In this document: one piece after another, positions 1-64,000 of the stretch
How the letters are laid out: each line of letters opens with the position of its first letter
Numbering within the stretch: the first letter of the stretch is position 1
NCBI RefSeq assembly: GCF_009684755.1
Contig: NZ_BLBC01000003.1
Span: forward strand, 52,104-116,103
Direction of reading: 5' to 3'
DNA from: Capnocytophaga felis
GTDB taxonomy: Bacteria; Bacteroidota; Bacteroidia; Flavobacteriales; Flavobacteriaceae
DNA length: 64,000 nucleotides
The notes under the pieces: model-generated
Databases searched by the model: none
Told to the model about the DNA's origin: nothing
What the model saw: the letters and a program-made list of their open reading frames with translations, nothing else
Translations under genes and position numbers: made by a program

Positions 1-84
1 CTTTTTACTCCGTACCGACTTCTTTTTGCTTCGTACCGACATCTTTTTACTTCATACGGTCGCCTTTTTACTTCCTTTCTTTCA
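1..84. repeat. 21-bp tandem repeat, four units, cut by window edge
   Basis: The sequence CTTTTT recurs at 1, 22, 43 and 64, a strict 21-bp period. Units 1 and 2 share CTTTTT(A/G)CT(C/T)CGTACCGAC; unit 3 is diverged and unit 4 keeps only the T-rich half. The array lies just past the stop codon of the minus-strand metallohydrolase gene and probably continues left of the window. Its period is half that of the 42-bp arrays elsewhere in the window. Confidence 0.85.
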
Positions 85-98
85 AAAATATCAAAAAA

Positions 99-1217
99 TT
101 ATCTGTTTACAAACGATTTTATACGTTGTACACTCAAAAGCTGCATCCGTTTGAGGTTGATTTTTACTTCTTTTTTAAAATATTCCTCTACAAACGCCTG
201 TTTTTTAAGCAATTGTTCTTTGGCTACACGAACCTCTTGCTCTTCGTCTGCCGTACCACTAATGGAAGTACCTCCGAGAGTAATGGCATCGGTAATTTCC
301 TTAGAACTATGTGTGAGATAAGCACTTACAATTTCAGCAAAATCATCTTCGGGGGAAAGCATTGAGTGAATGGTAAAAAATCCGCGGCGATTGGCTATCG
401 CTCCTTCGGTTAGGATAACATCGGAAGTACGTGCCACCTCACAATCAGAGCTATACAACTTTTCGTTGGTTCGGATGGATTTCCCTACGCTGAAAAACCC
501 CAAACGTGCTTGTTGGTAATCCTGCTCGGACGAAATCACGTAAGTGAACCCTGTATTGTCTTTATCACGACTACAATCGGATATTTTTTTGATATATCTT
601 CCGATAGGCTCTTTACTTGGAAGATCCTTGGAATCAGACACATATCCACTGCTAATCAATGCGAACTTATCCCGCTCATACGGAAGCAATTCCATCAATC
701 GTTTGGCAAACTGATGATGTACGCTACGCATCAGCACATATACTTTTTCGTAATCCTTCGGGTCGAAATCATTGACGTTGTACAGAAACATCTCGGCGGT
801 AGTACCCGTGTGATTCGCAAGTAGTTCCACACCGTGAGCGTCCAAATTTTTTCCGCCGTACATATAAATCTTAATCGGGTTTTTCTCCTTCATAAAATGG
901 CTTCCTCCCACATTGTTGAGCGTATAGGTTTCGAGCCACAAAAACTTAATGGCTTCCAACATCTTTTGAACATTTTCAGCCTCAGGCGGATAGGTATAAC
1001 TTCCTTTCTGAGCAGTGTTTCCGTTCCATCGATAATCCACCTCAATGCCATACGGTAGCGTGAGTTCATTGTGTATCCACGTATCCAATTCGGTGTAGTT
1101 GCGTTGCACAATATTGGCTTCCACCACACTTTGGTCGGAAAGTTTTTCTTGGGAACACCCCAACAACGCCATTGATATTACGATATATATTTTTTTCATC
1201 ATATGTTTGTTATTCAT
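99..1217 (-). CDS. SusCD-associated zinc metallohydrolase-like lipoprotein with degenerate HExxH
   Basis: This 372-residue protein matches the substrate import-associated metallohydrolase lipoproteins that accompany SusC/SusD pairs (TIGR04549 type). The N-terminus has a lipoprotein signal with lipobox ALLGC and Cys21, so it should be anchored in the outer membrane. The ATG at 1217 is followed closely by a second Met pair (residues 6-7, MMKK) that may be the real start. The family normally carries HHEFAH around the zinc site; here the sequence is HHQFAK (near residue 168), so both the catalytic Glu and the second His ligand are replaced. The later EDDFAEIVSAYL segment, usual in the family, is kept. 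It is the last gene of the susC-susD-hydrolase order, 42 bp after susD. It is probably a binding or structural protein rather than an active peptidase. Confidence 0.8.
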   Translation of the reverse strand: MNNKHMMKKIYIVISMALLGCSQEKLSDQSVVEANIVQRNYTELDTWIHNELTLPYGIEVDYRWNGNTAQKGSYTYPPEAENVQKMLEAIKFLWLETYTLNNVGGSHFMKEKNPIKIYMYGGKNLDAHGVELLANHTGTTAEMFLYNVNDFDPKDYEKVYVLMRSVHHQFAKRLMELLPYERDKFALISSGYVSDSKDLPSKEPIGRYIKKISDCSRDKDNTGFTYVISSEQDYQQARLGFFSVGKSIRTNEKLYSSDCEVARTSDVILTEGAIANRRGFFTIHSMLSPEDDFAEIVSAYLTHSSKEITDAITLGGTSISGTADEEQEVRVAKEQLLKKQAFVEEYFKKEVKINLKRMQLLSVQRIKSFVNR

Positions 1218-1259
1218 TTATGTTTTCAAACGGAAAAGATATATCTTTTCCCTACAATA

Positions 1260-2771
1260 TTATCTTGGATTGGGCTCTAACCCTCGATTGATGGCTTCGG
1301 CAGGGATTTGCAACAATTTACGCGGGTCTTCCTTTTCAAGCGGACGATATATTGCGTTTTTACTACTTCGGCTCACGGGAATGTAAAACCTGCGAATATC
1401 GAACCAACGCAACCCCTCGTGCAGAAACTCCTTCTGACGGAAATCCACAATGATTTTGATCAGTGCCAATTGTTTTAGCGTCATACCATAAAAAGGCGTG
1501 TAAGTCTCGTAATATTTACTATCTACGGTAGTGTAAGCATCTCTGGGACAGGACAAAGACGCTCCTCCGTATTTCCCTCTCCAATAGTCAAGCAGGTCGT
1601 CTATGGATTTGTCGTACTCGCGTTTCATTGCGTAGGCTTCCATTCGGTTTAGTAACACTTCATCGGTGGAAAACAGCACGTTAGTTACGTACAATCCTTT
1701 CGGACGCGTTCCCGTGCTTCCGAATAAAGACAACTCATCAAACTTGGCAATATACAATCCGTTAGTGATTACATCTTCCGACGATGAGAACAAATAGGTG
1801 GTTACAAGGTTCAGGTTTTTGCCCGCCTCTCCGCAACCGTCAATCCCTTTGGAGTAGAAAATATTGCGTACCGTAGCTCCCGTTACCCCATATTTTTCGT
1901 TGGATATGTTGCGTTGTATTCTCGACTGAGTAGCGGCAAGCAACAGATTGGCAGGGTCCTCCGTGTGGGTGTATTCTTTATAAAGCCCCTTACGATTGAA
2001 TCGGATTTTTTGCTCGTAGGCTGCCCAATTGCGAAGTACCTGCTTGGGGTCGGCACCCAATACGTAATTAGCATACTCGATAACCAAATCCCATTCGCCT
2101 TTTATCAGATAAAACCTTGAAGCAAAAGCATACGCTGCTTTTTTGTTGAAGTGAAATTTCGGGTTTTTGTAATAATCATCATTAACCAACGATACGCCCA
2201 ATTTCAAATCTTTCTCAATCTTTTCATATACCTCAGCAACCGTTCCGCGTTTGTAATCGACTAAGGCGTGTTTTTCGGGTTTGGTCAAATACGGAATTCC
2301 GGGGCTTTGTTGTGCTTTCTGCGTTCCGTAGGGCTCTGCCCAAATATTGACCAACATAAAATGTAAGTACGCCCGAAGCAAAAACGCCTCCCCATACAAT
2401 GCCTTTACCCTTTCCGTTTTAGGGTACGAAGCCAAAAGCTCCAACGCCTTATTCGCCTGTGCGATACCTGCATAACAAGCATTCCAATAGTTCAGTGGAG
2501 TATCCAAATCTTCTTGGTCGTAATCTTCCCAAAAATACATAGCTTCGTTAAGTCGGGAATGGACGCCATTGACACGCTCCGCCACATTATCGGTTCGGGC
2601 TTCGAGAAATTCAAAATAGCTCGCCTCAGGATAAGCCCCTGCAAGCAATTCGGCGATTTTCTCCTCCGAATCAATAGCCACATTGAGCGACGAATCGGGG
2701 TCTTTTTCCAAAAAACCCTGACACGATGCCAATACCACACTTACTAATGTTATTTTTATGATTGACTTCAT
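1260..2771 (-). CDS. SusD/RagB-family nutrient-binding outer membrane lipoprotein
   Basis: The 503-residue protein has a lipoprotein signal (MKSIIKITLVSVVLASC, Cys17) and the helical TPR-like fold typical of SusD, with the N-terminal FLEKDP segment, the YFEFLEARTDNV region near residue 52, and the C-terminal RQKEFLHEGLRWFDIRRF signature near 450-468. SusD forms the lid over a SusC TonB-dependent transporter and captures oligosaccharide or peptide ligands on the cell surface. The ligand cannot be told from sequence. Its susC partner normally lies immediately upstream, but here it is 1.9 kb away with two genes and several repeats in between. Length is normal for the family. Confidence 0.93.
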   Translation of the reverse strand: MKSIIKITLVSVVLASCQGFLEKDPDSSLNVAIDSEEKIAELLAGAYPEASYFEFLEARTDNVAERVNGVHSRLNEAMYFWEDYDQEDLDTPLNYWNACYAGIAQANKALELLASYPKTERVKALYGEAFLLRAYLHFMLVNIWAEPYGTQKAQQSPGIPYLTKPEKHALVDYKRGTVAEVYEKIEKDLKLGVSLVNDDYYKNPKFHFNKKAAYAFASRFYLIKGEWDLVIEYANYVLGADPKQVLRNWAAYEQKIRFNRKGLYKEYTHTEDPANLLLAATQSRIQRNISNEKYGVTGATVRNIFYSKGIDGCGEAGKNLNLVTTYLFSSSEDVITNGLYIAKFDELSLFGSTGTRPKGLYVTNVLFSTDEVLLNRMEAYAMKREYDKSIDDLLDYWRGKYGGASLSCPRDAYTTVDSKYYETYTPFYGMTLKQLALIKIIVDFRQKEFLHEGLRWFDIRRFYIPVSRSSKNAIYRPLEKEDPRKLLQIPAEAINRGLEPNPR

Positions 2772-2870
2772 AGTATTGTTTTTGAATCTGTTTTATAATT
2801 CTTTATTTTATAGCTAACTTTATATAAGTTGTCGCACTCTAAAATCCTCTAAGGATATTTTTTAGACTTT

Positions 2871-2954
2871 ACATCCCCCCTACCCCCTTTCAAAGGGGGA
2901 ATTATTTCCGCCATATTCCTCCTTTGAAGGAGATGTCCGAAGAACGGAGGATGT
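2871..2954 (+). repeat. Composite palindromic repeat, copy R1 (full unit)
   Basis: An ~84-bp unit that starts ACATCCCCC and ends GGAGGATGT, so its ends are an imperfect inverted repeat. Inside are two hairpins, CCCCCTTTCAAAGGGGG and CTCCTTTGAAGGAG, separated by AATTATTTCCGCCATA. Near-identical full units occur at 3521-3603 and 3633-3716. It lies in the 322-bp gap upstream of susD, which otherwise holds only R2 and an AT-rich leader. Confidence 0.9.
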
Positions 2955-2979
2955 TTGTTAACTACTACACGAAACTTTT

Positions 2980-3034
2980 ACATCCCCGCAGCCCCCTTCA
3001 AAGGGGGAACTTTTACCGCTATGTCCTTCCTCTA
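2980..3034 (+). repeat. Composite palindromic repeat, copy R2 (decayed)
   Basis: The first hairpin is intact (GCCCCCTTCAAAGGGGG), but the second half, after TTTTACCGCTATGTCC, has lost its GGAGG arm. It is a decayed copy of the R1 unit in the same orientation. Confidence 0.75.
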
Positions 3035-3093
3035 AAAAAAAAGAGAATATTTAACCTTTTCATCTTCTAAAAATATCCAAAAGCAAAATTTTT

Positions 3094-3504
3094 TCAGTCT
3101 GATTCCCCCTTTGAAGGGGGTAGGGGGATGTCTTCCTGTTCCTTTTGTAATTCCCTAATCTTTTCTTCGAGCGATAACATAACACTAAACATATTATACT
3201 TTATCTCTTCATTGGAAAAACGAATAAATGTAACTCCATATTTTTCAATACCTCCCTGTCTTTGTGCATCTTCCAAATATCTAAAATCGTGGATATTCCC
3301 ATCTACTTCAATAGCTAATCTCAATTCGTGACAATAAAAATCAACAATATATTCCAATATAGGCACTTGCCGATGAAATTCCACTCCCAACGCTTTGTTT
3401 TTTATTTGTTTCCAAAGTAAAACTTCACTCAAAGTACTGTTTTTGCGTAATATTCTCGCAAATTCTTTCAACTTTGGATTATATGGTATAATCTTATTTG
3501 TCAT
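3094..3504 (-). CDS. DUF559 (Vsr-like) endonuclease-domain protein inside repeat cluster
   Basis: This 136-residue protein has the DUF559 fold, related to very-short-patch-repair and other restriction-like nucleases. Visible family features are the N-terminal segment with LRKNSTLSEVLLWKQIK (about residues 19-35), FHRQVPILEYIVDFYC (43-58), and LAIEVDGNIHD (63-73) with the acidic catalytic-type residues. The C-terminal residues PLPPSKGESD are encoded by the inverted repeat copy R3, so the gene runs into the repeat. Repeat copy R4 begins 16 bp upstream of the start codon. Biochemical function of DUF559 proteins is poorly known. The close fit with flanking repeats suggests a repeat-nuclease unit rather than a host gene. 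Confidence 0.8.
   Translation of the reverse strand: MTNKIIPYNPKLKEFARILRKNSTLSEVLLWKQIKNKALGVEFHRQVPILEYIVDFYCHELRLAIEVDGNIHDFRYLEDAQRQGGIEKYGVTFIRFSNEEIKYNMFSVMLSLEEKIRELQKEQEDIPLPPSKGESD
3101..3132 (-). repeat. Palindromic repeat, copy R3 (half unit, inverted)
   Basis: This is the first half of the repeat in reverse orientation (ATTCCCCCTTTGAAGGGGG followed by TAGGGGGATGTC). It overlaps the last ten or so codons of the DUF559 gene. With R4 it brackets that gene in inverted orientation. Confidence 0.85.
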
Positions 3505-3520
3505 TTATCGTTTCATTTTT

Positions 3521-3603
3521 ACATCCCCCTACCCCCTTCAAAGGGGGAATTATTTCCGCCATACTCCTCCTTTGAAGGAGGTGTCCGAAGGACGGAGGAT
3601 GTT
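3521..3603 (+). repeat. Composite palindromic repeat, copy R4 (full unit)
   Basis: Full unit from ACATCCCCCTACCCCC to GGACGGAGGATGT, nearly identical to R1 and R5. It begins 16 bp from the DUF559 start codon on the upstream side of that gene. Confidence 0.9.
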
Positions 3604-3632
3604 TTTGTTATTACCCATTACGACCAACTGTT

Positions 3633-3716
3633 ACATCCCCCTCCCCCTTCGAAGGGGGAATTATTTCCGCCATACTCCTCCTTTGAAGGAGGTGTCCGAA
3701 GGACGGAGGATGTTTT
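3633..3716 (+). repeat. Composite palindromic repeat, copy R5 (full unit)
   Basis: Full unit in direct orientation to R4 and only 29 bp from it, ending 24 bp from the methyltransferase stop codon. Both internal hairpins are intact. Confidence 0.9.
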
Positions 3717-3740
3717 TGTTTTTTCACATAAAACTCTTTT

Positions 3741-4367
3741 TTACAACTTTTGTGCTACAAACCGGATTACAGAGCCCTTCCCGTTATGAAAAAGCCCTTC
3801 CGAAAGTTCAACTTCCTCTTCTACCAACATTTCAAAGCTAAAATTATTAAAATCTGCTTTTATTTCTTCTATGGAAAACAAAGATTCCATATCCGCAGGT
3901 CCGCCTACTCTTGGGTTCTTCTTGCGATAGTCGAAATGTTTTTTGCCGAACGCCTCAAAAATAACCGTTCCTCCTTTTTTCAAAAGCTTTGCCAACTGCT
4001 TGTGATAGTCCGATTTTATATTTGGCTGAAAATGAGCGTAAATCAGTGCCATAACGTCAAAACTTTCTTCCGAAAAACCCAATGCAGGCAACTCCCCTAC
4101 TTTGTAATCGATACAAACAGCATTTTCGTCAGCCAACTGCAAAGCCTTTTCTTTACCCATTTCGCTAATATCGAAAGCACTAACCTGCCAACCTTGCGTG
4201 GCGGCATACACCGCGTTTCTGCCTTCGCCTTCCGCTGCCAACAAAAGGGAAGTCGGAACGATTTTATCGATTTGTTCTTTAAAAAAACAATTCGGTTGCT
4301 TGCCATATACAAAATCTTCCATCTTGTAATGACTATTCCACTTATCTATCCAACTGTTGTTATCCAT
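3741..4367 (-). CDS. Class I SAM-dependent methyltransferase
   Basis: The 208-residue protein has a Rossmann methyltransferase core: motif I is LLLAAEGEGRNAVYAA (about residues 40-56), followed by an acidic strand end (VSAFDIS), then FDVMALIYAHF and the GGTVIFEAFGK strand. The N-terminal WNSHYKMEDFVYGKQPN resembles small TehB-like or thiopurine-type methyltransferases. The substrate is unknown. The gene sits between susC and susD together with the DUF559 gene and repeats, so it is probably cargo or a late insertion rather than part of nutrient uptake. The ATG at 4367 is well supported by the conserved N-terminal segment. Confidence 0.85.
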   Translation of the reverse strand: MDNNSWIDKWNSHYKMEDFVYGKQPNCFFKEQIDKIVPTSLLLAAEGEGRNAVYAATQGWQVSAFDISEMGKEKALQLADENAVCIDYKVGELPALGFSEESFDVMALIYAHFQPNIKSDYHKQLAKLLKKGGTVIFEAFGKKHFDYRKKNPRVGGPADMESLFSIEEIKADFNNFSFEMLVEEEVELSEGLFHNGKGSVIRFVAQKL

Positions 4368-4478
4368 CTGTCGTTAGTTTTTATTGTTTTATCTTCGAGA
4401 AAACTCTCCGATATTATTTTCATTTAATCATAATTTTGAATGCTGCACAAAGTTTCTATGCTTTTTCCCTGTTGGAAA

Positions 4479-4604
4479 GCAACGAAAGGCAGTTTCTCGT
4501 CAGTTTCTGCTCGGCGGGTAGCAACGAAAGATACTTTCTCGTCAGTTTCCGCTCGGCGGGTAGCAACGAAAGACACTTTCTCGGCAGTTTCTGCTCGGCG
4601 GGAA
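4479..4604. repeat. 42-bp tandem repeat, three units
   Basis: GCAACGAAAG recurs at 4479, 4521 and 4563, giving three 42-bp units that also share TTTCTCG(T/G)CAGTTTC and GCTCGGCGGG. Because 42 is a multiple of three and the unit lacks stops in several frames, both strands show short open frames here with 14-residue repeats. I do not regard these as genes. The array lies just beyond the 3' end of susC. Confidence 0.9.
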
Positions 4605-4652
4605 GTTCTGAAAAGAACCTATCTGCCAAAAAACTTCCGTCAGCCATTCCGA

Positions 4653-7600
4653 CTAAAACCCAACATTCACCGTTAGAGTAAATTGTTTGGGAGTTGGAAG
4701 CGAAACTCCGCCCGAACGATAATACTCAGGGTCTTGCCCTTTGAGGCGACTATCCGAATATATTAAAAACGGATTGGTTACCTGCCCGCGAATGTTCAAC
4801 GACTTCATTTTATAGCGTTTGATGGCACTTTCAGGCACGTTGTATCCCAATGAAATGTTCTTCATACGCACGAAACTTCCGTCGGCTACTCGGTTTTGCG
4901 AATAGTTATACGTGTTGTACGCCTTCTCGATATTTTCCTGCCCGATAAGTCGGATTAAATCCTGCGAAGGAAGTGCGGGAACTTCGGTTCGCCATTCGTC
5001 GCCGGGGGCTATCCATCGGTCGTAATATTCGGTTGAAAATACATTCAAATCCGCAAAAGCAGGGTCAAACGACGGATTCAATCGGATTTTATTCCCTGCC
5101 TGCATCGTTACGAAAAACGAAAACTCCCAATTCTTATAGTTGAACGTGTTGGACAATCCTCCATTGACATTCGGCTCGATAGAACCGTGATAAATCAGAT
5201 ACGATTTGGAATATTGAGCATCTAAAAAGTCCGCTCCTGCAATGTTGCCATAAGCTCTGTTATTGAGCGGATACAATCCGAAGTCAAAAGTAGGCAATCC
5301 GTAATTGTTCAGTCCTTGATAATTGAACGAGAACAACGACCCTTTCGGGAAACCTACAATGTTTCCGCGTCCTGCTCCTGCCACCATATCGAACGTATTG
5401 GGAGTATTGAGCAATCGGGTGATTTTCTGATTCATATAACTTATGGTGAAGTTGGTCGTCCATTTGAAATCATCGGTCAGAATGTTTTTGGAGTTCAAAG
5501 CCAATTCCACGCCTCGCGTACGCATATCACCGAAGTTGGCGTATTTGTAATATTGCCCGCCCACGCCCGAAGTTCGGACAAGGTCTATCAAATCGAACGA
5601 ATTCCGTTGATACATATCAATGGTGGCACTCAAACGATTATTAAAAAAGCCTGCATCAATCCCCAAATTCAGTTCGTACATTTTCTCCCACGTGAGGTCG
5701 CGGTTCTCCAAGTGCAAAATACGCAAGGCATTCTCGCGGTCTTTGAAGTGAAAACGATTCAGAATTACATTTTTATACACTGCATTGGAATTGATTGCCT
5801 GTTCGTTCATCTTGGCAGTAAGTCCGTAGCTGAGGCGGAAGGCAAGGGTCGAGAAATAGTTTTGGTCTTTCATAAAATCCTCTTGGTCGATGTTCCACTT
5901 TCCGCCGACATTCCACGTAGGTAACCAACGCGAACGACTGTTTTTTCCTGCCGTATTGGAACCCTCATAGTTCAGTACCGTATTGAAAATGTATTTGCCC
6001 TTGTATCCGTAAGTACCACTCAAAGAGAAAGTAAGCCCACGGTCGTAACGTTCGAGCCACGCAAAATAATCATTGCCTTCATCTATCAGCTTTTGGAAAA
6101 TCAGCGGATTGGTAAATATCTGATTTCCTTTATCGTACTGAATCCCATAACCCTGAAAAGGATTGACGGTGCGGTCAGCGTAACGCATTTCGGCAAATCC
6201 GAAGGCTTTGATGTCGTGGTCGCCCAAAGATTTGTTATAATCCAACGCCAAACGTGCTTGATAGCTTTTGAGTGTAGTTTCGGTTTTGTTGAAAATTCCT
6301 CCGTGCGTAAGTCCTATTTTGGGTTGCGACAGCGGATTATCTTTATCTTTTATCAGATAGATATTTTGTTGAGCCACCCAAGGGGTTTCGTTGGCACGGA
6401 AGGCTTGTACCACGTTCGAGGGTTCTTTGATAAAATGTGCCGAACTTGTTGATGCCTGACGCGTAGAGAGCAAAGCGGTCGCTTCCAAATCTTTATTTAC
6501 TTTGTAAGATGCCTCTGCTTGTATTTTGAAATCCAACAGATTGATGTCAAGGTAATTGTTTTCGTATTCACTTAAAATATTAAACGGAGCCCAATTGTTG
6601 CGATAATATTCCAATTTACCATCGGTTCCGCGTGGTCGCAAAGTTCGTGAAGTTCCCAAAGCATAGGAAAACGGATTGATGTCGAAATCTCGCTCAAACG
6701 AACCTATGGTGGTGTTTTTGCGTTGGGTAAATGTTCCCGGAGCTTTTTGGTTTCGCATATTTCCTTGTACGGAAAGCGTCGTTTTGAAATCATCGGTGAT
6801 GAAAAACGTACTCTTTAAGTTGGCTGTGATACGTCGCACGCGGTCGGTAATCGTCCAACCTTTATCGTCAAACAACCCCAATGAGGCGTACGTTGTTGTA
6901 TTTTTTCCTCCGCCCGAAAAGGTCAAAGTATGTTGCTGAATAGGATTTACCGTAAATAAATGTCTGAACCAATTGGTATTGATGTACTCACGTTCCTTGA
7001 AGAAGGCTTGTCGGGCTTCTTCGGTATTGGCAATGTAGTAATCACCCGTTTGCGGATTGATGGTACTAATGCCTTTATATAACTGATAATAAATTCCGCT
7101 ACGTCTGCCATAAAGAGCATCACGCAGACTGAAATAGCCTTTGTTTGCCAATTCCTGATAAACGGACATTGTTTCCTGTGAATTGAGCAGGTCATAATCT
7201 CTGTAAGAAGGAATCTGACGGAAACTCTGCTCGTACGAATACGTTATTCGGTTGGGCGTATCGCGTTTGGCGGTTTTGGTAGTAACGACAATCACGCCGT
7301 TCAAAGCTCTTGCTCCATATACCGACGTTGCAGAAGCGTCTTTCAGCACCTGAATATCTTCAATATCGGCAGCGTTAAGCCCTGCAATGGCAGAACTGAT
7401 AAGGGTAACGGCATCACCCGAGACCAATTGGTCGAGCGTAAGCGATACCAAATCTTCGTACACCGCTCCGTCAATGACCCACAGCGGTTGCACATTCCCG
7501 ATGATGGAAGCCCCACCACGGATATTGATACGCGGAGCCGAACCGAACGTTCCCGTTACGTTTTGTATGGAAAGCCCCGCTACGCGTCCTTCGAGCATAC

Positions 7601-8015
7601 GCGAGACGTCCGCCACACCATCCATCTTTACTTGTTCCATCTTTACCGATGCGGAAGCCCCTGTAAATACGCGGTTTTTTATCTTCTGATATCCTGTAAC
7701 TACTACGGCGTCAAGTTCCTGCACGTCTTCTTTCAGTACGATATGCACTGTGGAAGAGGTAATCTTTACACGTTGGGTCTGAAACCCGATGTAGCTCACC
7801 ACTAAGGTTTGTCCGTTTTCGGCTTTTGTGGTAAATTTCCCGTCGATATCGGTCGTTACGCCCACATTTCGTTCCTTTACGATGACGGTTGCCCCCAATA
7901 GCGGTACTCCTTGATTGTCCACCACAGTTCCTTTTATTTCTTGTTGTGCCATCGCCCATTGCGAGCAAAGTAAAAATATAGTGTATAATAGTTTCTTTAT
8001 CATTGATTGATTCAT
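4653..8015 (-). CDS. SusC/RagA-family TonB-linked outer membrane transporter
   Basis: The 1120-residue protein starts with a signal peptide ending at AMAQ, then a carboxypeptidase-like regulatory domain (about 25-90, IKGTVVDNQGVPLLGATV), a TonB-box region near QELDAVVVTGY, a plug domain with INIRGGASI and ATSVYGARALNGVIVVTT (about 165-250), and a 22-strand type barrel ending in the aromatic residue of LTVNVGF. It imports a bulky nutrient across the outer membrane with energy from TonB-ExbBD and works with SusD. Start: two Met residues (1 and 5) are possible. An intact susC without an adjacent susD is unusual; the susD gene lies 1.9 kb downstream in the same direction. Confidence 0.95.
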   Translation of the reverse strand: MNQSMIKKLLYTIFLLCSQWAMAQQEIKGTVVDNQGVPLLGATVIVKERNVGVTTDIDGKFTTKAENGQTLVVSYIGFQTQRVKITSSTVHIVLKEDVQELDAVVVTGYQKIKNRVFTGASASVKMEQVKMDGVADVSRMLEGRVAGLSIQNVTGTFGSAPRINIRGGASIIGNVQPLWVIDGAVYEDLVSLTLDQLVSGDAVTLISSAIAGLNAADIEDIQVLKDASATSVYGARALNGVIVVTTKTAKRDTPNRITYSYEQSFRQIPSYRDYDLLNSQETMSVYQELANKGYFSLRDALYGRRSGIYYQLYKGISTINPQTGDYYIANTEEARQAFFKEREYINTNWFRHLFTVNPIQQHTLTFSGGGKNTTTYASLGLFDDKGWTITDRVRRITANLKSTFFITDDFKTTLSVQGNMRNQKAPGTFTQRKNTTIGSFERDFDINPFSYALGTSRTLRPRGTDGKLEYYRNNWAPFNILSEYENNYLDINLLDFKIQAEASYKVNKDLEATALLSTRQASTSSAHFIKEPSNVVQAFRANETPWVAQQNIYLIKDKDNPLSQPKIGLTHGGIFNKTETTLKSYQARLALDYNKSLGDHDIKAFGFAEMRYADRTVNPFQGYGIQYDKGNQIFTNPLIFQKLIDEGNDYFAWLERYDRGLTFSLSGTYGYKGKYIFNTVLNYEGSNTAGKNSRSRWLPTWNVGGKWNIDQEDFMKDQNYFSTLAFRLSYGLTAKMNEQAINSNAVYKNVILNRFHFKDRENALRILHLENRDLTWEKMYELNLGIDAGFFNNRLSATIDMYQRNSFDLIDLVRTSGVGGQYYKYANFGDMRTRGVELALNSKNILTDDFKWTTNFTISYMNQKITRLLNTPNTFDMVAGAGRGNIVGFPKGSLFSFNYQGLNNYGLPTFDFGLYPLNNRAYGNIAGADFLDAQYSKSYLIYHGSIEPNVNGGLSNTFNYKNWEFSFFVTMQAGNKIRLNPSFDPAFADLNVFSTEYYDRWIAPGDEWRTEVPALPSQDLIRLIGQENIEKAYNTYNYSQNRVADGSFVRMKNISLGYNVPESAIKRYKMKSLNIRGQVTNPFLIYSDSRLKGQDPEYYRSGGVSLPTPKQFTLTVNVGF

Positions 8016-8170
8016 AAATGATAACTTTTGTTGTTTGTTATTTGATATTATCGAATTTATATTATATAGCTAATTCACTTCAAATTGTCAAGTCGTAAAA
8101 CTCTCCTTTGAAAGAGGAAACCTACGAAAGTGAGTATTCGTGAAAAAACTCAGAATGTCATACTAAAAAG

Positions 8171-8202
8171 GACATCCCCCTATCCCCCTTCAAAAGGGGG
8201 AA
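8171..8202 (+). repeat. Palindromic repeat, copy R6 (half unit)
   Basis: ACATCCCCCTATCCCCC followed by TTCAAAAGGGGGAATTATA: the first hairpin half of the R1-type unit, here between susC and the first 42-bp array. Confidence 0.85.
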
Positions 8203-8328
8203 TTATAACGACAAATTATTGCAAGTTAGCCATATGATTCTATACTCATCATTGGTTTCTTTTTCCGATTTCATAAATATTTATCAATACATTGCATTGT
8301 TCTTTCCTAAATTATTTATTTTCAATTT

Positions 8329-8747
8329 TTGCATTACCGCTTCTATCCATTATCATTTGATATTCACGTATTTCATCGGTGTTTTATGTCATTATCAACT
8401 GATATCTTTTCTATTCATCAATGTTTTATTTGGATATAAAATGATATTTACTTTCCTCACTCGTGTTTTATGCCATTATCAATTGATATTTGCCTGTTTC
8501 ATTAGTGTTTCTATCAAAATTGAATTAGGCGAAGCCCGTTTCACCACTGAAATGCCTTTCGCAGAGTCTGCGATGAGTGATTCACCTCTGTTTTAACAAA
8601 AACCAAATCAGGCGAAGCCCATTTCATCAGTGTTTTGATAAAAATATAATCTTACATTAGTCGTTTCATCGGTGTTTCTGCCAATGTAACTTTTTATTTT
8701 TGATGTTTCACTCGTGTTTTAATCAAAATACAATTTTACATCGTTTA
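8329..8747. repeat. 42-bp degenerate tandem array A, ten units
   Basis: A TTTCA(T/C)(C/T)NGTGTTTT-like motif starts units at 8329, 8371, 8413, 8455, 8497, 8539, 8580, 8622, 8664 and 8706, so spacing is 42 bp with one 41-bp step. Units differ from each other but keep the leading motif and an AT-rich tail such as ATCAAAATACAATTTTACAT. The unit at 8539 contains the small palindrome TCGCAG-AGT-CTGCGA. The array ends about 20 bp from the trkA stop codon. A 125-residue open frame across it is explained by the multiple-of-three period. Confidence 0.9.
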
Positions 8748-8769
8748 TTTTTCGATGTTATTAACATTG

Positions 8770-9453
8770 TTATGCTTTCATAAAGGCATAAAGGTCGTTG
8801 TTGAAACCGTAAACCACCAAAATATCATCTTCCCGCAGGCGTGTTTGTGGGTCGGGAATGCCCTGAACATTGGTAATCGTTTTGGTTTTACCCAAAAACG
8901 AAGTCTTTTCGGATTGACTCAAAATAGTAAGAATCACAATATTATAATTGGCTCTGAAACCAACCTCCTCAATGGTTTTGCCTACAAAAATTCGGGGCGT
9001 TTTCACCTCAACAATGCTATAATTTTTATTCAACTCAAAGGAATCCACCACGCCTTTAAGGGTTAATTTCTTTGTCCAACGCTCGGCGGTTTCCTCCTCA
9101 GGGCGTACAATTTCATCAACGCCGATGGCACGAAGTATTTTTTCGTGTAAAGAATTTATCGAACGGCTAATCAAACGCTTAACTCCCAAATTTTTGAACA
9201 AAGCACTCACCAAAACGTTCGTCCCTTGGTCTTCCCCGATACCTACAATCACTACATCGGTGTTTTTTAACGGAAGGTCGGACACGGTTTGCTCATCTGT
9301 GGCATTAAGACAGATAGTATGCGAGATTTTATCCTTTAACGCCGTTACCTTTGCCATACTGGAATCCACACCAATTACTTCATTGCCTTGTTTGGTGAGC
9401 TTTTGTGCCAAAGATGCCCCAAAATTGCCTAATCCTACAATGATAAATTTCAT
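8770..9453 (-). CDS. trkA: TrkA/KtrA-type potassium channel regulatory protein
   Basis: The 227-residue protein has one RCK_N domain with the nucleotide-binding GLGNFGASLA motif (residues 7-16) and the acidic strand end GVDSS, followed by an RCK_C domain (about 140-227). It is a cytoplasmic ring-forming subunit that gates a TrkH/KtrB potassium translocator in response to adenine nucleotides or NAD(H). Having one RCK_N-RCK_C copy is typical of KtrA rather than of the doubled E. coli TrkA. It follows trkH with a 9-bp gap, so the two form an operon. Confidence 0.93.
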   Translation of the reverse strand: MKFIIVGLGNFGASLAQKLTKQGNEVIGVDSSMAKVTALKDKISHTICLNATDEQTVSDLPLKNTDVVIVGIGEDQGTNVLVSALFKNLGVKRLISRSINSLHEKILRAIGVDEIVRPEEETAERWTKKLTLKGVVDSFELNKNYSIVEVKTPRIFVGKTIEEVGFRANYNIVILTILSQSEKTSFLGKTKTITNVQGIPDPQTRLREDDILVVYGFNNDLYAFMKA

Positions 9454-9462
9454 TTTCTTGCC

Positions 9463-11202
9463 TTAATTAATTAATATTTCATCTCCCGGGTAACGATAGG
9501 TTAATGTTTTGGATTTTCTGAATACCGCAATGAGTATCGTAAGCATCGACACCCTGCCGACAAACATCATTCCTACCAAAACTACCTTACTTGAATCGCT
9601 GAGAAGCCCCGTGATGCCCAAACTCAGCCCCGTTGTACTATATGCCGAAAAACATTCAAAAGCAATATCCAACAATTCAATATTATTATCTAAGTCAGAA
9701 ATCAAAAAAATTCCCGTTCCGATAACAATAAACGAAAGTGACATTACGGCAAAGGCTCTCCGTACCGAAATGTCGGCAATTTCCCTGCGAAACAATTCTA
9801 TTTTTTTCTTCCCCTTTGCCAAACTCAAAAAATTCAGCGTACCGATGGCAAAAGTACTCGTTTTTATACCTCCTCCTGTTGAAGCCGGCGATGCCCCAAC
9901 CCACATCAAAAGAATGATGAGAATAATGGACGAGAATTGCAATTGATTAAAATCAATCGTATTAAACCCCGCCGTACGAGGTGTCGTCGCCGTAAATAAT
10001 GCCGTTACAAACTTGCCAATGCCACTATGTGAGGCAAATGCGGAACTATATTCTTTCAAGTAAAGGATTCCCGTACCTGCCACTATCAGTATTGAAGTAG
10101 TAATAAGATTGATTTTGCTGCTGAGTGTCAATATCCAAGGAATGTAATTGTCTCTTCCGTAAACGAAAAACAAAAAATACCTTTTTATAAGATGCTTTAA
10201 GTAACGCAGGGTGTTTATCACAATCGGGAAACCCAATCCGCCAAACACAAACAGCGTTATTACAGTAAGCTGAAAGCGATAATTGGTAACAAAGCCTGCT
10301 TCCATCATTCCGTTGGACAAGGTCGAGAAGCCTGCGTTGCAAAATGCAGAAACGGAATGGAAAATAGAGAAGTAAATACGTTCTCCCAACTGCGGAATAA
10401 GTTTTGGATTGATATTGATGAAGATTAAAAAAGCCCCGATAATCTCCACAGTAAAGGTTATGACCAATATTCGGCGTAGTGTAGTGAAAACTTCCCCAAT
10501 TTTTTTAGAATCGGTAATGTCACTAAGGGCAATTTGATTCTCATAAGTGGCTCCCTCTTTGAAGAAATAGCTGAAATAACTTGCAAAGGTGAGTATTCCG
10601 AGTCCGCCTGCTTGAATGAGCAACATAATGATAGTTTGCCCAAAGCGGGTAAAATACGTACCGATATCCACCACGCTTAATCCCGTTACGCAAACGGCAC
10701 TGGTAGAGGTAAATAAGGCATCTACTAACGAAATATCACCATAAGTGGAATTGGGCAACATCAAAAGAAACGTACCTACACCAATAAGACCTATAAAACT
10801 GATGATGAACAATTGGGCAGGATTCAAAACCGAACGTTTGTAACCTATTTTGGGCAGATTGGCTCCCCTGATAAGTACAAGTATCGTAGCCCATCGCATC
10901 CAATCGGAAACAACCAACGTTGTACCATCATCAATAAACTGTTCATATAAACAAATGATAATAAAAGCGATGCTTATTCCGTCAAGAAGGTCAATTCGGA
11001 AATGTCTTTCTTCACTTCTGTACAATTTGAGTGCGTGAAAGAATATGGCAATCACCAATGAAAATGTATAAAAGCCCAAAAAACAATAGTCGAGCCACAA
11101 CGGAAGCGAATACCCGTAGTCGGCAATTAGTACCACCACCAAAAGAATGTGGAGGACTAAGAAAAATGTTTTTAGTTTACTTTTATTTATCGGATATTCC
11201 AT
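9463..11202 (-). CDS. trkH: TrkH/KtrB-family potassium uptake membrane protein
   Basis: The 579-residue membrane protein carries the four pore-loop signatures of the superfamily: STSAVCVTGLSVVD (about 165-180), SAFCNAGFSTL (about 288-298), TATTPRTAGFNTID (about 400-413) and SAYSTTGLSLGIT (about 516-528). It has an extra N-terminal region of about 130 residues with several hydrophobic helices that KtrB lacks. It imports potassium with Na+ or H+ coupling, regulated by the adjacent TrkA. The 42-bp array B starts about 20 bp upstream of its start codon. Confidence 0.93.
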   Translation of the reverse strand: MEYPINKSKLKTFFLVLHILLVVVLIADYGYSLPLWLDYCFLGFYTFSLVIAIFFHALKLYRSEERHFRIDLLDGISIAFIIICLYEQFIDDGTTLVVSDWMRWATILVLIRGANLPKIGYKRSVLNPAQLFIISFIGLIGVGTFLLMLPNSTYGDISLVDALFTSTSAVCVTGLSVVDIGTYFTRFGQTIIMLLIQAGGLGILTFASYFSYFFKEGATYENQIALSDITDSKKIGEVFTTLRRILVITFTVEIIGAFLIFININPKLIPQLGERIYFSIFHSVSAFCNAGFSTLSNGMMEAGFVTNYRFQLTVITLFVFGGLGFPIVINTLRYLKHLIKRYFLFFVYGRDNYIPWILTLSSKINLITTSILIVAGTGILYLKEYSSAFASHSGIGKFVTALFTATTPRTAGFNTIDFNQLQFSSIILIILLMWVGASPASTGGGIKTSTFAIGTLNFLSLAKGKKKIELFRREIADISVRRAFAVMSLSFIVIGTGIFLISDLDNNIELLDIAFECFSAYSTTGLSLGITGLLSDSSKVVLVGMMFVGRVSMLTILIAVFRKSKTLTYRYPGDEILIN

Positions 11203-11222
11203 TATTAACTGAAATTTCTTCT

Positions 11223-11585
11223 CTTCATCAATGTTTTATTTGGATATCAAATGATATTTGCTTGTCTCACTCGTGTTTTATGCCATTATCAATTGATATT
11301 TGTTTGTTTCATTAGTGTTTCTATCAAAATTGAATTAGGCGAAGCCCATTTCACTACTGAAATGCCTTTCGCAGCGTCTGCGATGAGTGATTCACCACTG
11401 TTTTGACTAAAATATAATTTTACATTATTCGTTTCATCGGTGTTTCTGCTAATGTAACTTTTTATTTTTGGTGTTTCACTCGTGTTTTGATAAAAATATA
11501 ATTTTATATTAGTCGTTTCACTACTGTTTTAATCAATGTAACTTTGTATTTTTATCATTTCATCGGTGTTTTGATTTTTAAGGAA
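11223..11585. repeat. 42-bp degenerate tandem array B, nine units
   Basis: TTTCA-type unit starts fall at 11223, 11265, 11307, 11349, 11390, 11432, 11474, 11516 and 11558. The first units are near-identical, unit by unit, to 8413, 8455, 8497 and 8539 of array A, including the shared 41-bp step and the TCGCAG-CGT-CTGCGA palindrome. The arrays are therefore direct paralogous copies on either side of trkH-trkA. The last unit runs into repeat copy R7. Confidence 0.9.
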
Positions 11586-11587
11586 TG

Positions 11588-11621
11588 AAACATCCCCCTT
11601 TATCCCCCTTCAAAGGGGGAA
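11588..11621 (+). repeat. Palindromic repeat, copy R7 (half unit)
   Basis: ACATCCCCCTTTATCCCCC followed by TTCAAAGGGGGAATGG. It is fused to the end of array B, as R6 precedes array A. Confidence 0.85.
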
Positions 11622-11728
11622 TGGACAGACTTACAGAATTCCATAAATCCTTATGCATCAAAAAATAGTTAGCTAAAACACGACTAATCTTATGAAAAAT
11701 CAATGAACGAAATTACATTCCTGCAAAA

Positions 11729-11758
11729 ATCCCCCTTTGAAGGGGGCTGGGGGATGTC
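11729..11758 (-). repeat. Palindromic repeat, copy R8 (half unit, inverted)
   Basis: ATCCCCCTTTGAAGGGGG followed by CTGGGGGATGTC, the reverse orientation of R7. R7 and R8 face each other across about 110 bp of AT-rich sequence with no gene. The remaining bases to the FecA-like gene at 11881 hold nothing I recognise. Confidence 0.85.
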
Positions 11759-11880
11759 TCATTAAGTATGAAAGAACAAACCCTCACTTATTCGTCATCG
11801 AATTTAGATATATCTGCAAAAATCAAAAATTACTATGAACATTTTAGCACTGCCCCTATGAAAGTTCAGTGCAAAACTAT

Positions 11881-14112
11881 TTAAAACTTAGCTATTACTC
11901 CGGAATAAATCCCAAAGGGATGACCGGGACGCAAGCCCGCCGGATGTCGCGATACCAAATAGGTTTTATTGGTGATATTCACAGCATTTACCGTTAGTGT
12001 CAAATATTTATTAATGCGTGCCTTAGCCGATGCATCAATGATAGTATGTGCAGGAACTTTGTTCCGCTCGGCAAGTACCCCTTGCCCCGGAGTGGTTCGC
12101 ATATCGCCATTGTAACGCACCCCGATATTCAATTCAAACCCCTTATACTCTGCCCCGAAACCGGCATTGAAACTATGTTTGTTGATATACGGAATCTCGT
12201 CGCCCACAAACACGCGTCCCCAAGTGTTTTCCTCAAAGGAATTGAGCATTTCGGTATCCGTGTACGTGTATGAAAATTGCAGGGGCAACCTCAATTTATA
12301 TCCTTTCGGAATGGGCTGAAATTGCAACATTGCTTCCGCACCTTTTACAAGAGCTTCTCCCACATCGAACTGCTCCAACGTACCGCTACCGCCCGCCGCC
12401 GCAAGGTCGCTTCCCAACATATTGCTGTATTTATTGCGGAAAAAGATGGCTTCGGCAGTTAGTTGCCCTACGGAAAGACGTGTTCCTAATTCAATATTGA
12501 TGCTACTTTCCGGTTTTTGGTCCATTCCGGCACTCGGAGGCGAAAATCCTTTGTGAATTCCTGAGAAAACCGATAAAGCGGAATTAACTCGGTAATGCAA
12601 TCCCAAACTCGGAATGAAAACACGTGCCGGATTGCTCACCTCACGACGAATCTTGCCCGAACGGCGTACATCGTTTTTGGTAAAGTCCTTTTTATGCAAG
12701 TGAATGTCTTCGTAACGCAATCCTGCCGATACGGTCAGTCCGCGATAGGTTAATTTCGATAAGAGATATGTAGCCAAAGCGGTTGCCGAGGTGATTCGGT
12801 TTGCTTGCGTGCCGTGAATAGCCGGTAGGAAGAGTTTCATTTTTCCGTTTTCGATGGCATAACTGTCGTCCCACTGAAAACGGTCTTCGGCATCACCGTG
12901 ATAACGTAAGCCCGCCTCTACATCCATAAAAATATCGTTAATATAGAAGTGATAATCGAATTTCGTTTGTAAACCACGCGAGTAATAGCTGCGGTTGTTG
13001 GCTCGCACGATTAAGCCTTCGCCGTTATAGTCGGTTTTTCCCGTCAGAATATCGAAATAAAGGTGATTTGTTTCAGGGTCGCTCAAAACGGCATTGATGG
13101 AACGCTTTTCGGCAGAAGTAATACCCGCTTTTACATCATTAATTTTGTACCAATTACGGTGGAAGGTGTTGTAATACGCACTGGAGGTGATTTTCATTCG
13201 CGGAGAAATACTAATCAAATAAGTCGCCGCCCATTGGGTGTGTTTGGTGGTGATGTTGTCCATTTGAGAGCCAGCATACCGCAGAAAGGGAGTTTTTTTG
13301 AAATCGGCTTCGGACAAACCAAGGTAAGTTTCATCGGAATTTTCATCGGCATACCCGTACTTCAATTCAAAGGAATGGTTTACGCCTTCTTCTTTATCGG
13401 TTTTTGCCATTATTTTTGCCACAATATCATTTCGGATAAGCCCTACTTTTTGATTATCCGGCAGTTTTTTAAATCCATCGGACTGAAAACGCAGGTATTC
13501 CACCATATATCCGAAATTTTTATGACTATTCCCGAAGTTAAAATGCCCTTTAAAGGTGTGATTGGTTCCATAGGAAGTGTTCATTTTACCCGATAACTTC
13601 GTAGGAATGGGTGTCGATACCATATTGATGGCTCCACCTGTGGTAAAAGGACCGTATTGCACTTGGCTGCTTCCTTTAAGAACTTCCACTGCGTTCATTC
13701 GGGCTGCGTTTGGGAAATAATAGGCAGCAGGTGCGGAATAAGGTGCGGGAGCTGCCAAGATACCGTCTTCCATCAGCGTAATTTTCTCGCTACGTTCGGC
13801 TTTTGTTCCCCGAAGGCTGATGTTGGGTCGGAGTCCGTATCCGTCTTCTTCATAAACGTTTACTCCGGGAACGGCTTTGAGCATTCGGTTAATGTCGGTG
13901 TATCCCATCTTTTGGATTTCCGCCGGTGCAATGTAATAAGCCGAACCGGTACGATTTCGGGCTTGGAATTTATTTCCTAAAATCTGATTGGCACTGATGA
14001 TAACTTCTTGTAACTCCTGAATGGAATCCTTCTTCTGCTCTTGGGTATTCTGTGCGAAAACGCTTCCAAACACAGATAAAAACAAAAAGAAACTTATCTT
14101 ATAATGGTACAT
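11881..14112 (-). CDS. FecA-like TonB-dependent siderophore/Fe(III) chelate receptor
   Basis: The 743-residue protein has a signal peptide ending at SVFAQ, a TonB-box-like ELQEVIISA, a plug with the FecA-type phrase NRMLKAVPGVNVYEEDGYG (about 75-93) and PNISLRGTKAERSEKITLM (about 95-113), then a barrel ending in the aromatic residue of YSGVIAKF. It lacks the SusC-type N-terminal regulatory domain. The plug is closest to receptors annotated as Fe(3+)-dicitrate transport proteins; the actual ligand is unknown. A consensus-type promoter with two operator-like sequences lies upstream (14132-14184), which fits metal control. Confidence 0.9.
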   Translation of the reverse strand: MYHYKISFFLFLSVFGSVFAQNTQEQKKDSIQELQEVIISANQILGNKFQARNRTGSAYYIAPAEIQKMGYTDINRMLKAVPGVNVYEEDGYGLRPNISLRGTKAERSEKITLMEDGILAAPAPYSAPAAYYFPNAARMNAVEVLKGSSQVQYGPFTTGGAINMVSTPIPTKLSGKMNTSYGTNHTFKGHFNFGNSHKNFGYMVEYLRFQSDGFKKLPDNQKVGLIRNDIVAKIMAKTDKEEGVNHSFELKYGYADENSDETYLGLSEADFKKTPFLRYAGSQMDNITTKHTQWAATYLISISPRMKITSSAYYNTFHRNWYKINDVKAGITSAEKRSINAVLSDPETNHLYFDILTGKTDYNGEGLIVRANNRSYYSRGLQTKFDYHFYINDIFMDVEAGLRYHGDAEDRFQWDDSYAIENGKMKLFLPAIHGTQANRITSATALATYLLSKLTYRGLTVSAGLRYEDIHLHKKDFTKNDVRRSGKIRREVSNPARVFIPSLGLHYRVNSALSVFSGIHKGFSPPSAGMDQKPESSINIELGTRLSVGQLTAEAIFFRNKYSNMLGSDLAAAGGSGTLEQFDVGEALVKGAEAMLQFQPIPKGYKLRLPLQFSYTYTDTEMLNSFEENTWGRVFVGDEIPYINKHSFNAGFGAEYKGFELNIGVRYNGDMRTTPGQGVLAERNKVPAHTIIDASAKARINKYLTLTVNAVNITNKTYLVSRHPAGLRPGHPFGIYSGVIAKF

Positions 14113-14152
14113 ATTTGGTATGTCGGTTTAATTTAGATTAAATTTGCGAGTG

Positions 14153-14184
14153 CAAAAGTAAAATCAATTTAGAATAAAACCAAA
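14153..14184 (-). promoter_or_regulatory. Promoter of the FecA-like gene with flanking operator-like sites
   Basis: Read on the minus strand, TTTG (14184-14181) is followed after 20 bp by TACTTTTG (14160-14153), matching the Bacteroidota -33/-7 pattern. Two 11-bp copies of TTTAGANTAAA (plus strand) lie at 14132-14142 and 14168-14178, the second between the two promoter elements. That placement suits repressor binding, perhaps Fur. The rest of the gap to 14439 is AT-rich with no further feature. Confidence 0.6.
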
Positions 14185-14439
14185 TAAATCACCTCTAAAA
14201 ATTTACATTTTTACTTAAAAATTTCAAAACAATAATGTAATTATTATGAAGATTAATACTTTGTAACGAAACAAAAAATACAAATAAAATTGATTTTTTT
14301 GAAATAAAATTGCTTTTGTAGCAAAAACACATCACAAAAAAATATTTTTATTCTACTTTTTCAGAGAATCCAAAACAATTACATATTTCTGTTTTAACTA
14401 AACATTAAGAAGTAAAAGTGTTAAAAAGATTATGAGTTT

Positions 14440-16290
14440 TTATTTATAAATTACTGTGTTCGGAGGTCTGTACTGAAAGGTTTGTAATCTGAAATCATCG
14501 TTTTGTATGTTCGTGATTTTAAAGATATTATTTCCTTCCATAGGTATTCTGGGAAAATAACACAACGAGAATTGAAAACTCTGAAACATCAAGTAATCAT
14601 TTGATATATAGAACCCAATGGCAACCTTTGAATAAACGTCTGTTTCAAAAAACGGTTTGTTTTCTTTTCCTAAAAATCCCACATCTATATTAAAAAACGG
14701 ATTAAACCTAAAACCCAACCAACTAAACGGGCTATATGATTGTGTTTGTGAAGATAAAACAAGCTTTCGGGTTCCATAAACATCGCTATAAAATCCTAAA
14801 ATTCCTTCTTTTTGATTAACACTAACCCTATCCTTAGGATGAGGACTTCTGTTTAATCCCATCACGAAAGAAGTTTTGAAAAATTGCCGAAAATGCCAAT
14901 CACTCAAAGAAAAAAGATTGGAAAAATAGATGCTTTCTCCCTTAAAAACGCTTTGCTTTACATTATTTTGCATCAGCAAGCTTCCTGCTTCCAAATTTAG
15001 AGAATAATATCCTTTAGCTGTGTACTTTGCCAATGAAAATCCAAGCCCGAAATACGGATGTAATTTCTCATTTTTCTTTAATGTTCCCAAAGTAAGAAAA
15101 AGAGAATGACCTATGTTTACATCTTCAATATCTCCGTGCTTGAAAATATATCTATCCTGAACAAAATTTGTTTTATTCAAACTGAATTTCGACAAAAACA
15201 AATGTTCATCTGAAAAGTAATTGTCAATATTCAGAAAATCAGGAGGAGTTTCTGCATAATTTAAATTTTTATAACGTGCCGATATGATAAAATTATTAAC
15301 AGAACCAAAAGTATTTTTTTTCATCGGTATGGCATATCCTCCGTACACATCAAATATTTTCGTTCTTAAAGGCGGATGATACATACTGTCTTTCAGAAAA
15401 ATATCCTCGTGATACCGATTTTCGTGATACCCGATTTTTCCCGCCCAACGTGTGTAAGGAGAATAAAAACGCCTTTCTGCAACTAAATTTTTTGAAAACA
15501 AATTTTCGTAATCTCCATAATATGAAGCAAATAAATCAATGTGTGTATTTTGAATGTTTTTAGCACGATACCCGAATCCTTTTCCGTTATCGCTAAAACC
15601 TCTGAAATACTGCCTGTACAACACGTACGCTTCGTGCCCCAACCCAAAAAGATTTTGTTCGCTAACGCGTATCCATCCTCTTTTGTCGGTCAAATCACTT
15701 GCGAAAAACATCGTCCAGCTATCCAAGGCAACAACTTGAATATCAACAGAATCAGAAACAGCAGAAATTTCCACAGGACGAATAAGCACACGCCTGATAT
15801 AATTCTGTTCCCTCAAAACACGCTCCGATTCCTTTAAAAGCAACGAATCCATTGGTTTGTTTTCCGAAAAAAGAAGTTGTTTTTTAACGGTTCTCGCTCT
15901 GGTTTTTGCGTGCAATGCATTTCCGTAAATATCTATTTTTCTTTGAGGAGTTTTTGATAAATCTTTCTCATCAAATCCGAAAGGGTCTAAGGTTATGATG
16001 TCTATTTTTCGGATAATTTTCCCCTGATAACTTGCATAATTCAGGTTCGATTCTTTTTCAATTTGTTTGGAAGTCGGCGATTTTTTCGATGAATCCGAAA
16101 AGAAAGAAGCTAAATTTCTTGTTAATTTGTATTTTCTGAAATATCTCTTTACCCGATTATAAAAATCTTTATCTTTCTGAATTTCAGTAGAGTCTTTTTT
16201 AACTATATCCAAGGAATTGGTTGCCTGAGGAAACAAAAATGCCGTCCCCAGAAAGAAAATCCCTATGAAAAGATATAATTTCCGACTCAT
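14440..16290 (-). CDS. POTRA-domain outer membrane beta-barrel protein (BamA/TamA-like)
   Basis: The 616-residue protein has a signal peptide ending near FLFPQA, a basic linker, then one POTRA-like domain (about 90-185) starting at GKIIRKIDIITLDPFGFDE and containing MDSLLLKESERVLREQNYIRRV, and then a long beta-strand-rich barrel region. This is the layout of small BamA/TamA superfamily proteins found in Bacteroidota. It may help insert or export an outer membrane or surface component, but no substrate is apparent. It lies 9 bp after tadA and may be cotranscribed with it. Confidence 0.75.
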   Translation of the reverse strand: MSRKLYLFIGIFFLGTAFLFPQATNSLDIVKKDSTEIQKDKDFYNRVKRYFRKYKLTRNLASFFSDSSKKSPTSKQIEKESNLNYASYQGKIIRKIDIITLDPFGFDEKDLSKTPQRKIDIYGNALHAKTRARTVKKQLLFSENKPMDSLLLKESERVLREQNYIRRVLIRPVEISAVSDSVDIQVVALDSWTMFFASDLTDKRGWIRVSEQNLFGLGHEAYVLYRQYFRGFSDNGKGFGYRAKNIQNTHIDLFASYYGDYENLFSKNLVAERRFYSPYTRWAGKIGYHENRYHEDIFLKDSMYHPPLRTKIFDVYGGYAIPMKKNTFGSVNNFIISARYKNLNYAETPPDFLNIDNYFSDEHLFLSKFSLNKTNFVQDRYIFKHGDIEDVNIGHSLFLTLGTLKKNEKLHPYFGLGFSLAKYTAKGYYSLNLEAGSLLMQNNVKQSVFKGESIYFSNLFSLSDWHFRQFFKTSFVMGLNRSPHPKDRVSVNQKEGILGFYSDVYGTRKLVLSSQTQSYSPFSWLGFRFNPFFNIDVGFLGKENKPFFETDVYSKVAIGFYISNDYLMFQSFQFSLCYFPRIPMEGNNIFKITNIQNDDFRLQTFQYRPPNTVIYK

Positions 16291-16299
16291 AATCGTTTG

Positions 16300-16746
16300 T
16301 TACTTTTTTCTTTTATTTGCAAAAAAACTCCTCAGAAGTTGCGAACATTCTTCCTCAAGTACATTTCCTTTGACTTCTGTTTTTGGGTGAAGCTTCCCTC
16401 CCATCACCGTAAATCCTCTTAATGAATCACTTGCACCATAAACTACGCGTGAAATTTGGCTCCAATACAAAGCTCCTGCACACATCGTGCAAGGCTCTAA
16501 AGTAACATAAAGTGTACAGTTTTTCAGATATTTACCTCCCAAATAACTCGACGCCATTGTAATTGCTTGCATTTCAGCGTGTGCCGTTACGTCAGTTAGG
16601 CGTTCTGTTAAATTATACGCTCTGGCAATTATTTGATTATCAGCCACAACAATTGCCCCAACAGGAATTTCATTTGCATCGAAAGCATTTTCTGCCTCCT
16701 GCAAAGCTCTTCTCATAAAATATTCATCATCAAATAATTGAAGCAT
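16300..16746 (-). CDS. tadA: tRNA-specific adenosine deaminase
   Basis: The 148-residue protein has the zinc cytidine/adenosine deaminase signature HAEMQAI (H56, E58) and PCTMCAGAL (C86, C89), and the usual N-terminal helix with ALQEAENAF. TadA converts adenosine 34 to inosine in the anticodon of tRNA-Arg(ACG), which allows wobble decoding. Length is normal. The other deaminase-fold protein in the window (26064) is of the dCMP type and is not a paralogue with the same job. Confidence 0.93.
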   Translation of the reverse strand: MLQLFDDEYFMRRALQEAENAFDANEIPVGAIVVADNQIIARAYNLTERLTDVTAHAEMQAITMASSYLGGKYLKNCTLYVTLEPCTMCAGALYWSQISRVVYGASDSLRGFTVMGGKLHPKTEVKGNVLEEECSQLLRSFFANKRKK

Positions 16747-16845
16747 AATTGAATTCTATTTTTTCATCAGATAAAAATAGCTTGATAATGTTCTTATTCT
16801 GAACAAAATCAAACTATTTTTGTAATTTGTACTTATGTGATTTTA

Positions 16846-17478
16846 TTATTTTCCTCCCAAAAATCCGCCAAGCAAGTCACCTAATCCTCCTTTTTTATCC
16901 GATTTTCCTCCGAGCATTCCCGCAAGGTCGTCCATAACATTTCCATCTCCGTTAGAATCCAATAACGATTTTAACATTCCGCCAACGTTACTGTTATTTC
17001 CTAAAAATCCTGATAATAAATCTCCCAATCCGTTAGCCGATGAAACATTATTGTCCGAAACTTTTTTACCTAAAAAACTCATCAAAACCGGAGCCAATGA
17101 TTGTAAAATCTGAACAACATTTGAAGAAGAAACTCCCGTTTTGGTGCTAATTGCATTTGCCACGGCTGACTCTTTTCCTCCCAACAAATGCCCCAAAATC
17201 CCTGCTCCATCTTTAGTAACATCGCTGCTAACGCCATCACCAAAAAGACTACCAAGATTATCCAGCAAGCTTCCGTCGTGTTTACTACTTTGCAAAGCAT
17301 TCAACAATCCCGTAGCACCTTCACCTGAACTGTTGTTCTGCATTGCACCCATTAGTAAAGGTACTGCCATTTCAATCACAGAAGAAGCTTGTGAGGAAGA
17401 AACTCCCGTTTGCTTGCTAACTCCGTCGATAATTTTTTGGAGATTATCTCCACCCAAAAAGTCTAAAATTCCCGCCAT
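16846..17478 (-). CDS. DUF937 (YidB-like) family protein
   Basis: This protein of about 210 residues has two DUF937-type repeats with the pattern TGVSSSQASSVIEMAVPLLMG (split here: TGVSSSQA, then VIEMAVPLLMG) and TGVSSSNVVQILQSLAPVLM, and a Gly-rich C-terminus ending LGDLLGGFLGGK. The open frame extends to a TTG at 17487, but the ATG at 17478 (MAGILDFLGG) is the better start. Members are widespread in bacteria with no settled function. It is probably a cytoplasmic helical protein. Confidence 0.85.
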   Translation of the reverse strand: MAGILDFLGGDNLQKIIDGVSKQTGVSSSQASSVIEMAVPLLMGAMQNNSSGEGATGLLNALQSSKHDGSLLDNLGSLFGDGVSSDVTKDGAGILGHLLGGKESAVANAISTKTGVSSSNVVQILQSLAPVLMSFLGKKVSDNNVSSANGLGDLLSGFLGNNSNVGGMLKSLLDSNGDGNVMDDLAGMLGGKSDKKGGLGDLLGGFLGGK

Positions 17479-17521
17479 TTTTATCAATTTTTAAAATTAT
17501 TACCTATTTTACTTATCAAAT

Positions 17522-18472
17522 CTATTTGAGTAATTTGATAATTTGTTCCGCCAATTCTGTGCCAATTTTACCCTGAGCCTCAACGGTTGAAGCGCCAATA
17601 TGCGGAGTTAACGAAACATTAGGATGCATTAACAATCTGATTGATGGAGTTGGCTCATTTTCAAACACATCTAATCCTGCAAAACTTACCTTTCCACTTT
17701 CCAATGCCTCAAGCAGTGCTTCTTCCGAAATTACTCCACCACGAGCCGAGTTTATCACTCCCACGCCTTCCTTCATCATATCAAATTCCTCTGCGTCAAT
17801 GACATACATTTCTTGTACAGGAGAATTTACTGTAATAAAATCGGATTGTTCCAAAACCGTTTCTTTTTCAATTGTTTTTATTAAAAAAGAAACTTTTCTA
17901 TCATCAAAGAAAGAAAGTTCTATTTCAGCCTCTTTTACGTTAGGGTCGTATGCTATTACATTCATTCCCAATCCTATGGCTATGCGAGCCACCGCCTGAC
18001 CAACTCTTCCAAAACCGATAATTCCTAAGGTTTTCCCTCGAAGTTCCGTTCCGTTAGAATATAGTTTTTTCAACTGACTAAATTGCGTATCTCCTTCCAA
18101 AGGCATATTTCTGTTAGAATCGTGCAAGAAACGTGCCCCTGAAAACAAATGTGCAAAAACCAATTCGGCTACAGAATTTGCCGACGAAGCCGGCGTATTA
18201 ATCACGTGAATATTCTTGCTTTTTGCATATTCAACATCAATATTATCCACTCCAACTCCTCCACGACCAATCAATTTTAAAGAAGGGCAGGCATCAATAA
18301 TATCTTTATCTACTTTTGTTGCCGAACGCACCAAAAGAATATCAATATTATTTTGATTAATATAATTTACTAATTGATTTTGAGCTACTTTTACTGTAAT
18401 TACTTCAAATCCGTTTTCCTCCAGATGTTGCTTTCCCGATTCAGAAATCCCATCATTTGCAAGTATTCTCAT
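17522..18472 (-). CDS. serA: D-3-phosphoglycerate dehydrogenase (short form)
   Basis: The 316-residue 2-hydroxyacid dehydrogenase has the nucleotide-binding motif GIIGFGRVGQAVA (about 150-162), the catalytic Arg in NSARGGVISEEAL and the Glu/His pair in VFENEPTP and LTPHIGAST. It oxidises 3-phosphoglycerate to 3-phosphohydroxypyruvate, the first step of serine synthesis. There is no C-terminal ACT domain, so it is the short type lacking serine-feedback regulation. Phosphoserine made from this step could also feed the proposed cysteate synthase at 46878. A related hydroxyacid such as hydroxypyruvate cannot be excluded as substrate. Confidence 0.85.
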   Translation of the reverse strand: MRILANDGISESGKQHLEENGFEVITVKVAQNQLVNYINQNNIDILLVRSATKVDKDIIDACPSLKLIGRGGVGVDNIDVEYAKSKNIHVINTPASSANSVAELVFAHLFSGARFLHDSNRNMPLEGDTQFSQLKKLYSNGTELRGKTLGIIGFGRVGQAVARIAIGLGMNVIAYDPNVKEAEIELSFFDDRKVSFLIKTIEKETVLEQSDFITVNSPVQEMYVIDAEEFDMMKEGVGVINSARGGVISEEALLEALESGKVSFAGLDVFENEPTPSIRLLMHPNVSLTPHIGASTVEAQGKIGTELAEQIIKLLK

Positions 18473-18509
18473 CTTTTTTAATCCCTTTATTTTTTTATTA
18501 ATAGAAAGG

Positions 18510-18517
18510 CAAAAATA
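18510..18517 (-). promoter_or_regulatory. -7 promoter element of serA
   Basis: TATTTTTG on the minus strand, 38 bp upstream of the serA start codon, fits the TAnnTTTG element. No clear -33 TTTG was found. Confidence 0.4.
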
Positions 18518-18626
18518 CTATTTTTCCACTAAAAAACTCATATTTTATGAGAGTTTATTTCCAAAATATTGGTATTATTTTCTAAGCCATAGACTCTTTT
18601 TTCAGAAAGTTCGAAAGAATAAAAAA

Positions 18627-18671
18627 GCGTATTTTTGATTAAAAATTGTAGAATTTTAATCAAAAATACGC
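18627..18671 (-). terminator. Rho-independent terminator after manA
   Basis: Perfect 18-bp inverted repeat (GCGTATTTTTGATTAAAA and its complement) with a 9-nt loop, about 70 bp past the manA stop codon and upstream of serA. Confidence 0.75.
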
Positions 18672-18741
18672 CACTAACACTAACTTAAACTACTTCGCGA
18701 TGTGTTTTACACCTCTTCTTTATTCAAAAATTTTATTCTGA

Positions 18742-19704
18742 CTATAATCTTACCTCCAATAGTTCCATACCAGTTGTATTTACATACAATTTTTGGCAAA
18801 TAGCCGGAAATAAAACTGTTTCTCCTTGTTTTACAGATAATTCTGTTTTACCGTCCGAAAGAGTTCCACTACCTTTCACACACATATAAATATGAAAAGA
18901 ATCCTCCGAACCAATTTCTTTCTCAAAATTTTGTGTCAGTTTCAAATAATTTGTGATGAAATATGGGCAATCTACCATTGTATTGGTTGCATTTTCAGAT
19001 TTCGTATAGCTTACCTTGAAGTCATCTTTCTTCTGATAATCAATTGCATCGAGAGCTTGCTCGGTATGAAGTTCTCGCAAATTTCCATTTTTATCTCTAC
19101 GATTGAAATCATACACACGGTACGTAATATCGCTGGTTTGTTGAATTTCGGCAATAATAATTCCCCCTCCAATGGCGTGAACTTTTCCCGTATTGATAAA
19201 AAAAGTATCTCCTTCGTTTACCTTTTCATAATTCATTATATCGGTAAGCGTCCCATTATCAAGATGTTGCTGATATTCTTCTTTCGTTACGTTTTTGTTA
19301 AACCCTACAATGAGTTCCGCCCCTTTGTCAGCTTGCATCACGTACCACATTTCGGTTTTCCCAAAAGAATTGTGTCTTTTTTTCGCTAATTCGTCATTTG
19401 GGTGAACTTGTATGGACAAATCCTCACGAGCATCAATGAATTTTATCAGAATTGGAAAATCAGCTCCAAATTTTTGATAAACGTGTTTTCCAAGTAATTC
19501 ATTCGGATATAAATCAATAAGTTCCTGCAATGTTTTCCCTGAAAATTCACCATTTGCAACTACTGAAATATCTCCCTTAACTGCAGAAACTTCCCAACTT
19601 TCGCCCGTAATATCACTTTCTATCGGCTTGTTAAACAATGTTTTTAGCTTTGTTCCTCCCCAAAGTCTTTCTTTAAGAATGGGATTAAATTTTATTGGAT
19701 ACAT
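18742..19704 (-). CDS. manA: Mannose-6-phosphate isomerase, class I
   Basis: The 320-residue protein has the type I phosphomannose isomerase cupin fold, with KERLWGGTKL at the N-terminus, the zinc-site segment LSIQVHPND (about 95-103) and the KTEMWYV segment, plus GKVHAIGGGIIIAEIQQ (about 172-188). It interconverts mannose-6-phosphate and fructose-6-phosphate and so supplies GDP-mannose and GDP-fucose for surface glycans, or uses mannose as carbon. Length matches the short bacterial class I enzymes. Confidence 0.93.
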   Translation of the reverse strand: MYPIKFNPILKERLWGGTKLKTLFNKPIESDITGESWEVSAVKGDISVVANGEFSGKTLQELIDLYPNELLGKHVYQKFGADFPILIKFIDAREDLSIQVHPNDELAKKRHNSFGKTEMWYVMQADKGAELIVGFNKNVTKEEYQQHLDNGTLTDIMNYEKVNEGDTFFINTGKVHAIGGGIIIAEIQQTSDITYRVYDFNRRDKNGNLRELHTEQALDAIDYQKKDDFKVSYTKSENATNTMVDCPYFITNYLKLTQNFEKEIGSEDSFHIYMCVKGSGTLSDGKTELSVKQGETVLFPAICQKLYVNTTGMELLEVRL

Positions 19705-19755
19705 AAATTAATTTTTTTATAAGTAATTACTATTTTTAAATCTTAAGAAATAAAA

Positions 19756-19789
19756 AAACTCAAAGTTCAGTATTTTGAACCTTGAGTTT
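19756..19789 (-). terminator. Terminator after clpX
   Basis: Stem AAACTCAAAGTTCA pairing with TTGAACCTTGAGTTT around a short loop, with one internal mismatch or bulge, followed on the minus strand by a T-run. It starts 8 bp past the clpX stop codon. Confidence 0.75.
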
Positions 19790-19796
19790 CTTACAG

Positions 19797-21029
19797 TTAT
19801 GAAATTATTTGTAATCCGGATTTATTGAGCTTTTCTTCCGCATATTTTTTAGTTACCGTCAATTCTTTTGTGTTGGAACCGGGTAACTCAAACATCGCAT
19901 CGGTTAGAATGCTTTCACAAAGCGAACGAAGCCCACGTGCCCCGAGCTTATACTCCATCGCTTTTTCTACAATAAAATCAAGTGCTTCTTCTTTTATTTC
20001 AAACTTGATTCCGTCCATTTCAAACAATTTTTTATATTGTTTAATGATGGCATTCTTAGGTTCAGTCAGAATCATTCGCAAAGTATGTTTATCAAGCGGA
20101 TTCATATAAGTAAGAACCGGCAAACGCCCAATAATTTCAGGAATCAAACCAAAATCTTTTAAATCTTTCGGAATGATATATTGCATCAAGTTTTTCCTGT
20201 CAATAGCTTCACCTTTTGATGAATTATAACCTACTGCTTGCATATTTAGCCGCTTGGAAATCAATCGTTCAATACCGTCAAAAGCTCCTCCGGCAATGAA
20301 AAGAATATGTTCTGTATTTACTTCAATGTACTTTTGGTCAGGATGTTTTCTTCCTCCTTTTGGCGGAACATTCACGATAGAGCCTTCCAATAATTTTAAC
20401 AATCCTTGTTGCACACCTTCGCCTGAAACATCACGAGTTATGGACGGATTATCGCTTTTTCGTGCAATTTTGTCTATTTCATCAATGAAAACAATGCCTT
20501 TTTCTGCTTTAGAAACATCATAATCAGCGGCTTGCAACAATCGTGAAAGAATGCTTTCCACATCTTCTCCCACATAGCCTGCTTCGGTTAAAACAGTAGC
20601 ATCAACAATTGCTAACGGAACATTCAATAGTTTAGCTATAGTCTTGGCTACAAGCGTTTTACCGGTTCCCGTTTCGCCTACCATTATAACGTTGCTTTTC
20701 TGTATTTCTACATTATCATCAGTGTCAGGTTGTTGCAAACGTTTGTAATGATTATAAACCGCTACCGAAAGAATTTTTTTAGTAAAATCCTGACCTATAA
20801 CATATTGATCAAGAAATTCCTTTATTTCTTGTGGTTTCTTTAATGTGATATCCTCATTTGAAAAATTATTGTTTTCTGTTCTGAAATTTAATTCTTCCAA
20901 AAGAATTCCGTGAGCTTGCTCAATGCAATAATTGCAAATTCTTGCATCTAATCCGTTGACGAGCAAGTCTGTTTCAGCTTCAGGACGACCACAAAATGAA
21001 CAATAATTATCTTCTTGTTTTTTCGTCAT
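19797..21029 (-). CDS. clpX: ATP-dependent Clp protease ATP-binding subunit ClpX
   Basis: The 410-residue protein has the N-terminal zinc-binding domain (C10, C13, C32, C35), Walker A GETGTGKT (118-125), Walker B IVFIDEIDKI, and sensor regions typical of ClpX. It unfolds tagged substrates and feeds them to ClpP in the cytoplasm. The gene follows clpP by 3 bp, and clpP follows tig, the conserved tig-clpP-clpX order. Confidence 0.97.
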   Translation of the reverse strand: MTKKQEDNYCSFCGRPEAETDLLVNGLDARICNYCIEQAHGILLEELNFRTENNNFSNEDITLKKPQEIKEFLDQYVIGQDFTKKILSVAVYNHYKRLQQPDTDDNVEIQKSNVIMVGETGTGKTLVAKTIAKLLNVPLAIVDATVLTEAGYVGEDVESILSRLLQAADYDVSKAEKGIVFIDEIDKIARKSDNPSITRDVSGEGVQQGLLKLLEGSIVNVPPKGGRKHPDQKYIEVNTEHILFIAGGAFDGIERLISKRLNMQAVGYNSSKGEAIDRKNLMQYIIPKDLKDFGLIPEIIGRLPVLTYMNPLDKHTLRMILTEPKNAIIKQYKKLFEMDGIKFEIKEEALDFIVEKAMEYKLGARGLRSLCESILTDAMFELPGSNTKELTVTKKYAEEKLNKSGLQIIS

Positions 21030-21032
21030 TTT

Positions 21033-21695
21033 CTATGCTTTTCGAACAAGAACCTCGTCAATCATTCCGTACGCTTTGGCTTCCTCCGCTTTCATCCAAT
21101 AATCACGTTCAGAATCTCCATATACTTTTTCAAAAGATTGTTTTGAATGCTTAGCAATGATTTCGTAAAGTTCGTTTTTGATTTTCAACATTTCTTTTAA
21201 GTTGATTTCCATATCAGTAGCTACTCCTTGAGCTCCGCCTGAGGGTTGGTGAATCATAATGCGTGCGTGTGGCAATGCCGAACGTTTTCCTTCTGCTCCT
21301 GCACACAAAAGTACCGCCCCCATCGAAGCCGCCATTCCTGTACAAATTGTTGCCACGTCGGGTTTGATGAATTGCATTGTATCATAGATTCCTAAGCCAG
21401 CGTAAACCTCTCCTCCGGGCGAATTTATATAAATTTGAATGTCTTTTGAGCTATCCAAACTTTCCAAAAATAATAACTGAGCCTGAATTATGTTTGCCAT
21501 TTGTGAATGAACTTCTGTTCCCATAAAGATAATTCTATCCATCATCAATCGGGAAAAGACATCCATCTGAGTTACATTAAGTTGGCGTTCCTCCATAATA
21601 TACGGAGTCATACTCGCTACAATTTTATCATAGTATAAACTATTTACACCGTGCTTTTTGATAGCATATTTTTTAAATTCGTTTTTGTAATTCAT
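21033..21695 (-). CDS. clpP: ATP-dependent Clp protease proteolytic subunit
   Basis: The 220-residue serine protease shows the ClpP catalytic triad: Ser124 in GMAASMGAVLL, His149 in MIHQPSGG, and Asp198 in SERDYW. It forms the two-ring proteolytic chamber used with ClpX. An N-terminal stretch of about 25 residues before the mature protein may be removed by self-processing, as in other ClpP proteins. Confidence 0.97.
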   Translation of the reverse strand: MNYKNEFKKYAIKKHGVNSLYYDKIVASMTPYIMEERQLNVTQMDVFSRLMMDRIIFMGTEVHSQMANIIQAQLLFLESLDSSKDIQIYINSPGGEVYAGLGIYDTMQFIKPDVATICTGMAASMGAVLLCAGAEGKRSALPHARIMIHQPSGGAQGVATDMEINLKEMLKIKNELYEIIAKHSKQSFEKVYGDSERDYWMKAEEAKAYGMIDEVLVRKA

Positions 21696-21725
21696 AGGTT
21701 TTATTGATTTTTATATTAGCTGAAA

Positions 21726-21750
21726 AGGCGTTAAACCAAATTTAACGCCT
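21726..21750 (-). terminator. Hairpin between tig and clpP
   Basis: Stem AGGCGTTAAA / TTTAACGCCT with a 5-nt loop, 26 bp after the tig stop codon. It probably terminates or attenuates tig transcription before clpP. Confidence 0.65.
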
Positions 21751-21776
21751 CAACAGTTATGATAGATTTAAAGCTT

Positions 21777-23114
21777 TTAGGCTTCTTCTGTTTTATAAAC
21801 TTCTTTTATAAACTCGTCAAAAGTTACCTTTTTATCGTTTATTTTAACATTTCCTTTATAGAACTCCAATAACTTACTGAAAACAAGTTGTTTGTTAATT
21901 CGTTCTACTTCTTCTCTATTTTGCAGAATTTTACTTACGATTCCGTCAACGTATGATTCATCTTCAATAGGCATTCCGTACTGTAACATTTGGTTTTTCA
22001 CGTACGTATTTGCAAAACCTTTTAGCTCTTCAAAAGTTGGATGTAATTTGTTATCATTTAATATTTTACCTTCGATAAGTTGATAACGAAGTCCTTTTTC
22101 CGAACTTTCATACTCTTTATTTGCCTCTTCCTCAGTAAGTTCTTTTTCGCCTGCCGTACGTAACCATTTTTTCAAGAATTCAGCCGGAAGGTCAAATTTC
22201 GTATTTTCAACCAAATAGTCAGTTACTTCATTCAAGAAATGTTGGTTTGACTGTTCAGTATACTGAAGTTCAGAGTTTTCCTTGATTTTTTCACGCAACT
22301 GAGCCTCTGAAGTTACTTCTCCTGCAGGGAATAGTTTATCGAAAAGTTCCTGATTAAGTTCGGCTTCTTCACGAACGTTAACCTCTTCCAAAGTGAATGT
22401 TACTTCTACGTCCAAATGGTGAGCCTCATCGTGCGAAACTTTCAAATAGTGCATCAAACTGTGAGCGTCTTCAAACAACCCTTTGGTTTTCAATTGCAAT
22501 TGGTCGCCAATTTTCTTGCCAACAAATTTTTTACGATTTTTTTCGTTTACTTCTTCCAATTTGAAAGTAGCTTTGTTGTCGATATTTTTCTCTTCGTTGA
22601 AGAAAGTTCCTGTAATTTCAATATCATTTTGGTCTAAAACTTCTCCTTTTGAAATCAATTTACCGAATTGCTTACGGATGTGCTCAACTTGCTTATCAAC
22701 TTGCTCATCTTCAACAGATATTTCATAGCGAGTAATTCCTTTTGTTGGTTTCAAATCCAAATCAAACGAAGGTGCCAAACCAATTTCGAACTCAAATGAA
22801 AAGTTCTCGGCATCCCAATCAAAATCTTGTTTTGCTTTAGGAAGCGGATGACCTAATATATCCAATTTTTCATCAACAAGATATTTATTTAAAGAATCTT
22901 GCAATAATTTGTTTACTTCATCAAACAATACTGCTTTTCCGTACTGTTTTTTTATCATTCCCATAGGAACGTGTCCTTTTCTGAATCCGGGAATATTTGC
23001 TGTTTTTCTGTAATTTGTAAGTACTTTCTCTACTTTATCAGCATAATCATTTTTTTCGATAGCAACCGTAATCACGGCATTCAAAGCATCAATTTGCTCT
23101 TTTGTAATATTCAT
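21777..23114 (-). CDS. tig: Trigger factor (ribosome-bound chaperone)
   Basis: The 445-residue protein begins with the ribosome-binding domain; the signature loop is present as NIPGFRKGHVPMGMIKKQYG (residues 36-55), followed by a divergent FKBP-like domain and a long helical C-terminal domain. It shields nascent chains at the ribosome exit. It is placed upstream of clpP and clpX, as in many bacteria. A TACCTTTG element on the minus strand (23157-23150) is its likely -7 promoter box. Confidence 0.93.
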   Translation of the reverse strand: MNITKEQIDALNAVITVAIEKNDYADKVEKVLTNYRKTANIPGFRKGHVPMGMIKKQYGKAVLFDEVNKLLQDSLNKYLVDEKLDILGHPLPKAKQDFDWDAENFSFEFEIGLAPSFDLDLKPTKGITRYEISVEDEQVDKQVEHIRKQFGKLISKGEVLDQNDIEITGTFFNEEKNIDNKATFKLEEVNEKNRKKFVGKKIGDQLQLKTKGLFEDAHSLMHYLKVSHDEAHHLDVEVTFTLEEVNVREEAELNQELFDKLFPAGEVTSEAQLREKIKENSELQYTEQSNQHFLNEVTDYLVENTKFDLPAEFLKKWLRTAGEKELTEEEANKEYESSEKGLRYQLIEGKILNDNKLHPTFEELKGFANTYVKNQMLQYGMPIEDESYVDGIVSKILQNREEVERINKQLVFSKLLEFYKGNVKINDKKVTFDEFIKEVYKTEEA

Positions 23115-23149
23115 TTTTTAAAATATTTATATCTAAAAATTTCAGTTTG

Positions 23150-23157
23150 CAAAGGTA
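23150..23157 (-). promoter_or_regulatory. -7 promoter element of tig
   Basis: TACCTTTG on the minus strand, 36 bp upstream of the tig start codon. Confidence 0.5.
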
Positions 23158-23197
23158 TGATTTTATATGGAAACTAAAAAATTTTTAAATTACTTTC

Positions 23198-25396
23198 TTA
23201 CCTGCCTTTCATCATTTGTTTAATGGCTTGTTCTAAATTCTTTACAAGCCCAAAAAGATAATTAAATTGCTCCCAATAAAGATGTGTTTCTCGCATCGAA
23301 ATAACTGGTAACGAATCGGTTGAAGTTTGCTGTTGCTCAACTATTTTCTGCATTTCTTCATTTAACTTTTCCAACGAAAAATCATTTTCCTTAAACTCTT
23401 CAGAAAAATTATCCGTGAATAACAGCAATGTTCTTTTCAGAAGCGAAATAAGAGAATCAATCGTTTCGTTGAATGTTTCTTTAGGGAAAGTTACTCGCTT
23501 GGATTTCAGGCGAACTCCCAAAGATGCCACAGAAGCCAAAAAAGACTGTTGAATCACGATGATTTCATAAATTGACGTATTGTCATTTTGTTTTGATTTC
23601 GGTTCTTGCAACATTCGTTGAAAAGCAGCATTTAGGTTTGAAAGTGCTAAAAAGGCTTCTTTTCGTGAAACCTTGTATGTATTTGTAATCCCCTGATTTT
23701 CATTAAAAATAATTTTCACTTGCTCAAGATAATCAATATTTGCTTGTATTGATTTTTGCACCACATCTTGATACGTTCGGGACTCCCAACTTGGCAAAAG
23801 TAAGTAATTTGCAATGAAAGCAAGCCCCACCCCAATGGCTGTGTCAAGCAACCTAGCGTGTATCACTGAATATGCATCCGGGCTAATCAAAGCAAACATA
23901 AAAATAGCCGTAATTGTAATAAAAATCGACGCATACATATAATTTTCTTGCATCAGCCCGAAAGCCATCGGCATACACAAAACCCCAAAATACAAATACA
24001 AATTTGGATAAGGAAACAGAAAAATCACCGCAAAAGCAATGACCCCACCCAAAATCGTTCCGTAAATTCGGCTTAAAGAACGTTCCTTAGTCAATCCAAA
24101 ACCCGGACGCATTATCAGAAAAATTGTTAAAAGAATCCAATATGCGTTATTTATGGAAAAATAATTTCCTATGAGATAAGCAATTAGAGTAGTTACAGAA
24201 AGCCGAATGGAATGCCGAAAGAAAGATGATTTAAAAGATATATGGTCTTTCAAGCGTTTCCAAGAATAATTCTGATAACTCACAAATTTTCTGTACGTTT
24301 TTTCATCACGTTTTCCTGCATCGTAACTGTAATAATTGTCAAAAATCACACGAATTTTTTCTATCGATTTATACTGATTTTCAATATAAATATAAAAATT
24401 CCGTAGTGTAAGCGATTTTTCTTTGTCGGATTCGGTTTTGATTTGTGTTTTTAGCTCTTCATTTTTCAATTTTGCTTGTAAAAGTAAGTTTTTCAGAGAA
24501 TCATCTAACTTAATTTGTTTACGAGAGCCGATATAAACCGACATTTGCTGCAATTGTTTTGAGAGTTCTTGCAGAAAATCGGCATAAATTTGCAAAACAT
24601 CTTTATTTTCTGCAAACTCCTTATCAATTTTTTCATATTGAACAGGATTCGCCAATGCCAACTCAAAAATATCAACCAATTCTATGAACATTAAAAACTG
24701 ACGTTGCAGATAATCCGTTTTACCTGACTTACTTCGTGAATCAAGAATTACTTCCCGCAATTTCTCATAATTTTCGTTCAGATTAGTCTGTAAATCAATC
24801 ATTTTTTTAAAACCTTCGGTTCTATTTTCTGATAATAATAAATCCGAACGAACAGAAAAAAATTCTGATGTCAATAAAAAACATTTCCCTAAAAGTTGCT
24901 CGCTATACTGTCTGGATTTTATCGATAAATAGAACAAAACCAGCGATATATACCACATTCCGCTGATAAAAATATACAACAAGTACGAATAAATCCCCTT
25001 GCCCGTTTGAATGTGAGACAATGTTGAAGCGATGCAAAACAAACCTGAAAAAGCAACCATCGAAGCCCGAAATCCATAAAGTGAAATGTAGGCATTGAAA
25101 AATGTTAAAATAAAGATTGTCAGCTCAAGTAAATAAGGATACGGATAAGTTATGTTCACAAAAAAAGAACTAACCATCGCCAAAAAAGTAGCCACCAGAA
25201 GCCCGCCAATATGATGCTTTCTGTTGCCCGGAATATCACTCGGAGAAATAGCTATTATACTCAATCCCACAGGAATACCTATTTCAAGAGCATCGAAATA
25301 CCAACCAACACCAATAGGAAGAAGCACGGCAACCGTTTTCAGTACACCTTTAAAAAAAGAAAAACTTTTTAGAAAAGAGATGAGTTTTAAATGCAT
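23198..25396 (-). CDS. FUSC-family inner membrane protein (YccS/YhfK-like)
   Basis: The 732-residue protein has two blocks of transmembrane helices (about 15-165 and 395-525) separated by a helical cytoplasmic region, and a C-terminal helical tail. This is the duplicated layout of YccS/YhfK and aromatic acid exporter relatives (fusaric-acid-resistance superfamily). A conserved patch is LLTIFLIMRPGFGLTKERSL, followed by RIYGTILGGVIA (about 418-450). The transported compound is unknown. It stands alone, facing away from the TsaC-family gene. Confidence 0.85.
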   Translation of the reverse strand: MHLKLISFLKSFSFFKGVLKTVAVLLPIGVGWYFDALEIGIPVGLSIIAISPSDIPGNRKHHIGGLLVATFLAMVSSFFVNITYPYPYLLELTIFILTFFNAYISLYGFRASMVAFSGLFCIASTLSHIQTGKGIYSYLLYIFISGMWYISLVLFYLSIKSRQYSEQLLGKCFLLTSEFFSVRSDLLLSENRTEGFKKMIDLQTNLNENYEKLREVILDSRSKSGKTDYLQRQFLMFIELVDIFELALANPVQYEKIDKEFAENKDVLQIYADFLQELSKQLQQMSVYIGSRKQIKLDDSLKNLLLQAKLKNEELKTQIKTESDKEKSLTLRNFYIYIENQYKSIEKIRVIFDNYYSYDAGKRDEKTYRKFVSYQNYSWKRLKDHISFKSSFFRHSIRLSVTTLIAYLIGNYFSINNAYWILLTIFLIMRPGFGLTKERSLSRIYGTILGGVIAFAVIFLFPYPNLYLYFGVLCMPMAFGLMQENYMYASIFITITAIFMFALISPDAYSVIHARLLDTAIGVGLAFIANYLLLPSWESRTYQDVVQKSIQANIDYLEQVKIIFNENQGITNTYKVSRKEAFLALSNLNAAFQRMLQEPKSKQNDNTSIYEIIVIQQSFLASVASLGVRLKSKRVTFPKETFNETIDSLISLLKRTLLLFTDNFSEEFKENDFSLEKLNEEMQKIVEQQQTSTDSLPVISMRETHLYWEQFNYLFGLVKNLEQAIKQMMKGR

Positions 25397-25417
25397 TTTT
25401 TAACTATATTCGCCACA

Positions 25418-25425
25418 AAAATACA
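25418..25425 (-). promoter_or_regulatory. -7 promoter element of the FUSC gene
   Basis: TATTTTTG on the minus strand, 22 bp upstream of the start codon. Confidence 0.45.
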
Positions 25426-25493
25426 AAGTAATTCTGAAATCGTATAATTTCAGAATTTTCAGCTCATTCAAATCCAAATAATAAATATAATTT

Positions 25494-26054
25494 ATGGATA
25501 GTGACATAAAAAAATCCACTGAAACACTTATTAATGAAGGAGTTATATTATATCCTACGGATACCGTTTGGGGATTAGGTTGCGATGCTACCAACGTTAC
25601 AGCTGTTTCTAAAATTTTCGGAATAAAACAACGAAATGAAAGCAAAAGTTTGATTATTTTGGTAGATTCCGTAGAGATGTTACAAAAATATATCTCAGAA
25701 ATTCCTAATTTTGTACTGAATTTCCTTAAAACAGTTCAAAATCCAACTACAATCATATATTCCAATCCGAAAAATTTGGCAAAAAATGTAATTTCATCAG
25801 AAAATACAGTCGCAATACGCTTAATTCAAGATGATTTTTGCCAGAAATTAATCCAAAACTTCGGAAAACCCATCGTTTCAACATCAGCAAACATTAGTGG
25901 AGAACCTACTCCTCATATTTTCAGTGATGTAAATTCGTATATTATAGAAAAGTGTGACTATGTTGTAAAACATCGGCAAAACGATACAGAAAAACGAAAC
26001 CCCTCTCAATTGGTACGTTTTGATTCAGAAGGAAATATAGAATTTTTAAGATAA
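25494..26054 (+). CDS. Sua5/YciO/YrdC (TsaC) family protein, probable threonylcarbamoyl-AMP synthase
   Basis: The 186-residue protein has the single YrdC domain: ILYPTDTVWGLGCDA (about 18-32) for nucleotide and threonine binding, KQRNESKSLIILV, and KPIVSTSANISGEPTP (about 127-142). TsaC makes threonylcarbamoyl-AMP for t6A modification of ANN-decoding tRNAs. The related YciO proteins have a less certain role and cannot be separated by eye. It is upstream of the dCMP deaminase gene by 9 bp, so the two probably share a transcript. Confidence 0.85.
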   Translation: MDSDIKKSTETLINEGVILYPTDTVWGLGCDATNVTAVSKIFGIKQRNESKSLIILVDSVEMLQKYISEIPNFVLNFLKTVQNPTTIIYSNPKNLAKNVISSENTVAIRLIQDDFCQKLIQNFGKPIVSTSANISGEPTPHIFSDVNSYIIEKCDYVVKHRQNDTEKRNPSQLVRFDSEGNIEFLR

Positions 26055-26063
26055 GAAAAATAT

Positions 26064-26498
26064 ATGAACAAACAGAATATCAAACAAATACGATATGACA
26101 AGGCTTATATGCGAATGGCTTTGGAATGGGCGAAACTCTCTCATTGTAAACGTAAACAAGTGGGAGCTATTATTGTGAAAGACAGAATGATTATCTCGGA
26201 CGGATACAACGGAACCCCAACCGGATTTGACAATTGTTGCGAAGACGAAAACGGCGACACCAAATGGTATGTACTTCACGCAGAAGCAAATGCAATTATG
26301 AAAGTAGCTTCTTCAACTCAATCTTCACAAGGAGCAACGCTTTACATCACAATGTCACCCTGTAAAGAATGTAGCAAATTAATCCATCAATCGGGGATTA
26401 AACGTGTAGTTTACAAAGATGCCTACAAGGATGATGAAGGAATTGCATTTCTTGAAAAAGCAGGAGTTGAAATTGTGCATCTTTCGGATGTAGAATGA
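26064..26498 (+). CDS. dCMP deaminase family protein (ComEB-like)
   Basis: The 144-residue zinc deaminase has HAEANAI (H72, E74) and SPCKECSKL (C100, C103) plus the early RKQVGAIIVKD and ISDGYNGTP segments with a GFDNCCED insertion typical of deoxycytidylate deaminases. It should convert dCMP to dUMP for dTMP synthesis. It follows the TsaC-family gene by 9 bp. Confidence 0.9.
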   Translation: MNKQNIKQIRYDKAYMRMALEWAKLSHCKRKQVGAIIVKDRMIISDGYNGTPTGFDNCCEDENGDTKWYVLHAEANAIMKVASSTQSSQGATLYITMSPCKECSKLIHQSGIKRVVYKDAYKDDEGIAFLEKAGVEIVHLSDVE

Positions 26499-26551
26499 TT
26501 ACAAATCAGATGTAAAAAAAGCATTATTTTTTTACTTTAAAATAAGTTTTA

Positions 26552-26559
26552 TATTTTTG
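26552..26559 (+). promoter_or_regulatory. -7 promoter element of the polysaccharide export genes
   Basis: TATTTTTG, 18 bp upstream of the start codon at 26578, after a T-rich stretch that may also end the deaminase transcript. Confidence 0.5.
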
Positions 26560-26577
26560 CGGACAAATTAAAGTATT

Positions 26578-29046
26578 ATGCCGAAAATTAAACTTTTAAT
26601 TATATTTTTTCTTTTTGTTGGAGGTTTTCAAACAATTGTATCTCAAAATAACAATGGTAACAATGTAAATATGGACCCTCAGCAAATTTCTTCGATAAAT
26701 CTTGATAAAATATCAGATGAACAACTCAAGACTTATTGGATAAAGGCTCAAAGTCAAGGATATACATTAGACCAACTTATTACAGCTGCCAGAATGCGAG
26801 GTATGTCAGACATACAAGCAATGAAATTAAGACAACGTATTTTGCAACTTTCAACCAGCAAAAAATCTGGTAATCAGGTTGAGGACTATTCTTTCCAAGA
26901 CAAAGAGGAAGAATCTTTCGGATTTACAGGAAATGAAAACAAAGATTCTTTAACACTTCAAAATAAAAAAGATTCTATCTTCGGAATGAATTTTTTCAAA
27001 AATCCTAAAATTTCATTCACTCCAAATATGAATATGGCAACTCCTGAAAACTATCAGGTAGGACCAGGTGATGAGCTTTTAATTGAGATTTGGGGAGCTA
27101 CAGAAGCTTCTTTCAAACAAAAAGTTGATACACAAGGCAATATATTCATAAATGCTATCGGGAAAATTAACGTTTCAGGGTTATCTTTTGAAGATGTTAA
27201 AACAAAAGTCAACTCGTATTTGAAACGAATTTACTCCGGTATTTCCGCACCCAATGGCAGTTATAACAAAGTTTATACGGGAGTTACCATCACTCAAGTA
27301 AGAACTGTGAAAGTGAATATAATAGGAGAAGTTACTGTTCCCGGTACGTATTCCTTAAGTGCTTTATCGACTGTTTTGAATGCTTTGTACGCTTGTGGAG
27401 GTCCAACAGAAAATGGTTCTTTCAGGGAAATTAATTTGGTTCGTAACGGACAAAAAATAGCTACTTTTGACGTTTATGAATTCTTAATTCACGGAAGCGA
27501 AAAAGGAAATTTACCTCTTAAAGATCAAGATGTTATCATAGTTCCTCCTTATTTGAATCGGGTATTAATTGAGGGAGAAGTAAAACGAAAAGGAGCCTAC
27601 GAAACCAAAGAGGGAGAATCTTTGGCAAACCTAATTACTTTCTTTGGAGGTTTTACTTCCGATGCTTTTACTAACACTTTGGTTGTTGAGCGTATCAAAA
27701 ATGCAAAACGAGAGGTAAAAGAAGTAGCTTTTGAGGATATTTCAAGCTTTTTAATGCAAAATGGAGATAAACTCAAAGTACACCCAATTACAAACGAATA
27801 TCAAAACAGACTAAGCATCGGAGGAGCTGTTTATCAGCCAGGTACGTATGAATTTAAAGAAGGAATGACTGCTTTTGATTTGTTAAATCGGGCTAATGGA
27901 GTACGAAAAGAAGCTTCTTTAGATAGAGGATTAATATTCAGAACTTTAAATCGTGTGGATTATCAAACTATCAATTTTTCTGTGAAAGATTTAATTGAAG
28001 AAAAAAATAATATTCCTTTGATAGATAACGATAGTATTCACATTTTCTACAAAGATTCTCTTCAAATGGCTCGTTTCATTAAAGTAGAAGGAGCTGTTAA
28101 TAAACCAAAAGAACTTCCCTTTATGGAAAATATGACTGTTGGGGACGTTATTGCTTTGGCAGGCGGACTTTCACAAGGGGCAGATGCTTCAACAATTGAT
28201 ATTTTCCGAGAAATCAATGACGGCGATTTCAGAAAATTAAGTCAAGATTTCAAAGTTTCTGCTAACAATGAACTAATACCAGCAAAAGGCGATTCCATTA
28301 AATTGCAACCTAATGATATTATATCAATTAGATATATAAAGGGTTACACTCCAATGCAAACTATTACTGTGGAGGGAGAGGTTTTGTATCCGGGAATATA
28401 CAGTATTCGTAGCAAAGATGAACGCATTTCTGACCTCATTGAACGAGTGGGAGGCTTTTCGCCTTATGCCTATATCAGAGGAGCGACTCTCGTTCGTAAA
28501 AAATTAGATGAAGGTGACATCAAGCAAGAACAATTTCTTGATGAAATGATTATGGCAAGTAACATTGGAAGTGATAACAATCAAGCTTTAAAAAAGATAG
28601 AAAAAAAATCAACTGAATACCGAATCGGGATTGATTTAAAAAAGATTTTAGAAAACAAACATAGTAAATACGATTTGATTCTGAGCGAAGGAGACGTTTT
28701 GCTGATTCCTTCTGAAAAACAAACCATTGAAATTAAAGGAGAAGTTTTGGCACCGTCATTAGTACGTTACGAAAGAGGATTATCTTTAAGAGAATACGTA
28801 AACCGAGCAGGAGGTTTTTCTGACAGAGCAAAAAAACGTTCTATATACGTGATGTACGCTAACGGAGATATTAAATCAACCAATAATTCTCTTTTCTTTA
28901 AAAATTATCCGGAATTGGAACCAGGGGCTATAATCATTGTACCTTCAAAGCCTGAACGTCAACGACTTTCAACTTCTGAAACTATTGGAATTATCTCTGC
29001 AATTACAACAATGGGAGTTTTGATTTTTAATGTATTAAAAAAATAA
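26578..29046 (+). CDS. SLBB-domain polysaccharide export protein (Wza-like)
   Basis: The 822-residue protein has a signal peptide ending near TIVSQ, a helical N-terminal region, a Poly_export domain (about 155-245, YQVGPGDELLIEIWG), and five or more SLBB repeats such as VNIIGEVTVPGTYSLS, VLIEGEVKRKGAYE, VTVEGEVLYPGIY-type and IEIKGEVLAPSLV. The C-terminus has a hydrophobic helix (TIGIISAITTMGVLIFNVL). It is an outer membrane channel component for capsule, O-antigen or exopolysaccharide export, much longer than E. coli Wza (about 380 residues) but usual for Bacteroidota. The Wzz-like partner follows by 3 bp. Confidence 0.92.
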   Translation: MPKIKLLIIFFLFVGGFQTIVSQNNNGNNVNMDPQQISSINLDKISDEQLKTYWIKAQSQGYTLDQLITAARMRGMSDIQAMKLRQRILQLSTSKKSGNQVEDYSFQDKEEESFGFTGNENKDSLTLQNKKDSIFGMNFFKNPKISFTPNMNMATPENYQVGPGDELLIEIWGATEASFKQKVDTQGNIFINAIGKINVSGLSFEDVKTKVNSYLKRIYSGISAPNGSYNKVYTGVTITQVRTVKVNIIGEVTVPGTYSLSALSTVLNALYACGGPTENGSFREINLVRNGQKIATFDVYEFLIHGSEKGNLPLKDQDVIIVPPYLNRVLIEGEVKRKGAYETKEGESLANLITFFGGFTSDAFTNTLVVERIKNAKREVKEVAFEDISSFLMQNGDKLKVHPITNEYQNRLSIGGAVYQPGTYEFKEGMTAFDLLNRANGVRKEASLDRGLIFRTLNRVDYQTINFSVKDLIEEKNNIPLIDNDSIHIFYKDSLQMARFIKVEGAVNKPKELPFMENMTVGDVIALAGGLSQGADASTIDIFREINDGDFRKLSQDFKVSANNELIPAKGDSIKLQPNDIISIRYIKGYTPMQTITVEGEVLYPGIYSIRSKDERISDLIERVGGFSPYAYIRGATLVRKKLDEGDIKQEQFLDEMIMASNIGSDNNQALKKIEKKSTEYRIGIDLKKILENKHSKYDLILSEGDVLLIPSEKQTIEIKGEVLAPSLVRYERGLSLREYVNRAGGFSDRAKKRSIYVMYANGDIKSTNNSLFFKNYPELEPGAIIIVPSKPERQRLSTSETIGIISAITTMGVLIFNVLKK

Positions 29047-29049
29047 TAA

Positions 29050-30144
29050 ATGGATAATAATCAGCATAAAAAGGAAGACGAAATAGATTTGCTTGAATTA
29101 TTTCACAAATTGTGGGCTAAAAGAAAATCTATTTTAAAATTCACATTATTTTTCTTCATTTTAGGAGTAATCATCGCTTTGATTTCTCCCAAACAATATA
29201 CAGCCGTTACTGTTATGATTCCTCAAACTTCTGGTGACAAAATATCTGCTGGTGGATTGGGAGGGCTTGCCGCTATGGCTGGGATTAATTTAGGCGGAAA
29301 CTCAACAGAAACCATTCCTGTGAGTACCTATCCTAAAATAGTAGAAAGTATTCCTTTCAGAAAAAAACTCTTACAAACTCCATTAAAGTTCGACAATTTA
29401 AATGAAGTGATTTCCTATGAGGAATACTGTAAAAAATACGCTAAACCCGGTATCCTTAGTAATATAAAAAAATACACAATCGGGTTGCCGAGTTTGTTGT
29501 TTGGTAAGGAAGATAAAAACGAAAAGCAACTTTTTGGTAAAACGGATTCCATTTGGTCTTTGTCCGATGAGGACAAAACTATACTTGACGGTATTAGTGG
29601 TCAATTAGCAATCGATGTCAGTGAAAAAGAAGGCGTAATAGTACTTTCATATTCAATGCCCGAAGCCTTGCCAGCTGCCCAAATGCTGCAAAGTACGCAA
29701 GTATTGTTGCAGAAAACGATTACTGAGTTTAAAATTCAAAAAGCTAATGATGAACTAGAATTTATAAAACAACGGTACGAAGAAGCTAAAAGCGACTTCA
29801 AAGCAAAACAGTTTGCTTTAGCACAATTCCAAGATCAAAACAGAGACCTATCCACCTTATTACCTCAAACAAAACTAGAGCAGCTACAATCCGATTACAA
29901 CATTTCTTTTAGTGTGTATTCTGAATTAGCCAAACAACTGGAAGCCAAACGAATAAAAGCAAAAGAAGAACATCCTATTTTCACGATTATTGAGCCTGTT
30001 AGTGTTCCAAACGAGCCTTCAAAGCCAAAACGAGCGACGACTGTAGCCATCTGGACTTTCCTCGGATTTGTGGCAGGAACTAGTTTCGTATTTATCAAAG
30101 ATTTCATCAAAAAAATCAAGAGTAATAATATCAATAATGAGTAA
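29050..30144 (+). CDS. Wzz-type chain-length determinant / polysaccharide co-polymerase
   Basis: The 364-residue protein has two transmembrane helices (about 35-55 and 330-348) around a periplasmic region with a coiled-coil part (about 230-300, rich in Glu/Lys/Gln). This is the Wzz domain layout. It has no C-terminal tyrosine-kinase domain. It should control chain length or export of a polysaccharide with the SLBB protein upstream. No glycosyltransferase, flippase or polymerase genes are nearby, so the biosynthetic genes must lie elsewhere. Confidence 0.9.
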   Translation: MDNNQHKKEDEIDLLELFHKLWAKRKSILKFTLFFFILGVIIALISPKQYTAVTVMIPQTSGDKISAGGLGGLAAMAGINLGGNSTETIPVSTYPKIVESIPFRKKLLQTPLKFDNLNEVISYEEYCKKYAKPGILSNIKKYTIGLPSLLFGKEDKNEKQLFGKTDSIWSLSDEDKTILDGISGQLAIDVSEKEGVIVLSYSMPEALPAAQMLQSTQVLLQKTITEFKIQKANDELEFIKQRYEEAKSDFKAKQFALAQFQDQNRDLSTLLPQTKLEQLQSDYNISFSVYSELAKQLEAKRIKAKEEHPIFTIIEPVSVPNEPSKPKRATTVAIWTFLGFVAGTSFVFIKDFIKKIKSNNINNE

Positions 30145-30219
30145 AAATTGAGCAAACTTTTTCAAAAAGATAAATCTTTATTCTGATAAATAAAATATTA
30201 TTGTATCTTCGCAACCTGT

Positions 30220-31215
30220 ATGAATATTTACGACATTGAAACTATAAAATTATTGCTTGATAAACGATTGAAAATAAGCATTATCCCTCACAAAAATCCT
30301 GATGGCGATGCAATAGGAAGTTGTTTGGGTTTGTATCATTATTTAAAAACTCATAATCAAGATGTTAAGGTAGTATCTCCTAATGATTTTCCCGATTTTT
30401 TCAAGTGGCTTCCTGAGTCGGAGAATATTATCATTTATGATAATGACCCAAAAACTGCTACTGAACAAATCGAAAAATCAAAATTGATTTTTACGCTGGA
30501 TTTCAATTCACTCAAGCGAGCTGATACGCTAACTCCATTATTGGAATCTTCTGAGGCTACTTTCATTATGATTGACCATCATCAAGCTCCTGAGGATTAC
30601 GCAAAAATCACATTTTCTAACCCTAATGCAAGTTCCACGTGTTCAATGATTTATTCTTTCATTGACGCTATGGGAGATAAGAACGCTATAAATCAAACCA
30701 TTGCTACTTGTTTATACACAGGCATTATGACCGATACCGGCAATTTTAAATATGCCTCAACCACAAGTAACACATTCAAAATAGCTTCTTTTTTGATTGA
30801 AAAAGGTGCTAATAATAGCCAAATCAACAGTAATGTATTTGAGAATAATTCCTATGACAGAATACAACTAATGAGTGTAGCTCTTAAAAATATGGTTTAC
30901 CTAAAGGAACACAACACCGCTTACATTACACTGACTTCAGAGGAATTGGCTAATCATAATTGCCAAAAAGGCGATACTGATGGTTTTGTAAATTATGGTT
31001 TAACCATTAAAGATTCAAAATTGGCTGCTATTTTTATCCAAGAAAAGAACTATATAAAAATTTCTTTTCGTTCTAAAAATCAGCACGATGTAAATGCTTT
31101 TGCTCGAAAATTTTTCAATGGAGGAGGGCACATTAATGCTGCCGGAGGTAGATTTGATGGCACAATGGAAGAAGCCACTGCTTTTTTTCTGAAAGTATTA
31201 CCTGAATTTCATTAA
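30220..31215 (+). CDS. nrnA: DHH-family phosphoesterase, NrnA-like oligoribonuclease/pAp phosphatase
   Basis: The 331-residue protein has the DHH domain with HKNPDGDAIGS (about 23-33) and MIDHHQAP (about 116-123), and a DHHA1 domain ending with GGGHINAAGG (about 303-312). NrnA-like enzymes degrade 2-5 nt RNAs and pAp, with Mn2+. A possible -7 element (TATCTTCG, 30204-30211) precedes the start. gldI follows by 21 bp, so they are probably cotranscribed. Confidence 0.9.
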   Translation: MNIYDIETIKLLLDKRLKISIIPHKNPDGDAIGSCLGLYHYLKTHNQDVKVVSPNDFPDFFKWLPESENIIIYDNDPKTATEQIEKSKLIFTLDFNSLKRADTLTPLLESSEATFIMIDHHQAPEDYAKITFSNPNASSTCSMIYSFIDAMGDKNAINQTIATCLYTGIMTDTGNFKYASTTSNTFKIASFLIEKGANNSQINSNVFENNSYDRIQLMSVALKNMVYLKEHNTAYITLTSEELANHNCQKGDTDGFVNYGLTIKDSKLAAIFIQEKNYIKISFRSKNQHDVNAFARKFFNGGGHINAAGGRFDGTMEEATAFFLKVLPEFH

Positions 31216-31236
31216 TAATCGCAAAGTAAAGAAAGT

Positions 31237-31833
31237 ATGTTAAAAAAATGTATTTTTTTGATTATAATAGCCGTTTTAGGAATAGCTTGTAGTGAAAAAC
31301 AGGCTCGTCGTCCTATTTCTGTTAAAAGTGGCAATACTTTTCTAAAAGAGTCAGCGGAGAAAAACAAAAAGTTACTCAATTCTGAAGAAGCTCTCATTGA
31401 CTCCATTATCAAAAAGGATACATTACACAATTTTATTGATTCACAGCACGGATTCAAGTTTTATTACACTCAGCAAAATCCTGAGGCTACTTACACAGCT
31501 CAGTTTGGAGACAAGGTAACTTACAACTACAGCATTTCCGACATCAATGGAAATGAAATTTACGAAGAATCAAAAGAAATTGATTATCAATATTTTGTTG
31601 AAAAAGAAGAACTTTTTTTAGGACTTCGGTCTGCTTTAAAAATTTTGAAAGAAGGAGAAAGTGGTGTTTTCTTTTTCCCTTCCGAAATTGCTTACGGATA
31701 TCGTGGAGATAAAGATAAAATCGAAAGTAATCAGCCAATTATTGCAAAAATACGAGTAACAAAAATTGAAAAAAATAATAATACACAAGAAATAAATAAT
31801 AATCAAAAAGATACAATTCAGAAATCGAATTAA
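31237..31833 (+). CDS. gldI: Gliding motility-associated FKBP-type peptidyl-prolyl isomerase lipoprotein GldI
   Basis: The 198-residue protein has a lipoprotein signal (LGIAC, Cys18) and a C-terminal FKBP domain (about 85-185) with FGDKVTYNYSISDINGNEI and FFFPSEIAYGYRG. In Flavobacterium johnsoniae GldI is required for gliding and is thought to fold periplasmic or surface parts of the gliding/type IX secretion machinery. Its position between nrnA and another isomerase gene supports a folding cluster. Confidence 0.88.
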   Translation: MLKKCIFLIIIAVLGIACSEKQARRPISVKSGNTFLKESAEKNKKLLNSEEALIDSIIKKDTLHNFIDSQHGFKFYYTQQNPEATYTAQFGDKVTYNYSISDINGNEIYEESKEIDYQYFVEKEELFLGLRSALKILKEGESGVFFFPSEIAYGYRGDKDKIESNQPIIAKIRVTKIEKNNNTQEINNNQKDTIQKSN

Positions 31834-31878
31834 ATCAATCGAATTTTCAAGTAAAATTTAATTAAAAATCAATATTTT

Positions 31879-33003
31879 ATGAAACGAATGAATGTAATTA
31901 TGTTGTTATTTGCAACGGCTATTTTCTGCAGTTGTAAATCACAAAAAACTTCTAACTTAGGAGACGGATTATTTGCTGATATTCAAACCAATAAAGGCAA
32001 TATCGTCATAAAACTTAATTATAAAGAAACGCCCGTTACGGTGGCAAACTTTGTAACATTGGCTGAAGGCACAAACTCTTTTGTTAAAAGTGAATTTAAA
32101 GGTAAACCTTATTACAATGGCGTAATTTTCCATCGTGTTATCAAGGATTTTATGATTCAAGGTGGTGACCCAACAGGAACAGGAATGGGCGACCCTGGTT
32201 ATCGTTTTGAAGATGAATTTATTGATCACTTAAAGCACGATAAAAAAGGAATTCTTTCAATGGCAAATGCCGGTCCTGCAACCAATGGTAGCCAGTTTTT
32301 TATAACTCACGTGCCAACTCCTCATTTGGATGGCAGACATACCGTTTTCGGCGAAACTGTTGAAGGTTTGGAGGTAATTGACTCCATTGCCAATGTGGCT
32401 ACTGCAGAAGCGAACAGACCTATTGAAGATGTGAAAATTAGCAAAGTATTGATTATCCGCAACGGAAAAGAAGCTGAAAAATTCAACGCTATAAAAACCA
32501 TTGAAGATTATTTTGCCAATGCAGAAAAAAGAGAGAAAGAAAAAGAAAATAAAATTAAACAAGCTGTAAATTCTTTCTTAGCTCAAGTAAAAGAACAAGA
32601 GCCTAAGGCTAAAGTTCTTCCTTCTGGAGTAAAAATTTTCACTCTAAAAGAAAGTAATGGAGAAACTCCTAAACACACACAACAAGTTCTGGTAAATTAT
32701 GCAGGATATCTAACTGACGGTACGTTATTTGACTCAAATGTAAAACAAGTTGAAGAAGCTTTCGGAAAATACAACATAGCTCGCGACAGAGGCAATGGAT
32801 ACGCTCCAATTCCTATGCAATACAGCAAATCTGCACAATTAATCCCTGGGTTTAAAGAAGCTTTACTTACTTTAAAAGTAGGAGAAAAAGCACGTGTTTT
32901 TATCCCTTCTGCCTTAGCCTACGGAGAAAGAGGAGCTCAAGGAGTTATTCCACCAAATAGCGATTTAATTTTTGATATTGAAGTTGTGGGAATCGCACAA
33001 TAA
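31879..33003 (+). CDS. Cyclophilin-FKBP fusion peptidyl-prolyl isomerase lipoprotein
   Basis: The 374-residue protein has a lipoprotein signal (FCSC, Cys19), an N-terminal cyclophilin domain (about 32-195, with [20 protein letters not shown] and [19 protein letters not shown]), a charged linker (about 203-250), and a C-terminal FKBP domain (about 255-374, with [18 protein letters not shown] and [12 protein letters not shown]). Both domains catalyse proline isomerisation, so it is a dual-family immunophilin of the cyclophilin-first type. It probably works in the periplasm on exported proteins, next to GldI. A strong terminator follows at 33084-33110. Confidence 0.92.
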
Positions 33004-33083
33004 AAATACAATCTTTTTGAATACAAAAACAGTGTGATTTTAGTTATCACTAAAAAATAAATTGCACTACAATAATATTTCCA

Positions 33084-33110
33084 AAAAAACGCTACAATGT
33101 AGCGTTTTTT
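33084..33110 (+). terminator. Rho-independent terminator after the cyclophilin-FKBP gene
   Basis: Perfect stem AAAAAACGCTAC / GTAGCGTTTTTT with a 3-nt loop, about 80 bp after the stop codon and before the AraC gene. Confidence 0.9.
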
Positions 33111-33181
33111 CATTTTTGAACTATCTTTCACGTATCAGAACTTTGGCTAAAACATTGTATCTTTGCTAAAAATATGAAATT

Positions 33182-33985
33182 TTGCAATCACTTTTGAACA
33201 TACGTCATTTTTACAAACCTTTTCAGCCAGTATCTCAACTCGCTGATAATGTTTCTTATACGGAATTTTTCCCCGATAAAAAACTATTGCCTTTCATCTA
33301 CTGCTATTGGCAATTTAAAACAAAAACACAACTTACTGAAAACTATCAATATAGAGTGATTTCCGACGGTTGTATTGATGTCTTTTTTGAATTAGAAAAT
33401 CCCGAAGAAAGTTACCTTATGGGCTTTTGTAAAAGTTATACCGAATTTCCGTTAGGTAAGCAATTTAACTATGTGGGAATTCGATTTTTACCTTCTGCTT
33501 TTCCACTAATTTTCAGACAAAATGCCAAAGAATTGAGCAATAATGACATTCGTTTGAATTTGGTTTTATCCGGTTTAGCAACATTTATTGCTCATAAATT
33601 CGACAATGTGAAAAATATGAAACAGATTAAAAATGAATTAGATAAATTCTTTCTTAAACATTTGGAAAAGGCTGATTTGAGTATGGACAACCGATTTTAC
33701 AAAGCCTTGGAAATCATCTTAAAATCACAAGGTAACACACGTATAATCAAAGATTTAGATACGGGAATTAGCCCTCGTCATCTCCGCCGATTGTTTGAAT
33801 TTTACATTGGCGACACTGCAAAAACTTTTAGTCAAGTAGTTCGTTTTCAGTCTTTTTTGAAGGCTAAAACTTCTAATCAAAATAATGATAATCCATCATT
33901 TTACGATATGGGTTATTACGACCAATCGCACTTTATCAAAGAATTTAAAGCTTTTTATGGAGAAACACCGAAGAAGATTTTGTAA
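33182..33985 (+). CDS. AraC-family transcriptional regulator
   Basis: The 267-residue protein has an N-terminal sensing region (about 1-150, with FIYCYWQF and VISDGCIDVFFEL, as in DUF6597-type AraC proteins) and a C-terminal two-helix-turn-helix domain (about 175-265, with SPRHLRRLFEFYIGDTAKTF and DMGYYDQSHFIKEFKAFYG). The open frame begins at a TTG (33182) and the true start is uncertain. A -7 element TATCTTTG at 33158-33165 supports a start in this region. In related genomes such regulators often pair with small VOC-type genes; the VOC gene at 36278 may be its original neighbour, now separated by the reverse-transcriptase cassette. Confidence 0.85.
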   Translation: MQSLLNIRHFYKPFQPVSQLADNVSYTEFFPDKKLLPFIYCYWQFKTKTQLTENYQYRVISDGCIDVFFELENPEESYLMGFCKSYTEFPLGKQFNYVGIRFLPSAFPLIFRQNAKELSNNDIRLNLVLSGLATFIAHKFDNVKNMKQIKNELDKFFLKHLEKADLSMDNRFYKALEIILKSQGNTRIIKDLDTGISPRHLRRLFEFYIGDTAKTFSQVVRFQSFLKAKTSNQNNDNPSFYDMGYYDQSHFIKEFKAFYGETPKKIL

Positions 33986-33994
33986 AAATTATGC

Positions 33995-34020
33995 TTGAGA
34001 TATAAAAAAATGTAATTTTG
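33995..34020 (+). promoter_or_regulatory. Promoter of the reverse-transcriptase cassette
   Basis: TTG at 33995-33997, then after 15 bp TAATTTTG at 34013-34020, 38 bp upstream of the first start codon. It fits the -33/-7 pattern with slightly short spacing and shows that the cassette has its own promoter right after the AraC stop codon. Confidence 0.55.
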
Positions 34021-34057
34021 CAGGAAGAAACTTTCTTACTAAAATTAATGAAAACAA

Positions 34058-34654
34058 ATGATATTAAGAAATTTAACAAATATTTACGATAATCTAAAAT
34101 TGAATAAAGAAACATACTATCTATTTAATTTTGTCAAAAACAAAGTTTGTTTTGAAGTCTTATTTGATATATTCCCCACTCCTTTTCAATTACATTTTTT
34201 ACAAAGAGAGAATAACTTTTCATTTCATATAGATGTTGAAGTAAATTTTAAAATAAATCTCTTTTTAGATTCTCAAACATATAGAGGGCTTTGTGAAGTT
34301 TTAGGATTATCTTTATCAAAAAATAATCCTTTTAGTACAAAATCTTTTTTTGAAGAATTCAATTTAAATATCCCCAATTACCAATTCAGAAAAAAAGAAG
34401 AAAGAGAATTATTAGCATTCTATCAGAATGATATAGAAGAAGCAGATAAACTTTATTTCGACGGAGTTATAGAGTGGAATAAAATAAAAAATGGTAAAAA
34501 AGTAACTTATAAAAATCTTGAAAAAACTAGAATTCTATATCCTAAGCTCTATGACTGGTGTAAAAGAGAAAATGTGAGCATACGATACACTCACATTGAG
34601 AAAAATGATGAAAAACATTTAATAGAAGAAACAATACAGAGGATTACTGGTTAG
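34058..34654 (+). CDS. Uncharacterised partner protein of the reverse transcriptase
   Basis: This 198-residue protein is not confidently placed in a family. It has no signal peptide or membrane helix. The first half is rich in Phe and beta-type patterns (YYLFNFVKNKVCFEVLFDIF), the middle has GLCEVLGLSLSKNNPFST, and the C-terminus is charged (YPKLYDWCKRENVSIRYTHI). It is very AT-rich and precedes the reverse transcriptase by 18 bp with the same base composition, so the two form a two-gene unit. By analogy with other defence reverse transcriptases it may be an effector or a cofactor. That is inference only. Confidence 0.75.
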   Translation: MILRNLTNIYDNLKLNKETYYLFNFVKNKVCFEVLFDIFPTPFQLHFLQRENNFSFHIDVEVNFKINLFLDSQTYRGLCEVLGLSLSKNNPFSTKSFFEEFNLNIPNYQFRKKEERELLAFYQNDIEEADKLYFDGVIEWNKIKNGKKVTYKNLEKTRILYPKLYDWCKRENVSIRYTHIEKNDEKHLIEETIQRITG

Positions 34655-34672
34655 ATATGCTGAATCAGAAAT

Positions 34673-36211
34673 ATGAAACCTTATTACAAATTTTATGAAG
34701 AAATAGATGAAGATAAACTATTTAAGGGACTTTTAGCTTTTGGTTTATTTTCCGAAAAAATACCCAACTTTCTATCATCAGAAAAGTTTTTTGAGTATAT
34801 AAAAACAAAAAAATTTCCATATGGTGATAAGAAACCAACAGATTATATAAGATATTCAAATATGAGGAATATCAATATTCCCCGACCTTTATCCATTCCT
34901 GATCCATTTTCGTATGCTAATCAGGTTAAAATAATAAAACAAAATTGGGTAAAAATTAAAGAGCATTTTAAAACAAAGAGTAATAACCAAAATCATAAAG
35001 TAAGCAGGATTCATATAAGAAACCTTTATGATAAGGAATCTCTATTTGAAATGAATTATAAAAACTTTGAAGACGATGGTAATCCTGAAAATAAATTATT
35101 TATAAAAAATAAATATGTTATAAATGTAGATATATCAAATTGTTTTCCAAGTATTTACAGTCATTCTATTTCTTGGGCTCTAATAGGCAAAAATATCGCT
35201 AAACAACAAAGTGGTAAAAATTTTGAAAATGAATATTTTAATCAAATTGATTTTTATACTCGTAATTTAAAATTTGGAGAAACTAATGGAATTTTAATAG
35301 GACCACATTCATCAAGTATTATTTCAGAAATAATTTTGTGTTGTATAGATTATGAGCTATGCAAATTAGGATATAAATTTTACAGAAATATTGATGATTA
35401 TATTTGCTATACAAACTCTTATGCAAAAGCTGAAAAATTTATTATAGAGATAACCGAAGAGTTGAAGAAATATGAATTGTCTCTAAATAGTAAGAAAACA
35501 AAAATAACAAAACTACCTCAAGCGAGTGTTACTAATTGGGTAGCACAGCTTAATCACTATTATTTTAAGGATGAGTATCATACTATAAATGGAAAAATAG
35601 GGTTAAAATTATCAGAATTAAGAAATTTCATTGATTATTCTGTAAAAATTATGACAGAAAATGATAATAACTCTGCTATTTTAAATTATATGATAAAGAT
35701 GCTCTCTAATAAGCATTTAGGAAGCAAAGCTAAGGAGTATTATATTGATAAAATTCATCATTTAGTGTTGTTGTTTCCTTATTTAGTATTAGTGTTAGAA
35801 AAAGATATTTTTGAGAAACATAATATAGGTAAAGAAAAAATTAGAGAAATATCGGAAGATTTATACGAACAAGGTAACATTCGAAAAAACCATGAAATTT
35901 GCTCCTATGTTATATATTTCTCACTAAGATATAAGTTTCGATTAAGTGATAAGATTTCAAATAAACTAAAGGAAGATTCTATAAATTCGAGTGATTGTAT
36001 TTTTTTAATATTAGCATATCTTTATGATAAAAAATATCGGGATAAGAAATATTTAAAAGAATACAAAGATTTAGCAATAGAGTATTATAATGATGATTTT
36101 GGTAGATATTGGTTATTTTGTTATGAAGTTTTAACTCAGAATGAATTAAAAAATCACTATAAAGATTTAAAGAAGAATAAAGTAAGTTTTATTTTAAATG
36201 AATTTTTATGA
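34673..36211 (+). CDS. Abi/UG-type reverse transcriptase, putative anti-phage protein
   Basis: The 512-residue protein has polymerase motifs in order: an N-terminal RT block with NIPRPLSIPDPFSYANQ (68-84), motif A NVDISNCFPSIY (151-162, Asp153), motif B NGILIGPHSSSIISEI (205-220), motif C FYRNIDDYICY (236-246, Asp241-Asp242), and the following KKYELSLNSKKTKI (265-278). After about residue 290 it is a long helical region with no recognised nuclease. There are no group II intron maturase (X/thumb, HNH) features and no retron-like msr-msd region in the 72 bp upstream. This layout fits the Abi/UG defence reverse transcriptases; the exact class cannot be assigned by eye. The gene is much more AT-rich than its flanks, which suggests transfer. 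Confidence 0.85.
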   Translation: MKPYYKFYEEIDEDKLFKGLLAFGLFSEKIPNFLSSEKFFEYIKTKKFPYGDKKPTDYIRYSNMRNINIPRPLSIPDPFSYANQVKIIKQNWVKIKEHFKTKSNNQNHKVSRIHIRNLYDKESLFEMNYKNFEDDGNPENKLFIKNKYVINVDISNCFPSIYSHSISWALIGKNIAKQQSGKNFENEYFNQIDFYTRNLKFGETNGILIGPHSSSIISEIILCCIDYELCKLGYKFYRNIDDYICYTNSYAKAEKFIIEITEELKKYELSLNSKKTKITKLPQASVTNWVAQLNHYYFKDEYHTINGKIGLKLSELRNFIDYSVKIMTENDNNSAILNYMIKMLSNKHLGSKAKEYYIDKIHHLVLLFPYLVLVLEKDIFEKHNIGKEKIREISEDLYEQGNIRKNHEICSYVIYFSLRYKFRLSDKISNKLKEDSINSSDCIFLILAYLYDKKYRDKKYLKEYKDLAIEYYNDDFGRYWLFCYEVLTQNELKNHYKDLKKNKVSFILNEFL

Positions 36212-36252
36212 AGAATGTCCCTTTTTTCCTATTTTAATTTCATTACTCTCCA

Positions 36253-36260
36253 TAATTTTG
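36253..36260 (+). promoter_or_regulatory. -7 promoter element of the VOC gene
   Basis: TAATTTTG, 18 bp before the ATG at 36278. It shows that the longer open frame from 36215 is not the real start and marks the right edge of the reverse-transcriptase cassette. Confidence 0.55.
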
Positions 36261-36277
36261 CCCCAATTCAAACAAAT

Positions 36278-36736
36278 ATGAAGAAATTATTTTTAGGGAT
36301 TCTTATATCTTTTGTGAGTATAAGTTGTTATAAATCAAATAAAAATTCAGAAAAAATGAAATTAAACGCAGGAATTATCACCGAAAAATTGGCAGAAACT
36401 AAAGCCTTTTATACCGAAATTTTAAACTTTGGCGTGAGCTTCGAAAACGAATTTTACCTTTTGCTCCACACACCCAACCGAGAGGCTGAAATCAGTTTTT
36501 TGCTTCCCAACCACCCGAGCCAACAGCCTATTTTTCATCAACCGTTTCAAAATAAAGGTGTTTATCTAACCATTGAAGTAGAAAATGTAGATGAAGTTTA
36601 TAAGGAACTGAAAAACAAAAATATTCCGATTGAGATTGAATTACGAGACGAACCTTGGGGCGACCGCCATTTCGCCATTAAGGACCCCAACGGCATCGGA
36701 ATAGACATAGTAACTTATTCAGAACCTGATAAATAA
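36278..36736 (+). CDS. VOC (glyoxalase/dioxygenase) superfamily protein with lipoprotein-like N-terminus
   Basis: From ATG 36278 the protein has 152 residues: a short signal-like segment (MKKLFLGILISFVSISC) followed by one VOC domain with TEKLAETKAFYTEIL, ENVDEVYKELKNKNIP and HFAIKDPNGIGIDIV. VOC proteins include glyoxalases, dioxygenases and fosfomycin/bleomycin resistance proteins. The substrate is unknown. The Met at MKLNAGIITE inside the frame could instead be the start of a cytoplasmic form, since a lipoprotein VOC is uncommon. Base composition is back to normal here, unlike the reverse-transcriptase gene just before. Confidence 0.75.
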   Translation: MKKLFLGILISFVSISCYKSNKNSEKMKLNAGIITEKLAETKAFYTEILNFGVSFENEFYLLLHTPNREAEISFLLPNHPSQQPIFHQPFQNKGVYLTIEVENVDEVYKELKNKNIPIEIELRDEPWGDRHFAIKDPNGIGIDIVTYSEPDK

Positions 36737-36740
36737 AAAA

Positions 36741-36768
36741 ATAGAGACGCCAAATATGGCGTCTCTAT
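36741..36768. terminator. Bidirectional terminator
   Basis: Perfect 11-bp stem ATAGAGACGCC / GGCGTCTCTAT with a 6-nt loop and an A-run on the left, between the convergent VOC and PGA_cap genes. Confidence 0.8.
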
Positions 36769-36840
36769 ACATTCGTATCAATACAAATCTAATAATCAAT
36801 TGCTTATATCAAGTGATATATTTTTCTATTCCGATAAATT

Positions 36841-37935
36841 CTATTTTTCTTGAACTAAGATATTGTTTTTAAACAAGTTTCGTGAATTTTCAATAAAAAT
36901 ATTCATTGATTCTGTTGCTTTTTCATCTAAATCTTTGAAGTTTTCAGATTCATACTCCTTACACGGAAGTATTTCAAAAAGATGATGTTTACTGTTGATT
37001 TTCTGGGTTTTATTTACCCAAACCAAATGATAACCGTGGTCAATAATTTGAGTTGTTTGTCCGTCCTTGAACAATTTTATTTCCAACATCGCACCGCCAT
37101 CACAAGGACTTTTTCGCTGATTTGAAACAAAATTTCCTAAAGAATATGCTACCAAACGTTCGTTATGCAAGCTTGTCATCGGGGTGTAATACATTGGTTG
37201 CAAAACGTGTGGATGCCCTCCAACAATTATATCAACTCCGTTAGAAAATAAAAAATCCGCAATTTCTTCCTGCTTTTTATTCTGTTTTTGCTGATATTCC
37301 ACTCCCCAATGAATTACCACAATTAGTTTATCAAGATTTTGCTCCTTTGCCTTTTCTAAATCTAATTTAATATTCTCTAAATCAATCAAATTCACTATGG
37401 TAGGTTCAGGAATAGGCAAACCATTTGTGCCATACGTATAATTTAAAATCCCGACAGTTATTCCATTTTTTGACAAAATTAAAAGATTATTTTCATCAAA
37501 ATCTTCTTGATTTCGGAAAGTTCCTGTGTGAGCTATTTCAAGCGAGTCTAAAACATCTAAAGTCCTGATTATTCCGTTTTTACCTCTATCACACGAATGA
37601 TTATTTGCCGTAACGAATACATCTATTCCGCTTTCCTTGCAAGCAACTGCCAAGGCATCGGGCGACGAAAATTGTGGATATCCCTTATAAGGTTTTCCTG
37701 CCAAAGTTACCTCCAAATTAGCAATTGCAAAATCAACCTTTTCAAATAAATGTTTCACTTTTTCAAAAACAGGCTGATAATCATAGGTTTTTGTTTCAGA
37801 ATTATATGCTCCGTCAATTTGCGGATTGTGCCCCATTACATCTCCCATAAACAAAAGAGACATTGTATTGCCTGATTGCTGAGCATTTATCTTGAAAACA
37901 AAGATTAATAGTAGTGAAAAAAAGATTTTTCTCAT
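36841..37935 (-). CDS. PGA_cap (CapA/PgsA-like) metallophosphoesterase-fold protein
   Basis: The 364-residue protein has a signal peptide (MRKIFFSLLLIFVFKINAQ) and the PGA_cap domain with FMGDVMGHNPQ (about 29-39), FAIANLEVTLAG, ANNHSCDRG, VVIHWGVEYQ and VGGHPHVLQP. Family members were first linked to poly-gamma-glutamate capsule synthesis, but most lone homologues have unknown substrates. The open frame extends 14 codons further to 37977; the ATG at 37935 is preferred because it begins the signal peptide. It is transcribed away from the YeeE/YedE genes. Confidence 0.85.
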   Translation of the reverse strand: MRKIFFSLLLIFVFKINAQQSGNTMSLLFMGDVMGHNPQIDGAYNSETKTYDYQPVFEKVKHLFEKVDFAIANLEVTLAGKPYKGYPQFSSPDALAVACKESGIDVFVTANNHSCDRGKNGIIRTLDVLDSLEIAHTGTFRNQEDFDENNLLILSKNGITVGILNYTYGTNGLPIPEPTIVNLIDLENIKLDLEKAKEQNLDKLIVVIHWGVEYQQKQNKKQEEIADFLFSNGVDIIVGGHPHVLQPMYYTPMTSLHNERLVAYSLGNFVSNQRKSPCDGGAMLEIKLFKDGQTTQIIDHGYHLVWVNKTQKINSKHHLFEILPCKEYESENFKDLDEKATESMNIFIENSRNLFKNNILVQEK

Positions 37936-38004
37936 TGCAAATTTTTTCGCAAAAATAGTAAAATCTTCAATAATCAAGTATTTTACTTCTCTGCTCCTAC
38001 TCTA

Positions 38005-38020
38005 TGTAACTTTTGTTACA
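38005..38020. promoter_or_regulatory. 16-bp perfect palindrome, likely Crp/Fnr-family operator
   Basis: TGTAACTTTTGTTACA is a perfect inverted repeat with 6-bp arms and a 4-bp centre, the size of a Crp/Fnr dimer site. It lies between the divergent PGA_cap and YeeE/YedE genes, 22 bp before a TATTTTTG -7 element (38042-38049). The Crp/Fnr-type gene at 39170 is the obvious candidate regulator. Confidence 0.6.
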
Positions 38021-38077
38021 GAATCATTGCTTTTGATGTGTTATTTTTGCCTTTGATTAAATACAAAACACATTTTT

Positions 38078-38629
38078 ATGGAATGGATTACACAGCCTTG
38101 GCCGTGGTACATAGGCGGACCTTTAATTGGCTTACTGATGATTTTACTGATTTTAATGGGAAAAAGTTTTGGTTTTTCTTCTAATTTCAGAACGCTTTGT
38201 TCAGCAATGGGAGCGGGTAAATCGTGCAATTTCTTCAATTTCGATTGGAAATCTCAACGTTGGAATTTATTATTTTTGGTGGGTTCAATTTTAGGAGGAA
38301 CAATTGCTTTTTACTTCCTTTCTGACAATCAAGTTCCTGCAATTTCTGAACAAACCATTTCAGAACTCAAACAACTTGGTTTTGAAAGTGCTGGAACAAT
38401 GTACTCACCTTCAGAGCTTTTCAATGATTTATCTGTGAAGAATATATTAATTCTGCTCATTGGCGGTATGCTTATTGGCTTCGGAACACGTTACGCCGGA
38501 GGCTGTACATCAGGACACGCCATTTCAGGATTAAGCGACCTGCAATTTGGTTCTTTGATTGCTGTAATAGGCTTCTTTATCGGAGGGCTTATAATGTCTC
38601 ATTTGTTATTACCTTTAATATTTGGATAA
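38078..38629 (+). CDS. YeeE/YedE-family sulphur-compound transporter, N-terminal half
   Basis: The 183-residue inner membrane protein has four or more hydrophobic helices and the signature GGCTSGHAISGL (about 145-156) with its conserved Cys. YeeE/YedE proteins (TsuA, PmpA/PmpB) take up thiosulfate or related sulphur species through conserved cysteines. The gene and the next one are split halves of the double-length E. coli-type protein. They are separated by a single base, so they should be made together. Confidence 0.85.
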   Translation: MEWITQPWPWYIGGPLIGLLMILLILMGKSFGFSSNFRTLCSAMGAGKSCNFFNFDWKSQRWNLLFLVGSILGGTIAFYFLSDNQVPAISEQTISELKQLGFESAGTMYSPSELFNDLSVKNILILLIGGMLIGFGTRYAGGCTSGHAISGLSDLQFGSLIAVIGFFIGGLIMSHLLLPLIFG

Positions 38630-38630
38630 A

Positions 38631-39044
38631 ATGAAAAATCTGATTTACATACTTTTAGGAATTATTTTCGGTATCATAATGTACAAAACCGAAACTGCAT
38701 CTTGGTTCAGAATTTATGAAATGTTTCACTTTCAATCATTTCATATGTACGGATTTATCGGAGGAGCTTTAGCTGTTGGAGTATTAGGAATTCAATACAT
38801 AAAACGAACAAACGAAAAAGATTTTGACGGCAAACCTATTGTTATTCAGCCTAAAGAAAGAAAAATTGCTCGTTATTTAATTGGTGGAACTTTCTTCGGG
38901 TTAGGCTGGGCGTTAGTCGGGGCTTGTCCGGGACCAATGTTCGTATTGTTAGGAGCTGGTGTTTGGTCAATTTTGATTGCTATTGTGGGTGCCTTGATTG
39001 GAACGTATCTGTACGGAGTTTTAAAAGATAAATTACCTCATTAA
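38631..39044 (+). CDS. YeeE/YedE-family sulphur-compound transporter, C-terminal half
   Basis: From ATG 38631 the protein has 137 residues with four hydrophobic helices and the second cysteine signature GACPGPMFVLLGAG (about 101-114). The open frame reaches back to a TTG inside the preceding gene, but the ATG one base after its stop is the better start. It should pair with the preceding protein in one transporter. Confidence 0.85.
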   Translation: MKNLIYILLGIIFGIIMYKTETASWFRIYEMFHFQSFHMYGFIGGALAVGVLGIQYIKRTNEKDFDGKPIVIQPKERKIARYLIGGTFFGLGWALVGACPGPMFVLLGAGVWSILIAIVGALIGTYLYGVLKDKLPH

Positions 39045-39077
39045 TTGCTACATTTTCAAGATAATATCGTAAATTTG
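39045..39077 (+). promoter_or_regulatory. Promoter of the Crp/Fnr-family gene
   Basis: TTG at 39045-39047 and TAAATTTG at 39070-39077, 22 bp apart, directly after the YeeE/YedE stop codon. The gene starts 93 bp downstream, giving a sizeable leader. Confidence 0.55.
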
Positions 39078-39169
39078 CACAAGCAGATTTTTCTGTATTT
39101 ATCTTATAAATTTTCCTTGTTGATAAGTTCAGAAAATCAGAATAAATTATTGACTAAAACAGTAACAAA

Positions 39170-39802
39170 ATGACTTACAGAGAATTAGTTACAGAAGCTT
39201 ATAATCATACCTTTGAAAAGGAATTAATTTCTGAAATAGTTGATGTCGCTCACTTTGTGGAATTTAAGGAAGACGATGTTATAATGGATATCGGGATGTA
39301 CATCAAGGCGGTACCTTTAATCTTATGCGGAACCATCAAAGTTATGCGAAGAGATTTTGATATCGGTGAGTTATTGCTCTACTTTATTGAAAAAGGCAAC
39401 ACTTGTGCTATGACTTTGGGTTGTAGCACAGGAAACAAAAAAAGTGAAATCAGAGCCATTGCCGAAACAGACGGAATTGTAGCGATGATTCCTATTCAAA
39501 AAATGGAAGAATGGTCAGGAAAATACAGAAGTTGGCGAGCTTTTGTTTTTGAAAGTTACAACAATCGTTTTGAGGAACTACTTTCTGCCATAGATAACAT
39601 TGCGTTTATGAATATGAATGAACGCCTATACAACTATCTTACAGAACGAAGCAAAATTGAAAATTCAAAAATCATTAACAAAACACACCAAGAGATTGCA
39701 GGAGAGCTAAATAGCTCACGCGTTGTTATTTCCCGACTGTTGAAAAATTTTGAAAAAGAGCAAAAAATAAAACTCAACAGAAATAGCATTGAGCTTTTAT
39801 AA
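39170..39802 (+). CDS. Crp/Fnr-family transcriptional regulator
   Basis: The 210-residue protein has an N-terminal cyclic-nucleotide-binding-type beta barrel (about 20-135) and a C-terminal winged helix with THQEIAGELNSSRVVISRLL (about 172-191) as the recognition region. There is no Fnr-type N-terminal cysteine cluster. Two cysteines in NTCAMTLGCS (about 81-90) could sense redox or sulphur species, which would fit the adjacent YeeE/YedE pair. Similar regulators neighbour these transporters in other Bacteroidota. The palindrome at 38005-38020 is its likely target. Confidence 0.85.
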   Translation: MTYRELVTEAYNHTFEKELISEIVDVAHFVEFKEDDVIMDIGMYIKAVPLILCGTIKVMRRDFDIGELLLYFIEKGNTCAMTLGCSTGNKKSEIRAIAETDGIVAMIPIQKMEEWSGKYRSWRAFVFESYNNRFEELLSAIDNIAFMNMNERLYNYLTERSKIENSKIINKTHQEIAGELNSSRVVISRLLKNFEKEQKIKLNRNSIELL

Positions 39803-39806
39803 GATT

Positions 39807-40565
39807 TTACTTCTTTTCTGTGAGATACTTCCAATATCTTTTGGGAAGATGTTGTAGATGAAGTTTTTTATTTCTGCGTTCTTTAATGTTCGTGCTATTG
39901 AAATAATTCTTCCAAAGCAGTTCAAAATTATGTTCTTTTTCGTGCAAAAGATGTGAAGGATTGTGAAGGTTCATTTTCATCTGAGCATCAGGCACAAAGA
40001 AATCAATTTGTTCTAAATCATAATGAACTCCGTACGCTCTTCGAAGGTCATAAATCATCCATTTTTGAGAAGCATATCGATTTTTGAAGTGTGGAACGAT
40101 AAGAGGCAAAACATCAAAATCCGGCTCAATATGAGCGTAAAACGAAGAATCTTGAAGTTGCTGAAAACGCACAAAAGCCTCCATACGATGTTTTTCTCTT
40201 CTTACGGATTTTATTATTTTGGAAATCTGCATTATATAATTATCTGCAAAATTCTGGAAAATGTTTCTCTTTTCCTGAACGAGATATTTTACTGCGTACA
40301 AAATCAATTTTTCTCGGATTTCATTTTCTGACAGAAAAACCAAAAGTAACATTTTCACAGCCGTTTTGCCTGCGTACTTTTCAATGTCTTTTACAACGCG
40401 TTCTGCCTTTTCCGAACTAGTAATCACGAAATGTTTTTCAGCAAACAAATGAGACGTAACAAGCTGATTATCTACAATATCAACATCATCATATTTGTAC
40501 TCAAACACCTCAAAAACGGCAGTAAGTAATCCTTCAAAACTACCGTCATAAATCATTTGTATCAT
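39807..40565 (-). CDS. TIGR03915-type putative DNA repair protein
   Basis: The 252-residue protein matches the DUF4130/TIGR03915 family: YDGSFEGLLTAVFEVFEYK at the N-terminus and FVRFQQLQDSSFYAHIEPDFDVLPLI (cited here as FVRFQQLQDSSFYA, about 127-140) followed by FKNRYASQKWMIYDLRR. The family is encoded next to a radical-SAM protein and is linked to DNA modification or repair without proven chemistry. The stop and start of the two genes touch at 40565, so translation is probably coupled. Confidence 0.85.
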   Translation of the reverse strand: MIQMIYDGSFEGLLTAVFEVFEYKYDDVDIVDNQLVTSHLFAEKHFVITSSEKAERVVKDIEKYAGKTAVKMLLLVFLSENEIREKLILYAVKYLVQEKRNIFQNFADNYIMQISKIIKSVRREKHRMEAFVRFQQLQDSSFYAHIEPDFDVLPLIVPHFKNRYASQKWMIYDLRRAYGVHYDLEQIDFFVPDAQMKMNLHNPSHLLHEKEHNFELLWKNYFNSTNIKERRNKKLHLQHLPKRYWKYLTEKK

Positions 40566-41824
40566 CAGAATAAACTCAATTGTTGCGAAAAATCTTTTTT
40601 ATATTTTGACTGAGAATTTTTCAGAATAATTTGACGCAAATACACCGTATCCAAATGCTTTAAAAAAGGATTAGAAGTTGAAAAATCAATAAAAAATTTA
40701 GCTCTGTTTACAGCTACTCCCATTTTTTTAAGATGCTCTATTCCAATAGTTTGAAACCTTCGTGCATTAACTATTTTTTTGGCTGAAATTTGCCCTATTC
40801 CGGGTACTCTCAAAATCATTTCTAAAGGAGCTATTTGTAAATTCACCGGAAATTTATCTATATTTCTTAATGCCCAAGCCAACTTCGGGTCAATCTCTAA
40901 ATCCAAAAAAGGATTGTTAGGTTCAAGAATTTCCTGTGCCTGAAATCCGTAAAAACGCATCAACCAATCGGCTTGATACAACCGATTTTCCCGAACCATT
41001 GGCACAGGTGTGGAAAGAGCCGGCAACCTATTATCCTCCGTTATTGGCACATATCCAGAATAATAAACCCGCTTCAAATTAAATTTTTTATAAAAGTAAT
41101 CGGCACTTCTTATAATCTGAATATCAGTCTCTCCGGCTGCTCCAATAACAAATTGACTGCTTTGCCCTGCCGGAGCATATTTCGGAGTAGATTTGATGAT
41201 TTTCTTTTCGGCTTTGTGCTTAATAATTTCGTTTTTCACGTAATCCATCGGCTTCATCATTTCCTGATGATTTTTCTCGGGAGCAAGAAGTTTCAATCCT
41301 GAAACAGTAGGAATTTCAAGGTTTATACTTAATCTATCTGCATACAAACCAGTCTCAAGAAGCAACTCTTCGGAAGCTCCCGGAATGGTTTTCAAGTGTA
41401 TGTATCCGTTAAATTTGTGTGTTAATCTGAGTTCTTTCGCTACACGCACCAAACGTTCCATCGTATAATCAGGACTTTTGAAGATTCCCGAACTTAGAAA
41501 CAATCCTTCAATATAATTTCTCTTATAGAAATTAATCGTTAAATTCACGACCTCTTCAACTGTGAAAGCCGCCCGCTGAATATTGTTACTTTTTCTGGAA
41601 ACACAATAAATACAATCGTAAATGCAGTGATTTGTAAGTAAAATTTTCAACAAAGAAACGCATCTGCCATCTTCCGTATAAGTATGGCAAATTCCTGAAA
41701 AAGAGGAATTTCCCAATCCTCCTTTACTATTTTTTCTATTTCCTCCACTGGAAGAACAAGAAACATCATATTTCGCTGCATCGGCTAATATGGAAAGTTT
41801 TTCGTTGATTCGATCAAAATTCAT
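40565..41824 (-). CDS. Radical SAM protein with helix-hairpin-helix, putative DNA repair (TIGR03916)
   Basis: From ATG 41824 the protein has 419 residues. It has a CxxxCxxC cluster in NHCIYDCIYCVSRKSN for the [4Fe-4S]/SAM centre, a TIM-barrel core, and a C-terminal helix-hairpin-helix motif VPGIGQISAKKIVNARR that suggests DNA binding. The longer open frame starts at a TTG and is less likely. Family members occur with TIGR03915 and are called putative DNA modification/repair proteins. Confidence 0.88.
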   Translation of the reverse strand: MNFDRINEKLSILADAAKYDVSCSSSGGNRKNSKGGLGNSSFSGICHTYTEDGRCVSLLKILLTNHCIYDCIYCVSRKSNNIQRAAFTVEEVVNLTINFYKRNYIEGLFLSSGIFKSPDYTMERLVRVAKELRLTHKFNGYIHLKTIPGASEELLLETGLYADRLSINLEIPTVSGLKLLAPEKNHQEMMKPMDYVKNEIIKHKAEKKIIKSTPKYAPAGQSSQFVIGAAGETDIQIIRSADYFYKKFNLKRVYYSGYVPITEDNRLPALSTPVPMVRENRLYQADWLMRFYGFQAQEILEPNNPFLDLEIDPKLAWALRNIDKFPVNLQIAPLEMILRVPGIGQISAKKIVNARRFQTIGIEHLKKMGVAVNRAKFFIDFSTSNPFLKHLDTVYLRQIILKNSQSKYKKDFSQQLSLF

Positions 41825-41866
41825 AGAATAGTTTTTCAATATTATTGTTTAGGATTTATTTGCTTG

Positions 41867-42799
41867 TTACTCTTCAAAATATTTTACAGTAGTTTTCACA
41901 TAACTTTCCAATTTCTCAGGATTTTTAAGTATTTCCAACTGATTTTCAGTGATTTTTGAAGGACGACTAAAGCTTTTGTAACAGCCATCTTTACTTATCA
42001 CAATATTATGAGGAATTCCTGCTATTTGAAAAGTTTCTCTCGTTTGCCTGTCATTGGTTGAATTTAATTGAATTCCTGCAGGATTTTTTTCTGATATATA
42101 TTTTTCCCACCAAGAGCGTTTCGTATCCAAAGAAACATCTATAAAAATAAGATTTTCATCATTTTTAAACATTTCCTTAATTTCTTCCAATTTTGGTTTT
42201 TCAGCCATACAAGGTCTGCACCAAGTAGCCCAAAAAGTTACATAAATTGTTTTTCCTTTAAAATCAGTTAATTGAACGTTGTTTCCATTTATGTCATTAA
42301 ATGTATATTTAGGTAATTTTGTGGAAGAAGGTTCTCTAAAATCCCATAATACGCTAACGTTATGTAAATTACCCATTTCATCAACATAAAATCCTTTCTT
42401 CCTGACTATCAATGGCTGTGATAGCAAAAAATATCCAAAAATCCCAAATAAAGGAATCAAAAATAAGAAACGAATTTTGAGTGAAATTTCTTTTCGAGAA
42501 AGTAACAGAGCCAAAACGGCACATAAAATCAGTATGAAAATAAACGGAAGATAAAAAAACTTCACCGGAACAAACGCAAAAAGTCCCATCAGCAAAAAGG
42601 GAATTAAAGACAACTTCGTTCTCTGATTGACAAATCCGGCAAGATAAAATCCTACACAGGTCATCAAAATAGGAAGCCACTTTAAAGTCCTCAATTGATG
42701 TATTCCCAGCAATCTCGCTAACAAAAAAATTACTCCGAAAGCCGTTACGCATACAAAAATTCCTGATGCCAAACGCTGAATGTTTTCTGCTCTTTTCAT
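41867..42799 (-). CDS. Membrane-anchored TlpA-like thioredoxin protein
   Basis: The 310-residue protein has about five hydrophobic helices in its first 140 residues and then a thioredoxin-like domain (about 160-305) with active site WATWCRPCMAEKP. The domain should face the periplasm and act in disulfide reduction or cytochrome maturation. The polytopic N-terminus is not typical of simple TlpA. It probably has its own promoter (TATCTTTG on the minus strand, 42824-42817). Confidence 0.85.
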   Translation of the reverse strand: MKRAENIQRLASGIFVCVTAFGVIFLLARLLGIHQLRTLKWLPILMTCVGFYLAGFVNQRTKLSLIPFLLMGLFAFVPVKFFYLPFIFILILCAVLALLLSRKEISLKIRFLFLIPLFGIFGYFLLSQPLIVRKKGFYVDEMGNLHNVSVLWDFREPSSTKLPKYTFNDINGNNVQLTDFKGKTIYVTFWATWCRPCMAEKPKLEEIKEMFKNDENLIFIDVSLDTKRSWWEKYISEKNPAGIQLNSTNDRQTRETFQIAGIPHNIVISKDGCYKSFSRPSKITENQLEILKNPEKLESYVKTTVKYFEE

Positions 42800-42816
42800 A
42801 GTACGAAAATTTTCAG

Positions 42817-42824
42817 CAAAGATA
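42817..42824 (-). promoter_or_regulatory. -7 promoter element of the TlpA-like gene
   Basis: TATCTTTG on the minus strand, 18 bp upstream of the start codon. The rest of the gap to clpB is AT-rich; no CIRCE element was found. Confidence 0.5.
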
Positions 42825-43059
42825 ATATAATTTCAAGTTCATCACAAATAAAAATACTGACAAAAAGTCATTTATTTATCCCTACAAAACGTTAAAGTCA
42901 ATTTAAAATATTAATAAACAGATATTTAAAATTTATCATTCAAATTTAACCACTAATAAATCCCACACAAAACACAGACAAAATGTCACACAAATAACAT
43001 CGGCACAAAAGTTGAAAATACCTCGGTGAACACAATTATTAAAATAATTTTTTAAAACT

Positions 43060-45645
43060 ATGAATTTTAACAACTATACCATCAAATCGCAAGAAGCCGT
43101 ACAAAGGGCACAACAAATTGCACAAGGATACGGACACCAAGAATTGCAAAACGAACACTTTTTCAAAGCCATTGAGGAAATTGATGAAAATGTATTGCCT
43201 TTTCTATTAAAAAAACTGAATATCAATAAGGAACAACTAAGCAATGTTTTAGAAAAAGCTCTGCAAAGTTTTCCGAAAGTAAGTGGCGGACAAATGTCGC
43301 TTTCTCGGGAGGCAAACACAATGCTCAACGAGGCGGCTAACATCGCTAAAAAAATGAACGATGAGTATGTTTCCATCGAGCATCTTATTTTAGCTATATT
43401 CAAGTCAAACAGCAAGATAGGTCAGGCTTTGAAAGACCAAGGCGTTAAAGAGAAAGACATCGAAAAAGCCATTCAGGAATTACGCAAAGGCGGAAGGGTA
43501 ACTTCGGCTTCGGCGGAAGAAACCTACAATTCGCTCAATAAATACGCCAAAAATCTGAATGAATTGGCTGACAACGGAAAGCTCGACCCCGTTATCGGGC
43601 GTGATGAGGAAATCCGTCGTGTATTGCAAATCCTTTCTCGAAGAACCAAAAACAACCCGATGCTTGTAGGTGAACCCGGTGTGGGAAAAACAGCCATTGC
43701 CGAAGGATTAGCACATCGTATCGTTCAAGGAGATGTTCCTGAAAATCTGAAAGATAAAGTAATTTATTCGCTGGATATGGGGGCACTTATCGCAGGAGCA
43801 AAATACAAAGGTGAGTTTGAAGAGCGGCTGAAATCGGTAGTGAAAGAAGTTACTTCATCTGACGGAAATATCATTCTTTTCATCGATGAGATTCATACAC
43901 TCGTGGGGGCAGGCGGTGGCGAAGGTGCAATGGATGCCGCCAACATCTTAAAACCTGCTTTGGCTCGGGGTGAATTGCGTGCCATCGGGGCAACTACGCT
44001 CGATGAATACCAAAAATATTTCGAGAAAGATAAAGCCTTAGAGCGTCGTTTCCAGAAAGTTATGGTAGAAGAACCCGATACGGAAAGTGCCATTTCTATT
44101 CTTCGAGGAATCAAAGAAAAATATGAAACACACCATAAAGTTCGTATTAAAGATGAGGCGATAATCGCTGCCGTAGAACTTTCAGAACGTTATATTACAA
44201 ACCGATTTTTACCCGATAAAGCCATTGACTTGATGGACGAAGCCGCAGCCAAACTCCGTATGGAAATCAATTCCAAACCCGAAGAATTGGACGTTCTCGA
44301 CCGAAAAATAATGCAGTTGGAAATTGAAATCGAAGCCATCAAACGTGAAAATGATGAGGACAAACTCAAAATTCTCAACGTAGATTTGGCAAATTTGAAA
44401 GAAGAACGCAACGGAATTTTCGCCAAATGGCAAAGTGAGAAATCAGTTATCGATGAGGTGCAAATTACCAAAGAAGCCATCGAAAATTATAAACTCGAAG
44501 CTGAAAAAGCCGAACGTGAAGGCGATTATGCCAAAGTAGCCGAACTCAGATACGGAAAAATTAAAGAAGCACAGGATAAACTAATTTCTTTGCAGCAAAA
44601 ATTAGATGAAGCTCAAAGCAATTCGCTTATAAAAGAGGAAGTTACTTCGGAAAACATCGCAGAAGTAGTTGCTAAGTGGACAGGAATTCCCGTAACGAAA
44701 ATGCTGCAAGGCGAGCGTGAAAAACTACTCCGATTGGAAAGCGAATTACACAAACGTGTTGTGGGACAGGAAGAAGCTATCCAAGCCATTTCCGATGCCA
44801 TCCGCCGAAGCAAAGCAGGTTTGCAAGACCCGAAAAAACCTATCGGTTCATTCCTTTTCTTAGGGACAACTGGGGTAGGAAAAACCGAACTTGCCAAAGC
44901 TCTTGCCGAGTATCTGTTTGATGATGAGAATGCCATGACGCGTATCGATATGAGTGAATATCAGGAACGCCACGCAGTAAGCCGATTGGTAGGGGCACCT
45001 CCGGGATATGTCGGATACGATGAAGGTGGGCAACTTACCGAAGCCGTTCGTCGTCGTCCGTATTCGGTGATTTTGTTGGACGAAATCGAAAAAGCTCACC
45101 CCGACACCTTTAATATCTTACTGCAAGTTTTAGATGAAGGTCGCCTAACTGACAATAAAGGACGCACCGCCGATTTCAAAAACACCATCATTATTATGAC
45201 TTCCAACATTGGTAGCCATTTAATTCAGGAAAGTTTTGAAAAACACGCCAATGACATCCAAAAAGCAACGGAAATTGCCAAAGATGAGGTTTTGCAACTA
45301 TTAAAGCAAAGTGTTCGTCCTGAGTTTATTAACCGAATTGACGATATTGTGATGTTTACGCCACTCACTCGCGAAAATATCCGAAGTATTGTACGCTTGC
45401 AGTTACGTTCCATCATCAAAATGGTGGCTCGTGAGAACATTTTACTTGACGCTACTGATGAGGCAATCAATTACTTGGCAGAAAAAGGCTTCGACCCGCA
45501 GTTTGGAGCTCGTCCCGTAAAACGAACCATTCAAAAAGAAGTGCTGAACCAGCTTTCCAAAGAGATTTTAAGCGGAAAAGTACATAAAGATAGTGCCATT
45601 CTTTTAGATTCATTTGGCAATCAGTTGGTTTTTAGAAATAACTAA
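43060..45645 (+). CDS. clpB: ATP-dependent disaggregase ClpB
   Basis: The 861-residue protein has the N-terminal Clp_N repeats (about 1-145), AAA domain 1 with Walker A GEPGVGKT, a middle coiled-coil domain (about 400-525), and AAA domain 2 with Walker A GTTGVGKT. The middle domain separates ClpB from ClpA and ClpC. It resolubilises protein aggregates together with DnaK. Length is normal. A clear terminator follows. Confidence 0.97.
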
Positions 45646-45690
45646 CAGAAAATCACTAAAATGGTTAGTGTGCATAATTATTCACAATAC

Positions 45691-45722
45691 AACTTTGTCA
45701 GAAAAATATTTCTGACAAAGTT
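45691..45722 (+). terminator. Rho-independent terminator after clpB
   Basis: Stem AACTTTGTCAGA / TCTGACAAAGTT with an 8-nt loop, followed by TTTGTTTTTG, 46 bp after the clpB stop codon. Confidence 0.88.
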
Positions 45723-45828
45723 TTTGTTTTTGATATTTCTATGCAAAGTAATTAATTGTTTTTAGGAATATTACATTAATCAAAAAACGAAAGAAAAACC
45801 TCTATAAATCAACTTCTTTATAAATAAT

Positions 45829-45859
45829 TTTGAAATTTCGATAAAAAGATATAGCTTTG
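45829..45859 (+). promoter_or_regulatory. Promoter of sucD
   Basis: TTTG at 45829-45832 and TAGCTTTG at 45852-45859, 19 bp apart, 22 bp before the sucD start codon. It is among the best consensus promoters in the window. Confidence 0.7.
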
Positions 45860-45881
45860 CTCGGTACTTAAAGCATAAGAT

Positions 45882-46757
45882 ATGAGTGTATTAGTTAATA
45901 AGAATTCAAAGATAATTGTTCAGGGATTTACTGGTAGTGAAGGAACTTTTCACGCAGAACAAATGATTGAGTATGGCACAAATGTAGTTGGTGGCATCAC
46001 TCCGGGTAAAGGCGGTCAGCAACACTTGGGAAGACCTGTTTTCAATACGGTAAAAGAAGCCGTTACCAAAACCGGAGCCGATGTATCCATTATTTTCGTG
46101 CCGCCGGCTTTTGCTGCCGATGCCATTATGGAAGCTGCCGATGCGGGAATCAAAGTTATCATTACCATTACGGAAGGAATCCCCGTAGCAGATATGATTA
46201 AGGTAGCCAACTACATAAAAGGGAAAGATTGTCGCTTGGTAGGTCCTAACTGTCCGGGGGTAATCACTCCCGAAGAAGCCAAAGTAGGAATTATGCCGGG
46301 ATTCATCTTCAAAAAAGGAAAAGTAGGCATTGTTTCAAAATCGGGAACACTGACCTACGAAGCCGCTGACCAAATCGTACGTCAGGGATTGGGAATCAGT
46401 ACCGCTATTGGTATCGGAGGCGACCCGATTATTGGAACAACCACCAAAAAAGCCGTAGAGCTATTGATGGACGACCCTGAAACCGAATGTATCGTAATGA
46501 TTGGAGAAATCGGAGGGCAATTGGAACCCGAAGCAGCACGCTGGATTAAAGAAGGAGGAAATAAAAAGCCCGTCGTTGGTTTTATAGCCGGCGAAACAGC
46601 TCCGAAAGGACGCACAATGGGACACGCAGGAGCCATCGTAGGAGGTACTGACGACACCGCCGAAGCAAAGAAACGCATATTAAAAGAATGTGGCATTCAC
46701 GTAGTGGATTCTCCAGCAAAAATAGGTGAAAAAGTAGCCGAAGTTATCAAAACATAA
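45882..46757 (+). CDS. sucD: Succinyl-CoA synthetase alpha subunit
   Basis: The 291-residue protein has the CoA-binding Rossmann domain ([15 protein letters not shown], about 14-28), the conserved [20 protein letters not shown], and the active-site His in GHAGAIVGG (about 248-256). It converts succinyl-CoA to succinate with GTP/ATP formation. The beta subunit gene sucC is not adjacent; separation of the two is common in Flavobacteriaceae. It is followed by a terminator. Confidence 0.95.
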
Positions 46758-46775
46758 TTCTTTTTAAGTATGTAC

Positions 46776-46818
46776 AAAAGCAGAATTCAGTGTAAGGAAC
46801 TTCTGCTTTTATTTTTTT
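46776..46818 (+). terminator. Rho-independent terminator after sucD
   Basis: Stem AAAAGCAGAA / TTCTGCTTTT with a 15-nt loop, followed by ATTTTTTTG. It falls inside the overlong reading frame of the next gene, which argues for the later start of that gene. Confidence 0.75.
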
Positions 46819-46877
46819 GTTTCACAATTACTAAAAACTTTAAATTATACATAACAAATTACTTATTTATAACACAA

Positions 46878-47879
46878 ATGCAAACGAACGAAATACAATA
46901 TTATAACAATGTATTGGAATTAATGGGAAATACACCCTTAATTTCCTTAGAAAAAATTACAAAACACCTAAAAGGACACTATTTTGCCAAAGTGGAAGCC
47001 TTCAATCCGGGGCATTCAGCAAAAGACCGTATCGCACTTTATTTAATTGACGAAGCAGAACGCAGCGGAGAGCTAAAACCCGGCGGAACTATCGTCGAAA
47101 ATACCTCAGGCAATACAGGATTCAGCCTCGCGATGATTAGTGCTATCAGAGGTTATCGCTGTATTTTGGCAATCAGCGACAAATCATCGCAAGATAAAAT
47201 AGATATGCTCAGGGCACTGGGTGCGGAAGTACACGTCTGTCCGGCAAGCGTTCCGGCTGATGACCCTCGCTCCTATTACAAAACTGCCGAGCGTCTTCAC
47301 AAAGAAACACCCAACTCTATTTACATCAATCAGTATTTCAACGAGAAGAATATTGACGCCCACTACCACTCCACAGGAAAAGAGATTTGGGAACAAACCG
47401 CCGGCAAAGTAACGCACGTGATAGTTTGTAGCGGAACAGGCGGAACCATCTCAGGAATAGGACGCTATCTGAAAGAAAAGAACCCAAATGTAAAAGTTTT
47501 AGGAGTAGATGCCGAAGGTTCTGCCATAAAAAAATACCACGAAACCCGCGAGTTTGACCCGGCAGAGTTGCATTCTTACCAAGTAGAGGGATTGGGCAAA
47601 AATCTTATCCCTACCGCTACCGATTTCGATATTATTGACGAATTTGTTAAAGTAAACGACAAAGAAAGTGCTTTGGCAGCTCGCAAAATTACCACTGAAA
47701 CGGGAATTTTCTGCGGATATACCAGCGGTTCGGCATTTGTTGCAACAGAAAAATATGCTCAGAAGGGAACTTTTGATGAAAACAGCATAGTGGTAATTCT
47801 TTTCCCTGACCACGGTTCGCGTTATATGAGCAAAATTTACAGTGACAAATGGATGAAAGCACAAGGTTTTTTGGAATAA
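46878..47879 (+). CDS. capA: Cystathionine-beta-synthase-like PLP enzyme, probable cysteate synthase
   Basis: From ATG 46878 the protein has 333 residues. It is a fold-type II PLP enzyme with Lys49 in [11 protein letters not shown], the substrate loop TSGNTG (76-81) and the phosphate-binding [10 protein letters not shown]. It resembles cystathionine beta-synthase without CBS domains more than CysK. In Capnocytophaga ochracea the enzyme CapA, closely related to cystathionine beta-synthase, makes cysteate from O-phosphoserine and sulfite for capnine. The partner acyltransferase (CapB-like) lies 1.4 kb downstream, which favours that role here. Cysteine or cystathionine synthesis remains possible. 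The frame extends upstream to 46770 but overlaps a terminator, so that start is rejected. Confidence 0.75.
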
Positions 47880-48029
47880 TCCTTATAACCGAATCGGGCT
47901 TTTAGCATATTTTCAAAAATAAGGAAATCACAAAGAGATTCTCATAAAATCTCTTTCAAAACAGATAAAAATCAATTCATAACAAAGCATTTTTATCAAT
48001 ATATTTTCTATTGAAAAATAAAATCAATA

Positions 48030-48211
48030 AATTTCTAAACAGAAATTGGTTGTCAGCAAACAAGAACAATGAATTTCTGTTTAGAAATTGACTAAAAAGA
48101 AAGCAAAACACCGAATTTCTGTTTAGAAATTTGCCATCAACAAACAGGAACAATAAATTTCTGTTTAGAAATTGATAAAAATAATAAGCTGTCAATTTCT
48201 GTTTGAAAACG
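48030..48211. repeat. 42-bp palindromic tandem array
   Basis: The 18-bp palindrome AATTTCTGTTTAGAAATT (7-bp arms, 4-nt loop) starts at 48072, 48114 and 48156, and with an inverted loop (AAAC) at 48030. Spacing is exactly 42 bp with 24-bp spacers; a diverged fifth copy starts at 48194. Spacers 1 and 3 are similar to each other, so this is not a CRISPR array. The array fills the gap before the DUF6261 gene; the part from 47880 holds only a weak hairpin (47932-47956). Confidence 0.9.
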
Positions 48212-48237
48212 TAACACTAACATTAAATTATACCATT

Positions 48238-48936
48238 ATGAAAAAAGTAATTACATCTGCTCGTGTTACCGAACTTGGCGATATTGCCAACCGATTGTCA
48301 GAGCTTTACAAAAAAACAACCGCCTTACAAGATGACAATTTCCTTTCCACCCACTTTTCCGAACTGGAAAAGCAAGGCAAAGCCATTACTGCTGCCGTAA
48401 AACGCGATAGTGTGCTTTCAAAATTGAAAGAAATTGATTCACGACGTGATGATGCCGTTCGGGTACTCTCAAAACTGCTTACGGGATATGAAAACATTCC
48501 CGAACAAACGCTCAAACCGCACGGAGAGAGGCTTGCTGCGATTTTCAAAAAGTATGGTGTAGGAATCACGGACGAAAATTATTCGAGCGAATCGAACCTC
48601 ATTGAATCATTATTGGCAGATTTTGCAACGGAAGAAGCAGTTGCCTCCGTGTCAGCCCTTGCGGGCGTTTCGCAAGCTCTCGATAACCTGAGAAAGGAGC
48701 AAAATGTGTTTGCCGAAGCCCGTGCCGAGTACGAAAAAGCACGCTCCGAGTGGGAAAATCAGCCCTCGGCAACTTCTCTGCGTAAACCATTGCTGGAAAT
48801 TGTCAATAAAAAGATTATCCCCTACCTGATTGCGATGCAAATTGCGGACAATTCCAAATACGGGAGTTTTATTTCGGCTGCTTCAAAAATCATCGAGAGT
48901 GTCAATGACGTAATACGAGGAAGAAGCAAGAAATAA
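48238..48936 (+). CDS. DUF6261-family protein
   Basis: From ATG 48238 (MKKVITSARVTELG) the protein has 232 residues and is almost wholly helical, with no signal peptide or membrane segment. It matches the Bacteroidota-restricted DUF6261 family, which has no known function. The frame extends back to 48172 into the palindromic array, so the later start is used. It lies between the proposed capA and capB but is probably not enzymatic. Confidence 0.75.
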   Translation: MKKVITSARVTELGDIANRLSELYKKTTALQDDNFLSTHFSELEKQGKAITAAVKRDSVLSKLKEIDSRRDDAVRVLSKLLTGYENIPEQTLKPHGERLAAIFKKYGVGITDENYSSESNLIESLLADFATEEAVASVSALAGVSQALDNLRKEQNVFAEARAEYEKARSEWENQPSATSLRKPLLEIVNKKIIPYLIAMQIADNSKYGSFISAASKIIESVNDVIRGRSKK

Positions 48937-48938
48937 CA

Positions 48939-49091
48939 GCAGGCAATCCGGCAAAAATCATAACGGAAATAACGTTTGACTACATTGCGGAACGTACTTT
49001 GCGTAAAGGTATTTTTCCTAAAGGGTGGCTTGTGCATAAAAGTGAAAACGATGACGATGGAAATACGCTAAAACATTGTAATCAAACATAA
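48939..49091 (+). pseudogene. Coding-like remnant without a start codon
   Basis: Codons from 48939 to the TAA at 49089-49091 stay open and read TAGNPAKIITEITFDYIAER then TLRKGIFPKGWLVHKSENDD and so on, about 50 codons with a natural amino-acid mix and no ATG. It lies directly after the DUF6261 stop in another frame. It may be the 3' end of a lost gene, or chance. From about 49092 to 49205 nothing is recognised. Confidence 0.3.
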
Positions 49092-49205
49092 AGGATTCGG
49101 AGTTTTTGGCACGGTTCATTGAGTTAGCGGACAGAAATTACAATATTTGCTCTTCCACCGATGAATTTTGAGCCGAGCAATCCTGAAAAATCCAAAAAAT
49201 GCACG

Positions 49206-49213
49206 TATCTTTG
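49206..49213 (+). promoter_or_regulatory. -7 promoter element of the CapB-like gene
   Basis: TATCTTTG, 42 bp before the start codon at 49255. A GGAG ribosome-site-like stretch follows at about 49226-49229. Confidence 0.5.
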
Positions 49214-49254
49214 TGCCTCAAAAAAGGAGTTATTATTAAAGAAACAAAATAAAG

Positions 49255-50517
49255 ATGAAAGATTTATTTGACAGAATAAAAAACGACAAAGGAAATATCG
49301 GACGTTGGGCTTCACACGCCGAAGGATACTATGTTTTCCCAAAATTGGAAGGCGAATTGGGACCCAGAATGCAATTTCAGGGGAAAGAAATCCTCAATTG
49401 GAGCATTAACGACTATCTGGGGTTAGCAAATCACCCCGAAATCCGTAAAGTAGATGCCGAAGCAGCAGCCGAATACGGAGCCGCCTACCCAATGGGAGCA
49501 AGAATGATGAGTGGACACACCTCAATGCACGAGGAGTTAGAAAGAAATCTGGCGGAATTTACTCACAAAGAAGCCGCCTACCTGCTTAACTTCGGATATC
49601 AGGGAATGGTTTCTATCATCGATGCGTTGGTAACCAAAAATGACGTGATTGTTTACGATGTGGACTCGCACGGTTGTATTATTGACGGGGTGCGTTTGCA
49701 TTTCGGTAAGCGTTTTACCTATAAGCACAACGATGTGGAGAGTTTTGCCAAAAACATTGAACGAGCTAAAAAATTGGCGGATACCACAGGCGGAGGTATT
49801 TTAGTAATTACCGAAGGGGTCTTCGGAATGCGAGGACAACAAGGTAAACTCAAAGAAATTCTTTCATATAAAGAAAAGTACGGTTTCCGTATTTTGGTGG
49901 ACGATGCTCACGGCTTCGGAACGCTCGGAAAAACAGGAGCCGGAGCCGGTGAAGAACAAGGTGTTCAAGACCAAATCGACTTGTATTTCTCTACTTTTGC
50001 CAAATCAATGGCAGGAATTGGGGCATTTGTTTCGGGAGATAAAGAAATCATTGACTACTTGAAGTACAATTTGCGTTCGCAGATGTTCGCCAAATCCCTA
50101 CCGATGATTTACGTAAAAGGAGCTTTAAAACGTTTGGAGATGCTTCGCACGATGCCCGAACTGAAACAGAAACTATGGGACAATGTAAATGCTCTGCAAA
50201 ACGGACTCAAATCACGCGGATTCAACATTGGTGATACCAACACTTGCGTAACGCCTGTTTTCTTGGAAGGAAGCATTCCGGAGGCGATGGCAATGGTAAA
50301 TGATTTGCGTGAGAATTATCGTATTTTCCTATCTATTGTGGTGTATCCGGTAATTCCGAAGGGAATGATTCTACTGAGAATGATTCCGACCGCTTCTCAC
50401 ACAATGAAAGACATTGAAGAGACACTCAATGCCTTTTCGGCTATTCGCGAGAAATTAGAAAGCGGTGTCTATCGCAAACAAAACGAAGCACTTGCCCAAG
50501 AAATGGGACATATGTAA
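49255..50517 (+). CDS. capB: Alpha-oxoamine synthase, probable cysteate-C-fatty acyltransferase (capnine synthesis)
   Basis: The 420-residue fold-type I PLP enzyme has the alpha-oxoamine synthase features: GARMMSGHTSMHEELE (81-96), the PLP-stacking His139 in DSHGCIIDG, VDDAHGFGTLG (215-225) and the PLP Lys250 in FSTFAKSMAG. The long form with the RGQQGKLKE loop resembles serine palmitoyltransferases. Flavobacterium johnsoniae and Capnocytophaga use such an enzyme to join cysteate with a 13-methylmyristoyl donor, forming the sulfonolipid capnine needed for efficient gliding. With GldI and a CapA-like enzyme in the window that role is the most likely. Serine palmitoyltransferase is the main alternative. 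Confidence 0.82.
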   Translation: MKDLFDRIKNDKGNIGRWASHAEGYYVFPKLEGELGPRMQFQGKEILNWSINDYLGLANHPEIRKVDAEAAAEYGAAYPMGARMMSGHTSMHEELERNLAEFTHKEAAYLLNFGYQGMVSIIDALVTKNDVIVYDVDSHGCIIDGVRLHFGKRFTYKHNDVESFAKNIERAKKLADTTGGGILVITEGVFGMRGQQGKLKEILSYKEKYGFRILVDDAHGFGTLGKTGAGAGEEQGVQDQIDLYFSTFAKSMAGIGAFVSGDKEIIDYLKYNLRSQMFAKSLPMIYVKGALKRLEMLRTMPELKQKLWDNVNALQNGLKSRGFNIGDTNTCVTPVFLEGSIPEAMAMVNDLRENYRIFLSIVVYPVIPKGMILLRMIPTASHTMKDIEETLNAFSAIREKLESGVYRKQNEALAQEMGHM

Positions 50518-50550
50518 CGAATTGTACGTAACAACAAATATAATGGTAAT

Positions 50551-50579
50551 GTAAGGGGCGAATTGCGGTTCGCCCTTAC
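50551..50579. terminator. Hairpin after the CapB-like gene
   Basis: Stem GTAAGGGGCGAA / TTCGCCCTTAC with a one-base bulge. The sequence resembles a dispersed hairpin often seen between Bacteroidota genes and probably acts as a terminator. Confidence 0.6.
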
Positions 50580-50609
50580 TAATTGTTAAAATATCTTCAC
50601 AGAAAACGA

Positions 50610-51317
50610 ATGCTTGTAATCATTCCCACATATAACGAGATTGAAAATATTGAAGCCATCATCAGGGCGGTTTTTGAGCAATCCGAAAGGTTTCATATTT
50701 TGGTGGTTGATGACAATTCTCCTGACGGAACTTCCGAAAAAGTGCGGGAACTTCAAACTTTCTTTCCCGAAAGGCTTTTCTTAGAAGTCCGAACAGAGAA
50801 AAAAGGCTTGGGAACGGCTTATATTCACGGATTTCAGTGGGCTTTACAGCATAATTACGAATATATTTTTGAAATGGATGCCGATTTCTCGCACAATCCT
50901 GCCGATTTGCTGCGTTTATATGAGGAATGTGCCAAAAACGGAAGTGATATGGCTATCGGTTCGCGGTATATACGAGGAGTTAATGTTGTAAATTGGCCTC
51001 TTTCACGTATTTTGCTTTCGTACGGAGCGTCTTTGTACGTAAAAATCATCACAGGAATGAAAATTCACGACCCCACCGCCGGTTTTATCTGCTATTCCCG
51101 AAAAGTAATTGAAGCCATTGAACTTGACAAAGTTGAATTCGTGGGGTATGCTTTCCAAATCGAGATGAAATACAAAGCTTATCTTAAAAACTTTAAAATC
51201 ACGGAAGTCCCCATCATTTTCACCGACAGAGCAAAAGGAAAATCCAAAATGAACGGAAGCATCATCAAAGAAGCCATTTGGGGAGTGATTGCTATGAAAT
51301 TACGAAATATTTTTTAA
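50610..51317 (+). CDS. Polyprenol-phosphate mannosyltransferase-like GT2 glycosyltransferase
   Basis: From ATG 50610 the protein has 235 residues with the Dpm1-type GT-A domain: VIIPTYNEIENIE (about 3-15), VVDDNSPDGT, EMDADFSHNP (catalytic-type DxD region), GSRYIRG and the C-terminal GKSKMNGSIIKEA. It should transfer mannose or a similar sugar to a polyprenyl phosphate for later use in periplasmic or surface glycosylation. The reading frame extends to a TTG at 50583, which is less likely. It is followed by lipid genes on the same strand. Confidence 0.9.
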   Translation: MLVIIPTYNEIENIEAIIRAVFEQSERFHILVVDDNSPDGTSEKVRELQTFFPERLFLEVRTEKKGLGTAYIHGFQWALQHNYEYIFEMDADFSHNPADLLRLYEECAKNGSDMAIGSRYIRGVNVVNWPLSRILLSYGASLYVKIITGMKIHDPTAGFICYSRKVIEAIELDKVEFVGYAFQIEMKYKAYLKNFKITEVPIIFTDRAKGKSKMNGSIIKEAIWGVIAMKLRNIF

Positions 51318-51322
51318 CTTTG
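51315..51322 (+). promoter_or_regulatory. -7 promoter element of dgkA
   Basis: TAACTTTG overlapping the stop of the preceding gene, with TTG at 51289-51291 (23 bp apart) as a possible -33 element. Confidence 0.45.
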
Positions 51323-51344
51323 CCCTCCACTTTTCCATATAAAG

Positions 51345-51704
51345 ATGATTGAATTTATCAAAGGCAGAATCAGGAGTTTGTATTACGTGTTAGTAGGAGT
51401 TTGGTATTTAATCCGTAAGGAACCGCCAATTCTTGTGCATACCTGCGTTACCTTACTTCTCTTTTTCTTGGGATTTTATTTTGATATTTCAAGCACTGAA
51501 TGGATGATTCAGATTTTGGTTTGTGGTATTGTTTTAACTGTTGAAAGCCTTAACACTGCCATTGAAAAAATTTGTGATTTTATTCATCCTGAACATCATA
51601 AAACGATAGGAACCATTAAAGACATTTCGGCAGGAGCTGTGGGCTTTGCCGTAGGTGCGGCAACTATTGTTTTGGGAGTAATTTACTATCCTTATTTCTT
51701 TTAA
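51345..51704 (+). CDS. dgkA: Diacylglycerol/undecaprenol kinase family protein
   Basis: The 119-residue membrane protein has three hydrophobic helices and the DgkA signature ESLNTAIEKICDFI with HKTIGTIKDISAGAV (about 65-105), containing the catalytic Glu and Asp. It phosphorylates diacylglycerol or undecaprenol to recycle membrane lipids. It sits 27 bp after the glycosyltransferase gene and 9 bp before the acyltransferase gene. Confidence 0.92.
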   Translation: MIEFIKGRIRSLYYVLVGVWYLIRKEPPILVHTCVTLLLFFLGFYFDISSTEWMIQILVCGIVLTVESLNTAIEKICDFIHPEHHKTIGTIKDISAGAVGFAVGAATIVLGVIYYPYFF

Positions 51705-51713
51705 AAAGAAGCT

Positions 51714-52280
51714 ATGAAAAAAATAATCGGAACATTAGGATTAAAACTATTGAGATGGAAAGTAGTTTTGGAAGGAGATACTAACGACCTGAATCGTTGT
51801 GTATTGGTAGTAGCTCCGCACACTTGCAATTTTGAATACCTGCTGGGGAATTTGGTTTATTGGAAATTTCAAAAGCCATTAAAAGTCATCATTAAAGACG
51901 CTCACACAAAGGCGTGGTATGGGTTCATCGTTAAATGGTTAGGCGGAATAGGCATCAATCGCTCACAAAGAAATAATTTGGTAAACTTTGTAACCGATTT
52001 ATTCAAGAAAGATGATTTTAGCTTGGTAATAACTCCCGAAGGGACGCGCTCGTGGGTGGCAAAATGGAAGCTGGGCTTTTATCATATCGCTCTGAATGCT
52101 AAAGTTCCGTTGGTGTTAGCTACCGCCGATTTTAAAACCAAAAAAATATATATAGGAAAGAAAATCAGTGTGCAAGATTTGGAAACACGTTCCTTTGAAA
52201 GTATTATGGACGAATTGGAAACATACTACAAAGGCATCACTCCAAGGCATCCTGAAAAATGGAATCCCAAAATTTATTAG
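51714..52280 (+). CDS. PlsC-like lysophospholipid acyltransferase with HX4E motif
   Basis: The 188-residue protein has the acyltransferase block pattern: motif I APHTCNFEYLLG (about 35-46), an IGINRSQRN block, and TPEGTRSWV (about 109-117) for phosphate binding. Motif I reads HX4E where the family normally has catalytic HX4D. The short bacterial form has no obvious membrane anchor. It should acylate a lysophospholipid or a related amine or glycan lipid; the lipid gene context agrees. Confidence 0.8.
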   Translation: MKKIIGTLGLKLLRWKVVLEGDTNDLNRCVLVVAPHTCNFEYLLGNLVYWKFQKPLKVIIKDAHTKAWYGFIVKWLGGIGINRSQRNNLVNFVTDLFKKDDFSLVITPEGTRSWVAKWKLGFYHIALNAKVPLVLATADFKTKKIYIGKKISVQDLETRSFESIMDELETYYKGITPRHPEKWNPKIY

Positions 52281-52288
52281 CCAATTAA

Positions 52289-52318
52289 TTGCTTTTTTAA
52301 AAATTTATTGTACATTTG
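52289..52318 (+). promoter_or_regulatory. Promoter of the leader/ncRNA unit
   Basis: TTG at 52289-52291 and TACATTTG at 52311-52318, 19 bp apart. It begins just after the acyltransferase stop codon. Confidence 0.65.
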
Positions 52319-52324
52319 CCCCGA

Positions 52325-52510
52325 TTTCAAAGAAATTTTTGTTTAACAAAATTAAAAACACGAAGTAAAATGCTAAATTTCAATCAAAATACCTCCGCTT
52401 ATTTGCCATTCTCAGTGGCACGGCTTCGTGTTGTTGCATATTCTTAGAAAAATAGTATAAATGAAATATCCAAAACCCGAAGTCAGCAGATTTTCGGGTT
52501 TTATTTTGTT
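52325..52510 (+). ncRNA. Candidate small RNA or attenuating leader upstream of the RNA-repair island
   Basis: Between a good promoter and a strong terminator lies a ~185-nt transcript with pairing potential (ACACGAAG near 52357 with CTTCGTGT near 52423; inner hairpin TGCCA/TGGCA). It also contains a 25-codon open frame from ATG 52371 to TAG 52448 (MLNFNQNTSAYLPFSVARLR and five more residues), a possible leader peptide. The terminator starts about 24 nt after that stop, the layout of an attenuator. It could equally be a free-standing sRNA. The rest of the gap to 52612 has no clear second promoter. Confidence 0.4.
52472..52502 (+). terminator. Terminator of the leader/ncRNA unit
   Basis: Stem AAAACCCGAA / TTCGGGTTTT with an 11-nt loop, followed by a T-rich stretch. 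It is 111 bp upstream of the first gene of the RNA-repair island. Confidence 0.8.
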
Positions 52511-52612
52511 TATGACACTTCTCTTTTTTATCCGAATTGGGATAAATTATCCTTAGTAAACAAAATTCCCTGAACATCTTTTTAAAATCATTTGATAATC
52601 AAAAAGTAAGTA

Positions 52613-53377
52613 ATGGGAAATTCATTTATGGAAAATTCTCGATTGAGAAGCCTACGAACACGAAAACGATTAGTGAGAAAGGCTTTCGAGAAATATGTTC
52701 GCCAGCAAAATAAATTATGGAGAAAACTTTGGAATCAAAAGCGAAACATTCCTTTGGTACCTCTGCCTGAACCTTATCAAAAGGGTTTTGTTCGTTTTTT
52801 TGTGCTTCGGGACGATATTGCTCGGAGTAAAAGTGCCGATTTTTTCAACCAAATTTTAGATAAAATCAATACGTATCAATATTCCGACAATCGTAAATTC
52901 TTGAAAAAGAAACGAAAACGAGGCAAAAAAATACAAGTTCCACGCGAACAAAAGTTGCGTAAAATCATCGAATGGCAATTCCCAAAATATAAAAAGTTGG
53001 AATTCAACTATAAGGAGCAAATGTATTTTGTGAAAACTGAAGAATACAATCCACATCGAAAAGTTTTTGAAACTTATTATGAATTTTGCGACCCTTGGCG
53101 ATTTGTGTTGCGTGTAAAACCTTATATGATAACGCATTATCGTCCATTGGACTTGGATTTGGAGCGAGAACTTGCACAATTGGATAAACTTCTGGACAAT
53201 CATAAAGTTCGTGGAATTATACAAAAGAAAATAGTTGGCAGAAACTACGGCTGGAAAGATGTTGAGAAGAAAAAAGGCAAAGAAAAATACAAATACAACG
53301 ACTTAAGAAACAATAATTTATCAAAAATGAGACTTTCCGCTACCGAAATAGCCTCTATTTTTGAAGAAACTTTTTAA
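52613..53377 (+). CDS. Uncharacterised basic protein, first gene of the RNA-repair island
   Basis: The 254-residue protein is not recognised. It is very rich in Lys, Arg and aromatic residues, with an N-terminal basic helix region (LRSLRTRKRLVRKAFEKYVR), a KKKRKRGKKIQVPREQKLRK patch near residue 100, and no signal peptide or membrane helix. The composition suggests nucleic acid or ribosome binding. A second Met at residue 6 (MENSRLRS) could be the start. The next gene begins 12 bp later, so it is very likely cotranscribed with the zinc-ribbon and PrfH genes. Confidence 0.75.
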   Translation: MGNSFMENSRLRSLRTRKRLVRKAFEKYVRQQNKLWRKLWNQKRNIPLVPLPEPYQKGFVRFFVLRDDIARSKSADFFNQILDKINTYQYSDNRKFLKKKRKRGKKIQVPREQKLRKIIEWQFPKYKKLEFNYKEQMYFVKTEEYNPHRKVFETYYEFCDPWRFVLRVKPYMITHYRPLDLDLERELAQLDKLLDNHKVRGIIQKKIVGRNYGWKDVEKKKGKEKYKYNDLRNNNLSKMRLSATEIASIFEETF

Positions 53378-53389
53378 AAGAAATTGAAA

Positions 53390-53986
53390 ATGAAAAAGAT
53401 ATATAAAGAAAAATACACTCATCTTTGGGAAAACAGCACTTGGGTGATTTGCCCTGATTGTCAGCAAAATGCTATTATTCACTATACGGGGGATTTTTTT
53501 TCAAATCACTCCATTTTGAAGTGTAATCACTGTGGTTTGGTCAAAAAAAGTGGTGATTTATTGATTTTTAACCTCATTATTAAGCTCAATTGTCCGTTTT
53601 GTGGAAATTCTATTGAAATAAAACAAGCAAATGTGAAAGAAAAACAATCTTTAATCAATATCAAATGCCGAAAATGTGATAATTTACTCTCCGTAAAGCC
53701 TCGTTATCAACCCAATTATTCAACACTTTATGCAGACAAAGTAAACGGACTGATGTGCGATAATACTTTCGGTCTGCCCTATTTCTTTCAGGAAAATGTT
53801 CGCGGGAATTTGTTTTGGGCGAAGAATGATAAACATTTGTTGGAAATAGAAAATTACATCAGTTCGGATTTGCGTCCTCGAAAAGGAATGACAATGGTAG
53901 CAAAACTCCCAACTTTTATTAAAATCAAGAAAAACAAAGAAATTGTACTTAAAATCTTAGAAAAATGGAAAAAATCATACAAATAA
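53390..53986 (+). CDS. Uncharacterised protein with two zinc-ribbon-like cysteine clusters
   Basis: From ATG 53390 the protein has 198 residues. It has two four-cysteine sets, C21/C24/C45/C48 and C68/C71/C93/C96, each made of two CxxC or CxxC-like pairs, as in zinc ribbons. The C-terminal half (about 105-198) is unrecognised and ends in a basic Lys-rich helix. The prfH start lies inside its 3' end (22-bp overlap), so the two products are translationally coupled and probably work together. The longer frame starts at TTG and is not preferred. Confidence 0.78.
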   Translation: MKKIYKEKYTHLWENSTWVICPDCQQNAIIHYTGDFFSNHSILKCNHCGLVKKSGDLLIFNLIIKLNCPFCGNSIEIKQANVKEKQSLINIKCRKCDNLLSVKPRYQPNYSTLYADKVNGLMCDNTFGLPYFFQENVRGNLFWAKNDKHLLEIENYISSDLRPRKGMTMVAKLPTFIKIKKNKEIVLKILEKWKKSYK

Positions 53987-54648
53987 CTTCAGGAAAAGGA
54001 CCTTTGGAATGCCAATGGGTAGTGGCAAAAGTGTTAAAAATATTTTTGCAAGAAGCCAAAGAAAAAAACATACAAACCGAAATCATTTATCGGGAGGAAG
54101 GCGACGAAAATTTAACTTTAAAATCTGCCACTCTTCTTTTAAAAGGAACTGATTTACAAGATTTTTTGAAGAATTGGCTCGGCTCGGTTTGTTGGGTGGG
54201 AAAATCAACTTTTAGAAAATTTCACAAACGGTCGAACTGGTTTATTGGCGTTTTTGAGCTTTCTGCGTCGGAAAAAATGGTGTTTCGTGAAAGCGATATT
54301 TCGTTTCAAATGGTGCGTTCGCAAGGTAGTGGCGGACAAAATGTAAACAAAGTAAACTCAGCGGTTCGGGCTACGCATCAACCTTCGGGAGTGAGCGTTT
54401 TTGTGCAAGACACGCGTTCGCAATTGGAAAACAAGAAGTTAGCCATCAGCCGAATTAAGGAAAAATTACAACTTTTTGAATTAGAGAAACTCAAGCAACA
54501 GGCTCAAAATCAGTGGAACAACCACCAACAAGTAGCAAGAGGTAACGCCATTCGCACTTTTCACGAAACGGATTTCAAACGAAATTTTGTGGATAAATCT
54601 TACAAAAAAGAACGAGCAAAAAATAAAAAAATCAATTTTGATGAATAA
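53965..54648 (+). CDS. prfH: Peptide chain release factor-like protein PrfH
   Basis: The 227-residue protein has the class I release-factor catalytic domain with the GGQ motif (residues 123-125 in SQGSGGQNVNKVNSAVR) and a basic C-terminus, plus the N-terminal region typical of PrfH instead of a codon-recognition domain. PrfH releases peptides from ribosomes whose 16S rRNA is cut in the decoding centre, and RtcB then reseals the rRNA. An rtcB gene ends this island, as in known prfH-rtcB operons. Confidence 0.93.
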   Translation: MEKIIQITSGKGPLECQWVVAKVLKIFLQEAKEKNIQTEIIYREEGDENLTLKSATLLLKGTDLQDFLKNWLGSVCWVGKSTFRKFHKRSNWFIGVFELSASEKMVFRESDISFQMVRSQGSGGQNVNKVNSAVRATHQPSGVSVFVQDTRSQLENKKLAISRIKEKLQLFELEKLKQQAQNQWNNHQQVARGNAIRTFHETDFKRNFVDKSYKKERAKNKKINFDE

Positions 54649-54804
54649 TTGTCAGTTGTTAATTAATCATCAACCATTAATTATTAAAAATTATCATCTT
54701 GTAGATACTTTGTAGACGCTCATTTCTTGGTGGCGAAAGCGTTTGTCAGTAATTTTACAAAAAAATCATTAACCATTGATAATTAACAATTAACCATTAT
54801 AAAA
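54649..54804. repeat. AT-rich repeat-like spacer inside the RNA-repair island
   Basis: The spacer has several near-copies of TTAACCATTAAT/TTAACAATTAACCATT at both ends, resembling dispersed AT-rich hairpins. It is the only sizeable gap within the island and separates the PrfH half from the KptA-RtcB half. No promoter of the TAnnTTTG type is clear here. Confidence 0.5.
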
Positions 54805-55113
54805 ATGTGGAAAAACAATAGAAAAAATATAGGAAAACGAGGTTCGGAAGAAGGAATTATTATTTCTGATTTGGAACACAGCGATGGAGCCAGAATAACG
54901 ATAGAAAAAGGCGGATTGACTGCCCCTTTTTCGGTAACGCTGGGTGTGTACGGAGAATTTATGCACACAGATTTTTTCTCAACACAATCACAAGCAGAAA
55001 CTTATCAAACAAAAGTAATGCGTGAAATAGAAAAATTATTAGTGATATTATCCGAAGAAAACCCTGACAGAGGAGCGGAATATCAAGCGATTATCAAAAA
55101 CATTACAGGATAG
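54805..55113 (+). CDS. Uncharacterised small protein
   Basis: The 102-residue protein is not recognised. It starts with a short basic segment and has a beta-rich middle (ARITIEKGGLTAPFSVTLGV) and a helical acidic C-terminus. There is no signal peptide or catalytic motif. The next gene follows by 11 bp on the same strand. The conserved-looking middle and the tight packing support a real gene. Confidence 0.65.
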   Translation: MWKNNRKNIGKRGSEEGIIISDLEHSDGARITIEKGGLTAPFSVTLGVYGEFMHTDFFSTQSQAETYQTKVMREIEKLLVILSEENPDRGAEYQAIIKNITG

Positions 55114-55124
55114 AAAATTTAAAA

Positions 55125-55481
55125 ATGAAAAAAGAAATCCGTAAAATCCCTAATACATTGGAAGAATGTTTGACATTGTTAGATAAAATCTTGTCAAACA
55201 AAGATAAACTGTATTTAAAAACCTTAACTGAAGATAATTTTTTGATAGAAACTCACTTCAGCTTGGGTTCAGGCATTAGAAATCAATGGTTACGGAAAGA
55301 AAACTCTCCTTTATTAGCATATTTTTATGAAATGGAAATTTCTCATTTTGATGATATATCAAGTATTATTTTAATAAGTTATTACCGAAATATTATAGGA
55401 AAACCCATTGATTTACAGGGACAATTAGAATATTATAAAGCATACTGGGAAAAAGAAAAAAATGAAAAAACTAAGAAATAA
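55125..55481 (+). CDS. Small DUF6794-like protein
   Basis: The 118-residue protein has NTLEECLTLLDKILS near the start and FSLGSGIRNQWLRKE (about 46-60), a pattern like the DUF6794 family, whose function is unknown. It overlaps the kptA start by 20 bp, so translation is coupled. Family assignment is by eye and tentative. Confidence 0.65.
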   Translation: MKKEIRKIPNTLEECLTLLDKILSNKDKLYLKTLTEDNFLIETHFSLGSGIRNQWLRKENSPLLAYFYEMEISHFDDISSIILISYYRNIIGKPIDLQGQLEYYKAYWEKEKNEKTKK

Positions 55482-56031
55482 AGATAATCATAACAAAATC
55501 AGTAAATTTATCAGTTTGGTACTGCGACACAGCCCCGAAATTATCGGAATAACATTGGACAAAAATGGCTGGACAAACACTGAAACCTTAATAAAAAAAC
55601 TCTATCCGAAATTTGGTATTGATTTGAGCATTCTGAAAGAAATTGTCGCTTCTGATGAAAAGCAACGATACAGTTTCTCAGCCGATTTTACCAAAATCAG
55701 AGCCAATCAAGGACATTCGGTTTCGGTAGATTTGGAGTTACTTCCGCAGAAGCCTCCCGCCATTTTGTATCACGGTACAGCTCAGCGTTTTGTACAAAGT
55801 ATTTATAAACAAGGGATTCAAAAGCAAAACAGGCAATATGTACATTTGAGCAAAGATTTGGAAACCGCTCAAAAAGTAGGTCGCCGACACGGAGAAGTTT
55901 TTGTTTTTCAGATAGATACTTGCAAAATGCTAAATGAAGGGTATGTGTTTTATCTTTCGGAAAATGGTGTTTGGCTTACTGATGAAGTTCCTGCAAGATT
56001 TTTGAATCCTTACAAAAAACTTGCAGAGTGA
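55462..56031 (+). CDS. kptA: RNA 2'-phosphotransferase (KptA/Tpt1)
   Basis: The 189-residue protein has the Tpt1 hallmarks: SKFISLVLRHSPEIIGI (about 13-29, catalytic Arg), the LYHGTAQRF block (about 103-111), and HLSKDLETAQKVGRRHG (about 131-147). Tpt1 removes an internal 2'-phosphate from RNA using NAD+. Such a phosphate is left by 5'-3' ligases, not by RtcB, so its presence beside rtcB is puzzling. It may act on other RNA damage, or add or remove ADP-ribose. Confidence 0.9.
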   Translation: MKKLRNKDNHNKISKFISLVLRHSPEIIGITLDKNGWTNTETLIKKLYPKFGIDLSILKEIVASDEKQRYSFSADFTKIRANQGHSVSVDLELLPQKPPAILYHGTAQRFVQSIYKQGIQKQNRQYVHLSKDLETAQKVGRRHGEVFVFQIDTCKMLNEGYVFYLSENGVWLTDEVPARFLNPYKKLAE

Positions 56032-56053
56032 AAATAAATTAACAAAACAAACA

Positions 56054-57445
56054 ATGGGAAATTTAAAATTAAAAGGAAAAGATATATTAAAGTTAGGATA
56101 CCCTAATAATCAATCGGTTAATATAGCGTTAGAAGTGATAAAACGCAATTTTAACGATAAAAATCAAGCGTATGTAAAATCGCTCTTAAAAGAAATTTTG
56201 GCTACCCCAAAAGCCTTTGAAAAACATCTGACTTTTGGGCAAATCGCTGAAGCCTTGCTTTCTTCCAAAAAGACAGAAAAACGCCAACTCAATGCCCAAA
56301 GAGCTGATTTTAAAATATTTGGAAACAATATTTCGGAAGAAGCTAAAAATCAACTTTACACAGCTTTAAAATTGCCAATTTCAGTAAGTGGAGCGTTGAT
56401 GCCCGATGCCCATAGTGGTTATGGCTTACCCATCGGAGGCGTTTTGGCAGTGGAAAACGCGGTAATTCCGTATGGTGTGGGATTGGATATTGGTTGCCGT
56501 ATGTGTTTGAGTATCTTGGATATACCTATTTCGTATCTTGATGGTGCGAAGGATAAATACGAAAAAATGCTCGTGGAACACACCAAGTTCGGGATGTATG
56601 AAACGCATAAATCACATATTGAACACGAAATTTTCGACCGAGATACTTTTGACCTTATTCCAATCCTCAAAAGGTTGAAAGGCAAAGCTATCAAGCAAAT
56701 GGGAACTTCGGGTGGAGGTAATCATTTTGTGGAATTTGGAGAGGTGGAAATTCTGGAGGAAGATTCACAAATCGGATTACCGAAAGGTAAATATTTGGGC
56801 ATTTTATCGCACAGTGGTTCGCGAGGTTTCGGGGCGGAAATCGCTCAATATTACGTGCGAAAAGCAATAGAACAGTGCCCATTACCTAAAGAAGCTCAGC
56901 AATTTGCGTGGCTCGACCTCAGTACGCATCTCGGTTTGGAGTATTGGACAGCGATGAACCTTGCCGGAGATTATGCTTCGGCTTGTCATTACGATATTCA
57001 TCGCCGACTGATAAAAGCCATCGGTGGGCGACTCAAAGCAAGGATTGAAAATCATCATAATTTTGCTTGGAAAGAAGTTCATAACGGCAAAGAAGTTATT
57101 GTGCATCGTAAGGGGGCGACTCCCGCAGGTGAGGGAGAACTCGGCATTATTCCCGCATCAATGACAGAAAAAGGTTTTATCGTTCGAGGAAGAGGAAATA
57201 CGGATTCATTGTGTTCGGCATCGCACGGTGCGGGAAGACTTCACTCACGAGCTGCGTGCAAAACACTTTTCACGCAAAGTGACATCAAAAAAGAGCTGAA
57301 AAACAAGAAAGTAACACTCATCGGAGGCAATGCCGAAGAAGCTCCAATGGCATACAAAAACATCAATGAAGTGATGAATGCCCAGACCGATTTAGTGGAT
57401 ATTTTAGGTCGCTTTCAACCGAGAATTGTACGGATGGACAGGTAA
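56054..57445 (+). CDS. rtcB: RNA-splicing ligase RtcB
   Basis: From ATG 56054 the protein has 463 residues. Metal- and GTP-site motifs are DAHSGYGLPIGG, the Cys in GLDIGCRMCL, GTSGGGNHFVE, LSHSGSRGFG, and the guanylylated His in SASHGAGR. It joins 2',3'-cyclic phosphate (or 3'-phosphate) ends to 5'-OH ends. In prfH-linked operons it repairs 16S rRNA cut by ribotoxins. The frame extends to 56021, inside kptA, but MGNLKLKGKD is the natural start. A short operon-type gap (22 bp) separates it from kptA. Confidence 0.95.
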   Translation: MGNLKLKGKDILKLGYPNNQSVNIALEVIKRNFNDKNQAYVKSLLKEILATPKAFEKHLTFGQIAEALLSSKKTEKRQLNAQRADFKIFGNNISEEAKNQLYTALKLPISVSGALMPDAHSGYGLPIGGVLAVENAVIPYGVGLDIGCRMCLSILDIPISYLDGAKDKYEKMLVEHTKFGMYETHKSHIEHEIFDRDTFDLIPILKRLKGKAIKQMGTSGGGNHFVEFGEVEILEEDSQIGLPKGKYLGILSHSGSRGFGAEIAQYYVRKAIEQCPLPKEAQQFAWLDLSTHLGLEYWTAMNLAGDYASACHYDIHRRLIKAIGGRLKARIENHHNFAWKEVHNGKEVIVHRKGATPAGEGELGIIPASMTEKGFIVRGRGNTDSLCSASHGAGRLHSRAACKTLFTQSDIKKELKNKKVTLIGGNAEEAPMAYKNINEVMNAQTDLVDILGRFQPRIVRMDR

Positions 57446-57909
57446 TTTTCTAACTAAAACACAAAAAGGACGAAGTATTTTTATCTTTCGTAAGGAAAAG
57501 CAACTGATGTAGGGACTTTGAACAAAATTTTGGACAAACTTCATACTAAAACCCCACTGTATGGTGACAGACTCATACTGGTTATTAGTCTATAAATTAG
57601 TTGTTTTAACAAATATGTCATTTTCTAAAAAACAACAAAAAATAACAGCAAGTGTATTGACAATAAGTAAAAGTGCTGAGATTTTTCTGTTAAAGAATTT
57701 AACAATTCTTAAACTACATAACATCAATCAACAGAAAAAACCGACTGCTTTTCAGTCGGTTTTGTGATTTGTTTTATCGTTTCGAGTGCTTTATGAAATA
57801 TAGTGAGGCAAATCATATCAAGAAAAGTTTCTTTCCAAGCTCCCGATACATTTTTTCTTCTCTTGGTTATGGAAAACACTCAAGCTTACGGTGTTGCCAA
57901 CCGGAACTT
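57446..57909. other. Intergenic region after rtcB without a supported gene
   Basis: The 464-bp gap holds the terminator at 57737-57763 and AT-rich sequence. A 68-codon open frame at 57561-57767 runs into the terminator and has no plausible composition, so it is not called. No RNA gene was recognised. Confidence 0.6.
57737..57763 (+). terminator. Rho-independent terminator of the RNA-repair island
   Basis: Perfect stem AAAACCGACTG / CAGTCGGTTTT with a 5-nt loop. It lies about 290 bp after the rtcB stop codon. Confidence 0.85.
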
Positions 57910-58914
57910 TTAATACGTACTCACTCTCTGAGCCATTCCGTCCTTATCGCCACTTACACGATGTGCTCCCATAGGCATTAGTATGGAGTTGGAGCTGTCG
58001 CCTTCTTTCCATATAAGCACGTATGAAGAGGTGAAATTCTTAATTCCCTCGGGAGTAACTTCTCCCGAAATCACTACGATATTAGCATTTTTTACTTCTC
58101 TCTCCTGCCCGTACACTCGTGCATAAAGCGTAAATTTATTACCGCTTCCGGTGATGTAAACGCCCGCACCACTGAGATTAGCATCAGATGCTTTGTAATC
58201 CAAAGTGGCGTGACCGTTTTTCTGAATTGAAATTCGGTAAGTGTAATCGTTCCATTGATGTCCTTTTTTGTAATTGTCGCCCGGATATGGTTGCATCAAA
58301 ATGTGAGGCGAAGACAAATAGATACCCTCAATATTTGGCGGATTGTTTCCTTCGTGAATAGCCATTCCTCCTTCTTTAAGCCGTTCAAGGTCTTCAGGTT
58401 TTATTTCGGAAAGAATGCTTTTGATTTCCACTTCTATTTCCGGAGTGTTTACGGTTCCCACATTCAGCAAAGGAAGATAAAATTCTCCTTCTGTGATAGT
58501 TGCATCTCCTGAAGTAAACTCAAATGTTCCTTTTATGGTTTTGTCGGTAATGCTTTCAATGATAAGTTTTCCTTTGGAAGAATCGAACAATTCTTTATTG
58601 GTTCGATATGATGCTTTTACTATTTTGGCTTCGTTATCAATGGAATAAGTTCCTGCTTCTTTGGGAAAATCAAAATGCTTGATGTCTATTCCGTGAATGA
58701 GTTTTTCGCCCCATCTGCCATACAGAAACAAAACTGCTTTTCCGTCCGCCTCCCCGACAGCTGCGTGATGCAAGAGGGCTTGCGTTTTGGAGCCGTTAAT
58801 TTTCGCTTTGAAATAGTACCCTTCCCCCGAATTGTTGTTGTCTTTCGTACAAGAAAACGCCGTTATAATTGTCGCCAGCACAATAAACAGCCTGAAGTGA
58901 TGTAATTTTTTCAT
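57910..58914 (-). CDS. Uncharacterised outer membrane or periplasmic lipoprotein
   Basis: The 334-residue protein has a lipoprotein signal (ITAFSC, Cys22) followed by a beta-rich domain with the IKGTFEFTSGDATITEGEF segment (about 128-146) seen in several Bacteroidota DUF6252-like lipoproteins. The C-terminal half is also beta-rich and unrecognised. It may be a surface-exposed binding protein. A TACATTTG -7 element lies on the minus strand at 58945-58938, so it is transcribed on its own. Confidence 0.75.
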   Translation of the reverse strand: MKKLHHFRLFIVLATIITAFSCTKDNNNSGEGYYFKAKINGSKTQALLHHAAVGEADGKAVLFLYGRWGEKLIHGIDIKHFDFPKEAGTYSIDNEAKIVKASYRTNKELFDSSKGKLIIESITDKTIKGTFEFTSGDATITEGEFYLPLLNVGTVNTPEIEVEIKSILSEIKPEDLERLKEGGMAIHEGNNPPNIEGIYLSSPHILMQPYPGDNYKKGHQWNDYTYRISIQKNGHATLDYKASDANLSGAGVYITGSGNKFTLYARVYGQEREVKNANIVVISGEVTPEGIKNFTSSYVLIWKEGDSSNSILMPMGAHRVSGDKDGMAQRVSTY

Positions 58915-58937
58915 ATCTTTTTATTTTTTTGTTCAGG

Positions 58938-58945
58938 CAAATGTA
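58938..58945 (-). promoter_or_regulatory. -7 promoter element of the lipoprotein gene
   Basis: TACATTTG on the minus strand, 24 bp before the start codon at 58914. Confidence 0.5.
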
Positions 58946-59054
58946 CGCTTTTATAAACAAAAAAGCTATTCTTTTGGGTTTTATTTAAGATATAAAAAAA
59001 TAAGCCCCAATGCTTCACATCAAGACTTATTGCTAATTTATGTTTTGTGTTTTA

Positions 59055-59969
59055 TTATTCTGCGTACTGATAATCCTTAGTTTCGTTGGCTTTGGCTTCC
59101 TGAACGTTAAGGACTTCTCCAGTTATAGCATTGGTAACGAAAACTACAATTTTAACATTGCTTAGCTTTCCGGCACTCAGCAAACTATAATTTACCTGCA
59201 AATTTTCTTTGGTTACTTCTTCATCTTTATTTACTGAACCTAAATTGTTACCTTTTAAATCTCCATATACACAACGCAATACGTGATTATGAACAAAATC
59301 ATTTACATAACGTCCCGAATCATTTTGCTGTGCTATTATATTATCCTCTGCGATAAACACGTGGTACTTCAAACCATCTATTTTTTGTGAAGATTTAAAA
59401 GTAACAGTAACAGTTCCGTTGTTCTCTTTCAAATCAGAAGCAATTTTTATCCCTATCGGAGAAGTTGGTTTTGCGTTTATATCCTCAATGATAGCAATAT
59501 GCCCTCGGTATAAATGGGAAAGTTCCGTCTTTCTATTCAACATCAAATAAGGTAACCCTACCTCTTTCCCCTTAGAAAATTCTTTTCTGAAATAATTAAA
59601 TAACGGATAACTTTGATTTATCTGCATTTTATCATTATAACCATATGTGGACAAATGAATCGCTACAGGTATAAATCTTTCTTTATATTTGTCAATGGAT
59701 TGAACTCCTTGTATCATACGAGTAGCACCAGGACAAGCCGGACACCACGTTCCTGTAAAGTCTTCCACTAAAGCCTTGTAAACAAATAAACGTTTGTTTT
59801 CAGTTGTATTATTTCCTTGGTTTGAATTATTCTCCTCGTTCCCCTTTGGAGTTTCTTCTTTTGTTTCATTCCTTTTCTCTACCTCGTTTGAAGCATCATC
59901 TTTGCTACAAGAAATCACAAAAAAGGAAGTCAATACGATGGCTAAACTAAATAAAATTCTTTTTCTCAT
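59055..59969 (-). CDS. Omp28-related lipoprotein with thioredoxin-like CxxC, copy 1
   Basis: From ATG 59969 (MRKRILFSLAIVLTSFFVISC) the protein has 304 residues with lipobox Cys21, a Glu/Asn-rich linker, and an Omp28-like domain containing VEDFTGTWCPACPGATRM with a CxxC pair. It is a paralogue of the next gene. Omp28 proteins are surface lipoproteins of Bacteroidota; the redox pair suggests a thiol-disulfide role but that is not proven. The C-terminus QEAKANETKDYQYAE is shared with the paralogue. The frame extends to an upstream ATG at 59999, which lies in the promoter, so the later start is used. Confidence 0.85.
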   Translation of the reverse strand: MRKRILFSLAIVLTSFFVISCSKDDASNEVEKRNETKEETPKGNEENNSNQGNNTTENKRLFVYKALVEDFTGTWCPACPGATRMIQGVQSIDKYKERFIPVAIHLSTYGYNDKMQINQSYPLFNYFRKEFSKGKEVGLPYLMLNRKTELSHLYRGHIAIIEDINAKPTSPIGIKIASDLKENNGTVTVTFKSSQKIDGLKYHVFIAEDNIIAQQNDSGRYVNDFVHNHVLRCVYGDLKGNNLGSVNKDEEVTKENLQVNYSLLSAGKLSNVKIVVFVTNAITGEVLNVQEAKANETKDYQYAE

Positions 59970-59996
59970 TGTTATTATAATATTTAAATGCGGGTG

Positions 59997-60004
59997 CAAA
60001 GGTA
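59997..60004 (-). promoter_or_regulatory. -7 promoter element of Omp28-like copy 1
   Basis: TACCTTTG on the minus strand, 28 bp upstream of ATG 59969. The following leader (ATTTAAATGCGGGTGCAAA on the plus strand) is nearly identical to that of copy 2. Confidence 0.6.
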
Positions 60005-60096
60005 GTAAAAAATACAGAACGATTTTTATTTAAAACTAAAAAATAGAGCAAACGTATGAATTTACTTTTAGCAAAGATTTGCATTTGACCTACAAA

Positions 60097-60132
60097 AAAA
60101 CGCTTTGATGTTTTTAAGCATCAAAGCGTTTT
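60097..60132 (-). terminator. Terminator between the Omp28-like genes
   Basis: Perfect stem AAAACGCTTTGATG / CATCAAAGCGTTTT with an 8-nt loop and flanking A/T runs. Confidence 0.85.
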
Positions 60133-60156
60133 ACTTATTTTATTATTGTATTTGGT

Positions 60157-60293
60157 GGTGTTATAAAAAGTATGATGGTGGTTCTGATTGTCAGGCTGAG
60201 CGTAGTCGAAGCCTTATCATTACAGGGCTTCGACTACGCTCAGCCTGACAAAAACACTTCTTTTTTTAAGGCATCATACTTTTTACATCACCT
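60157..60293. repeat. Nested inverted-repeat element
   Basis: An outer imperfect inverted repeat (60157-60177 and 60273-60293, core AAAAAGTATGATG / CATCATACTTTTT) encloses a perfect 25-bp inverted repeat (60190-60214 and 60227-60251, containing CTGAGCGTAGTCGAAGCC) with a 12-nt loop. The inner sequence resembles dispersed hairpins found in many Bacteroidota. It lies 15 bp past the stop codon of Omp28-like copy 2. Confidence 0.85.
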
Positions 60294-60308
60294 CCTTATA
60301 TTTACCTC

Positions 60309-61310
60309 TTATTCTGCGTACTGATATTCCTTAGTTTCATTAGCTTTAGCTTCCTGAACGTTAAGGACTGCTTTAGTATTAGCATCGGTAACGAATACCA
60401 CAATTCTCACATTATCCAGTTTTTTTGTAAGTAAGTCATACGACACGGGCAAATCCGTTTTTAATATTTCTTGCCCTTGAGTTACATTTCCTAAATCATT
60501 CCCTGAAACATTCCCATAGACTTCCCTCAGTATGCCCATATGTTGCTTATTTTGATACACTCTTCCCATATTTTGAGGTGCAATAAACTTATCTTCTACT
60601 ATAAAAACATTAAACTTCAAATTATTTAGATTTTCTTTGAATTTGAAATTAACAGATACCTTTCCGTTGGTCTGACCAAGTGTAGAAGTTATTTTAATAC
60701 CGATAGGCGAATGGGGTTTCTTTTTCAAAAGATGACCAAGATGTCCTTGAGCGGCTGAACTCCCATATTGCCACTGATTCCTATTCATTCTAAACCAAGG
60801 GATTAAACTTCCATCGAACTTAATAGAGTCGTGAAGCGTTCCAAAATGTTCTTCTAAATCCCATTGTTTGTTAATACCCATATGGTCTCTACTGTGTATG
60901 GCAACATCAACAAATCTATTTTTCAAAATATTTGAGGTTTTGAGTTTTTCGATAGTTTCAGCTACTCTCGGACAAACAGAACACCACGACCCCGTAAGAT
61001 ATTCCAAATATGCCTTATATACGAACATCTTACCGGTATTTTCTCCCTCTTCATCATTCGTTCCTGTATTATTTTCATTGGAATTAGTATCCTGATTTGA
61101 GTTGTTTTCAGTTGTATTGTTTTCTTGATTTGAATTATTCTCGTCAGAATTACCACCCTGATTAGGCGTTTCTTCCTCTTTGGAAATTTCTTCCTTTACA
61201 ATTTCACTTCTTCTATCTGTTTCCTTTGAAGAATCATCTTCTTTACTACAAGAAGTTACTAAAAAAGAAGCCATTACAATGGCTAAACTTGATAAAAAAC
61301 TTTTTCTCAT
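60309..61310 (-). CDS. Omp28-related lipoprotein with thioredoxin-like CxxC, copy 2
   Basis: From ATG 61310 (MRKSFLSSLAIVMASFLVTSC) the protein has 333 residues: lipobox Cys21, a long low-complexity linker (about 45-95) built from repeated NNSNQENNTTEN-like units, then the domain with LEYLTGSWCSVCPRVAETI and its CxxC pair. Signal peptide, linker style and C-terminus match copy 1, but the domains differ widely, so the duplication is old. Upstream ATG at 61340 lies within the promoter region and is rejected. Confidence 0.85.
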   Translation of the reverse strand: MRKSFLSSLAIVMASFLVTSCSKEDDSSKETDRRSEIVKEEISKEEETPNQGGNSDENNSNQENNTTENNSNQDTNSNENNTGTNDEEGENTGKMFVYKAYLEYLTGSWCSVCPRVAETIEKLKTSNILKNRFVDVAIHSRDHMGINKQWDLEEHFGTLHDSIKFDGSLIPWFRMNRNQWQYGSSAAQGHLGHLLKKKPHSPIGIKITSTLGQTNGKVSVNFKFKENLNNLKFNVFIVEDKFIAPQNMGRVYQNKQHMGILREVYGNVSGNDLGNVTQGQEILKTDLPVSYDLLTKKLDNVRIVVFVTDANTKAVLNVQEAKANETKEYQYAE

Positions 61311-61337
61311 TGTTACTATAATATTTAAATGCGGGTG

Positions 61338-61345
61338 CAAAGATA
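61338..61345 (-). promoter_or_regulatory. -7 promoter element of Omp28-like copy 2
   Basis: TATCTTTG on the minus strand, 28 bp upstream of ATG 61310, at the same spacing as in copy 1. Confidence 0.6.
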
Positions 61346-61387
61346 AAAATTAAAAGCAGATTTTAATGTATTTTCTCTATTTTTATA

Positions 61388-61395
61388 TACCTTTG
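61388..61395 (+). promoter_or_regulatory. -7 promoter element of the TlpA-DUF6029 operon
   Basis: TACCTTTG, 32 bp before the start codon at 61427 and divergent from the Omp28-like promoter 43 bp away. Confidence 0.6.
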
Positions 61396-61426
61396 CGGGC
61401 TTTTTATTAGAAAAAATATAATAACA

Positions 61427-61909
61427 ATGAAAATTTTAACTACACTCACAGTGGTACTTTTTAGTACTCTTGGCTTCGCACAAGCGTCGCTACCCAATGT
61501 TCAACTGAAAGATTTACAGGGAAAAACCGTAAACCTTTCCGAGTACAATTCTAGACAAAATCCCGTTATCGTGAGCTTTTGGGCTACGTGGTGTGCTCCG
61601 TGTATCAAAGAACTGAAAACATTCAGCAAACATTACAAACAGTGGCAAGATGAGTTCGGTGCAGAGCTCATCGCTGTTTCCACAGACGATGCCAAAACCA
61701 AAAATCGCGTAAAATCACAAGTGAAAGGAGCCGGATGGCAATATACCATACTTATGGACGATAACCACGAGCTGAAAAGAGCCTTAAACGTTGCCAACAT
61801 TCCGTACACACTTATTTTGCACAAAGGCAAAGTGGTATTCGTGCATTCGGGTTACACGCCGGGTATCGAAACTGAAATTTATAAGAAATTACAATCTTTA
61901 TCAAAATAA
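61427..61909 (+). CDS. TlpA-family thiol-disulfide oxidoreductase
   Basis: The 160-residue protein has a signal peptide ending at GFAQA and one thioredoxin-like domain with WATWCAPCIKELKTF (about 44-58) and the cis-Pro region VANIPYTLIL. It is a periplasmic reductant, perhaps for its neighbour or for the CxxC-bearing Omp28-like proteins across the shared promoter. The DUF6029 gene follows by 2 bp, a pairing seen in other Flavobacteriaceae. Confidence 0.9.
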   Translation: MKILTTLTVVLFSTLGFAQASLPNVQLKDLQGKTVNLSEYNSRQNPVIVSFWATWCAPCIKELKTFSKHYKQWQDEFGAELIAVSTDDAKTKNRVKSQVKGAGWQYTILMDDNHELKRALNVANIPYTLILHKGKVVFVHSGYTPGIETEIYKKLQSLSK

Positions 61910-61911
61910 TT

Positions 61912-63603
61912 ATGCGTAAATATTTACTAACCTCCGGATTTTGTTTGGTTTCGGCAGTGGGTTTTTCGCAACTCCGCGTTGGTTTTGAATCAAATTCACA
62001 ATACTACATCGATGACAATCAAATTAAATTAGATGAATTTGAAGCCGAAAATCGATTCCGTTCCAATAACTATCTGAAAATTGATTATCGTATCAAAAAT
62101 TTTGAATTTGGGCTACAAGGCGAGTCGTACGCACCAAAAGCGTTGCTTCATTACAATCCGCAACTAAAAGATTATCATATCGGTACGGCTTTCGCTCGTT
62201 ATAACAATCTTCAAAAAGGAATTGACATCACGGCAGGACATTTTTACGAGCAATTCGGGAGCGGATTGGCACTTCGTTTTTGGGAAGACCGTGCTTTGGG
62301 CATCAACAACGCCCTTTTCGGCGGACGTATCAAATGGAATCTATCGGATATTTTCCAACTAAAAGTTCTCGGCGGAAGGCAACGCATCGGTATGGGATTT
62401 GATTTTTCCAAAGGATTCATTGTGGGAAGTGATGCCGAATTGGATATAAGTCAATTACTTAAAAAAGAAGAATATACGCTTAAAGTTGGAGGTTCGTTCA
62501 CGATTCGAAATGAAGATATTTCCAAAAAACAACCTTTGTCAGAGAAAAATACTTCCATTTTTGGCTTTAGAACCGATTACAGCGGAGAAAAATTCAATTT
62601 CAGCGGAGAATATTTATATAAAACCAAAGATATTCACTTCGAACAAGAAGAGTTTTTTCCTAAAATCAATCGTGCCGGTAATGCCCTGCTACTCAATATG
62701 GGATACAACAACGGCGACAATGTTGCTTTCAACCTAAACCTTCGTCGATTGGAAAATTTCAGATTTTTCTCACAACGAAATTTGGTGGACAATATTTACA
62801 ATTACGGAATGATAAACTACATTCCCGCACTAACCAAACAGTATGAGCACAGCTTGCAAAACATATATGTATATCAGGCTCAACCGCAAATGGCTTACTA
62901 TAGCTATCTTAAAAAGCAAGGAGAAATCGGCGGGCAGTTTGACCTCTTTTACGAAGCTCCATCCGGTTCATTTTTAGGCGGTTCAACCGGGGCAAGTTTT
63001 GCCATAAACGGCTCATATTGGGCAGGAATTAAAAACAATGTAAAAACCACCATTGTAACCGACAAATACGGTATCGAAAATGAAGAAGTAGCACTTAGCA
63101 GCCCTATTATCGGGTTCGGAGAGAAATATTATCACGACATTGCTATCGAATACCGAAAGCCTTTTTCGGATAATTTCACTACCATATTCTCTTACTTGAA
63201 TCAATACTACAATAGCGAAGCCATTGTTTTTAAACCTTATCAAATAAAAGCTCATACTTTTTCTGCCGAAGGAACTTATTTTATGTCTGATACACAGTCC
63301 ATTCGATTGGAAGTGCAACACCAATGGGCTAATGAAGATTTGAAAAATTGGATAGGCAATACTTTGGAATACATTCCCAATGCAAGATGGTCGTTCTTTG
63401 TAAGTGATTTGTACAATTACGGAAACGATGACAAAGACAAAAGAATTCATTATTACAACGTCGGGACGTCCTTCTCCTACAAAGCTACGCGAGTGGCTCT
63501 AAGCTACGGAAGACAACGTGGTGGCGTTTTGTGCGTAGGTGGAGTTTGCCGTATCGTACCAGAATCAGCGGGTCTTACCCTTAACATTACCACCAATTTT
63601 TAA
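61912..63603 (+). CDS. DUF6029-family outer membrane beta-barrel protein
   Basis: The 563-residue protein has a signal peptide ending at GFSQ and many amphipathic strands, with AGHFYEQFGSGLALRFWEDR (about 104-123) as the most conserved-looking segment. It ends with an aromatic-terminated strand (TLNITTNF), as expected for outer membrane barrels. The GGVLCVGGVCRIVP segment near the end holds two cysteines, which may be substrates of the adjacent TlpA protein. Function of DUF6029 proteins is not known. Confidence 0.85.
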   Translation: MRKYLLTSGFCLVSAVGFSQLRVGFESNSQYYIDDNQIKLDEFEAENRFRSNNYLKIDYRIKNFEFGLQGESYAPKALLHYNPQLKDYHIGTAFARYNNLQKGIDITAGHFYEQFGSGLALRFWEDRALGINNALFGGRIKWNLSDIFQLKVLGGRQRIGMGFDFSKGFIVGSDAELDISQLLKKEEYTLKVGGSFTIRNEDISKKQPLSEKNTSIFGFRTDYSGEKFNFSGEYLYKTKDIHFEQEEFFPKINRAGNALLLNMGYNNGDNVAFNLNLRRLENFRFFSQRNLVDNIYNYGMINYIPALTKQYEHSLQNIYVYQAQPQMAYYSYLKKQGEIGGQFDLFYEAPSGSFLGGSTGASFAINGSYWAGIKNNVKTTIVTDKYGIENEEVALSSPIIGFGEKYYHDIAIEYRKPFSDNFTTIFSYLNQYYNSEAIVFKPYQIKAHTFSAEGTYFMSDTQSIRLEVQHQWANEDLKNWIGNTLEYIPNARWSFFVSDLYNYGNDDKDKRIHYYNVGTSFSYKATRVALSYGRQRGGVLCVGGVCRIVPESAGLTLNITTNF

Positions 63604-63622
63604 GGTAGAAACATCGCAAAAC

Positions 63623-63657
63623 AAAAAAGTGGAAGTTTTGAAACTTCCACTTTTTTT
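63623..63657. terminator. Bidirectional terminator
   Basis: Perfect 16-bp stem AAAAAAGTGGAAGTTT / AAACTTCCACTTTTTT with a 2-nt loop, between the convergent DUF6029 and arginine decarboxylase genes. Confidence 0.9.
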
Positions 63658-63670
63658 GCTCATACATTTT

Positions 63671-64000
63671 TTAGTATCCTAATATTTTCAGCATTTCTTC
63701 AACTTTTTGCTGTTCCATAAATAAATGTGTACTTATTTTTCCTTCTTCATCCTTATCAATTAAAATGATTTTTGGTTGTGGAATCAAACAGTGTTGTAGT
63801 CCGCCTACTCCACCAATAGTATCCTGATAAGCCCCCGTATTGAAAAACCCAATATATAAAGGCTTGTTTTTGTTATATTTAGGCAAGTAAATAGCGTTCA
63901 TATTCTGTTCACTGTTGTAGTAATCGTCTCCGTCACAAGTAAGCCCGCCAAGTAATACACGCTCATATTCATCATACCAACGATTGATTGGAAGCAACAC
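63671..64000 (-). CDS. speA: Biosynthetic arginine decarboxylase, C-terminal part (cut by window edge)
   Basis: Only the last 109 or so residues are in the window. They match the C-terminal domain of fold-type III arginine decarboxylases: GGLTCDGDDYYN with the conserved Cys-Asp pair, AIYLPKYNKNKPLYIGFFNT and GAYQDTIGGVGGLQHCLIPQP. The enzyme makes agmatine for polyamine synthesis. The Met at the window edge is internal, not the start. Confidence 0.85.
   Translation of the reverse strand: MLLPINRWYDEYERVLLGGLTCDGDDYYNSEQNMNAIYLPKYNKNKPLYIGFFNTGAYQDTIGGVGGLQHCLIPQPKIILIDKDEEGKISTHLFMEQQKVEEMLKILGY

Follow-up and report, generated by a model that had tools for sequence, protein, structure and literature searches.

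A DRT4-class reverse transcriptase gene preceded by a DUF6037 gene at a variable AraC-VOC site in Capnocytophaga felis

Introduction

DRT4 is described in two reviews (PMC13213688, PMC13314766) as a single-gene system whose reverse transcriptase is tyrosine-primed and produces random single-stranded DNA (ssDNA) without a template. According to the same two sources, phage ORF55 guards the 3' end of the DNA made by DRT4, and toxic DNA then accumulates. One phage protein is reported to activate both DRT4 and DRT6 (PMC13213688).

Here we analyze a reverse transcriptase (RT) cassette of Capnocytophaga felis. It lies in a stretch of 64,000 nucleotides (contig NZ_BLBC01000003.1, positions 52,104 to 116,103 of the forward strand), referred to below as the window, in a 2.9-Mb assembly of 37 contigs. 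An initial annotation had proposed that an Abi/UG-type RT, likely anti-phage, is preceded here by an unrecognized 198-residue protein that may define a new subtype. Profile, fold and tree analyses place the RT in DRT4, in line with the first part of this proposal; the second part fared less well, as described below.

Results

Layout and composition of the cassette

Both open reading frames of the initial annotation, of 198 and 512 residues, are present on the + strand, with 18 nt between the stop codon of the first and the start codon of the second. The features of the locus are as follows.

33182-33985, + strand: AraC-family regulator (DUF6597 and HTH_18), left flank, outside the cassette; identified by Pfam and by relatives in sister genomes
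34013-34020, + strand: TAATTTTG, candidate -7 promoter element for the cassette, by its match to a consensus
34058-34654, + strand: DUF6037 protein (PF19503), 198 aa; Pfam 77.8 bits, E 1.5e-21
34673-36211, + strand: DRT4 (UG15) reverse transcriptase, 512 aa; identified by PADLOC, fold and tree
36209-36220, + strand: TGAAGAATGTCC, right junction, with the RT stop codon at the position of the AraC stop in six empty sites
36216-36232, + strand: TGTCCCTTTTTTCCTAT, element before the VOC gene, also in sister genomes; possible AraC operator
36281-36736, + strand: VOC/glyoxalase gene, right flank; Pfam Glyoxalase 55.6 bits, and relatives

The cassette had been described as strikingly AT-rich, and this holds: at 24.6% G+C for the DUF6037 gene and 23.9% for the RT gene, in a window of 36.4%, these are the two lowest of the 48 non-overlapping ORFs of at least 150 aa in the window. 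The 2154-nt cassette stretch lies at z = -3.0 relative to stretches of the same length taken every 50 nt. The proposal that the cassette has its own promoter, and that the VOC promoter begins just after it, is matched by two candidate TAATTTTG boxes, one at 34013 and a second at 36253, ahead of the VOC gene. We take this box to be of the Bacteroidota -7 promoter type; by composition, an estimated 0.1 matches or so are expected per 100 nt. The VOC ORF as listed starts at 36215, and the likely promoter box at 36253 falls inside this longer ORF. The N-terminal stretch of the window VOC protein (36281-36356) resembles a lipoprotein signal when judged by eye; the VOC ORFs of sister loci L150-L154 are without it and start with MKLN.

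The reverse transcriptase belongs to DRT4

Profile scores, a tree and the predicted fold show that the RT is a member of DRT4 (UG15), a class already known. In PADLOC the RT is nearer to DRT4 than to every other UG/Abi class, scoring 671.8 bits with Drt4, 275 with the runner-up class Drt6, 134.7 with AbiK and 116.1 with AbiP2. A sequence search of the PDB returned UG15/DRT4 chains as the top matches (E 1.6e-52). When an AlphaFold model built from 27 sequences (pLDDT 87.3) was compared with PDB folds, 9l9s, 9vdo and 9vdv occupied ranks 1-4 with TM-scores, by query length, of 0.77-0.81; the UG15 crystal structure gave 0.80-0.81, and DRT4 cryo-EM structures were also among the best matches. In a tree of 33 proteins, in which 28 of the 44 DRT4-relative loci described below are represented, a group with 100/100 support comprises the RT and eight DRT4 relatives, these being from Bacteroidota and Acinetobacter. 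Within this group the RT is the first branch, in a tree rooted with other RTs on long branches.

Against the NCBIfam Drt4 equivalog model NF041749, the RT scores 391.7 bits, below the cut-off of 450, which marks it as a diverged DRT4. The missed cut-off makes it less certain that the RT functions as the tested DRT4 does, and its activity could differ. With the profile, fold and tree evidence all pointing to one class, we nonetheless file the RT as a DRT4 homolog. All 27 proteins of the RT alignment match the NCBIfam Drt4 model at E 0.001. The catalytic residues D153, D241 and D242, which the initial annotation had called intact, are indeed so in the RT and are invariant across this alignment, which comprises the window protein and proteins from 26 of the 44 loci; the remaining 18 loci, which were cut, broken, near-duplicate or not chosen, are absent from it. 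The nearest relative of the RT (L048, 63% identity) has a broken frame and was omitted.

Compared with the DRT4/UG15 structures 9l9s, 9vdo and 9vdv, the RT has the same fold over its whole length at 29-30% identity, the same catalytic residues and, in its model, the same succession of RT domain and helical C-terminal region. It differs in its score under the NF041749 cut-off and in the DUF6037 gene directly upstream, which is absent from all the other DRT4 loci compared. DRT6 has a similar fold (TM 0.77, 22% identity) but a distant profile (275 bits vs. 672 for Drt4), and AbiK (TM 0.67-0.68) and Abi-P2 (TM 0.55-0.56) are related polymerases with far lower profile scores.

No Rfam family reached its gathering score in positions 33000-37000 of the window, in agreement with the earlier statement that no retron RNA or intron features were seen; two sub-threshold matches in this interval (E 0.066 and 0.39) are far below gathering and are neither intron nor retron.

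Two further RT systems of defense type are present elsewhere in the same genome. Contig C7 carries a Drt3a-Drt3b pair (L095, 4801-8462; PADLOC 324.5 and 570.9 bits), and contig C12 carries an Abi-P2 RT (L002, 994-2553; PADLOC 624.2 bits) with a 315-aa ORF 15 nt upstream that has no PADLOC match.

The AraC-VOC insertion site

In six genomes of the genus (L155, L156, L159, L160, L161 and L162), the AraC and VOC genes are directly adjacent with no ORF between them, and these empty sites bear out the clean insertion that had been suggested. All six empty sites read AGAATGTCC after the TGA stop of the AraC gene. The window has the same letters after the TGA stop of the RT gene, which places the right edge of the insertion at that codon, to the base. 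The AraC proteins of these six genomes are 52-53% identical to that of the window, and those of G201, G204 and G206 are 82% identical; the six are thus not the closest by AraC and do not fix the state just before insertion here. Across 20 genus genomes, the VOC protein was matched in 17 and the AraC protein in 18, several of these being weak paralog matches. In G201, the two flanking genes are separated by about 21 kb and are oppositely oriented.

Other genes fill the AraC-VOC gap at five loci of four sister genomes, L152 and L153 belonging to one genome. A DNA-alkylation-repair-like gene is found there in L150 (by Pfam) and in L151 and L153 (by ORF likeness). The gap of L152 holds a cNMP-binding gene, an ATC-hydrolase-like gene, the same DNA-alkylation-repair-like gene and a type IIG restriction system, and that of L154 holds KwaA/KwaB of Kiwa, with a short KwaA frame, together with PRTase-CE and NADAR genes. 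A full-length DRT4 match occurs in one of the 20 genus genomes, that of the window itself; in G201 the match is partial and falls within a frame of 767 aa.

An element of the type GTCC(C/G)TTTTTT precedes the VOC gene in the window, where it is matched once against 0.1 expected, and in sister loci. It may be the binding site of the AraC protein. L150, L151 and L153 have a similar element ahead of their DNA-alkylation-repair-like gene.

The upstream gene encodes a DUF6037 protein

The 198-residue protein is not unrecognized, as had been stated, but is a member of Pfam family DUF6037, with a match that spans residues 1-187 and scores 77.8 bits vs. a gathering cut-off of 28.8. It has no match in PADLOC, NCBIfam or PHROGs, and the word DUF6037 was not found in the literature searched. 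The family is rare: of 395 genomes sampled from the phylum of the window, 2 had a match over the cut-off, the C. felis genome included, as did 3 of 398 from the phylum of an Exiguobacterium genome (G635, L065) and 1 of 398 from the phylum of an Acinetobacter genome (G622, L051). It is present in Bacillota, Pseudomonadota and Bacteroidota, and a plasmid collection yielded 21 records, eight of them from Enterococcus. Neighborhoods were compared at 18 DUF6037 loci outside the C. felis genome, namely 12 of the 21 plasmid-collection records (one of them chromosome-sized), L092, L167 and L178-L181; L178 is only 2.6 kb long, and the match at L181 (39.6 bits) is partial.

This distribution bears on whether DUF6037 is itself a defense gene, directed against phages or rival mobile elements, in which case the cassette would consist of two separate defense systems. 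Such a role is suggested by the 15 of 21 plasmid records typed as conjugative or mobilizable, but this plasmid share is partly due to the plasmid collection having been searched, and plasmid cargo has many other roles. Two loci (L092 and L167) sit among virion, tail and lysis genes (PHROGs), but just one of the five loci that come from genome samples is among phage genes. DUF6037 was absent from all 50,697 INPHARED phage records, which indicates that its carriage by phages is not common, and viral contigs gave one locus only. Both nearest ORFs of at least 100 aa are on the opposite strand at 8 of the 18 loci, three of the eight being Enterococcus plasmids. Phage "moron" genes typically lie on the strand opposite to their neighbors, and the orientation of DUF6037 is in this manner. 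In sister species, furthermore, the cargo of the window site includes Kiwa and a type IIG restriction system. PADLOC, for its part, has no model that matches DUF6037, and it matched none of ten neighboring proteins at six DUF6037 loci elsewhere, so that the surroundings there do not argue for defense. We regard a defensive role of DUF6037 as a real possibility, if somewhat short of an even chance.

DUF6037 is not a conserved partner of DRT4

When the DRT4 alignment was scanned against one genome per species from 84,980 species, 44 loci were obtained with proteins 30-63% identical to the RT. A home-made DUF6037 HMM, which recovered all six sequences it was built from, found no DUF6037 at any of the 44 loci among ORFs of at least 60 aa in flanks of up to 5 kb. 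Less than 2 kb was present upstream at six of these loci (L052, L056, L060, L075, L081 and L089); the matches at L089 and L091 are short and partial, and L081 and L082 stem from separate pieces of one genome. Likewise, no DUF6037 was returned when 39 genomes of DRT4 relatives were searched in full, in a run that contained no positive match of any kind; it omitted L056, L082, L083, L085 and L090, the genome of L082 being that of L081. DUF6037 was also absent from all five DRT4 relatives on viral contigs. In the reverse direction, none of the 18 other DUF6037 loci has a UG/Abi-type RT within the DNA fetched, the sole RT signal being a group II intron maturase/RT about 3 kb away on an Enterococcus plasmid. 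The DUF6037-DRT4 pair is thus particular to the window locus as far as these collections show. With an RT of known class and a partner that is not conserved with it (0/44 loci, 0/39 genomes, 0/18 reverse loci), a two-gene DRT subtype, as the initial annotation had envisaged, is not supported.

These counts also weigh against DUF6037 being a true DRT4 accessory, one that would time the action of the RT by regulating or inhibiting it or by binding its product, as does the report of DRT4 as a single-gene system (PMC13213688). As to the single-gene form, the locus has no Rfam match at gathering score and its relatives are without DUF6037 (0/44), yet an upstream gene is present. The idea survives because the spacing and composition are what a working pair would show: the genes are on the same strand, 18 nt apart, equally low in G+C and contained in a single insertion. 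Such an arrangement is not usual for DUF6037: 17 of the 18 other loci lack any ORF of at least 100 aa in the same direction within 60 nt downstream, and L185 alone has one, at 14 nt. All considered, an accessory function appears unlikely.

Other genes were observed beside DRT4 elsewhere. The Myroides loci L054 (4475-4984) and L055 (4481-4984) have in common a gene for a protein of 167-169 aa directly upstream of the RT, which is 17 nt from it in L055 and overlaps the longest RT frame in L054. The encoded protein carries an R-N-N-L-F-H motif reminiscent of HEPN proteins, and that of L055 has no Pfam or PADLOC match. In several unrelated bacteria (L058, L068, L069, L070, L079, L086 and L087), DRT4 is near ORFs that by eye are restriction-modification-like (methylase- or HsdR-like).

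Finally, an RVT_1 match and a weak group II RT match (Pfam, NCBIfam) might point to an RT of the housekeeping, intron or retron kind that plays no part in defense. This is very improbable given that profile, fold and tree all indicate DRT4, that Rfam has no family at gathering score beside the RT, and that DRT4 occurs in 1 of 20 genus genomes, at a site with defense genes in two sister genomes.

Discussion

The cassette is probably best explained as a DRT4 anti-phage gene and a separate cargo gene, DUF6037, that arrived together at the variable AraC-VOC spot. The counterpoint to separate cargo is the one given above, as two genes of equally low G+C that lie 18 nt apart are arranged as a working pair would be. 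DUF6037 is nevertheless probably no subunit of the RT machine and would rather be stand-alone, perhaps defensive, cargo that acts independently of the RT; from its placement it is likely transcribed with the RT gene.

Given the class of the RT and its intact active site, a DRT4-type mechanism can be assigned to it by analogy with the systems covered in the DRT4 reviews. The RT would probably prime on one of its own tyrosines and make template-free ssDNA of random sequence. In an infected cell, a phage protein that binds DNA would keep exonucleases off this ssDNA, and the resulting build-up would probably be toxic, stopping the cell before the phage matures.

In conclusion, the RT is of the DRT4 class and does not represent a new subtype, and the remaining interest of the locus lies in DUF6037 and in the variable site. 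Attention thereby shifts to a family that was encountered on plasmids and, at two loci, among phage genes, and whose name was not found in the literature searched. A more speculative view, which we consider a long shot, is that DUF6037 is an unrecognized single-gene defense family of plasmids, and at times of phages, that has here been recruited in front of DRT4. It would mark a first step toward an RT system of two components, with a cargo protein modulating an RT whose DNA product is toxic. The AraC-VOC site itself is a small variable spot in these genomes, with changing and partly defensive cargo that can be read against empty sites.
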